Source of the DNA: Bacteroidaceae bacterium
Lineage (GTDB): Bacteria; Bacteroidota; Bacteroidia; Bacteroidales; Bacteroidaceae
NCBI GenBank assembly: GCA_017933995.1
Contig: JAGBKI010000023.1
Location: forward strand, 1 to 33,659
Length of the DNA: 33,659 nt
Reading direction: 5' to 3'
In this document: positions 1 to 33,659 of the stretch, piece by piece
Position numbering within the stretch: position 1 is the stretch's first letter
Layout: each line of letters begins with the position of its first letter
Position numbers and translations under genes: made by a program
Notes under the pieces: model-generated
Seen by the model: only the letters and a program-made list of their open reading frames with translations
Database searches by the model: none
What the model was told of the DNA's origin: nothing

Positions 1-248
1 AGTTCGTTGCCCGTGACGGGCGAGCCGTCGTAGCAGGTGGCGATGAGTTTCCGCAGGCCCAGCTGGTTGAAGCGCAGGGCGAAGTATTTGAAGAAGTTGC
101 TTTCATACGGGTCGTCGCAGTTGCAGAGCACGGTCTTGCCCTTGAAATGCGGCCAATAGTGCTGCAATTCTCTTTCTATGTCGGAAAGTTGCGTGTAGAA
201 CTCGTCTTTCTTTGCCTTCTTCGCCGCGTTGAGATTTTTGTTTGCCAT
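1..248 (-). CDS. EcoRI-type adenine-specific DNA methyltransferase, N-terminal part
   Basis: The reading frame starts with ATG at 248 on the minus strand and runs off the left edge, so about 82 N-terminal residues are visible. The stretch DEFYTQLSDIEREL, followed by the block CNCDDPYESNFFKYFALRF and LGLRKLIATCYDGSP, is the characteristic start of the EcoRI modification methylase family (PF13651), which methylates adenine in a palindromic site to protect DNA from a cognate restriction enzyme. The catalytic motif and any partner endonuclease lie outside the window. A rho-independent terminator for an upstream minus-strand transcript ends 60 bases before the start codon, so the gene probably has its own promoter. 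Family assignment is strong; whether it is part of a restriction system or an orphan cannot be seen. Confidence 0.85.
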   Translation of the reverse strand, partial: MANKNLNAAKKAKKDEFYTQLSDIERELQHYWPHFKGKTVLCNCDDPYESNFFKYFALRFNQLGLRKLIATCYDGSPVTGNE

Positions 249-307
249 AACGCTATAGCGAAAATTGTTGCGTCGGCTTATCTTCGGGAGCAGGCAGGAC
301 AGAGCAC

Positions 308-338
308 AAAAAAGACATGGACGATTCTTATCCATGTC
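308..338 (-). terminator. Rho-independent terminator of an upstream minus-strand transcript
   Basis: The arms GACATGGA (314-321) and TCCATGTC (331-338) pair perfectly around a 9-base loop. On the minus strand the stem is followed by six T (A-run 308-313). It lies between the methylase start and a -7-like promoter element at 525-532. Confidence 0.7.
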
Positions 339-532
339 CTAAAGGCTCTCGCATAGCCCACCAAACCAGATAAGTCACGCCCACGCCTATAGCGCAGACG
401 CTTGCAACTTATTTTTCGGCTTGGTATTTTTTGAATTTGCGAGATTCTTAGGACAATCCGAATAAACAGCAAACGCTTGTTATTATGTGTCGCCCGCACC
501 GCCGCACGGGCTTCAAGTCAGCGGCAAAAGTA
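308..532 (-). ncRNA. Candidate small transcript (sRNA or very short gene)
   Basis: A Bacteroidetes -7-like box TACTTTTG (532-525, minus strand) and the terminator at 308-338 delimit about 200 bases with no convincing ORF. The only ATG-started frame in it reads through the terminator and has no recognisable content. One frame without an ATG start reads VASVCAIGVGVTYLVWWAM, which resembles a membrane segment; it is preceded by an in-frame TAA, so it could be a decayed small membrane protein. A -33 TTG is not well placed (spacer about 15). I cannot name an RNA family. Confidence 0.3.
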
Positions 533-582
533 AGGATAATTTTAATACAACCGCCTGCGCCACTGCGTCTTTTTCTTTAGAC

Positions 583-746
583 AACCCGTTGGCGGAATTA
601 CCAGAATTTGTTCAATTTTGATATAAATTTTGATAAATTTCTGCGCGAAGCGCATAAAGAGTTGTCGCCTACGGCGAGAAATTTTACAAAATTAAATTCA
701 AAATTGTTCAAAATCCGCGTAATAGGTCTAATTCCGCCAACGGGTT
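583..746. mobile_element. MITE-like element with 18-bp terminal inverted repeats
   Basis: The ends AACCCGTTGGCGGAATTA (583-600) and its exact reverse complement (729-746) bracket an A+T-rich, imperfectly palindromic interior. Immediately outside both ends is the same hexamer TTAGAC (577-582 and 747-752), as expected for a target-site duplication. There is no transposase, so this would be a non-autonomous element of 164 bp. The rest of the 249-929 spacer holds the candidate transcript and the promoter of the toxin-antitoxin pair. Confidence 0.6.
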
Positions 747-895
747 TTAGACACTTTTTTTACGGTTGCTGCGATGCTGCAACAAACACAAGGTTTTTTG
801 GAAGTTTGTTTGCGTGGGAGGGAGGGGCGTTAAACCCAAAGCACGACGCAAACTCTTTTCTTTTGGGGTCTTTTCACTGATGCGGGATGTTTTTG

Positions 896-903
896 TACTT
901 TTG
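896..903 (+). promoter_or_regulatory. -7 promoter box for the toxin-antitoxin pair
   Basis: TACTTTTG matches the Bacteroidetes -7 consensus TAnnTTTG and lies 26 bases before the antitoxin ATG. Only a weak T-rich -33 region (871-874) is visible about 21 bases upstream. Confidence 0.5.
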
Positions 904-929
904 CCGCAGAATCATAACCAAAACGAACT

Positions 930-1187
930 ATGAATGTCACCCTTTCAATGGACAGCGTGCTGAACTTTCTTCACTCAATGTCCCTCACAGCGAGCAACAA
1001 GCGATGGCTGGCCGAACACCTCCTGAACGAAGCAAAGGCTGAGGTACGAGAGGAAAGTTCTCCGTCTGCATACACGGCCTCAATGCTCAACAAGTACTAC
1101 GGTGCTTGGGTGGGCAGCGAAACGGCAGAAGACACCATGCTTGCCATTCGCGAACATTCTTCTTCACGCGAGCCTGTTGCCTTATGA
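930..1187 (+). CDS. Antitoxin-like small protein of a PIN-toxin pair
   Basis: An 85-residue acidic protein whose stop overlaps the start of the following PIN-domain gene in an ATGA, the usual layout of VapB-type antitoxins. The middle (KRWLAEHLLNEAKAE) looks helical and amphipathic. No ribbon-helix-helix or AbrB motif can be named by eye. The family role would be to bind and neutralise the toxin and to repress the shared promoter; this is inferred mainly from position. The start was chosen because it is the first ATG after the -7 box. Confidence 0.6.
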   Translation: MNVTLSMDSVLNFLHSMSLTASNKRWLAEHLLNEAKAEVREESSPSAYTASMLNKYYGAWVGSETAEDTMLAIREHSSSREPVAL

Positions 1188-1591
1188 AGACGAACCGCAT
1201 ACTGCTGGACACAAACATCCTTGTCCACATTCTCCATCGTAACGAAAGTGTACGGCAAGCCTTAGAACGGACGGGCTGGGAGCATTGCTGTATCTCGGAA
1301 ATAAGCGTAGTGGAACTGTTATACGGCGCGCAATGCAGTGCGCATTCGCAGGAGAACAGCCGCCTCGTGCAAGGACTCTTAGACAGTTTTGAAGTTGTCC
1401 CGTTCAATGTCTGCATCAGCGAGTTCTGTTCGCAGAAAGCCCGCTTGCGGCGTCTCGGACAGATTATTGAGGATAACGACCTCTACATCGGTTGCACCGC
1501 CCTTGCACTTGGCATACCCGTTGCCTCAGAGAACGTTCGCCATTTGAGTCGCATCGAAGGTCTGCACGTGGAGAATTGGGTGAAAAGATAA
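1184..1591 (+). CDS. vapC: PIN-domain ribonuclease toxin, VapC family
   Basis: A 135-residue protein starting at the ATG that overlaps the antitoxin stop (1184-1187); a longer in-frame start exists upstream but would overlap the antitoxin. The PIN fold is marked by the N-terminal ILLDTNILVHIL (first catalytic Asp), the conserved Glu in ISVVELLYGAQ, and C-terminal acidic residues in IIEDNDLYIGCTALALG. VapC proteins are Mg-dependent RNases that cut tRNA or rRNA when freed from the antitoxin. Length and motif order are typical. It appears intact. An unrelated inverted repeat follows at 1652-1695. Confidence 0.85.
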   Translation: MKTNRILLDTNILVHILHRNESVRQALERTGWEHCCISEISVVELLYGAQCSAHSQENSRLVQGLLDSFEVVPFNVCISEFCSQKARLRRLGQIIEDNDLYIGCTALALGIPVASENVRHLSRIEGLHVENWVKR

Positions 1592-1651
1592 CAATAGGAA
1601 TAAGTCTGTAGATAAACTTTCAGTTTTACTTGATAAGGAAACGAAACAAAA

Positions 1652-1728
1652 TTATGTCCTTAAAAGTGCGATGTTTTACACTTTTAAGGACATAAAAGTG
1701 TTGTTCGGACACACTTTTAAGGACGTAA
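1652..1728. repeat. 17-bp inverted repeat plus a third direct copy
   Basis: TTATGTCCTTAAAAGTG (1652-1668) is followed after 10 bases by its exact reverse complement (1679-1695). A third copy at 1712-1728 differs by one base. No T-run follows on either strand, so this is not an ordinary terminator. It could be a binding site or a fragment of a dispersed repeat. Confidence 0.6.
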
Positions 1729-1735
1729 AGCGCAC

Positions 1736-1775
1736 AAAAAAATCCCACACGTATTCGCTTCGCAATCCGTGTGGA
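1736..1775 (-). terminator. Terminator of the FISUMP-like lipoprotein gene
   Basis: CCACACG (1745-1751) pairs with CGTGTGG (1768-1774), and on the minus strand the stem runs into a seven-T tract (A-run 1736-1742). It lies 40 bases past the stop of the gene at 1815-2615. Confidence 0.75.
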
Positions 1776-1814
1776 ATTTGTGTTTATCCTGTGTTCTCTT
1801 GGTTCAGCAAAGGT

Positions 1815-2615
1815 TTATTGGAACCACGACGTGTGGTCGGGGCGGCTGCCTGCCACGCAGCAGTTATATCTAAGAATAGAATTATCTATTCCAATAGATT
1901 TTTCAGAAAAATAAAACTCGTCCGCAGTTTCCCAATAATGGTAATCGCCAGTAGACGAAGACCAAAAACAACCAAACTCACCAACACCCACAAGTTCACC
2001 AGAAGTAGAGTAACGCCCTAAGGCTGGCAGGAAGAAATAGTCGCTTGTGTCTGTAGGTTTGCCTTTCAGCATGTCTTTCTCTGACTTATATGGTTCGTCC
2101 GTATTCCAGTCATAAGCCTTAGCACAACTTGTGCTATTGCCTGCGCCGGGAATCTTGCTGAGTTTCTTCAGCCATACGCCGCCCGTGTACTGCTTGCCGC
2201 CCAAAGTCCAGACGGTGGTGTCGTCCCAATAGACATCGCCGGACAGATACCAGGTCAGGGCATTGTAGCAGGGCATGTACTTGGCACTATAGCTTGCCGC
2301 ACTGTACGAATCAATTCTTCTACTCAGTTCGGCGGTGTTACACCAACGGTCGGGGTCGGAAGTCGCGCTGGTGGGGTAGTTGTCCATCTTCACGCCGTTT
2401 TCCGTGGGGTAGTTGTCCACGCCGTACCAGTACCACTGCTTGGCGTCCCACATGTAGTAGGTGTTCTCGAAGTTGAAAGCGAACGCGGCGTCCGGTTTCG
2501 CGGGCGTGTCGGGTTCGTCCTTGTCGTCGTCGCCGCCGCAGGAGGCCAGCGTAAGGCTCATCGCCACCACGCCGCACAGGAGCAGCAGGCGGGGGAAAAG
2601 TGTGTTCTTTTTCAT
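1815..2615 (-). CDS. FISUMP/DUF1566-like surface lipoprotein
   Basis: A 266-residue protein. The signal peptide ends in the lipobox LTLASC and the mature part begins CGGDDDKDE, an acidic stretch like those that direct Bacteroidetes lipoproteins to the cell surface. The C-terminal half (FFLPALGRYS, GCFWSSSTGDYHYW, a late RYNCCVAGSRP) follows the pattern of the Fibrobacter succinogenes major paralogous (FISUMP/DUF1566) domain often found in Bacteroidetes surface proteins. The 60-170 region is rich in Tyr and Trp and is not recognised. Its own -7 box lies 40 bases upstream and a terminator follows, so it is probably monocistronic. Function unknown; an adhesin or carbohydrate-contact role is only a guess. 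Confidence 0.75.
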   Translation of the reverse strand: MKKNTLFPRLLLLCGVVAMSLTLASCGGDDDKDEPDTPAKPDAAFAFNFENTYYMWDAKQWYWYGVDNYPTENGVKMDNYPTSATSDPDRWCNTAELSRRIDSYSAASYSAKYMPCYNALTWYLSGDVYWDDTTVWTLGGKQYTGGVWLKKLSKIPGAGNSTSCAKAYDWNTDEPYKSEKDMLKGKPTDTSDYFFLPALGRYSTSGELVGVGEFGCFWSSSTGDYHYWETADEFYFSEKSIGIDNSILRYNCCVAGSRPDHTSWFQ

Positions 2616-2653
2616 AGGGTGTATTTTTGGATTGTTATACCGTTATCACGCCG

Positions 2654-2661
2654 CAAAAGTA
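2654..2661 (-). promoter_or_regulatory. -7 box for the FISUMP-like lipoprotein
   Basis: On the minus strand the sequence is TACTTTTG, matching TAnnTTTG, about 40 bases before the start codon at 2615. No clear -33 TTG at the usual 19-21 spacing was found. Confidence 0.45.
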
Positions 2662-2706
2662 CAAAAGATTTCGTAAGGCCGTAACAGAAGTGCTGACAAA
2701 AGACAG

Positions 2707-2736
2707 GATGCGGGCGCATTTGGGTGCGCCCGCATC
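2707..2736 (-). terminator. Terminator of the outer-membrane beta-barrel gene
   Basis: GATGCGGGCGCA (2707-2718) pairs perfectly with TGCGCCCGCATC (2725-2736) around a 6-base loop. On the minus strand it is followed by CTGTCTTTTG, a short T-rich tail. It lies 27 bases past the stop at 2763. Confidence 0.65.
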
Positions 2737-2762
2737 GTGTGGGGGTCGGTGGATAAGGAGGT

Positions 2763-5285
2763 TTACATCCCCATACCGCCGGTCATGCCGCCGACGGTGC
2801 TTTGCGACTGGGGGCTGGCGGTCTCGACGTCGTTGTTCTCGATGGAGCGGTTGACGCTCTGCGTCCTGACGCCCATCGCGCCGAGGCGCAAGGAGAGGCT
2901 GACGCCGATCTGGCCGACGGGCACGCGCACCTTCATGCGGTTGGTGAAGTCGCTGCTGCGAGTGACGCTGCGGAACTCGATTTTGGTGCCGGTCAGGGGC
3001 GTGAAGCCCATAATGCCGACGGTGAGCAGGTCGCCCTTGAAGAACGAGCGGGTGAGGCTGCCCATCACGCCGCTGAAGCCGGTGCGGTAGCCCTGCAGTT
3101 CTTTCTGGCGGGTCATCGTGAAGAGGTTGGCGCTCAGTTTGAGTTTCCACCAGAGGGTCTGCTGCACGCCCACCATAAGGCGTCCCTGCCAGCCGTGGTT
3201 GCGCTGCTGCAGGGCACCGCTATGGAAGCGGACGTAGTTGGCGCCGCCGTTGACCATCAGGCTGGTGAGCGGCGTGGGGCGGTAGTTGAGGAAGAGGTTG
3301 AACCCGGCGTTCTGGCGCGAGGCGACGTTGCCGTAGGTGGAGTTGAGCACGCCCTCGGCGTCGTAGAAGCTGTACTGCTCGATGCTCTTGGTGGTCAGCG
3401 CGAGGGTGGCCTCGGCGCGGACGATGAACTTGCTGCTGAAACTGTTGAAGACGAGGCCGAGGTTGTTGGTGCGCTCGGCGTCGAGGTTGGTGTTACCGTA
3501 CTCGATGGCTGTGGCGTCGGCGCGGTTGACGTAGGGGTTGAGGGCCGTGATGCCGGGTCGCGTGATGCGCATGCCGTAACTGAGGCCGACGCTTTGGGTG
3601 GGCGCGAGCTGGTAGGTGAGCGAGGCGGAGGGGACGAGGTTGCCGTAGTCGAGCGAGAAGTTTTTGGCGGGTGTGTCGTGGTAGCGCACGCGCTGCCAGG
3701 TGTGCTCGTAGCGCAACCCGGCCTTGAGGCTCAGGGGGCCGGCCTTGCCCTCGTATTCGGCATAGGCGGCGCCGATGTCGTTGTAGTGGTGGTAGTCGGT
3801 GCCGTCGGCGGGCTGCAGGGCGAAGGCTGTGCCGTCGAAATAGGCCAGCGTGGACTGCGACTTGTTGATGCGCCCGATGAACTTGCCGCCGACGCTGAGT
3901 TTGTGGGCTGCAGCCAGCGGCGTGGTGAAGTCGGCCTGCGCCGTGTGCTCGGTGCTCCAGGTGTGGTCGTCGGTGCGCCGGTCGGTGAGGGTGTAGAACG
4001 AGCCGGTGAGGGTGTAGAACGAGCCGGTGATGTCGTCGTAGAGCGTCGAGTTGCGCTGGCGGAAGGGCGTGTGCGACAGTTGGTAGGACAGCGTGAAGAA
4101 CCTCTCGGGCGAGGAGGCGAAGCCGCGCTGGTAGTCGAGGTTGGCCGACCACGAGGTGTAGTTCATGCGCTGCGCCGCCGTCTGGCTGTAGGCGTTGAGC
4201 GACGTGCCGTTCTGCGTCAGGGAGGACTGGCCGTGGCCGTCTTGGTGCTGGTGGAAGGACATCAGCGTGCCGCTGGCGGTGAGCAGGCGCAGGGAGTCGA
4301 TTTTGTAACTCATAGAGAGGTTGCCCTGTGCGAAGTTGTTGATGGCGTCGCCCCGGTTGGTGAGCAGGGTTGTGGCGTCGCCTGCGGCGAGGTGCTGCGT
4401 GCGCTCGTAGTCGATGGTGGCGCCATTCATGCGCTGGTGGTTCAGGCTACCACCGAGCGACAGGGAGAAGCGCCCGCGCTGCAGGGTGTAGTTGGCGCCG
4501 CCGCCCTGTCCGCGCGTGGAGAGTTGCGTCTGCAGGGAGAGGCTGTAGCCGTCGAGGCTCTGCGCGCCGCCACTGGCCGCGCCCGCAGCCCCGGAGGCGG
4601 CCATCGTGGTCTTGATGTTGAGGATGCCGCCCGTGCCCTCGGCGTCGTAGCGCGCGCCGGGATTGGTGATGACCTCAATCTCGGTGGCGTAGCTGGCGGG
4701 GATGCTCTTCATGACGAGCGAGGCGTTCTGACTGTTGAACATAGGCTGCGGCTTGCCGTCGACGTAGATTTTGAAGTTCGACTGGCCTGCCACCTGTATG
4801 TTGTCGTTGCCGTCGACGGTGACGAGGGGCACCTTGCGCAGCATGTCGAGCAGGGTGGCCGACTTGGTGTCGGGGTCGGCCTGCATGTCGTAGGTCACCT
4901 TGTCGGTCTCCATCCTGACGACGGGTCTTGCCGCCGTGACGGTGGCGGCGGCGAGGGCCTCGTTGGCGGGTGCGAGGCTGATGGTGCCGGCGTCCACCGC
5001 GCCCTTGGTCTGGGCGAGGGTGCGCGTGGCGGGCTGCATACCGATGAAGCTGACGATGAGCGTGACGCCCTGTTTGGCTTTCAGTGTGGCTGCGAAGCGT
5101 CCGTCCTCGCCGGTGATGGCCACTGTGGCGGGCGTGGCGCCGGGCGCGCCGTCGTAGAGGCGCACGGTGGCGTATGGCACGGGCGTGCCGTCGGTGCTGT
5201 CGGCCACGAGGCCGGTGACCGTCACCTGGGCGGCGGCGGCCACCGTCACGAGGGCGGCGAGGAGCGTGAGGAAGATTTTTTTCAT
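2763..5285 (-). CDS. TonB-receptor-like outer-membrane beta-barrel protein (OMP_b-brl_3)
   Basis: An 840-residue protein starting at MKKIFLTLLAALVTVAAA, a clear signal peptide. The longer frame back to 5483 only adds repeat-element sequence, so the 5285 start is preferred. After the signal comes a carboxypeptidase-regulatory-like domain (about residues 22-110, GLVADSTDGTPVPYATVRL), then a plug-like domain (TDKVTYDMQADPDTKSATLL, KIYVDGKPQP, IEVITNPGARYDAEGTGG) and a long barrel of alternating strands to the C-terminus. This is the architecture of PF14905 proteins, relatives of TonB-dependent receptors without a SusD partner. Substrate unknown. The barrel holds an exact tandem duplication of GSFYTLT (two 21-bp units, 3984-4025). 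Confidence 0.85.
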   Translation of the reverse strand: MKKIFLTLLAALVTVAAAAQVTVTGLVADSTDGTPVPYATVRLYDGAPGATPATVAITGEDGRFAATLKAKQGVTLIVSFIGMQPATRTLAQTKGAVDAGTISLAPANEALAAATVTAARPVVRMETDKVTYDMQADPDTKSATLLDMLRKVPLVTVDGNDNIQVAGQSNFKIYVDGKPQPMFNSQNASLVMKSIPASYATEIEVITNPGARYDAEGTGGILNIKTTMAASGAAGAASGGAQSLDGYSLSLQTQLSTRGQGGGANYTLQRGRFSLSLGGSLNHQRMNGATIDYERTQHLAAGDATTLLTNRGDAINNFAQGNLSMSYKIDSLRLLTASGTLMSFHQHQDGHGQSSLTQNGTSLNAYSQTAAQRMNYTSWSANLDYQRGFASSPERFFTLSYQLSHTPFRQRNSTLYDDITGSFYTLTGSFYTLTDRRTDDHTWSTEHTAQADFTTPLAAAHKLSVGGKFIGRINKSQSTLAYFDGTAFALQPADGTDYHHYNDIGAAYAEYEGKAGPLSLKAGLRYEHTWQRVRYHDTPAKNFSLDYGNLVPSASLTYQLAPTQSVGLSYGMRITRPGITALNPYVNRADATAIEYGNTNLDAERTNNLGLVFNSFSSKFIVRAEATLALTTKSIEQYSFYDAEGVLNSTYGNVASRQNAGFNLFLNYRPTPLTSLMVNGGANYVRFHSGALQQRNHGWQGRLMVGVQQTLWWKLKLSANLFTMTRQKELQGYRTGFSGVMGSLTRSFFKGDLLTVGIMGFTPLTGTKIEFRSVTRSSDFTNRMKVRVPVGQIGVSLSLRLGAMGVRTQSVNRSIENNDVETASPQSQSTVGGMTGGMGM
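3984..4025 (-). repeat. 21-bp exact tandem duplication inside the barrel gene
   Basis: Two identical 21-bp units (3984-4004 and 4005-4025) encode GSFYTLT twice in a row and keep the frame. This probably lengthens one barrel strand or extracellular loop and is a likely length-variable site. Confidence 0.8.
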
Positions 5286-5335
5286 TGGTGTGGGATTGTT
5301 GCAGTTCAAGTGGTTAAATTTGCGGGGCGGGAAAA

Positions 5336-5530
5336 CCCCGCGAGGGGTTACAGATGTTAGGCCGGGGCAGCGCCCCGGTTGTGGTCGCTTGTGTAACCAA
5401 TCCCAGCGGGATTGCACAAACAATCGAATTGGACGATATCTTGTGCAACCCCGCTGGGGTTGGTTATATGGTGTCCGCTGCACCGGGGCGTTGCCCCGGC
5501 CTATCTTCTGCCACCTCTCCGAGGTGGTCG
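5336..5530. repeat. Dispersed CCCGCTGGGG-type repeat element, copy 1
   Basis: The element has nested palindromes: a near-perfect inverted pair at 5396-5419 and 5441-5464 (core AACCCCGCTGGGGTTGG), a CCGGGGC-rich part on either side, and an end block CCTATCTTCTGCC. Related copies lie at 28262-28520 and 31925-32090. It fills the spacer before the barrel gene and overlaps the 3' end of the GntR gene. Confidence 0.7.
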
Positions 5531-5943
5531 CGGCGCTCGGCGATAACGGTGTGCTGGCCTGCCTTTTCTTTCCTCACTGTTCCGAGGTGGTCGGGGCGTT
5601 CGAAGGCGTCCTTGATGTCGGCCACGCCGACGCCGAGGCGTTTCATCTCACTGACGAACTCGGGCACACGGCGGCTGAGGAAGTCGTCGCGGCGGCGGGC
5701 GAGGATGGCCTGGCGCGCGCCGGGGGTGACGTAGTAGCCCATGCCGCGCCGCTGCTGGATGGTGCCGTCCTGGGCCAGCGTGTCGTAGGCCTTGACGACG
5801 GTGTTCACGTTCACACCGAGCAGCGCGCTGTACTCGCGCACGCTGGGGGCGCGCTCGTCCTCGCCGTAGGCACCGGCCACGACCTCGTCCTCCAGTCGGC
5901 GGGCTATCTGGCGGTAGATGGGTTGGTTTTCGGCGAAGTTCAT
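5464..5943 (-). CDS. GntR-family (YtrA-like) transcriptional regulator
   Basis: A 159-residue protein starting at the ATG that overlaps the permease stop (ATGA, 5940-5943). Residues 1-75 form a GntR winged helix (IYRQIARRLEDEVVAG, SVREYSALLGVNVNTVVKAY, GTIQQRRGMGYYV). A short helical tail follows, as in the YtrA subfamily, whose genes sit with ABC transporters they usually repress. The last 35-40 residues carry the motif RxDHLGxV twice and end in sequence encoded by a dispersed repeat (RPGQRPG), so the native C-terminus has probably been replaced or extended. Likely function: ligand-responsive repression of its own ABC operon; the signal is unknown. Confidence 0.8.
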   Translation of the reverse strand: MNFAENQPIYRQIARRLEDEVVAGAYGEDERAPSVREYSALLGVNVNTVVKAYDTLAQDGTIQQRRGMGYYVTPGARQAILARRRDDFLSRRVPEFVSEMKRLGVGVADIKDAFERPDHLGTVRKEKAGQHTVIAERRDHLGEVAEDRPGQRPGAADTI

Positions 5944-6950
5944 AGCGTGGTGAGTTTGTTCTGAACGACCTGCGCGCGCTTGAAGACGTACCACGTCAGC
6001 ACGAGGTTCGTCACGCCCAGCAGCACGAAGAATACGGACGTGAGGTTGAAGCCGGTCGAGTCGGGGCGGCTCGTGGCGATGTCGACCAGATAGCGCTCGG
6101 TGGTGAAGGTGAAGGCCACGGTGCTGGCGACGGACGAGAGCAGCCACATCAGCCCCGTGGTGATAATCCAGGAGAAGCGGCGGAAGACGGCGCTGCCCAG
6201 CAGGTAGCATGTGTGCGACCACCATTGCACGGCGAGGATGAACAGCAGCAGGCCGGTCGTGGGGCTGTGCATTTCGGGGTGCTCGGCCCAGGCGGTCTTG
6301 ATTTCGCCAAGAAGGTTGCCGCCCTGGTTCCACAGCCAGGTGGTCATGAGGCCCGGGTGGTAGGCGCCGATGAGCGGCTGCACGGCATAGCGCAACAGGT
6401 CGCCCGCCACGAAGGCGGTGAGCACCATGAGTGTCCACAGCGGCACGGCATAGACCCAGCGCGCCAGCAGTTTCTCGCCGCGCGAGGCGGGGAGCATCAG
6501 GAAGGCTATGCCTTGCTGTTTGCGCGGCATGTTGCTCAGGAAGAAGGAGGCGCCGATTTCGAGGTAGACCAAGACGATGACAAGCAGCAGCAGGGCGGTC
6601 ACTTGGTGTTGCTCCTCGACGCGCTCGGCCCAGGGCGTGACGGAGTTGGGACGCTCGCGGGCGTACATCTGAATGGTGTTGCCCTCGTCGTCAAAGACTG
6701 CTTCCTGGGCTTCATAGCTGGCTTTTTCCTCGGCGGGAAGGGCGTCGTATTCGGCCTGGTTGATGTAGTCGTAGGTGACGTAGGTTTCGTGCACGCGGTC
6801 GCCTTCGGTGATGACGCAGGCGTGGGGCAGCAGGATGGCGAAGAAGAAGAGGGTGAGCATCACGAGCCAATGGCGCACCACGGTGCGGCGGTTCGTCTGC
6901 AGGTCCCATTTGAGGGTCTGCCAAAAGCGGGGGAAACTGAAGGATTTCAT
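5940..6950 (-). CDS. ABC transporter permease
   Basis: A 336-residue membrane protein with about six hydrophobic segments: one near 30-50 (WLVMLTLFFFAILL), one near 120-140 (LLLLVIVLVYLEIGASFF), and the rest between 165 and the C-terminus (LWTLMVLTAFVAGDLL, LLLFILAVQWW, WIITTGLMWLLSS, LTSVFFVLLGVTNLVLTWY). A soluble extracytoplasmic loop lies between the first two. The topology fits single-gene export permeases paired with YtrA-type regulators. It lies 75 bases after the ATPase gene and overlaps the regulator gene. The substrate cannot be told; peptide or antimicrobial export is common for such operons. Confidence 0.75.
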   Translation of the reverse strand: MKSFSFPRFWQTLKWDLQTNRRTVVRHWLVMLTLFFFAILLPHACVITEGDRVHETYVTYDYINQAEYDALPAEEKASYEAQEAVFDDEGNTIQMYARERPNSVTPWAERVEEQHQVTALLLLVIVLVYLEIGASFFLSNMPRKQQGIAFLMLPASRGEKLLARWVYAVPLWTLMVLTAFVAGDLLRYAVQPLIGAYHPGLMTTWLWNQGGNLLGEIKTAWAEHPEMHSPTTGLLLFILAVQWWSHTCYLLGSAVFRRFSWIITTGLMWLLSSVASTVAFTFTTERYLVDIATSRPDSTGFNLTSVFFVLLGVTNLVLTWYVFKRAQVVQNKLTTL

Positions 6951-6964
6951 TGTTCGGTCGTTTT

Positions 6965-7040
6965 TATTGCTTGATGTTTATTGCTCTTGCTTAACGTTTA
7001 ATGTTTATTGTTTATTGTTGAACGTTTATTGTTGGACGTT
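6965..7040. repeat. Short tandem repeat of the GTTTATTGT type
   Basis: The spacer between ATPase and permease consists of degenerate units such as TGTTTATTG and AACGTTTATTG. The first bases past the permease start and the last codons of the ATPase (encoding LNVQQ) fall in it. Similar units occur at 9296-9330 at the end of the primase gene. Confidence 0.6.
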
Positions 7041-7853
7041 AAGCGCCCCCACTGTGACGGCGTTGAAAAGGAGTTCGAGGTTGACGAAGGAGTTGTCGCC
7101 GCTGCCCTGTCCGCGCGCGATGACGTAGTTGCCCTGCAGTGACGGCTCGGCATAGATGACGTCGTCGGCGGGCGCGCCGCTCTGGCGTATCTCGAAGCGG
7201 TAGGACGAGGCCAGCGCGTCGAGACTGCTGTTGATGAGCACCTCGCGGTTGTTGATTATCACGACGTGGTCGATGAGCGTGTCGACGTCGCGCACCTGGT
7301 GGGTGCTGATGATGACGGTGCGGCCCTCGGTCATCGAGGCGGCCACCACCTTGCGGAACTGCGCCTTCGAGGGGATGTCCAGGCCGTTGGTGGGCTCGTC
7401 CATCAGGAGGTACTTCGTGCCGGCGGCCAGGGCGAAACTGATGATGACCTTCTTCTTCTGGCCCATCGACAGACGCCCCAGGTTGATGTCGCCGCCCAGT
7501 TCGAACTCGCGCAGGTTGCCCTCGAGCAGTTCGCGCGAAAAATTGGGGTAGAACGGGGCGTTGATTTTCACATAGCGTTCGAGGCTGATGGCGGGCAGGT
7601 CGTACTCCTCGGGCACCAGCATCACTTCGCTCAACATCTCCGGGCGACGCTCGCGGGCTTCATAGCCGTCGGTCTCGACCGTGCCGCTCCAGGGGCGCAA
7701 CAGGCCGCTGACGAGATAGAGCAGCGTGCTCTTGCCCGTTCCGTTCTTGCCCAGCAGCCCGTACACCTTGCCCTCGGGCAGTTCCAGGCTGAAGTTCTCG
7801 AACACCGGCCACGCCTTGCGGTAGCCGAAGTTCAGGTTTTGGATTTTGATCAT
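7026..7853 (-). CDS. ABC transporter ATP-binding protein
   Basis: A 275-residue ATPase with all motifs in order: Walker [10 protein letters not shown] (35-43), a Q-loop region near 80, signature LSMGQ (128-132) followed by KKK, Walker B LLMDEPT (149-155), and the switch His in STHQ (185). The last 50 residues are a family-specific tail. It is the first gene of an operon with the permease and a GntR regulator; the three together look like a YtrA-type regulated exporter. Transcription probably starts near 8330, giving an unusually long leader made of a tandem array. Substrate unknown. Confidence 0.9.
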
Positions 7854-7864
7854 TGTTATTAAAA

Positions 7865-8140
7865 GTTTAAGGGGTTTAAGAGGTTTAAGGGGTTTAAGGG
7901 GTTTAAGAGGTTTAAGGGGTTTAAGGGGTTTAAGAGGTTTAAGGGGTTTAAGGGGTTTAAGAGGTTTAAGGGGTTTAAGAGGTTTAAGGGGTTTAAGGGG
8001 TTTAAGAGGTTTAAGGGGTTTAAGGGGTTTAAGAGGTTTAAGGGGTTTAAGGGGTTTAAGAGGTTTAAGGGGTTTAAGGGGTTTAAGAGGTTTAAGAGGT
8101 TTAATGAGGTTTAAGAGGTTTAAAAAGTTTAATGAGGTTT
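7865..8140. repeat. 9-bp tandem array, about 26 units of GGTTTAAGR
   Basis: Roughly 26 perfect head-to-tail units between 7867 and 8100, then a few degenerate ones. The variable base follows a higher-order 27-bp pattern (two units with GGGG, one with GAGG). The array sits in the putative 5' leader of the ABC operon. The plus-strand frame LRG-LRG-LRG is an artefact of the 9-bp period. This spacer also holds a dispersed core at 8134-8220 and a reversed array at 8191-8290. Confidence 0.9.
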
Positions 8141-8220
8141 AAGCCTTGCGGGACGAAAGCGGGTTGAAAGCAATCGGAGGCCGGATGGATTAAACCTTTT
8201 CAACCTCTTAAACTTCTTAA
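8134..8220. repeat. Dispersed repeat core, 87 bp, copy 1
   Basis: This stretch is the reverse complement of 19987-20073 with a single mismatch. It contains GCCTTGCGGGACGAAAGC and GGAGGCCGGATGGATTAAAC. A more diverged relative with GAGGCCGGATGGCTTAAACC lies at 18125-18240. All copies are embedded in GTTTAAG/CTTAAAC arrays. Confidence 0.85.
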
Positions 8221-8290
8221 GCCTTGAATGAGGCCGGAGGGATTAAACCTCATTAAACCTCTTAAACCTTATTTCAACCTCATTAAACCT
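8191..8290. repeat. Reversed CTTAAACCT array
   Basis: Several copies of CCTCTTAAA and CCTCATTAAA, the reverse complement of the array at 7865-8140. The two arrays could pair into a large hairpin around the 8134-8190 core. Confidence 0.75.
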
Positions 8291-8333
8291 TCAATGTTAT
8301 GGTTTATCGCTGTAATAGTGTTCTATGACACTG

Positions 8334-8366
8334 CAAAAGTATGACACGGTTTCTTTTCCGTCCAAA
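8334..8366 (-). promoter_or_regulatory. Promoter of the ABC transporter operon
   Basis: On the minus strand TTTG (8366-8363) and TACTTTTG (8341-8334) are separated by 21 bases, matching the Bacteroidetes -33/-7 layout. The first downstream gene is the ATPase, whose start is about 480 bases away, so the transcript leader would include the 9-bp array. Confidence 0.65.
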
Positions 8367-8396
8367 TTTTTTGGCGTTTTTTTGCCGGGAAACGAC

Positions 8397-8437
8397 AAAA
8401 AAGCCCGGAAATTCCAACAAACATGGAATTTCCGGGC
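8397..8437 (-). terminator. Terminator of the HU-like gene
   Basis: A perfect 14-bp stem (8403-8416 with 8424-8437; arm GCCCGGAAATTCCA) with a 7-base loop is followed on the minus strand by TTTTTT (8402-8397). It lies 48 bases after the stop at 8485 and 31 bases upstream of the ABC operon -33 box. Confidence 0.85.
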
Positions 8438-8484
8438 CTTTTCAGAGCGAATTTTTACGCTTTCTGTGGCGGCTGGTTTGGGTT

Positions 8485-8895
8485 TCAGGCGCCGGTCTTG
8501 CCAGCGGGCTCGTCGTAGAGGAAGGTGACGGCGGGGTTTTGGCGCGAGGTGTCGTACATGAGTGTGCGCGAGGGGAGGAAACGCACGCAGACTTTCTTGA
8601 TGTTGTCGGCGCTGAAGTCCTTCTTCTGCTCGACGCCCTGGGTCTTGATGGTGAAGCGGAAGGTGCCGAGCTCGCCGAGCGTGACGCTCTGTCCGTTGCG
8701 TATTGAGGCGACGAGTTCTTCCTTGATGCTGGCCAGCACGGCCAGTACGTCGGCGCGGGTGCAGGTGTTTTTCTGCACGATGTTTTCGATGAACTGGTCG
8801 GCGTCGATTTGCGAGGAGCGCTGCACGCCGTAGTACTTCACTTCGCCCTGCTTGCCGGGCTGCTTGCGGGGGATGATTTTGTAGCGGATAGCCAT
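8485..8895 (-). CDS. HU-family DNA-binding protein (HU_HIG type)
   Basis: A 136-residue protein starting MAIRYKIIPRKQPGK. It fits the Bacteroidetes HU_HIG type (PF18291): an N-terminal strand, then two helices (ADQFIENIVQKN, ADVLAVLASIKEELVASIRNG), then SVTLGELGTFRFTIKTQGVE as the HU core, and an arm-like VCVRFLPSR. These proteins bend or wrap DNA. It is flanked downstream by a strong terminator and upstream by a -7 box, with DUF4248, primase and DUF3987 genes behind it, a group often seen together in Bacteroidales accessory regions. Confidence 0.88.
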   Translation of the reverse strand: MAIRYKIIPRKQPGKQGEVKYYGVQRSSQIDADQFIENIVQKNTCTRADVLAVLASIKEELVASIRNGQSVTLGELGTFRFTIKTQGVEQKKDFSADNIKKVCVRFLPSRTLMYDTSRQNPAVTFLYDEPAGKTGA

Positions 8896-8975
8896 GGTTT
8901 TAGTTTTTTTTAGTTGATTAGTTAATAAGTTGGTTGGTTTTTGGGTTAGGAATGTTGGCTGCCTTTTTCCTGATG

Positions 8976-8983
8976 CAAAGGTA
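8976..8983 (-). promoter_or_regulatory. -7 box for the HU-like gene
   Basis: The minus strand reads TACCTTTG, matching TAnnTTTG, 80 bases before the HU start. No convincing -33 TTG is seen. The spacer in between is T-rich with TTAGTTAATAAG-type repeats. Confidence 0.45.
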
Positions 8984-9050
8984 CGGCGGCTTTTCCGGGC
9001 GACTTGGCGATGGCTGGCGATGGCTGGACTTTTTTAGTTTTTAACTTAAA

Positions 9051-9263
9051 CTACGGTTCGCCGAGTGCCTCGACAATGGCGCGTACCTGGCGCGGCGTGA
9101 AGCCTTTGCTGGTGGGGGTGTAGCCGCTTTCCAGGAGGCTGCGCTCGAGCGTCCGGCAGCGGTGTATCCACGACATGAGGTGCTGGACGGCGGTGCGGGG
9201 CAGGCTCTCCGGGAAGTACATCAGGGCCAGCTCTTTCTTGGTGTAGGTGCGGATGGTGAACAT
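9051..9263 (-). CDS. DUF4248 family small protein
   Basis: A 70-residue basic protein. The core YTKKELALMYFPES, then a helix (AVQHLMSWIHRC), and a C-terminal TSKGFTPRQVRAIVEALGEP match the DUF4248 family of Bacteroidetes, small proteins with a helix-turn-helix-like layout usually found next to DUF3987/primase genes and HU-like genes, as here. Function not established; DNA binding is plausible from the charge and fold pattern. It starts 32 bases after the primase stop and may be co-transcribed. Confidence 0.8.
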   Translation of the reverse strand: MFTIRTYTKKELALMYFPESLPRTAVQHLMSWIHRCRTLERSLLESGYTPTSKGFTPRQVRAIVEALGEP

Positions 9264-9295
9264 GGGTTTTTTTCTTTGAGTGAATAGTTAAGTAC

Positions 9296-10279
9296 TTATT
9301 GTTTATTGTCTGTGTTGTTTATTGTTCTCACGTAGTGCTCGCTGAAGTCCTTGCAGGGGCCGGGCAGCTCATGGCGTGTGAGGCCGGGCAGCAGGCGCTG
9401 CAAGTCTTCGAAGAGGCGCTCGCCGGGCGCGTCGGCGTCGGGATACATGTGGAACTGCGTGCCGCGCTCCTCGGCCAGACGCAGCAGGAGGCGCGCGGTG
9501 GCGGGGGTGAGCAGGGTGGCCGAGGGGATGGCGATGGCTTTGTGGCCGGCGGAGAGCAGGGCCCAGCAGTCGGACGGGCCTTCGGCGATGTAGAGTGCTT
9601 CGCGGGGGGCGAGGCGGGCGAGCACGGGGAGGTTGTAGAGGCTGGGGGCGCTCCCTGCGGGGAAGCGGAAACGGGGCTGCGCGGGGTCGCTGCCGAGGTA
9701 GCGCAACTGGAGACTGGTGAGGTGGCCCTGGGTGTCGAAATAGGGTATCTGGAGGTGGCTGCGGTAGGAGGCGAGGCGGCAGTAGCGGGCCACGCGCGGG
9801 TCTATCCGCCGCTCCTGGTAGAGGAACCGCCGGGCTTCGGGCCCCAACTGGGGGTGCTCGAAGTATCGGGCGTAGCGTGCGGGGTCGAAGCGGTTTTTCT
9901 CGGCGTAACTTTGGGTTTTCTCGGAGGTTCTGGGAGCGCGGGCGGGCGAGGCCGCCCGCGTTTCCGGGTTTTCCGGGTTTTCCGGGTTTTCCGGGGTCTC
10001 CGGGGTTTCCAGCGATATTCCGAAAGCGTCGGCGAGGCGCTGGCAGGCCTGGGGGAAGGGGAGGGCGAGCAGGCGCCGGGCGAGGTCGATTGTGTCGCCG
10101 CGGGCGCCGCAGGCGTAGCAGCGGTAGGTGCCCCGGCGTGGCGAGAGCGTGAGGCTGGGGTGGTGGTCGTCGTGGAAGGGGCAGAGGGCTTGGCGCCGTG
10201 TGACGCCCAGGCCGAGCCGCCCGGCCACTTCTTCGATGGGCAGGGCGCGCAGGCGGGCGATGGTGTGGGGGGCTATCAT
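9296..10279 (-). CDS. CHC2 zinc-finger/Toprim primase-like protein
   Basis: A 327-residue protein with a DnaG-like CHC2 zinc finger at about 33-63 (CPFHDDHHPS, then YRCYACGARGD) and a Toprim domain in the second half (EALYIAEGPSDCWALLSAG with its Glu, and MYPDADAPGERLF with the DxD). It lacks the helicase-binding domain of chromosomal DnaG and is about half its length, like primases on Bacteroidales mobile elements. Between the domains (about 92-125) is a low-complexity linker: ETPETPENPENPENPE from a 9-bp tandem repeat, then TRAASPARAP encoded by a dispersed GC palindrome (9942-9959). The last codons (INNTDNKQ) come from a TTTATTGT repeat. Confidence 0.85.
   Translation of the reverse strand: MIAPHTIARLRALPIEEVAGRLGLGVTRRQALCPFHDDHHPSLTLSPRRGTYRCYACGARGDTIDLARRLLALPFPQACQRLADAFGISLETPETPENPENPENPETRAASPARAPRTSEKTQSYAEKNRFDPARYARYFEHPQLGPEARRFLYQERRIDPRVARYCRLASYRSHLQIPYFDTQGHLTSLQLRYLGSDPAQPRFRFPAGSAPSLYNLPVLARLAPREALYIAEGPSDCWALLSAGHKAIAIPSATLLTPATARLLLRLAEERGTQFHMYPDADAPGERLFEDLQRLLPGLTRHELPGPCKDFSEHYVRTINNTDNKQ
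9942..9959. repeat. GC-rich dispersed palindrome inside the primase gene
   Basis: GCGGGCGAGGCCGCCCGC, also found three times in the tail of the PBP gene (13357-13374 reversed, 13415-13432, and 13457-13472 shortened). Read in frame it gives RAASPA or a close variant. It is flanked by a 9-bp tandem GGTTTTCCG array (9961-10010). Confidence 0.75.
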
Positions 10280-10283
10280 TGGT

Positions 10284-10531
10284 TGTTTGGTTTATAAGTT
10301 GTTTAGTTAATCAGTTAATCAGTTGTTTAGTTAATCAGTTTTTTAGTTTTTTAGTTTATCAGTTTTTTAGTTAATCAGTTAATCAGTTGTTTGGGTTTCA
10401 CTTAAAGCCAGTACGCCGCCGCACGCTGGGCCAAGCAACTTTGGCCGGGCCAAACAACTGATTAACTGATTAACTAAAAAACTAAACAACTGATTAACTA
10501 AAAAACTGATAAACTAATAAACTGATTAACT
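10284..10531. repeat. AGTTAATC-type arrays forming a 34-bp perfect hairpin
   Basis: A forward array of TTAGTTAATCAG-like units (10284-10394) faces a reversed array (10450-10531). The inner arms 10361-10394 and 10450-10483 are exact reverse complements around a 55-base GC-rich loop. The array fills the spacer between primase and DUF3987 genes and reaches the stop of the latter. Similar units occur at 8900-8940 and 13258-13300. Confidence 0.85.
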
Positions 10532-11812
10532 TTCCACTTTCGTATACATTCCTGTCTCTTTGCTGTAGCTGATGAAGCCTCGGCTTTTCCAGACGGCGAG
10601 CTGGTGGTCGGTGCCTTCGGGAGCTTTGCCCCGGGCGGTGCGCAGGGATTCGAGCTGCGAGGGGTGGAAGGTCCGGGGCAGGTCGTCGAGCATGTTGCTG
10701 GGGCCGGTCTTCGCGGGGGCGGTGTCCTGCGAGGCGGTTTGGAGCATGTCGCCGAATATCTGTAGCTTCGACCAGAGGTCGTAGTGGCAGAACCACTCGA
10801 CGTGCCGGGCGATGGAGCGTGTCCACTCCTGGCTGTGCAGGAGCCACAGCAGGGCGCCTTTCTTCCAGGCGGTGAGGACGCTGCGGTGGGAGATTTCGTA
10901 GAGCAGGTCGTCGTCGGCCTTGTCGGCCAGGCGTGCCATTTCTTCGCTCAGGGCGAGGCAGGTTTTGTTGAGCCCTGGTACGATGAAGCGTCCCTTGCTC
11001 CGGGCGAGGCGCTCGAGGTATACGTCCATTCGGTCGAGCCACTCGCCTTCGTACCGGCCTTGGCGGGGAATGCACCCCGTGCGCGCCGTGCGGGGCCTGT
11101 AGGCGAAGGCTATGCGCCCGAAGAGGCCGTTGAGCAGGTCGTTCTTGTAGAACCGGCGGGCGGCCAGCGGGGTGCTGCTCATGGTGATGGAGACCCTGAG
11201 CAGGGCTTCGCCGGTGACGCCGTCGGCGGTGGCGCGCACCTGGCCGGCGCGCTCGCGGTCGTAGATGTTGCGGATGATTTGCGAGACGTTGCGGTGGCCG
11301 CCGCATAGGCGGTCGGCCATTTCGACCTCGGGCAGGTTGAGATACTGCGTGCGCCCGCCCTGGCTTTCGAGCGCCATGGCGTTTTGGATGAAGAAGGGGT
11401 GGGTCATGTCGGCGGGCGGGAACCACAGGGGCGCTTCGGGGCGTTCGGGCTTGGGCTTGTTAGCTGCGCGCGTTTTTGTCTGCCGGGCCCATTCGGCGAG
11501 ACTTTCGTACACGCCCTTGTCGTGCGCGCGGAAACTGCGCATGAGGGCTTCGACGAGCGGCGTCAGCTGGCCTTTTCCGACGCCCGACGCGGCTACGAGG
11601 TGGCCCATCTGGCCGCAAAGTTCGTGGTAGCGCCCGTCGGGATAAAGGAACTCGACCTCCGAGACGTGGGCCGACAGGGCCACCAGGGCCATCGGCAACA
11701 GCGCTTCGCGCATGTCAGACGAGGCCTGGGAGAGGAGAAGTTTGCATACTTCGGTGCCTTTCCCGGCGCCGGGCATCACGGGGGCGGCTTTTGAAAATAT
11801 GTTGTAACTCAT
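10526..11812 (-). CDS. DUF3987-like protein
   Basis: A 428-residue protein with features of the DUF3987 (PF13148) group: an early ALLPMALVALSAH segment, GHLVAASGVGKGQLTPLVEAL with a P-loop-like ASGVGKGQ (about 73-80), FIQNAMALESQGGRTQYLNLPEVEM, and LLRVSITMSSTPLAARRFY. Family members accompany primase genes on Bacteroidetes phages and conjugative elements and are probably replication ATPases. Here it lies upstream of the CHC2/Toprim primase, DUF4248 and HU genes, all on the minus strand. It appears intact. Confidence 0.75.
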   Translation of the reverse strand: MSYNIFSKAAPVMPGAGKGTEVCKLLLSQASSDMREALLPMALVALSAHVSEVEFLYPDGRYHELCGQMGHLVAASGVGKGQLTPLVEALMRSFRAHDKGVYESLAEWARQTKTRAANKPKPERPEAPLWFPPADMTHPFFIQNAMALESQGGRTQYLNLPEVEMADRLCGGHRNVSQIIRNIYDRERAGQVRATADGVTGEALLRVSITMSSTPLAARRFYKNDLLNGLFGRIAFAYRPRTARTGCIPRQGRYEGEWLDRMDVYLERLARSKGRFIVPGLNKTCLALSEEMARLADKADDDLLYEISHRSVLTAWKKGALLWLLHSQEWTRSIARHVEWFCHYDLWSKLQIFGDMLQTASQDTAPAKTGPSNMLDDLPRTFHPSQLESLRTARGKAPEGTDHQLAVWKSRGFISYSKETGMYTKVES

Positions 11813-11860
11813 TGGTTATTAGTTAGTTTTAAGGTTAATACTTTGCTTGTGTGTCGTCTG

Positions 11861-12038
11861 AAATCTCAGTTATCTCAGTTATCTCAGTTGTTTTTCGGAC
11901 ACCTACGTCGTCTCTTTTTTTTACTTACATTGTTATTTATATTATTGATTATAAGTAAGTTATAGGCTGTTGTGGGCGGTGTGTCCGCTATGTGGTGTGC
12001 CGTTCTTTTAACTGAGATAACTGAGATAACTGAGATTT
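11861..12038. repeat. 29-bp perfect inverted repeat of TCTCAGTTA units
   Basis: Three TATCTCAGT units (11861-11889) and their exact reverse complement (12010-12038) flank 120 bases. The right array lies inside a candidate small ORF and encodes SQL three times. No other gene is seen in the 11813-12349 spacer. Confidence 0.85.
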
Positions 12039-12167
12039 TTTTTCTCCCGCGTTTTCCCGCTTGCGCGGAAATCCCAGCTGGGAAAAACTTTCGTCCATAA
12101 TTTCTCCAATGAGGCGCGGTTCATGCGCCTGTCGCCCTCTTTGTCGGGCTTCGGTTAGATTTTTCAT
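11988..12167 (-). CDS. Possible small protein of 59 residues
   Basis: An ATG-started frame (12167) reading MKNLTEARQRGRQAHEPR and then LIGEIMDESFSQLGFPRKR, with a mix of charged and hydrophobic residues like a genuine helical protein. The C-terminus carries SQLSQLSQL from the 9-bp repeat. It lies upstream of the DUF3987 gene on the same strand. No family recognised. The overlap with a repeat weakens the call. Confidence 0.35.
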   Translation of the reverse strand: MKNLTEARQRGRQAHEPRLIGEIMDESFSQLGFPRKRENAGEKKSQLSQLSQLKERHTT

Positions 12168-12240
12168 TGTAGTTGTTTATAATTATTAGTTTTTTTAATT
12201 GCGGCTCTCCACGGGCGCTGCTTCCCGGGCGGCAGCACAA

Positions 12241-12276
12241 GAAAAGCCCGCGGACTTCACGATGAAATCCACGGGC
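12241..12276 (-). terminator. Terminator of the unknown gene at 12350-13249
   Basis: Fourteen-base arms (12246-12259 with 12263-12276; GCCCGCGGACTTCA) pair with two G-U/mismatch positions around CGA. The minus strand continues TTTTC. It lies 73 bases after the stop at 12350. Confidence 0.65.
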
Positions 12277-12349
12277 AAAGGTAGAGGGGGTGGAACACGA
12301 TTGGAGCGCTCCGGCGAGTGCTCCAATTATGTTAAAAAACTGTTAAACT

Positions 12350-13249
12350 TTATGGCTCTGCATGGTTCCGCAATCTTGTGGCCAGCGACGGTTTGAGCGG
12401 GTCCAACAGCTCGGCTAAAAGCCGCACGTCGTCTTTGTATTCGTCTGTATCTTCGTCAAGAGCGGCCAGTCTTTTAATGCTCGTCCTGATGCTTCCAGGG
12501 TTGCCTCCCATAATGAGGGCGAGGAGTTCGGCCAACTTTGTTTGGTTGCATTCCTTCAAGTCAAGGTTGAGATACTGGTTTACGAATATCAGCACCTGGC
12601 GGTGGGTGAGCTGCGGGTGCTTCTTGCCGACGGCGGCTTCCTCGTATGCCTCCTCCTTGGGCGCTTCGCCGCCCGGAAGGGTGGCGGGCGTGCCGTCGAG
12701 CAGAGCCTCTATCTCCTCGGAGAGGCGGCGGGGGCTGTTCATGTATTCGCGGGCGGCGGATTGGAACTTCTCCTCACCGTAAGAGATGATTTCGGCTCTG
12801 CAATTATCAATCTGGTTTAGTGCGTATCTTAAACTGTAGTTGTCTTCTTTGCTTTTATAATAGGAACCGACCCATCTTGTATGCTCGTCTTCGGCATCTT
12901 CGCTGTTTTCCGCAAAGGCCAATATGTTTACGACTGCGGCAACCGTCATAGCGTTGTAGCATGTGAGATTATGGTACGGAAAGGTCCCGAATTCGCAATA
13001 GTCCGCATCAATGCTGGCCGGCAGATACCGTAAGATGCCCGCCGCCTCGTCTTTGTGCGCTTTGACCTCATCGACGGCTGTCATCGCGCGCCAAAAGACC
13101 TCTTCGGGTGGGAAGCGAAGGGATTCTAAGATAGAGAGTTCGGGTGCTTCTTTGCTGAAAAATCCCAAAAGCGCGCGGAAAAGCACTTGCTTGCCAAGCA
13201 GTTCTTTCCTCAATCTGTCTTTCTCTTGTTTGCTTAGTCGGCGGAACAT
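12350..13249 (-). CDS. Hypothetical protein, 299 residues
   Basis: Not recognised. The protein is charged and mostly helical (KQEKDRLRKELLGKQVLFRA at the start), with no signal peptide or membrane segment. A Glu/Ala-rich linker (about 185-210) separates an N-terminal part with several Cys and aromatic residues (YCEFGTFPYHNLTCYNAM) from a C-terminal part starting HPQLTHRQVLIFVNQYL and continuing TKLAELLALIMGGNPGSI. The latter pattern resembles C-terminal regions of other uncharacterised Bacteroidales proteins near mobile genes. It lies between the DUF3987 cassette and the PBP gene with its own terminator. It is probably real because it spans 900 bases without interruption. Confidence 0.7.
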   Translation of the reverse strand: MFRRLSKQEKDRLRKELLGKQVLFRALLGFFSKEAPELSILESLRFPPEEVFWRAMTAVDEVKAHKDEAAGILRYLPASIDADYCEFGTFPYHNLTCYNAMTVAAVVNILAFAENSEDAEDEHTRWVGSYYKSKEDNYSLRYALNQIDNCRAEIISYGEEKFQSAAREYMNSPRRLSEEIEALLDGTPATLPGGEAPKEEAYEEAAVGKKHPQLTHRQVLIFVNQYLNLDLKECNQTKLAELLALIMGGNPGSIRTSIKRLAALDEDTDEYKDDVRLLAELLDPLKPSLATRLRNHAEP

Positions 13250-13308
13250 AGTTTAGTTTTTAAGTTATTTAGTTAATCAGTTATTTAGTTGTTTAGTTGT
13301 TTTGTTTT

Positions 13309-15825
13309 TCACTCGAAAAGGCTCTCGACGCGGCGCTTCTCGGCCTCGCTGGGAGCGCGGGCGGCCTCGCCCGCATCACTGGGAGCGTCGTCACTGGCAT
13401 TACCTGCAATACCTGCGGGCGAGGCCGCCCGCGTTCCCAGGGCATCCTGCGTTTCTGCGGGCGAGGCCGCCCTTCCGGCCAGGGCTTCCTCCGTTTCGCC
13501 CAGCGTGTCCGGGGCTTCCATGTAGAGCGCGCTGTCGCTGGCCGTGGGGGCGATGTCGGCGCCCTGCTGCCAGGCGAAGCGGTGGAGGTAGCGCGGCGCC
13601 AAGCGGCTGTCGGCGAGCACACGGCGCATGAACTCGCCGAAGACGGGCAGGGCGAGGCGGCTGCCCTGGCCCAGCGCGCCGGTGCGGAAGTGGATGCTGC
13701 GGAACTCGCCGCCCACCCACACGGCACCTACCAGTTGGGGCGTGACGCCCACGAACCAGGCGTCGCTGTGGTTGTTGGTGGTGCCGGTCTTTCCGCCGAA
13801 GTCCATCTGGTCGGCTGCCGAGCCTAGGTAGGAGCCGAGGCGCGTGCTGGTGCCGCCCTGCTCGTGCGTGCCGCAGAGGAGCAGGCGGCGCATGTTGTCG
13901 GCGGCGGTTTCGGGCAGGACGCGCGTCTGTTTGACCTGCGCCTCGTAGACCACTTCGCCCTCGGCGTTCAGTATGCGTGTGACGAACATCGGCTCGACGC
14001 GGCTGCCACCATTGGCCACGCAGCTGTAGCCCGTCACGATGTCGAGTAGGGTGACGTCGCTGGCGCCCAGGGCGAGGGCGGGCGTTTCGGTGAGTTCGCT
14101 CCTGACGCCCATGTCGCGCGCGGTCTGCGCCACGTTGCCGATGCCGCACTGCAGGGCGAGTTTCACGGCGACGGTGTTCACGGAGCGTGCGAAGGCGGTG
14201 TGGAGCGGCAGGGGCTGGTCGGAGCAGTGGCCGCTGGCGTTGTGGGGCGTCCAGGTGCGCCCGCTGCCCAGCGGCACGGTGACGGGGCTGTCGACGATGC
14301 GGTCGCTGGGAAGGCGGCCCTGCTTCATGGCGGTGGTGTAGACAAAGAGTTTGAACGTGGAGCCGGGCTGCCGCTGTGCGGTCACCTTGTCGTAGTTCCA
14401 CGTCTTGTAGTCGACGTCGCCCACCCACGCCTTGATCTGCCCCGTCTCGGGTTCCATGGCCACGAAGCCGCAGTGCATGAACTTCAGCATGTAGCGCAGG
14501 GAGTCCATTGTCGACATGGTGGCGACGCGGGGCTTGCCGCTGTAGTCGAAGAGGCGCACCTGGTGGGGGCGGTTGAGGTAGTGGCGTATGCTGTCGGGCT
14601 GGTCGGGAAAGAGGGCGGCGAGGCGGCGGTAGGTGTCGGTGTTCTTCACCTGTTTCTCAAGGAAGCCGGGGACGACGCGCCCCTTTTCGTCTCGCCACGG
14701 GTCGCCCTGGCCGCGCCAGTGCTCGTCGAAACTGGCCTGCACCTGGCGCATCTGCTGGCGCACGGCCTGCTCGGCGTACTGTTGCATACGCGAGTCGAGC
14801 GTGGTGTAGATTTTCAGCCCGTCGCTGTAGGGGTCGACGTCGGGCACGTTGCGCTCGATGAAGTCGCAGACGGCTTTGCGGAAATACTGCGCCTGGCCCT
14901 CGACAGCGTTCTCGCGGCTGACGCGCAGGCGTATGGGCTCGGCGGCGAGCGTGGCGGCCTCGTCGGCACTGAGTTTGCCCTGCTCCACCATACACTGCAG
15001 CACGACGTTGCGGCGCGCGGCGCTGGCCTCGGGGTGGTTGAGGGGCGAGTAGGTGCTGGTGGCCTTGAGCAGGCCGACAAGCACGGCGGCCTCTTCGGTC
15101 CCCAGACGCGAGGGCGTGGTGTTGAAGAAGGTGCGCGCGGCGGTCTTTATGCCGAACGAGTTGTGGCCGAAGTCCACCGTGTTGGCGTACATCTCAAGGA
15201 TTTCCTGCTTGGTGTAGAACATCTCCAGCCCCACGGCGAGTATCATCTCCTTGCTCTTCATCACGAGCATACGCACGCCGGGAATGTGGCCCAGGAGGCC
15301 GGTGGAGTACTGCGAGCGCGTGCGGAACATGTTCTTCACCAGTTGCTGCGTCAGGGTTGAGGCGCCGCGTGCGCGTCCCTGCACGGCGTCTTTGATGGCA
15401 CCGCCCACGCCGAGCGGGTCGATGCCGTAGTGCTTGTAGAAGCGGGCGTCCTCGGTGGAGACGAGGGCGTCGAAGAAGACGGGGGCGATGCTGTCGTAGG
15501 GCACAAGCGAGCGGTTCTCGTTGTACATCTTGCCGAGCAGCTGGCCGTCGGCGGAGTAGATTTCGGAGGCGACAGGGGTGCGCGGGTGCATGATGTTGTC
15601 GAGCGAGGGCGACTTGCCGAAGAGCCACAGGAAGTTGTACATCACGGCGAGCGAATAGAGCACGGTGAAGAGCACCACGCTGACGAAGGCGAGCCAGAGT
15701 TTGCGCAGCAGGGTGGCGCCCTGGTAGAGGCCGCAGTACCAGCGCAGCAGGCCGAGCGGCCACATGAGGCAGCCACATCCCTTGCGGCGGCTGGCGGGTA
15801 TGGGGGGAGGGGAGGTGCGGGGCAT
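13309..15825 (-). CDS. Class A penicillin-binding protein (PBP1A-like)
   Basis: An 838-residue bifunctional peptidoglycan synthase. A single membrane anchor at about 43-68 is followed by the GT51 glycosyltransferase (catalytic Glu125 in STEDARFYKHYG; RGASTLTQQLVKN at 153-165; later EMYANTVDFG) and the transpeptidase domain with all three motifs: STFK (Ser489), SVN (548-550) and KTGTT (679-683). It polymerises and cross-links glycan strands in the periplasm. The tail after about 770 is low-complexity and contains GRAASPA/TRAASPA segments encoded by a dispersed GC palindrome. A promoter lies about 160 bases upstream behind an AATTAGG array. Confidence 0.93.
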   Translation of the reverse strand: MPRTSPPPIPASRRKGCGCLMWPLGLLRWYCGLYQGATLLRKLWLAFVSVVLFTVLYSLAVMYNFLWLFGKSPSLDNIMHPRTPVASEIYSADGQLLGKMYNENRSLVPYDSIAPVFFDALVSTEDARFYKHYGIDPLGVGGAIKDAVQGRARGASTLTQQLVKNMFRTRSQYSTGLLGHIPGVRMLVMKSKEMILAVGLEMFYTKQEILEMYANTVDFGHNSFGIKTAARTFFNTTPSRLGTEEAAVLVGLLKATSTYSPLNHPEASAARRNVVLQCMVEQGKLSADEAATLAAEPIRLRVSRENAVEGQAQYFRKAVCDFIERNVPDVDPYSDGLKIYTTLDSRMQQYAEQAVRQQMRQVQASFDEHWRGQGDPWRDEKGRVVPGFLEKQVKNTDTYRRLAALFPDQPDSIRHYLNRPHQVRLFDYSGKPRVATMSTMDSLRYMLKFMHCGFVAMEPETGQIKAWVGDVDYKTWNYDKVTAQRQPGSTFKLFVYTTAMKQGRLPSDRIVDSPVTVPLGSGRTWTPHNASGHCSDQPLPLHTAFARSVNTVAVKLALQCGIGNVAQTARDMGVRSELTETPALALGASDVTLLDIVTGYSCVANGGSRVEPMFVTRILNAEGEVVYEAQVKQTRVLPETAADNMRRLLLCGTHEQGGTSTRLGSYLGSAADQMDFGGKTGTTNNHSDAWFVGVTPQLVGAVWVGGEFRSIHFRTGALGQGSRLALPVFGEFMRRVLADSRLAPRYLHRFAWQQGADIAPTASDSALYMEAPDTLGETEEALAGRAASPAETQDALGTRAASPAGIAGNASDDAPSDAGEAARAPSEAEKRRVESLFE
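13357..13472. repeat. Three GC-palindrome copies in the PBP gene tail
   Basis: Copies at 13357-13374 (reversed), 13415-13432 and 13457-13472 of GCGGGCGAGGCCGCCCGC. All keep the frame open and are translated as Ala/Ser/Pro-rich segments. The same palindrome lies in the primase linker. Confidence 0.75.
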
Positions 15826-15833
15826 ATTGGGGA

Positions 15834-15970
15834 GTTAGGAATTAGGAGTTAGGAATTAGGATTTGGGCTGCGCCACGATAGAATTAGGAATTAGGAGTTA
15901 GGAATTAGGAATTGGGCTACGCGATGTAGGAATTAAGAGTGGAAAATTAGTAATGAAGAGTGAGGAATTA
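15834..15970. repeat. Forward AATTAGGAGTTAGG array
   Basis: Degenerate tandem units of GGAATTAGGAGTTA just upstream of the PBP start, inside its putative leader. The reversed form follows at 16030-16255, so the two can pair. Confidence 0.75.
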
Positions 15971-15984
15971 GAAAATAAACTGCG

Positions 15985-16013
15985 CAAAGTTACATCTTAT
16001 ATTTGATAGGCAA
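15985..16013 (-). promoter_or_regulatory. Promoter of the PBP gene
   Basis: On the minus strand TTG (16013-16011) and TAACTTTG (15992-15985) are separated by 18 bases, close to the Bacteroidetes layout. The leader of about 160 bases contains the AATTAGG array. Confidence 0.55.
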
Positions 16014-16036
16014 GGGTAGCCGTAGGCATAATTCCT

Positions 16037-16228
16037 AATTCCTAATTCCTAACTCCTAATTTATATTCAGTTGTGCCGGACGGCAATTCCTAATTCCTCA
16101 CTCCTAATTTATATTCAGTTGTGCCGGATGGTAATTCCTAATTCCTCACTCCTAATTTATATTCAGTTGTGCCGAACGGCAATTCCTAATTCCTAACTCC
16201 TAATTTATATTCAGTTGTGCCGAACGGT
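16037..16228. repeat. Four 48-bp tandem repeats
   Basis: Four consecutive 48-bp units begin at 16037, 16085, 16133 and 16181. Each has an AATTCCTAATTCCT half and a TTTATATTCAGTTGTGCCG half; they differ at a few bases only. A partial fifth unit from 16229 supplies the stop of miaA. There are no variable spacers, so this is not a CRISPR array. Confidence 0.9.
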
Positions 16229-16233
16229 AATTC

Positions 16234-17184
16234 CTAATTCCTAATTCCTAATCCCTCATTCAATAGACTGGCAACATCCTCCGCCGTAGCACTTTCGGCG
16301 TCGAGCCATTGTACGTCGGCATCGCGGCGGAACCAGGTCATCTGTTTCTTGGCATAGACGCGGGTGTTGCGGGCTATCTTGTCGAGGGCTTCACGGAGCG
16401 TCCACTCGCCGTCGAGGTAGCGGTACGCCTCCTTGTAGCCCACGGTGTTCAGTGCGTTGCAGTGGCGGTAGGGGCTTAGGCGGCGCGCCTCGTCGATAAG
16501 GCCGCCAGCCACCATCCGCTCGGCGCGGCTGTTGATGCGCGCGAAGAGGTCGTCGCGGCTGCGCTGCAGGCCCACCTTGACGGTGCGCCAGGGACGCGCG
16601 GCGGGCTGGCCGGTGCAGTAGGCGGAATAGGGTCGCCCGCCGGTGTAGCACACTTCAAGCGCGTGGACCACGCGCCGCGTGTTGCGCAGGTCGCAGCGGG
16701 CGTAGTATTGCGGGTCGAGCAGGCGCAGTTCGGCCAGCAGCGCGTCCAATCCTTCCTCCTCCAAGCGGCGGCGCAGCAGGGTGCGCACCTCGTCGTCGAC
16801 GGTGGGGATGTTGTCGATGCCCCGGCACACGGCGTCGAGGTAGAGCATAGAGCCGCCCGTGAGGATGACGACGGGGTGCGTGCGGAACAGCGCGGAGAGC
16901 AGACGGAGCGCGTCCTGCTCGTAGCGCGCCGCGCTGTAGTAGCGGTCGGGCGCGAGCGTGCCGACGAAGTGGTGGGGCGCACGGGCGAGTTCTTCGCGTG
17001 TGGGCGCTGCCGTGCCTATCTCCATCCCCCGGAACATCTGCCTGGAGTCGGCACTGACGATGGGTGCGCCGAGCCGCTCGGCCAGTGCGAGGCTCAGCGC
17101 CGTCTTGCCGACCGCCGTGGGGCCGAGCAGCACGAGCAGGGTGGGGGAGCCGCCGTGGGGCAGCGGGGGGATGGTGGCGGGCAT
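16234..17184 (-). CDS. miaA: tRNA dimethylallyltransferase
   Basis: A 316-residue protein. P-loop GPTAVGKT (21-28), then VSADSRQMFRGMEIGTA, ILTGGSMLYLDAVCRGID and the later ALNTVGYKEAYRYLDGE and RVYAKKQMTWFRRD are all standard MiaA signatures. The enzyme adds a dimethylallyl group to N6 of A37 in tRNAs reading UNN codons. The length is normal. The final residues (GIRN) are encoded by an AATTCCTA repeat unit, so the extreme C-terminus is repeat-derived. The start lies 10 bases after the folD stop, suggesting a folD-miaA operon. Confidence 0.95.
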   Translation of the reverse strand: MPATIPPLPHGGSPTLLVLLGPTAVGKTALSLALAERLGAPIVSADSRQMFRGMEIGTAAPTREELARAPHHFVGTLAPDRYYSAARYEQDALRLLSALFRTHPVVILTGGSMLYLDAVCRGIDNIPTVDDEVRTLLRRRLEEEGLDALLAELRLLDPQYYARCDLRNTRRVVHALEVCYTGGRPYSAYCTGQPAARPWRTVKVGLQRSRDDLFARINSRAERMVAGGLIDEARRLSPYRHCNALNTVGYKEAYRYLDGEWTLREALDKIARNTRVYAKKQMTWFRRDADVQWLDAESATAEDVASLLNEGLGIRN

Positions 17185-17194
17185 CGCGCTCTTC

Positions 17195-18073
17195 TTAGGG
17201 ATAGTACTTGCGCTCGCCTGCGGCCAGGGTGTTGAGCATCAGCATACAGATGGTCATGGGGCCGACACCGCCGGGTACGGGGGTGATGGCTCCGGCCACG
17301 TCCTTGACGGCCTCGAAGTCCACGTCGCCCGACAGGCGGTAGCCGCGCGGACGCGACGGGTCGGCCACGCGCGTGGTGCCCACGTCGATGACGGTGGCGC
17401 CGGGCTTCACCATGTCGGCGGTGACGAAGCCGGGGCGGCCTATGGCGGCGATGAGGATGTCGGCGCGGCGGCACTCCTCCTTCAGGTCGCGGCTGTGGGA
17501 GTGGAGCACGGTGACGGTGGCGTCGCCGTACTGCTTCTGCATCATCAGGCTGGCCATGGGTTTGCCCACGATGTTGCTGCGGCCCAGCACGACGCAGTGC
17601 TTGCCGCTGGTCTCGACGCCGTGGCGGCGCAGCAACTGGAGGATGCCCAGCGGCGTGGCACTGATGTAGCAGGGCAGGCCGATGGCCATGCGCCCGACGT
17701 TCACCGGGTGGAAGCCGTCAACGTCCTTGCGGTGGTCGATGGCCTCAATGACGCGTTGCTCGCTGATGTGGGCGGGCAGGGGCAGTTGCACGATGAAGCC
17801 GTCCACGCTGTCGTCGGCGTTGAGGCGGGCGACGCAGGCAAGGAGTTCGTCCTCGGTGACGTCGTCCTCGTAGCGGATGAGCGTGCTCTCGAAGCCGCAT
17901 TCCTTGCAGGCGAGGACTTTGTTTTTGACGTAGGTTTCGCTGCCTCCGTCGTGGCCCACGAGCACGGCGGCGAGGTGGGGCCGCTTGCCGCCCCGGGCTG
18001 TGATTTCGGCCACGCGGGCGGCTATTTCCTGTTTGATGGTCCGGGCGGTGGCTTTGCCGTCGATGAGGGTCAT
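17195..18073 (-). CDS. folD: Bifunctional methylene-THF dehydrogenase/cyclohydrolase
   Basis: A 292-residue cytoplasmic enzyme of one-carbon metabolism that interconverts 5,10-methylene-THF and 10-formyl-THF. Family signatures are [10 protein letters not shown] (with the catalytic Tyr and Lys), [28 protein letters not shown], the NADP-binding [14 protein letters not shown], and the C-terminal [18 protein letters not shown]. Full length and intact. It is followed by miaA after 10 bases. Upstream is a GTTTAAG array without a clear promoter box. Confidence 0.96.
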
Positions 18074-18082
18074 AGGGATTAT

Positions 18083-18276
18083 TAGGTTTAAGAGGTTTAA
18101 TGAGGTTTAATGAGGTTTAATGAGGTTTAAGCCGTTCGGCCTTGGACAAGGTTTAAGAGGTTTAAGAAGTTTAAGAGGTTTAATGCTTCGCAACGATTGC
18201 ACACCGAGGCCGGATGGCTTAAACCTCTTAAACCTTTTAAGCCTATTAAACCCCATTAAACCTCTTAAACCTTTTC
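18083..18276. repeat. GTTTAAG/CTTAAAC arrays around a dispersed core
   Basis: Forward units of AGGTTTAAT/AGGTTTAAG (18083-18180), a core containing GAGGCCGGATGGCTTAAACC, then reversed units (18218-18276). It has the same plan as the spacers at 7865-8290 and 19984-20158. It separates the aldolase and folD genes. Confidence 0.8.
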
Positions 18277-18280
18277 AACT

Positions 18281-19195
18281 TTATTTGTTGCAATGGTTAA
18301 AGAAGTCAATCGCCTCCAGTTCCTCGCGCAGGCGGGCTTCCTCCTCGTCGGTGACGTTCTGGAAGGGCGTGCGGTTGGGGCCGAGGTCAAGGCCGATGAG
18401 TTTCATGATGCGCTTACCGCCCACGATGTTGCCCCGGAAGTGGCAGATGACGTCGATGACGTCCTGCGCGTAGTTCTGCAAGGCGCGGGCGCGCTCCAGG
18501 TCGCCCTGCTCCCAGGCTTCGAGGATACCCGTGAGGCAGCGGCCGTTGTAGTTGGTCGTGCCGCCGATGCCGCCCTGCGCGCCACCCATGGCCAGGCACG
18601 GCAGGATGGTCTCGTCCTGCCCGTGGAGCATGTCGAACTTGCCGCCCTGGTAGCGGCGGCAGCGGTTGTACTCGTAGAGGCTCTCGAAAGTGTACTTGAT
18701 GCCGGCGAAGTTGGGGATGCGCCCGTCGACAGCGCGCAGGAAGTCGTACATCGACAGGTACGCGCCGTTGAAGGCCGGGATGTGGTAAAAGTAGAAAGGC
18801 AGGTTGGGCGCGCCGGCGGCTATCTCCTCGCAGTACTTCACGAGTTCCTCAATGCGCCCCACCTTGGGGAAGGGCGGCGCCATGGCCCCGATGCCCCACG
18901 CGCCGATCTGCTGGGCGTGCTCGGCCAGGCGGCGCGACGACTTGACGCACGTGCTGCCCACGTGTACGATGACCTTGAAACCCTCGGGCACAGCCGCCAT
19001 CCAGGCTTCGGCCAGGAGTTTGCGCTCCTCCTCGGTGAGCATGTAGCCCTCGCCGCTGGAGCCGTTGATGAACACGCCCTTGAGGCCGTTGCGCGCCAGC
19101 AGGGCGGCGTATTCGGGGATGACGGCGTAGTTCACCTCGCCGTCCGGGTGCATCGGCGTGAAAGGTGCGTCGATGAGACCTTTGATTTTTTCCAT
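18281..19195 (-). CDS. nanA: N-acetylneuraminate lyase-like class I aldolase (DapA/NanA family)
   Basis: A 304-residue TIM-barrel aldolase starting MEKIKGLIDAPFTPM; the frame extends upstream but this start matches the family. NGSSGEGYMLTEEER carries the carboxylate-binding GS(S/T)GE motif, FYFYHIPAFNG carries the catalytic Tyr, and FAGIKYTFESL carries the Schiff-base Lys. The family includes sialate lyase and dihydrodipicolinate synthase; the IKYT and YHIPA contexts and overall similarity favour N-acetylneuraminate lyase (sialic acid to ManNAc plus pyruvate). No other sialic-acid gene is in the window, so the substrate is not confirmed by context. Confidence 0.82.
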   Translation of the reverse strand: MEKIKGLIDAPFTPMHPDGEVNYAVIPEYAALLARNGLKGVFINGSSGEGYMLTEEERKLLAEAWMAAVPEGFKVIVHVGSTCVKSSRRLAEHAQQIGAWGIGAMAPPFPKVGRIEELVKYCEEIAAGAPNLPFYFYHIPAFNGAYLSMYDFLRAVDGRIPNFAGIKYTFESLYEYNRCRRYQGGKFDMLHGQDETILPCLAMGGAQGGIGGTTNYNGRCLTGILEAWEQGDLERARALQNYAQDVIDVICHFRGNIVGGKRIMKLIGLDLGPNRTPFQNVTDEEEARLREELEAIDFFNHCNK

Positions 19196-19268
19196 TTCTG
19201 TATTGTTGGTTTTTTTGGTGTGACTTTTCATTCTTGCAGCGCGGGAAGCCCCCTGCGCCGAACGCCCG

Positions 19269-19276
19269 CAAAGGTA
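19269..19276 (-). promoter_or_regulatory. -7 box for the aldolase gene
   Basis: Minus strand TACCTTTG, 74 bases before the start codon. No good -33 TTG. It lies back-to-back with the rimP promoter in a 315-base divergent spacer. Confidence 0.45.
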
Positions 19277-19378
19277 GCAAGAAAAGTGCGAAAACCGCAC
19301 GCACCTGCCCGCCCGCGTGCCAAAAACGCCCCCGCAGACGCCCGCAGGGGTGCGAAACACGAAAAAAAAGCCTTAAAA

Positions 19379-19410
19379 TTTGCAAAATCCCGCCGCGCGC
19401 CGTACTTTTG
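19379..19410 (+). promoter_or_regulatory. Promoter of the rimP-nusA-infB operon
   Basis: TTTG (19379-19382) and TACTTTTG (19403-19410) with a 20-base spacer match the Bacteroidetes sigma-A layout very well. The start codon is about 100 bases downstream. Confidence 0.75.
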
Positions 19411-19510
19411 CCGTGTTGAGAGTGAGGAGCTGCAAAGTTCCTCGCTTCGTTTTATACCGTATTATATATATAAGGGGACGTACCTACGTTCCTGACGAAC
19501 AAAACGACGT

Positions 19511-19975
19511 ATGATTGACAAGAAAGTAGTGGAAGGCATCGTGGCCGAGTGGCTGGAGGGCAAGGACTATTTCCTGACCGACCTCACCGTTTCGCCCGAC
19601 GACCGCATCGTGGTGGAGATTGACCACAAGGAAGGCGTCTGGATTGACGACTGCGTGGAACTGAGCCGCTTCATCGAGAGCCGCCTCGACCGCGACGAGC
19701 AGGACTACGAACTCGAAGTGGGCAGCGCCGGCATAGGACAGCCCTTCAAGGTGCTGCGCCAGTACGAGAACCACATCGGCGACACCGTCGAGGTGGCACC
19801 GCGCACCGGCAAGAAACTCACCGGTCGGCTCCTCGCCGCCGACGCCGACGGCTTCACCGTCGAGGTGGAGCAGAAAGTGAAGCGCGAGGGCGACAAGCGA
19901 CCCCACCTGGAGCAGCAGCAACTGCGCTTCGCCTACGCCGACGTGCGCAGCGTCAAGTACGTCATCGAATTCTGA
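19511..19975 (+). CDS. rimP: Ribosome maturation factor RimP
   Basis: A 154-residue protein. The N-terminal alpha/beta domain contains VVEIDHKEGVWIDDCVELSR and the characteristic YELEVGSAGIGQPFKVLRQY; the C-terminal SH3-like domain contains GKKLTGRLLAADADGFTVEV. RimP binds 16S rRNA and helps 30S assembly. It is the first gene of the rimP-nusA-infB operon, an order conserved in many bacteria. The spacer to nusA (200 bases) is unusually long and filled with repeats. Confidence 0.93.
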   Translation: MIDKKVVEGIVAEWLEGKDYFLTDLTVSPDDRIVVEIDHKEGVWIDDCVELSRFIESRLDRDEQDYELEVGSAGIGQPFKVLRQYENHIGDTVEVAPRTGKKLTGRLLAADADGFTVEVEQKVKREGDKRPHLEQQQLRFAYADVRSVKYVIEF

Positions 19976-19983
19976 ACGAACAA

Positions 19984-20158
19984 AGTTTAAGAAGTTTAAG
20001 AGGTTGAAAAGGTTTAATCCATCCGGCCTCCGATTGCTTTCAACCTGCTTTCGTCCCGCAAGGCTTAAACCTCTTAAACCTCATACATCCCGCAAGGCTT
20101 AAACCTCTTAAACCTCATTAAACCTCTTAAACCTCTTAAACCTCTTAAACCTTTTAAA
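19984..20158. repeat. GTTTAAG/CTTAAAC arrays with dispersed core, copy 2
   Basis: Contains 19987-20073, the reverse complement of 8134-8220 with one mismatch, followed by reversed CTTAAACCT units up to 20158. It lies inside the rimP-nusA operon spacer. Confidence 0.88.
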
Positions 20159-20175
20159 CATACACACACACCATA

Positions 20176-21438
20176 ATGGCCAAAAGAAAAAACGAGGCGC
20201 CGCGCCTCACGGACACCTTCACGGAGTTCAAGGAGAATAAGAACATCGACCGCACCACCATGGTGGGCGTGCTCGAAGAGAGTTTCCGCAACGTCATCGC
20301 ACGCGAGTACGGCTCGGACGAGAACTTCGACGTCATCGTCAACCCCGACAAGGGCGACTTCGAGATTTACCGCACACGCGAAGTTGTCGAGGACGGCGAA
20401 GTCACCGACCCCAACAAGCAAATCGCCCTCAGCGAGGCGCGCCAGATTGAGGACGACTACGAAGTGGGCGAAGACGTCAGCGAAAAACTTGACGTCGCCT
20501 CCTTCGGACGCCGCGCCATCCTCACCCTGCGCCAGACGCTGGCCAGCAAAATCCTCGAACTTGAGCACGACAACCTCTACCGCAAGTACAAGGAGCGCGA
20601 GGGCGAGATGATTACCGCCGAGGTCTACCAGACCTGGAAGAACGAAACCCTCCTGATGGACGACGAGGGCAACGAACTCCTCCTGCCCAAGAACCAGCAG
20701 ATTCCTCGCGACTTCTTCCACAAGGGCGACACCGTGCGCGCCATCGTCGACAACGTCGACAACCCCAACGGCAAACCCAAAATCTACCTCAGCCGCACCT
20801 GCGAAGCCTTCCTCTCCAAACTCCTTGAGCAGGAAATCCCCGAAATCGCCGACGGCCTCATCAGCGTGCGCCGCATCGCCCGCATACCCGGCGAGCGCGC
20901 CAAAATCGCCGTCGAGAGCTACGACGACCGCGTAGACCCCGTGGGCGCCTGCGTCGGCGTCAAGGGCAGCCGCATACACACCATCGTCCGCGAGATGCAC
21001 AACGAGAACATCGACGTCATCAACTTCTCCGCCAACCCCAAGGTGCTCATCCAGCGCGCCCTCGCCCCCGCACAGGTCAACAGCGTAGAACTTGACGATG
21101 AGGCCAAGACCGCCAACGTATACCTCCGCCCCGAGGAAGTGTCGCTCGCCATCGGCAAGAACGGCATCAACATCAAGCTCGCCTCCAAACTCACTGGCTA
21201 CAACATCGACGTGTTCCGCGAAGTGACCGACCAGCCCGAGGAGGACGACATCTATCTCGACGAGTTTGCCGACGAGGTGGACGAGTGGGTAATCGACGCC
21301 CTCAAGGAAGTCGGCTACACCACAGCACGCGACGTGCTCAACGCCCCGCGCGAGGAAGTCATCGAGAAGGCCGACCTCGAAGAAGATACCGTCGACGAAC
21401 TCATCCGCGTCCTCAAGGCCGAGTTCGACGAAGAGTAA
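20176..21438 (+). CDS. nusA: Transcription termination/antitermination factor NusA
   Basis: A 420-residue protein. The N-terminal domain (about 1-125) is followed by the S1 domain (about 130-200, EVYQTWKNETLLMDDEG, RDFFHKGDTVRAIV) and two KH domains (RIPGERAKIAVESYD, VGACVGVKGSRIHTIVREM, SLAIGKNGINIKLASKL). A short acidic helix-hairpin C-terminal region (VIDALKEVGYTTARDVL) ends the protein. NusA binds RNA polymerase and modulates pausing and termination. It is intact and lies between rimP and infB. Confidence 0.96.
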   Translation: MAKRKNEAPRLTDTFTEFKENKNIDRTTMVGVLEESFRNVIAREYGSDENFDVIVNPDKGDFEIYRTREVVEDGEVTDPNKQIALSEARQIEDDYEVGEDVSEKLDVASFGRRAILTLRQTLASKILELEHDNLYRKYKEREGEMITAEVYQTWKNETLLMDDEGNELLLPKNQQIPRDFFHKGDTVRAIVDNVDNPNGKPKIYLSRTCEAFLSKLLEQEIPEIADGLISVRRIARIPGERAKIAVESYDDRVDPVGACVGVKGSRIHTIVREMHNENIDVINFSANPKVLIQRALAPAQVNSVELDDEAKTANVYLRPEEVSLAIGKNGINIKLASKLTGYNIDVFREVTDQPEEDDIYLDEFADEVDEWVIDALKEVGYTTARDVLNAPREEVIEKADLEEDTVDELIRVLKAEFDEE

Positions 21439-21462
21439 CTACAGCCGTGTACAACCCTCAAA

Positions 21463-21654
21463 AAGGTAGGTTCTATAAATTAGCTTGTGATGGTTTGCCA
21501 AAGATTTTTGAGTATTATCCTTTTTATCTTCGCCGATGCGTAGCGGGCTACGCTTCAAGAAGATAAAAAGGAAAAGACCAAAAAGATTGGCAAAGCAGCC
21601 AAGCCAAAGAACTTTCCTTAAAAGACGATACAACTAATTTATAGAACCTACCTT
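21463..21654. mobile_element. 192-bp palindromic element between nusA and infB
   Basis: Perfect 21-bp terminal inverted repeats (21463-21483 and 21634-21654) surround an interior whose two halves are also imperfectly complementary, down to a central hairpin GCGTAGC-GG-GCTACGC. The flanks share only AAA. This looks like a MITE or large palindromic repeat inserted within an essential operon. Confidence 0.65.
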
Positions 21655-21680
21655 AAACCTAAGAAGCAAAACAACTCGGT

Positions 21681-24656
21681 ATGAGTGTAAGAATAAGCAA
21701 GATTCTCAAAGAGTTCAACGTCGGCTTCCAGACCGTCTTGGAGACGCTGGCCGACAAGGGCGTGCAACTCGCCGACGCCACGCCCAGCACCAAGATTGAC
21801 GACGAGCACTACGACATCCTCAAGGAAGCCTTCAGCAAAGACAAGTCGTTGCGCAATGCCGCCGACGAGCTTCTGCAAACCCGCTTCCGCAGCAAGCGCG
21901 CGGGAAAGGAGGAAGAACCCGCTCCCGCAGTCGAGGTGAAGGAGGAAATCCCCGTTGCCCCCGCTGTCGAGGCCAAGGAGGAAGTCCCCACCGCCCCCGT
22001 CAAGGTCGAAGAAGTTCCCGCCGAGGTAGAGGAAACTCCCGCCGTGGTCGAGGAAGCCCCCGTTGTGCCTACAGTTGAAGTGCAGCCGCCCGTCGCTCCC
22101 GTCGAAGCCGAGGAAGTCCCCTCCGCCCCCGTTGAGTCCGAGGAAGCACCCGCTCCCGCCAAGGTCGAGAAAGCCTCCGTCGAGGTCGAGGAAACTCCCG
22201 CTTCCCCCGACGAAGCCGAGGAAGCCCCCGCCCCCGATGTTGTGTCTGCTGCTACAGTGCAGCAGCCCGCCGCTCCCGCCGAGGCCAAGGAAGCACCCAC
22301 AGCTCCCGCCGCGTCCGAAGATGCGGAATCTCCCCAGGCAGCCGATGGCGAAGAGCAGCCCCTCTCCAAAAAGGAGCAGCGCCTGCGCCAGCTCGGCACC
22401 GAGGAGAACGGCGTCTTCAAACTCCACGCCAAGCCCGCCCCGCAAGGCCCCAAGGTGCTCGGCACCATCGACCTCAGCGCCATCAACGACGCCACGCGAC
22501 CCAAGAAGAAGTCTAAGGCCGAACTCAAGAAGGAGCGTCTCGCCGCAGCAGGCGAGAAGAAGAAGCGCGCCCGCATCAACGGACAGCGCGTCGACGTGGC
22601 CGCCGCCGGACGGCAGGCCGCCAACGACCAGCGCAACGCCGCCCAGCAGCAGGGACGCGGACAGCAGGCAGGGCGCAACCAGCAGCAGAACGCACCCGCA
22701 GGCAAGAAAGCAAAGACCAAACGCCAGCAGCCCGTCGTCATCAAGCCCGATGTGAGCGACGAGGACGTGGCAAAGCAGGTACGCGAAACCCTCGCACGCC
22801 TCACCAGCAAGAGCAAAGCCTCCAAGGGTGCCAAGTACCGCAAGGAGAAGCGCGAGCAGGTGCGCCAGCTCCACGAAGAGCAGCTGCGCGAGGAGCGCGC
22901 CGAGAGCAAGGTGCTCAAGCTCACCGAGTTCGTCACCGCAAACGAAATCGCCACGATGATGGACGTGCCCGTGACTAAGGTCATCGGCACCTGCATGAGC
23001 GTCGGCATTATGGTCAGCATCAACCAGCGCCTCGACGCCGAGACCATCGACCTCGTGGCCAGCGAGTTCGGCTTCACCACCGAGTTCATCAGCGCCGAGG
23101 TCAGCGAGGCCGTAGCCGAGGAGGCCGACCGCGAGGAAGACCTCCAGCCCCGCGCACCCATCGTCACCGTGATGGGCCACGTCGACCACGGCAAGACCTC
23201 CCTGCTCGACTATATCCGCAAGTCTAACGTCATCGCGGGCGAGGCAGGCGGCATCACCCAGCACATCGGTGCCTACAACGTCACCCTCGAAAACGGACGC
23301 CACATCACTTTCCTCGACACCCCCGGCCACGAAGCTTTCACCGCTATGCGTGCCCGAGGCGCACAGGCCACCGACATCGCCATCATCATCATCGCCAGCG
23401 ACGACGACATCATGCCCCAGACCAAGGAGGCCATCAACCACGCCGTCGCAGCGGGCGTGCCCATCGTCTTCGCCATCAACAAGATTGACAAGCCCGGCGC
23501 CAACCCCGAGAAGATTAAGGAGGGTCTCGCCCAGATGAACTTCCTCGTAGAGGAGTGGGGCGGCAAGTACCAGAGCCAGGACATCAGCGCCAAGAAAGGC
23601 ATCGGCGTCGACGACCTGCTCGAAAAGGTGCTGCTCGAAGCCGACCTCCTCGAACTCAAGGCCAACCCCAACCGACGCGCCAGCGGCACCGTCATCGAAA
23701 GCTCGCTCGACAAAGGCCGCGGCTACGTCGCCACCGTACTCGTAGGCAACGGCACGCTCCACAAGGGCGACGTCGTGCTGGCCGGCACCAACTACGGGCG
23801 CGTCAAGGCCCTGTTCAACGAGCGCGGCAACCGCATCGACGACATCGGTCCCGCCATGGCCGCCACCCTCCTGGGCTTCAACGGCGCGCCGCAGGCAGGC
23901 GACCAGTTCCACGTCATGGAGACCGAGCAGGAAGCGCGCGAGATTGCTAACAAACGCGAACAACTGGCCCGCGAGCAGAGCCTGCGCACCACCAAGATGC
24001 TCACCCTCGACGAGGTGGGACGCCGCATCAAGCTCGGCTCCTTCCAGGAGATGAACATCATTGTCAAGGGTGACGTCGACGGCTCCGTCGAGGCACTCAG
24101 CGACTCGCTCATCAAACTCTCCACCGAGAAGATTGCCGTAAACGTCATCCACAAGGGCGTCGGCCAGATCAGCGAGAACGACATCACCCTCGCCGCCGCC
24201 TCGCAGGCCGTCATCATTGGCTTCCAGGTGCGTCCCAGCGCCGCAGCCCGCAAGCAGGCCGAGCGCGACGGCGTCGACATCCGCCTCTACAGCGTCATCT
24301 ACGACGCCATCGAGGAGGTCAAGCAGGCCATGGAGGGAATGCTCAAGCCCATCATCAAGGAAGAGGTCACCGCCACCGTCGAGGTGCGCCAGGTCTACCA
24401 CATCAGCAAAGTGGGCCTCGTCGCCGGCGCCTACGTCGTCGACGGCAAGGTGTCGCGCACCGACAAGGCGCGCCTCATCCGCGACGGCATCGTGGTCTTC
24501 ACCGGCAACCTCCTCGCCCTGAAGCGTTTCAAGGACGACGTCAAGGAAGTCACCACCAACTTCGAGTGCGGCATCAGCCTCGCCGGTTGCAACGACATCA
24601 AGGAGGGCGACCTCATCGAAACTTTCAAGGAAATCGAGGTCAAGCAGAAACTCTGA
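21681..24656 (+). CDS. infB: Translation initiation factor IF-2
   Basis: A 991-residue GTPase that delivers initiator tRNA to the ribosome. The N-terminal IF2_N motif ([21 protein letters not shown]) is followed by a long Ala/Pro/Glu/Val-rich linker (about 75-240) with repeated [13 protein letters not shown] segments and a Lys/Gln/Arg-rich stretch up to about 350. The G domain has GHVDHGKT (499-506), [15 protein letters not shown] and [12 protein letters not shown]. Domains II-IV follow to the end. It is complete and followed by a strong terminator. Confidence 0.97.
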
Positions 24657-24690
24657 AGCGGGCGCCCTTTTCCCCTCGTTTTTATATACC

Positions 24691-24724
24691 ACAGCCCGCG
24701 CCCTCACCGGCGCGGGCTGTTTTG
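24691..24724 (+). terminator. Terminator of the rimP-nusA-infB operon
   Basis: A perfect 12-bp GC-rich stem (ACAGCCCGCGCC at 24691-24702 with 24709-24720), 6-base loop, then TTTT. It lies 35 bases after the infB stop. Confidence 0.88.
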
Positions 24725-24800
24725 GTTGTACGGCAACTTTCGCGTAGCCTTAATCCCTCCGAGGTTGTGGCTGTAAAAAGAGGAAAAAATCGGTAGGGAA

Positions 24801-24989
24801 ACGGCCTGAAAGGCCAACAAGCAATCAGCCCAGGGCAGCGCCCTGGGAGAGCAGCACACACAAAGCTCCGCCCTGTAAGGGCAAAAGCGTTCAAATCATA
24901 ATGCTTCTGCCCTTACAGACCGATGGTTGACGACGTTCATTCCCCAGGGCGCTGCCCTGGGCTGATTGCTTGTTGGCCTTTCAGGCCGT
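24801..24989. repeat. 189-bp palindromic repeat element
   Basis: The 47-bp arms 24801-24847 and 24943-24989 are exact reverse complements (containing CCCAGGGCGCTGCCCTGGG). An inner near-palindrome (CTGTAAGGGC with GCCCTTACAG) forms the middle. It resembles the CCCGGGGC-rich dispersed elements elsewhere in the window. No gene is seen in the 24657-25029 spacer. Confidence 0.8.
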
Positions 24990-25029
24990 TTATTTGCCGA
25001 CTTTTCAGGCCGTTTTTTGCCGAGAGCCG

Positions 25030-25524
25030 CTATTCCTGTTTGCCCGCAGCCTGCCTGATGAGGAAGTTTGTTTCTTCCACACCGTCGCCGACTGCTGCCC
25101 AAAGATACATCTGGCGTGAAGAGGCGGTCTGGTTGGGCTGAGCCACAATCCTGATAGCGTTGTGCTTCTCTTTAGCTATGGAGTTCTTTTGGGCCGACCT
25201 GTCTTTCTCTTTTGAAATGGAAAGCCATCCGTTTTCAAAACGCGGTTGGCTGTCCGTCAATTCTGTGACCCGTATAGGAATCCCGTCCATATACAGGCTT
25301 ATCTCGCTAACATAAAGTTCCGTAAACCCATTATAGTTGGTGCAGGTGAGCGTATATTCGCCCCCCTCTGCCGGTATTTGGATAACCTGGTGGTAATTCT
25401 CCTCAAAGATTTGGATTCCCGGCTCAATCTTCCACTTCATCGGCCCGCTAAGGTCATCTTCTTTTTCACAAGAAGAAAACCCAAGGCAAAGAAGTAGGAA
25501 AAATAGAAAGAATTTTGTTTTCAT
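25030..25524 (-). CDS. BACON-like small lipoprotein (array member 1)
   Basis: A 164-residue lipoprotein. The shared signal MKTKFFLFFLLLCLGFSSC ends in a lipobox and is followed by EKEDD. The single domain has the BACON-like plan: an IQIPAEGGEYTLTCTNYNGF strand pair, an aromatic WLSIS in the middle, IRIVAQPNQTASSRQMYL, and a closing FLIRQAAGKQE. The middle (about 85-115) differs most from the paralogues and includes an insertion (SAQKNSIAKEKHN). It follows the divergent lipoprotein at 25538 after 13 bases and shares its promoter. Function unknown; it may be a binding partner or inhibitor of the C10 peptidase. Confidence 0.75.
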   Translation of the reverse strand: MKTKFFLFFLLLCLGFSSCEKEDDLSGPMKWKIEPGIQIFEENYHQVIQIPAEGGEYTLTCTNYNGFTELYVSEISLYMDGIPIRVTELTDSQPRFENGWLSISKEKDRSAQKNSIAKEKHNAIRIVAQPNQTASSRQMYLWAAVGDGVEETNFLIRQAAGKQE

Positions 25525-25537
25525 GATTTCGGTTGTT

Positions 25538-25990
25538 TTATTGCCACTTGCAGTTTGTAGGGTCTTGTACAAGAGTGAATCGCTCTTCGGTTTTATTGGG
25601 GATTTTGAAAGTTAGGTAGATGATTCGTCCGCAATCAACGTGATTGGGCTGGATTTGCAACCTGAATGAATTACCATTGATATAAATGGAGAACCATTCT
25701 GCTTCTATAATCCCGTCCTTTTCCGTTTCGCTTTCACCTGCTGTCTTTGTATTATGGTCACCTTTTGTGTCCCAGAAACTGCACTGCCATCCGCTTATCT
25801 CTTTGTTTGTGCAGATGATTGTGGTATCGATGCCTGTTGCAGGTATACGAGCTGCTTCATGGAGCACATAGCCCGCCTTTTCCAGCAAAACCTCCAGAGG
25901 GATCGAATTTTCTATCGCTTCACTTCCTTCTTCGCAAGCGGTGAAAACAAACATGAAAGGCAATAATGCAAGGAAAAGTTTTATTTTCAT
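25538..25990 (-). CDS. Divergent BACON-like lipoprotein (array member 2)
   Basis: A 150-residue lipoprotein with a different signal peptide (MKIKLFLALLPFMFVFTAC, then EEG). The fold pattern of the array is still visible but poorly conserved: ARIPATGIDTTIICTNKE, AEWFSIYINGN, FRLQIQPNHVDCGRIIYL and a final FTLVQDP. It is directly preceded by a copy of the leader that elsewhere precedes C10 peptidase genes, and followed by array member 1 after 13 bases. It may represent an older, distinct partner protein. Function unknown. Confidence 0.65.
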   Translation of the reverse strand: MKIKLFLALLPFMFVFTACEEGSEAIENSIPLEVLLEKAGYVLHEAARIPATGIDTTIICTNKEISGWQCSFWDTKGDHNTKTAGESETEKDGIIEAEWFSIYINGNSFRLQIQPNHVDCGRIIYLTFKIPNKTEERFTLVQDPTNCKWQ

Positions 25991-26006
25991 AAATTCTGTG
26001 ATTTAG

Positions 26007-26165
26007 GTAAATGAAACAAGTTCTGTGGTTATAGGTATGATTGTGCGGAAGAGGCTGCTATATAGGTTCTGTTCGGAAAACAAGCGGTCAATCATCTCTA
26101 TATCCGCTGCAAATATCCGCAAGGTTTTCGGAACGGCCAAATAAATGGGTGGGAAAAATGTGCGG
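26007..26165. repeat. Peptidase-type leader repeat, copy 1 (before lipoprotein 2)
   Basis: Nearly identical (about five differences in 155 bases) to 28086-28245 and 31742-31900, which lie upstream of the two C10 peptidase genes. On the minus strand it includes a -33 TTTG (26141-26138), a 20-base spacer and GATATTTG (26117-26110). Here it drives lipoprotein genes with no peptidase gene behind it. Confidence 0.85.
26110..26141 (-). promoter_or_regulatory. Candidate promoter for lipoproteins 2 and 1
   Basis: TTTG, 20-base spacer, GATATTTG (one mismatch to TAnnTTTG). The same arrangement is kept in all three leader copies. Confidence 0.5.
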
Positions 26166-26245
26166 AACTTTCTTGCCAAGGAAATACGAGTCCGGGCAGA
26201 AACATAAGCTTCTTGCACCTTCCGCCCATCCAAAGAGGAAATACA

Positions 26246-26280
26246 ATCGGGGCGCATCCCATATTGGAATGCGCCCCGAT
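26246..26280 (-). terminator. Hairpin after lipoprotein 3, possible terminator
   Basis: ATCGGGGCGCAT (26246-26257) pairs perfectly with 26269-26280 around an 11-base loop. On the minus strand it is followed by TGTATTT, a weak T tract. It lies 31 bases past the stop at 26312. Confidence 0.5.
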
Positions 26281-26311
26281 GAACTTTAGTCGAGTTGCGT
26301 GCGGCTTTTGC

Positions 26312-26815
26312 CTACGGCTCTGATTCCTGTTCGACCGGCGCTTGTCTAAGGAGGAAGTGTGTGAAGACATCGCCGTGAGACGCTGTAAGATACATCTCAC
26401 GTGAAGATGTAGTTTGGTTGGGCTGAACCACGATCTTGATAGTTTTACCTATATCGATTGTGTCATCTGCCTCGATTGTGATAGAGAGCCATTCGTTTTC
26501 AAAATGAGTTTGGCTTTTGGTTAATTCCTCAAATACTATAATCTCTTTTAGATCTATATCCTCACAATTAAAGTTTCTAATTTGAAGAACCGAAAAGCCC
26601 CAAGTGGTGCAAATGAAGGTATATTCGCCACCCGCCGCTGGTAATTGTGCAACACAGTAAGGTAACTCTTTTAAGAATTGAATTTCCGGTATAGTCTTCC
26701 ACTCCATATGTTGCCAGGGGCCATCAAGACGTAAATCTTCTTCCCAATTCTCTGTCTTACAAGAAGAAAACCCAAGGCACAAAAGGAGGAAAAACAGAAA
26801 GAACTTTGTTTTCAT
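26312..26815 (-). CDS. BACON-like small lipoprotein (array member 3)
   Basis: A 167-residue lipoprotein with the shared signal MKTKFFLFFLLLCLGFSSC, then the MEWKTIPEIQFLKELPY block, AAGGEYTFICTTWGF, a variable middle, FENEWLSITIEAD, TIKIVVQPNQTTSSREMYL and THFLLRQAPVEQESEP. The ATG overlaps the stop of the upstream (frameshifted) C10 peptidase gene in ATGA, so the two are translationally coupled in the unbroken state. This coupling supports a functional link between peptidase and lipoprotein. The C-terminal tail QESEP is shared with array member 4. Confidence 0.78.
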   Translation of the reverse strand: MKTKFFLFFLLLCLGFSSCKTENWEEDLRLDGPWQHMEWKTIPEIQFLKELPYCVAQLPAAGGEYTFICTTWGFSVLQIRNFNCEDIDLKEIIVFEELTKSQTHFENEWLSITIEADDTIDIGKTIKIVVQPNQTTSSREMYLTASHGDVFTHFLLRQAPVEQESEP

Positions 26816-28070
26816 TTTGATACGATTGAATATTCTAAATTGTTGTTAAAATAGTAAGATCGGCTACTATCTTCATCTTTATTGTCTGGAAATTGGGCAC
26901 CAGCATAAGTGTTGAAAACTTTGCTGAGATAATAGCCATTCCTTTGACCGTCCCAGCCCCAGTTGCAATGCAGCATATATTGTGGGGTACAACTACCTTT
27001 TTGAGCTTTAATATACCCGTCATATACCCAAGCATGGCCGGATAGTGCACCGATTTCCTGCCCTCTGCCATAAACAAGTTTGTTCTCTATTATGGCATTG
27101 ACGATAGCGGTTTCATCAAATTCCTTGAGTGGGGTCGCATGTAACCCACCATAAGTGTTCATCCAATTGATGGCATTGCTGCTGGGAGCCATTGTTTCGT
27201 ATGATGGATAGTATACGGCTTCCATTGCATTCCCTAAATATCCGACGAGCGTTGCTACTTCGTGCGATGATAAGGACATCCATGGATATAGCCTCCCGTC
27301 AGTATCCTTAATATCTGCAAGAATACGCGGCCAATTAAGGTGTGCCGTTTTTACCGAGTTGTCGTAAGTACAACTGACATCCTCTATCGTCTGATAGTAT
27401 GACAGAATCTGCGCGGTGGCCGTGATGACACAACCAGCTGTTTGGTTGGGGCAATACCTGCCATAAGGAACTCCCTGTCCCCAAATAGTTTTGAGCAAGG
27501 GGTCTTTCTTCTTGAGTATGTTCCAGCTCCAGTTTGTCTGGCTGCTGCTACTTCCTATATCATCAAATACCGTATGATGGACTTCTGCATGAACAACACG
27601 ACGCCTTCAATTTTTTCGGCCTGTAAACAATCGAAGTCGTAATTGCCCTGGTCTACTAAGGCATACACAGGTTCTGTCCGCTTGTCGGCGGCAATCAGCG
27701 CGAAGCCCTCGTCGTCCGCGAAGTTCACAATATAGAACAAAGTGTCGATGCCGGAAACCGCAACCTTGTCGCTGTTGGACATCAGGCGTGAGATACCGTT
27801 GCGCTTGCAAAGCGGCAGCACGTTCTTTGCTGCGATACGCTTCTTGTAGGTAAGGCCGCCCTTGTCCAGCTCCAAACGCTCCTGGTTGAGCTTCGTCGCA
27901 AAGTCAAGGGCAATGGTTTCGGCTTCCTTGGGAGAAACCTTGAAGGAAACCTCTTCATTGGCGGGTGCCGCATACTCGAAAGTTTCATCATCCGTGCAGG
28001 AGATGAAGCCTACCGAAAGGCTGAAAGCCGCCAACACGAAGGCCAATGGCCATGTTTTGATGGTTTTCAT
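26812..28070 (-). pseudogene. C10 (streptopain-like) lipoprotein peptidase, frameshifted
   Basis: The 5' part (28070-27555) encodes a lipoprotein signal (GFISC, then TDDE) and the propeptide; the 3' part resumes in another frame and runs to 26812. Aligning with the intact copy places a single missing base between 27575 and 27576 (QKSI in frame one, then HTVFDDIG in the other). All catalytic features survive: QTAGCVITATAQIL (Cys), GHAWVYDGY (His) and HCNWGWDG. The first ~145 residues are almost identical to the intact copy while the catalytic domain differs substantially. Could be a recent inactivation, a sequencing error, or a switchable gene; no homopolymer is at the site. Confidence 0.8.
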
Positions 28071-28085
28071 GATTTTGTAGTTTTA

Positions 28086-28245
28086 ATAAATGAAACAAGT
28101 TCTGTGGTTATAGGGATGATTGTGCGGGAGGGGCTGCTATATAGGTTCTGTTCGAAAAACAAGCGGTCAATCATCTCTATATCCGCTGCAAATATCCGCA
28201 AGGTTTTCGGAACGGCCAAATAAATGGGTGGGAAAAATGTGCGTG
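28086..28245. repeat. Peptidase leader repeat, copy 2
   Basis: Upstream of the frameshifted C10 gene; near-identical to 26007-26165 and 31742-31900. Similarity to copy 3 continues to about 28330 through a small hairpin (AGACGCT-GGA-AGCGTCT, 28269-28285). On the minus strand an open frame crosses the repeat and ends in a TGA overlapping the peptidase ATG. Confidence 0.85.
28189..28220 (-). promoter_or_regulatory. Candidate promoter of the frameshifted C10 gene
   Basis: TTTG (28220-28217), 20-base spacer, GATATTTG (28196-28189) on the minus strand, about 120 bases before the start codon. Confidence 0.5.
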
Positions 28246-28261
28246 GATGTTGGAGGAAGGT

Positions 28262-28520
28262 ACGATTAAGACGCTGGAAGCGTCTGCCTAACCCCAGCGG
28301 GGTTACAGACGATAGACCGGGGTCGCTCGGTTTTGCCGGTTTGCTCTGCAAAGAACGCCCCGGGTATTGCGCCCATAGAAAACCAACCCCAGCGGGGTTA
28401 CACAAACATTCGTATAGCAAACGTTTTGTGCAACCCCGCTGGGGTTGGTTGTAATACCGTCCCTATCCGGGGCGCTGCCCCGGCCTATCTTCTCCAATCC
28501 CGCTGGGATTGTGGCTGCAC
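28262..28520. repeat. Dispersed CCCGCTGGGG-type repeat element, copy 2
   Basis: Contains AACCCCAGCGGGGTT units, a long inverted pair (28381-28450) and CCGGGGCGCTGCCCCGG followed by CCTATCTTCTCC. Related to 5336-5530 and 31925-32090. Together with the leader repeat it fills the 28071-28531 spacer; no gene is seen there. Confidence 0.75.
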
Positions 28521-28531
28521 GGGGCTTTTGC

Positions 28532-29005
28532 CTATGGCTCTGATTCTTGTTCGCCTGGTGCTTGTCTAAGGAGGAAGTTTGTGCCGACATTAAAACTTCC
28601 TGCCGTAATATACATCTTACGTGAAGATGTGGTTGTGTTGGGCTGAGCCACGATTTTGATTGTGTTGCGCGCCTCCATTGTTATGGAGAGCCATTCGTTT
28701 TCAAAATGAGGTCGTTTTTCGGTCAATTCTTCAAATACTATATCATTTACATCCATTTCTGTAAACAGAACACCCACACCGTAGTTGTAAACCGAAAGGT
28801 CCGTAAATCCATAGTTAGTGCAAATGAGCGTATACTCTGCACCCTCTGCTGGGATTTGAACCACATAGTAAGGGAACTCTTCAAGGAATTGCATTTCTGG
28901 TATCGTCTTCCACTCCATTGTCTCCCAATCGTTGAAATGTTCGCTTTCACAAGAAGAAACTCCAAGGCAGAGAAGAAGGAAAAAGAGAAAGGATTTTGTT
29001 TTCAT
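28532..29005 (-). CDS. BACON-like small lipoprotein (array member 4)
   Basis: A 157-residue lipoprotein: signal MKTKSFLFFLLLCLGVSSC, then ESEHFNDWETMEWKTIPEM, IPAEGAEYTLICTNYGF, a variable middle containing GVLFTEMDVNDIVFEEL, FENEWLSITMEA, TIKIVAQPNTTTSSRKMY and NFLLRQAPGEQESEP. Its first ~66 residues match array member 7, its middle matches member 6, and its tail matches member 3, so it is mosaic. It is the last gene of the four-lipoprotein run behind the intact C10 peptidase, 14 bases after member 5. Confidence 0.78.
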   Translation of the reverse strand: MKTKSFLFFLLLCLGVSSCESEHFNDWETMEWKTIPEMQFLEEFPYYVVQIPAEGAEYTLICTNYGFTDLSVYNYGVGVLFTEMDVNDIVFEELTEKRPHFENEWLSITMEARNTIKIVAQPNTTTSSRKMYITAGSFNVGTNFLLRQAPGEQESEP

Positions 29006-29019
29006 GATTGCGGTTGTTT

Positions 29020-29454
29020 TTATTGTTCGCCCGCCTCTTGTATAAGGAGGAAGTGTGTGGAGACATTGCCGCCACTTGCTTCAATAAACAGTTTATGTGA
29101 ATTTGCTGTCGGATTTGGCCGAGCTACAATTTTGATAGAATTGCCATTCTCTTCTGTGATAGAAATCCAATCGTTTTCAAAATACGGATGTTCGTATGTA
29201 ATTTCCTTAAACACAGAATTGTTCTCATCAAGAACGGCCACTTTCGTAAGTCTGTAGTTAGTGCAAGTGAAAGTATATTCGGCACCTTCCGCTGGTATTC
29301 CGACTGCATAGTAGAGAATCTCGTCAGATAAACGAATTTCAGGTACTGTCTTCCACTTCATCGGAGGCCAATCGTCTATTTCTTCTCCTTCTTTATCACA
29401 AGAAGAAATTCCAAGGCAAAGGAGCAATAACGGTAAAAAAAACTTTGTTTTCAT
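29020..29454 (-). CDS. BACON-like small lipoprotein (array member 5)
   Basis: A 144-residue lipoprotein: signal MKTKFFLPLLLLCLGISSC, then DKEGEE, MKWKTVPEIRLSDEILYY, IPAEGAEYTFTCTNYRL, a middle block VAVLDENNSVFKEITYEHP, FENDWISITEENGNSIKIV, ARPNPTANSHKLFI and THFLLIQEAGEQ. It is the most diverged of the four behind the intact peptidase, particularly in the middle and in SHKLF replacing SRKMY. The gap to member 6 is 13 bases, consistent with one transcript. Confidence 0.77.
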   Translation of the reverse strand: MKTKFFLPLLLLCLGISSCDKEGEEIDDWPPMKWKTVPEIRLSDEILYYAVGIPAEGAEYTFTCTNYRLTKVAVLDENNSVFKEITYEHPYFENDWISITEENGNSIKIVARPNPTANSHKLFIEASGGNVSTHFLLIQEAGEQ

Positions 29455-29467
29455 GATAGAGGTAATT

Positions 29468-29947
29468 TTATTGTTTGCCAGACGATTGTATAATGATGAA
29501 GGAGGTGAAGACATCGCAACATCCTGTATCAAGATACATCTTACGTGAAGATGTTGTTTGGTTGGGCTGAGCCACAATCTTGATTGAGCTGCCAGTATCT
29601 TCTGTGATGGAGAGCCATTCGTTTTCAAAATGAGGTTGGCTTTCGTTCAATTCTTCTTCCACTATATCATTTACATCCATTTCTGTAAAGAGAACACCCA
29701 TCTCATAGTTGCGAACCGTAAGGTTCGTAAATCCATAGTTGGTGCAGATGAAAGTGTATTCGGCACCTTCCGCTGGTATTTGTACGACATGGTAAGGAAA
29801 CTTCATGGGAAATTGTATTTCCGGTATAGTCTTCCACTCCATCGGTGGCCAGTCCCCCACAAGGAAAATATCTTCTTCATTCTCTGTCTCACAAGAAGAA
29901 ACTCCAAGGCAGAGAAGAAGGAAAAACAGAAAAAATTTTGTTTTCAT
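29468..29947 (-). CDS. BACON-like small lipoprotein (array member 6)
   Basis: A 159-residue lipoprotein: signal MKTKFFLFFLLLCLGVSSC, then ETENEEDIF, MEWKTIPEIQFPMKFPY, IPAEGAEYTFICTNYGF, a middle block EMGVLFTEMDVNDIVEEEL shared with member 4, FENEWLSITEDTGSSIKIV, AQPNQTTSSRKMYL, and an unusual C-terminus SFIIIQSSGKQ without the common FLLRQAP. The start at 29947 was chosen because it begins the shared signal peptide; the frame is open further upstream. Same operon as its neighbours. Confidence 0.78.
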   Translation of the reverse strand: MKTKFFLFFLLLCLGVSSCETENEEDIFLVGDWPPMEWKTIPEIQFPMKFPYHVVQIPAEGAEYTFICTNYGFTNLTVRNYEMGVLFTEMDVNDIVEEELNESQPHFENEWLSITEDTGSSIKIVAQPNQTTSSRKMYLDTGCCDVFTSFIIIQSSGKQ

Positions 29948-29960
29948 GATTGGAGGTTTT

Positions 29961-30392
29961 TTATTGTTCGCTTGGCGCTTGTCTAAGGAGGAAGTGTGTG
30001 CCGACATTGCCGTGGCTTGTTTCAAGAATCAGCTCACGTGATTTAGTTGTTAAGTTTGGTATAGCCGCAATCTTGATAGAATTGCCATTCTCTTTTGTGA
30101 TGGAGAGCCATTCGTTCTCGAAATGTGGATGGCTGTTCGTTAATTCTTCATGAACTAAATTATCTTTATCAAGAATATTGATATTCATAAGTTGTGCGTA
30201 GTTGGTGCAAATGAGCGTATACTCGGCACCCTCTGCTGGGATTTGAACCACATAGTAAGGGAACTCTTCAAGGAATTGCATTTCTGGTATCGTCTTCCAC
30301 TCCATTGTCTCCCAGTCGTTGAAATGTTCGCTTTCACAGGAAGAAGCGACAAGGCAAAGAAGCAAGAAGAATAGAAAGAATTTCGTTTTCAT
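29961..30392 (-). CDS. BACON-like small lipoprotein (array member 7)
   Basis: A 143-residue lipoprotein: signal MKTKFFLFFLLLCLVASSC, then ESEHFNDWETMEWKTIPEM, IPAEGAEYTLICTNY, a middle block MNINILDKDNLVHEELTNS, FENEWLSITKENGNSIKIA, IPNLTTKSRELIL and THFLLRQAPSEQ. It is the first lipoprotein after the intact C10 peptidase, 37 bases past its stop; the longer upstream frame overlaps the peptidase gene and is not used. By analogy with Bacteroides C10 loci it is the best candidate for a cognate inhibitor or partner. Confidence 0.78.
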   Translation of the reverse strand: MKTKFFLFFLLLCLVASSCESEHFNDWETMEWKTIPEMQFLEEFPYYVVQIPAEGAEYTLICTNYAQLMNINILDKDNLVHEELTNSHPHFENEWLSITKENGNSIKIAAIPNLTTKSRELILETSHGNVGTHFLLRQAPSEQ

Positions 30393-30429
30393 TTTGTATT
30401 GTGTTGATTGTGTGAAAGGGACATTAAGA

Positions 30430-31725
30430 TTATTTTTTAGATATAACCGAATATTCCAGTTTATACTTGTAATTAGAACCATTAGGATCGTATCCTTCAC
30501 CTTCATTATCCGGGAATTCAGCACCCACAAAAGTATTAAAGACCTTACAGAGGTAGTAACCGTTTCTTTTTCCATTCCAGCCCCAGTTACAATGGAGCAT
30601 TTTTTCTGGCGTACTCTCCCCTTTTTGGGCATAAAGGTAGCCATCGTATACCCAAGCGTGACCGTCTTTGTATTCCCGTTTAAGTCCAAGCCAGGATGTC
30701 TCTTTCTTTCCATTTCCTCGAGCATAGACCAACTTTCCTTCTTTGATGGCGTTGAATATCGCCGTAGCATCAAAACCTTTAAGCTGTGTTGCGTATAAGC
30801 CACCTGAAGCGTTCATCCATTCAATGCTCTTGTTCCCCTTAACTCCTGTCTTTTTGGGGGTGCTGTAGTCGGCTCCCATAGCATCACCTAAATATCTGAT
30901 GAGTGTTGCCACTTCATGTGAAGACTGCGGATGTTTTAGTGAAGTCAATTTACCATTTTTCTTGCAATCGGCAATAATACGTGTCCAGTCAAGATGTGCT
31001 GTTTTTATTGAGTTGTTGTAAGTACAGCTGACATCCTCTATCGTTTGATAGTATGACAGAATCTGCGCGGTGGCCGTGATAACACAACCTGCTGTTTGGT
31101 TGGGGCTATACTTGCCATAAGGCTCTCCCTGTCCCCAATTTGTTTTGAGCAAAGGTTCTTTCTTGCTAACTATATGCCACTTCCCGTACTTTAGGACGCA
31201 ACCGCCGCCCATGTCATCCAATTCCACATCTATGGATTTCTGCAAGAACATCACGAAGCCCTCGTTTTCTTCATTAGGCAAACTGTTGAAGTCGTAATTA
31301 CCTTGATCTACGATGGCATAGACGGGCTCTGTCCGCTTGTCGGCGGCAATCAGCGCGAAGCCCTCGTCGTCCTCGAAGTTCACGATGTAGAACAAAGTGT
31401 CGATGCCGGAAACCGCAACCTTGTCGCTGTTGGACATCAGGCGTGAGATACCGTTGCGCTTGCAAAGCGGCAGCACGTTCTTTGCCGCGATACGTTTCTT
31501 GTAGGTTAGGCCGCCCTTGTCCAGCTCCAGACGCTCCTGGTTGAGCTTCGTCGCAAAGTCAAGGGCAATGGTTTCGGCTTCCTTGGGAGAAACCTTGAAG
31601 GAAACCTCTTCATTGGCGGGTGCCGCATACTCGAAAGTTTCATCGTCCGTGCAGGAGATGAAGCCTACCGAAAGGCTGAAAGCCGCCAACACGAAGGCCA
31701 AAGGCCATGTTTTGATGGTTTTCAT
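30430..31725 (-). CDS. C10 family (streptopain-like) cysteine peptidase, surface lipoprotein
   Basis: A 431-residue pre-pro-peptidase. The signal peptide ends GFISC and the mature part begins CTDDETFE, an acidic start like the Bacteroidetes surface-export signal. Residues about 40-165 are the SpeB-type propeptide (VSPKEAETIALDFATKLN; GFALIAADKRTEPVYAIVD). The catalytic domain has Cys214 in NQTAGCVITATAQIL, His356 in GHAWVYDGY and the HCNWGWNG motif (378-385). C10 peptidases are secreted as zymogens and cleave host or bacterial proteins. Four lipoprotein genes follow in the same direction. Bacteroides relatives (bfp, btp) are also clustered with candidate inhibitors. Confidence 0.9.
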   Translation of the reverse strand: MKTIKTWPLAFVLAAFSLSVGFISCTDDETFEYAAPANEEVSFKVSPKEAETIALDFATKLNQERLELDKGGLTYKKRIAAKNVLPLCKRNGISRLMSNSDKVAVSGIDTLFYIVNFEDDEGFALIAADKRTEPVYAIVDQGNYDFNSLPNEENEGFVMFLQKSIDVELDDMGGGCVLKYGKWHIVSKKEPLLKTNWGQGEPYGKYSPNQTAGCVITATAQILSYYQTIEDVSCTYNNSIKTAHLDWTRIIADCKKNGKLTSLKHPQSSHEVATLIRYLGDAMGADYSTPKKTGVKGNKSIEWMNASGGLYATQLKGFDATAIFNAIKEGKLVYARGNGKKETSWLGLKREYKDGHAWVYDGYLYAQKGESTPEKMLHCNWGWNGKRNGYYLCKVFNTFVGAEFPDNEGEGYDPNGSNYKYKLEYSVISKK

Positions 31726-31741
31726 GATTTTGTAGTTTTAA

Positions 31742-31900
31742 TAAATGAAACAAGTTCTGTGGTTATAGGGATGACTGTGCGGAAGGGGCTGCTATATAGG
31801 TTCTGTTCGGAAAACAAGCGGTCAATCATCTCTATATCCACTGCAAATATCCGCAAGGTTTTCGGAACGGCCAAATAAATGGGTGGGAAAAATGTGCGGG
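31742..31900. repeat. Peptidase leader repeat, copy 3
   Basis: Upstream of the intact C10 gene; near-identical to the copies at 26007-26165 and 28086-28245. The minus-strand open frame through it again ends in TGA overlapping the peptidase ATG. Confidence 0.85.
31844..31875 (-). promoter_or_regulatory. Candidate promoter of the intact C10 operon
   Basis: Minus strand TTTG (31875-31872), 20-base spacer, GATATTTG (31851-31844), one mismatch to the Bacteroidetes consensus. Confidence 0.5.
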
Positions 31901-31924
31901 GATGTTGGAGGAAGGTGAGATTAA

Positions 31925-32090
31925 GACGCTGGAAGCGTCTGCCTAACCCCAGCGGGGTTACAAATGATAGTCCGGGGCATCGTCCTGGATGATGCCCCCC
32001 AACAATACCAACCCCAACGGGGTTACAGATGATAGCCCAGGGTGCGGCCTCGGTCTATCTTCTGCAACCTCTCCGAGGTTGTGCCGTGCG
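31925..32090. repeat. Dispersed CCCAGCGGGG-type repeat element, copy 3
   Basis: Two ACCCCA(G/A)CGGGGTTACA units, CCGGGGCATCG, and the end block CTATCTTCTGCAACCTCTCCGAGG, as in the copy at 5336-5530. It begins with the same AGACGCT hairpin as copy 2. No gene is seen in 31726-32111. Confidence 0.75.
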
Positions 32091-32111
32091 TGCCACCTCC
32101 GTGTGTAGGCT

Positions 32112-33659
32112 TCAGAACGGGTAGCCTATGGCGAAGTTCAGCGTGAGGGCGTCGCCCAACTTGGGGAGGTTGAAGAAACCGCCGCGCCCGGTGTCGTAGG
32201 GCGCGTGCAGGCCCACGCCCAGGTCGAGGCGCAGGATGAGGAAGTCGAGGTCGTAGCGCACGCCCAGGCCGGTGCCCACGGCCAGGCGGCGCAGGTTGGA
32301 GAATGAGAACTCGGCGTCGGGGCGCGCGGCGTCCTTGCGCGCCAGCCACACGTTGCCCACGTCGAGGAACACGGCGCCGTAGAGCGAGCCGAAGAGGTGC
32401 TGCCGCAGCTCGGCGTTGGCCTCAAGCTTGATGTCGCCGGTCTGGTCGACGTAGCTATAGCGCGTGTCCTGGCTGCGGAACCGCCCGGGGCCCACGCTGC
32501 GCACGCTGAATCCGCGCACGCTGTTGGCGCCGCCGATGTAGAACTGCTCGCTGTAGGGGGCGCGGACGGTGTTGCCGTAGCTGAGGATGGCTCCGGCGAA
32601 GAGGCGCGAGACGAGTTGCAGGCCGTCGCCGAGCGGCTGCGTGTGGTGCACCTCGCCCGTCACCTTGACGAACTGCGCGAAGGGGTTGGCCAGGAGTTTC
32701 TTGTCGCGCCTGGAGTAGGGCTGTCCGCAGAGGGCGTAGGCCGAGGCGAGCAGGTTGCCGGCCTCCTTGATGCTGGCCTGCACGTAGACGGGGTGTTTGT
32801 GTCGGCGCGCGGAGTTGTAGGTGAAGGTGTAGCCCAGCGAGGGCACGAAGCGGTCGCGCATGGAGACCTCCAGCACGGGGTTGGCGGCGAGGATGTCGTC
32901 GTAGGTCTGCGTGCTGCTGAGCCGCTTGTGGAAGTCGAGGCGCACCTCAAAGTTGTTGTTGATGGTGCGCAGGCGCCGCCAGGCGTAGTTGGCGCTGAGG
33001 CCGTAGGTGAGCATCTGGTAGAAGCCCGAGCGGTTGAGCCAGTCGGCCTCAAGGGCGTAGGTGGTGGTGGCGGGCACGTTGAGGCGCCGCAGGCTGACAA
33101 AGGGGATGGCGAAGCGCGGGTACTCGAAACTGAGGCTGGTGCCGAAGTCGTAGCTGTCGAGCAGCGAACTGCCCTCGCCCTTGCCGGAGCGCAGCTGCCA
33201 CTCGTAGGAGCCGTAGACCTTGAACGATACGGTTTCGCCGCCCCTGAAGGCGTTGCGCTTGGAGAGGGTGTAGGTCAGGGCGGGGCCCAGCAGGTTGTTG
33301 CTCTTGAGCGTGGCGTCGAGGGCCAGCGAGGAGTCGTAGGGCTTGTCGAGTACGGCGGAGATGTAGACGTCGAGCGTGTCGCAGCCGGGCGTGGTGTCGG
33401 CGGGGACGAGCGTCAGTTCGGACTGGCTGAAGATGCCCATCTCGCTGAGTTTGCTCAGCGTGAGTTCTTCGAGGCGCAGGTTGTAGCGGCTGCCGCGTCG
33501 GAGGAAGTCGGCGTGGCGCCACATGTAGGGCTTGAGGGGCATGTGTGTGCTGTCGGCCTCGCCGCCGTCGCCCCAGCGGAAGGTGGTGATGTCGGGCAGC
33601 GATTGGCGCCGGCGCGGGTCGGTGGCGCGGGGCTGGCGGGGGGCTTTGGCGCCGGGTGG
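32112..33659 (-). CDS. TamL/BamA-family outer-membrane protein, C-terminal part
   Basis: The frame is open from the right edge of the window to the stop at 32112 (about 515 residues visible), so the N-terminus is missing; the first ATG at 33542 is internal. A last POTRA-like segment (RGSRYNLRLEELTLSKLSEM, then DTLDVYISAVLDKPYDSS) leads into a 16-strand barrel. The Omp85 motif region is EQFYIGGANSVRGFSVRSVG, and the protein ends in aromatic Phe (LNFAIGYPF), as required for barrel assembly. Bacteroidetes TamL/BamA-like proteins assemble or export outer-membrane proteins and lipoproteins. Confidence 0.88.
   Translation of the reverse strand, partial: PPGAKAPRQPRATDPRRRQSLPDITTFRWGDGGEADSTHMPLKPYMWRHADFLRRGSRYNLRLEELTLSKLSEMGIFSQSELTLVPADTTPGCDTLDVYISAVLDKPYDSSLALDATLKSNNLLGPALTYTLSKRNAFRGGETVSFKVYGSYEWQLRSGKGEGSSLLDSYDFGTSLSFEYPRFAIPFVSLRRLNVPATTTYALEADWLNRSGFYQMLTYGLSANYAWRRLRTINNNFEVRLDFHKRLSSTQTYDDILAANPVLEVSMRDRFVPSLGYTFTYNSARRHKHPVYVQASIKEAGNLLASAYALCGQPYSRRDKKLLANPFAQFVKVTGEVHHTQPLGDGLQLVSRLFAGAILSYGNTVRAPYSEQFYIGGANSVRGFSVRSVGPGRFRSQDTRYSYVDQTGDIKLEANAELRQHLFGSLYGAVFLDVGNVWLARKDAARPDAEFSFSNLRRLAVGTGLGVRYDLDFLILRLDLGVGLHAPYDTGRGGFFNLPKLGDALTLNFAIGYPF

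Follow-up and report, generated by a model that had tools for sequence, protein, structure and literature searches.

A Bacteroidaceae bacterium carries on contig JAGBKI010000023.1 an array of seven small lipoprotein genes arranged in three units with C10 peptidase genes, and we consider it probable that the lipoproteins inhibit, or confer immunity to, C10 peptidases, tandem duplication and conversion having given rise to a panel of variants. What is unusual is the array, which is an enlarged version of a protease–partner gene pair already described in Bacteroides. Its size had been called unusual in a preliminary description of this DNA, and the array in the window (the whole stretch analysed, 33,659 nucleotides) was the largest among 32 loci compared.

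Every gene of the three units lies on the minus strand. Unit 1 comprises pepA (30430..31725), encoding an intact 431-aa lipoprotein C10 peptidase, and four Bfi4-family lipoprotein genes, W1 (29961..30392; 143 aa), W2 (29468..29947; 159 aa), W3 (29020..29454; 144 aa) and W4 (28532..29005; 157 aa), which follow one another at gaps of 37, 13, 13 and 14 bases. In unit 2, the frame of a second C10 gene, pepB, is interrupted, leaving a propeptide piece (27555..28070) and, in a different frame, a catalytic piece (26812..27498) with the Cys and His motifs present; the catalytic frame shares an ATGA overlap with W5 (26312..26815; Bfi4 family, 167 aa). Unit 3 is without a C10 gene: the divergent member W6 (25538..25990; 150 aa) comes straight after the leader, in the position held by C10 in the other units, and is followed after 13 bases by the Bfi4-family gene W7 (25030..25524; 164 aa). 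This layout bears out the preliminary description, which had reported an intact C10 gene with four lipoprotein genes spaced at 13–37 bases behind it, a frameshifted paralogue overlapping a fifth, and a third unit of two lipoproteins without a peptidase. One 173-nt leader repeat precedes each unit on the same strand (31727..31899, 28072..28244 and 25993..26165), the leaders of units 1 and 2 being 94% identical to that of unit 3, which served as the reference copy. Each holds a single promoter-like site, TTTG-N20-NANNTTTG at 31875-31844 in unit 1, with counterparts at 28220-28189 in unit 2 and 26141-26110 in unit 3. Given this single site and the short gene spacing, it is probable that each unit forms an operon controlled by its own copy of the leader.

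PepA matched Pfam Peptidase_C10 (PF01640) at 96.9 bits (cut-off 26) and Inhibitor_I69 at 45.1 bits (cut-off 25); when the two pepB pieces were scanned separately, each passed one of these two models. The predicted parts of PepA are a signal with lipobox Cys25, a Spi-like (I69) propeptide and a catalytic domain with Cys214 and His356, both of which are invariant across an alignment of seven short C10 peptidases. The nearest C10 in that alignment (L068, 39%) has a member of the window lipoprotein family on both sides of its gene; the locus had been selected through its C10, independently of any lipoprotein match.

All seven window lipoproteins have a lipobox. W1, W2, W3, W5 and W7 are 57–73% identical to W4, and W6 just 33%. 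A profile built from the seven proteins alone and run against a small set of sequences found the L091 gene (E 2e-15), which matches both published bfi4 primers with zero mismatches; homology to the Bfi proteins was judged through Bfi4 only, via the primer sites in L091. By this sequence comparison, the window lipoproteins are not a novel kind, being members of the family that includes the gene with the two bfi4 primer sites. A novel BACON-fold inhibitor family unlike those described was rejected because the family includes that gene, and the earlier suggestion that these lipoproteins differ from the described Bacteroides candidates is not supported. As for Bfi genes, which lie directly beside C10 genes, W1 starts shortly after pepA and W5 overlaps pepB; the unit of W6 and W7 has no C10. 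A Prevotellaceae metagenome-assembled genome (L217) encodes a 436-aa C10 followed by the start of a bfi4-like gene, of which 39 residues (95% identical) are present before the contig ends; the two genes overlap by ATGA, as do pepB and W5.

Within the genome of the window, a profile of W1–W7 found no further match at E≤0.001, and the seven-protein profile pointed to a possible eighth member on contig C31 (E 0.03). No relative emerged from a first contig profile search that used the window alignment, and an NCBIfam scan of the window proteins gave nothing useful.

Candidate inhibitors beside Bacteroides C10 genes, which the preliminary description had mentioned, are reported in the accessible text for the bfp/bfi and btp/bti loci (PMC2873492, PMC3462683). 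At B. fragilis bfp4-bfi4 and bfp1-bfi1A/B, as here, a C10 gene adjoins a small exported partner, and bfp4 and bfi4 are described in the available text of the 2010 paper as transcriptionally coupled (PMC2873492). From the same portions of the literature, each B. fragilis peptidase has one or two partners, whereas in the window a single peptidase is followed by four, and the total is seven; the Bfi proteins measure 116–138 aa, against 143–167 aa here. In B. thetaiotaomicron, C10 genes likewise have small exported proteins encoded nearby, reported as co-transcribed in the parts of the 2012 paper at hand (PMC3462683). As far as the accessible text of the 2010 and 2012 papers goes, inhibition by Bfi and Bti proteins was proposed and not measured (PMC2873492, PMC3462683), and a search of the open-access literature for later work on Bfi or staphostatin-like partners gave the two Thornton-group papers and one co-culture study. 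The potempins of Tannerella forsythia, compared by description, also pair a peptidase gene with a neighbouring lipoprotein gene, and their KLIKK peptidases are not known to be C10 enzymes. The potempin gene is stated, in the available part of a paper citing unpublished data, to encode a specific inhibitor of the paired KLIKK peptidase (PMC7296668). It lies upstream of its peptidase gene, unlike the order in the window. Staphostatins and Spi share the adjoining of an inhibitor gene to a papain-like cysteine peptidase gene, but are thought to be cytoplasmic (PMC3462683, accessible text), whereas the window proteins are lipobox lipoproteins and the Spi-like part in the window is the propeptide of C10 itself. 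None of the window proteins matched staphostatin profiles at E≤10; one of 21 family members, 2mw1, touched a staphostatin model at a sub-threshold E of 0.019.

The link between C10 genes and lipoproteins extends across the Bacteroidales. Outside the window, 34 short C10 genes (≤520 aa) had at least 600 bases downstream; for 31 of these the next same-strand gene at −70 to +210 bases encoded a lipoprotein, as called by our own pattern, and for 19 of 277 other genes of the same loci. It did so for none of 15 long C10 genes. The contrast does not come from a random sample: the short C10s were the best matches of a short-C10 profile together with a genus listing, and the long ones were hand-picked from these sources. 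Four of 38 short C10s with less than 600 bases downstream were left out (L065, L197, L199 and L217); the count includes the near-identical L174 and L175 and one locus fetched through its lipoprotein match (L056), without which it is 30 of 33. The three genes with no adjoining lipoprotein were L066, L194 and L200. Applied to the peptidases themselves, the same kind of call classed 32 of the 38 short C10s as lipoproteins, and 1 of the 15 long C10s.

The slot partners split into unrelated clusters. At three loci the slot holds a serpin (E 1.3e-61, 1.1e-94 and 3.1e-69), and the serpin at L195 and a further one at L176 have an inhibitory-type hinge motif. A separate search retrieved 30 serpin loci, all lacking a C10 gene within 1.5 kb, and a slot serpin may therefore act on other proteases. 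We found no description of serpin–C10 operons in the open-access literature, as far as it was accessible. Homology of the window family to the most frequent of the remaining partner families (‘GNDLL’, alignment A6) was rejected, as the profile comparison aligned the signal peptide only.

For the window family itself, members lie beside C10 genes or remnants in two genomes of the genus (G004 and G034), whose members were among the rows of the search profile used, and do not adjoin a C10 in two others (G033 and G036). Across 393 genomes of the order, none of 18 full-length matches outside the window had a C10 gene in the flank up to 1.5 kb; five of the 18 were rows of the profile, and three (L091, L092 and L107) had an upstream contig end within about 260 bases. 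A lack of co-occurrence would, by the preliminary description's own account, have refuted it; co-occurrence is seen in G004 and G034, and for lipoproteins in general in the short-C10 slot. Its proposal of an inhibitor or partner role stands as a candidate role tied to C10 by co-occurrence, slot and serpins, and loses the claim to distinctness.

Unit 1 encodes a C10 peptidase zymogen together with Bfi4-family lipoproteins whose lipid anchor is of the same type as that of the peptidase. We propose that, at the cell surface, the lipoproteins would bind C10 peptidases in their mature form and keep them inactive, so that the cell's surface stays protected after loss of the propeptide. Tandem duplication with gene conversion has yielded variants that may be matched to different peptidases. 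Seven natural variants and a matched peptidase are available here within a single set of units. Because one kind of C10 has one slot, and several unrelated lipoprotein families, serpins among them, fill it, there is a direct route to asking whether occupancy of the slot marks an inhibitor. In that case, this would be a general rule for how Bacteroidales tolerate papain-like proteases on their own surface, akin to what is reported for potempins with other peptidases.

An intact partner accompanies a broken, reduced or absent C10 in window units 2 and 3 and at L056, L214, L221 and L262, a count biased because these four loci were found through lipoprotein searches. The C10 genes of L176, L187 and L192 have in-frame stops, which in draft genomes could be sequencing errors. 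Decayed C10 genes beside intact partners are a hint of orphan immunity. They would fit a wider reading, which we regard as rather doubtful, in which C10 and partner form an exchangeable surface attack-and-immunity module, with unrelated inhibitor folds replacing one another in the slot and arrays being orphan-immunity banks kept after decay of the cell's own peptidase, against the C10s of neighbouring cells. The same decayed or missing C10s count against the idea, improbable in our view, that the lipoprotein is a folding, transport or activation partner that helps the neighbouring zymogen to reach the surface or to mature instead of blocking it. The order of C10 then partner, the short gaps and the ATGA-type overlaps would suit such a chaperone equally well, but a dedicated one is unlikely because the partners come from unrelated clusters, serpins included.

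Standalone family members, and serpins with no C10 nearby, are consistent with defence against host or competitor proteases or toxins, or with another surface role in which C10 is merely co-regulated, as is a weak match to a BSAP-5i immunity model (best 0.011), seen for two of 21 family members. We consider this quite improbable, since the contrast between short and long C10s links the slot with a single type of C10 peptidase.

The BACON-like label of the preliminary description is weak: W1–W5 score 13.3–19.1 bits against BACON (PF13004), below the Pfam cut-off of 25, and W6 and W7 have no match at all in the Pfam scan. The sole solved homologue found, 2mw1, was named ‘Lipocalin-like protein’ by its depositors, and no publication on it was found in the open-access literature. 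That the proteins are BACON-like modules for glycan binding or for anchoring the peptidase near its substrates is very unlikely: 12 of the 21 family proteins reach BACON at E≤1, the lowest E being 4.2e-5, but every window match is under the cut-off, the lipoproteins are separate and unfused to the enzyme, and the accessible text of one 2025 paper calls BACON function unknown and cites a study without substrate binding for one domain (PMC12853789).

Of the diversification suggested in the preliminary description, recombination is shown for W4, which is a mosaic of W1-like and W2-like segments. The array has grown by duplication and gene conversion. The L091 Bfi4-like protein had one plasmid match and none among phages, and W4 had none among plasmids. 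Across four regions of six close copies, mean pN/pS was 0.17, 0.38, 0.68 and 0.53, highest in the middle, where one of 15 pairs exceeded 1. Positive selection over the whole array was not seen, and the close copies are on average under purifying constraint.

The array of C10 peptidase and lipoprotein genes noticed in the preliminary description is real. All of its genes lie on the minus strand of the window, in three units: the intact C10 gene pepA followed by lipoprotein genes W1–W4 (unit 1), the frame-interrupted C10 gene pepB followed by W5 (unit 2), and W6–W7 (unit 3), where W6 occupies the position held by the C10 gene in units 1 and 2. The array lies between two genes whose products resemble translation factor IF-2 (21681–24656) and, from 32112, a BamA-type outer-membrane protein. 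PepA carries a lipobox as well as a Spi-like (I69) propeptide and an entire C10 domain; pepB has the same I69 and C10 parts, split over different frames, and retains the active-site motifs. The genome's two further C10 genes, on other contigs (frames of 560 and 1478 aa), are not directly followed by a lipoprotein gene. A 173-nt leader sits immediately ahead of each unit's first start codon; two of its copies show 94% identity to the third. Within each copy lies a promoter-like TTTG-N20-NANNTTTG site, called on the Bacteroidetes promoter consensus; because these sites repeat one sequence three times, they count as a single observation.

A short-C10 (≤520 aa) profile matched 258 of 393 order genomes. 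We examined 38 short and 15 long C10 genes, all outside the window array, and 34 of the short ones had enough DNA for the next gene to be counted. It encoded a lipoprotein in 31 of these 34 (the exceptions being L066, L194 and L200), at gaps of −8 to 204 bases (≤27 in 24 of 31), and in none of the 15 long C10 genes. The background rate was 19 among 277 genes, and 19 among the 153 with a next gene equally close.

All seven window lipoproteins carry Cys19 with nearby acidic residues. Acidic residues near the lipobox cysteine are linked to the cell surface in Bacteroidetes export signals, and W1–W7, which fit this pattern, are therefore likely to be surface located. Their seven-protein profile (A1) matched PDB entry 2mw1, ‘Lipocalin-like protein’, at E 6.8e-8. 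L091, one of the order-wide matches to the 16-row family profile A4, contains both published bfi4 primer sites, as given in PMC2873492, with 0 mismatches. Its Bfi4-like protein has 138 aa, inside the range of 116–138 aa that PMC3462683 gives for Bfi and Bti proteins, and shares 100% identity with a protein from a Coprobacter MAG contig. L091 is a row of neither A1 nor A4; in a small set, A1 alone picked it up with E 2e-15. These primer sites and this match place the window array in one family with Bfi4. The NCBIfam model for the BSAP-5i immunity protein weakly matched 2 of 21 family members in alignment A7 (best 0.011).

Co-occurrence of this lipoprotein family with C10 genes elsewhere, whose absence the preliminary description took as refuting its idea, was found, remnants included. 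Family matches at E≤1e-6 occurred in 8 of 58 genus genomes, the window's own counted. In G004, an intact C10 is flanked by two members and a further member follows a C10 C-terminal remnant; in G034, one member lies behind a C10 domain without signal peptide and another behind a C-terminal remnant. The members in G033 and G036 have no adjoining C10, those in G008 and G043 begin <140 bases from a contig end, so that their neighbourhood is not visible (G043 has a short C10 on another contig, ending 68 bases before the contig end), and the G003 match is partial, within a larger frame. A4 matched in 21 of 393 order genomes, the window's own counted; outside the genus, none of 18 full-length matches had a C10 in its flank. 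Among further relatives, L217 has a C10 joined by ATGA to a bfi4-like gene, and C10 C-terminal remnants precede a lipoprotein in Prevotella sp. BV3P1 (L214) and, directly, a Bfi4-family gene (4855–5405) on Parabacteroides distasonis plasmid NZ_OY725763.1 (L221). No C10 was seen at L212, L215, L216, L219 or L220.

Clustering the mature parts of 48 proteins (E-values coming from this tiny set) placed 19 in a Bfi4 family, which takes in the window proteins, standalone members and 2mw1, 13 in a ‘GNDLL’ family and 5 in another family; the rest are 3 serpins, a pair and six singletons. Alignment between the Bfi4 and ‘GNDLL’ families was confined to the signal peptide. The ‘GNDLL’ lipoproteins (G-x-D-L-L-D ... 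WYNG ... IIK) sit behind short C10 peptidases at L178, L180–L183, L186–L188, L190, L192, L193, L196 and L198; neither Pfam (4 of 13 members) nor NCBIfam (13 of 13) gave a naming match, and no convincing solved relative was found. The lipoprotein serpins, confirmed by Pfam, lie directly behind short C10 peptidases at L176, L184 and L195, L176 having two C10–serpin units in tandem with an in-frame stop in the first C10. Serpins as a class are not tied to C10: in a separate serpin search, 0 of 30 fetched loci had a C10, although the matches listed contain G162:C57, the C10-linked serpin of L184. The slot directly behind the short C10 gene, which several unrelated clusters fill, thus seems to draw on families whose members also occur by themselves.

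In window unit 2, L176 (first unit), L187 and L192, an interrupted C10 frame stands beside an open partner. At L056 (second unit), L214, L221 and L262, C10 is reduced to a 3' part. Bias and sequencing error may contribute to these cases. That the partner persists while C10 is interrupted or reduced suggests that it is useful on its own.

Inhibition, as proposed in the preliminary description, is the best reading of the lipoproteins. A C10 peptidase with a candidate inhibitor is a kind of system already known; new here are the array size, its mosaic nature and the exchangeable partner slot. Among 32 loci, window included, tandem partners number one to three in the others (three at L180), against seven in the window, of which four follow a single C10. 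W4 is a mosaic, its 114 informative sites dividing into 57 W1-like and 57 W2-like in 20 runs (longest 37), as extreme by either measure in 0 of 20,000 shuffles, although neighbouring sites are not independent. Against W1, residues 20–64 of W4 have pN 0.00 and pS 0.12, and residues 65–99 pS 0.59; in the latter stretch mean pN/pS also peaks (0.68) and the copies differ in length. The window has 8 copies of the palindromic GC-rich repeat AACCCCGCTGGGGTT (≤2 mismatches; 0.09 expected), at 5399–5461, 28290–28510 and 31945–32024. Four of these separate unit 1 from unit 2 and two adjoin unit 1; the repeat may mark an element aiding recombination. Downstream of the array lies a 63-nt inverted repeat, 92% complementary (24785–24847 and 24943–25005).
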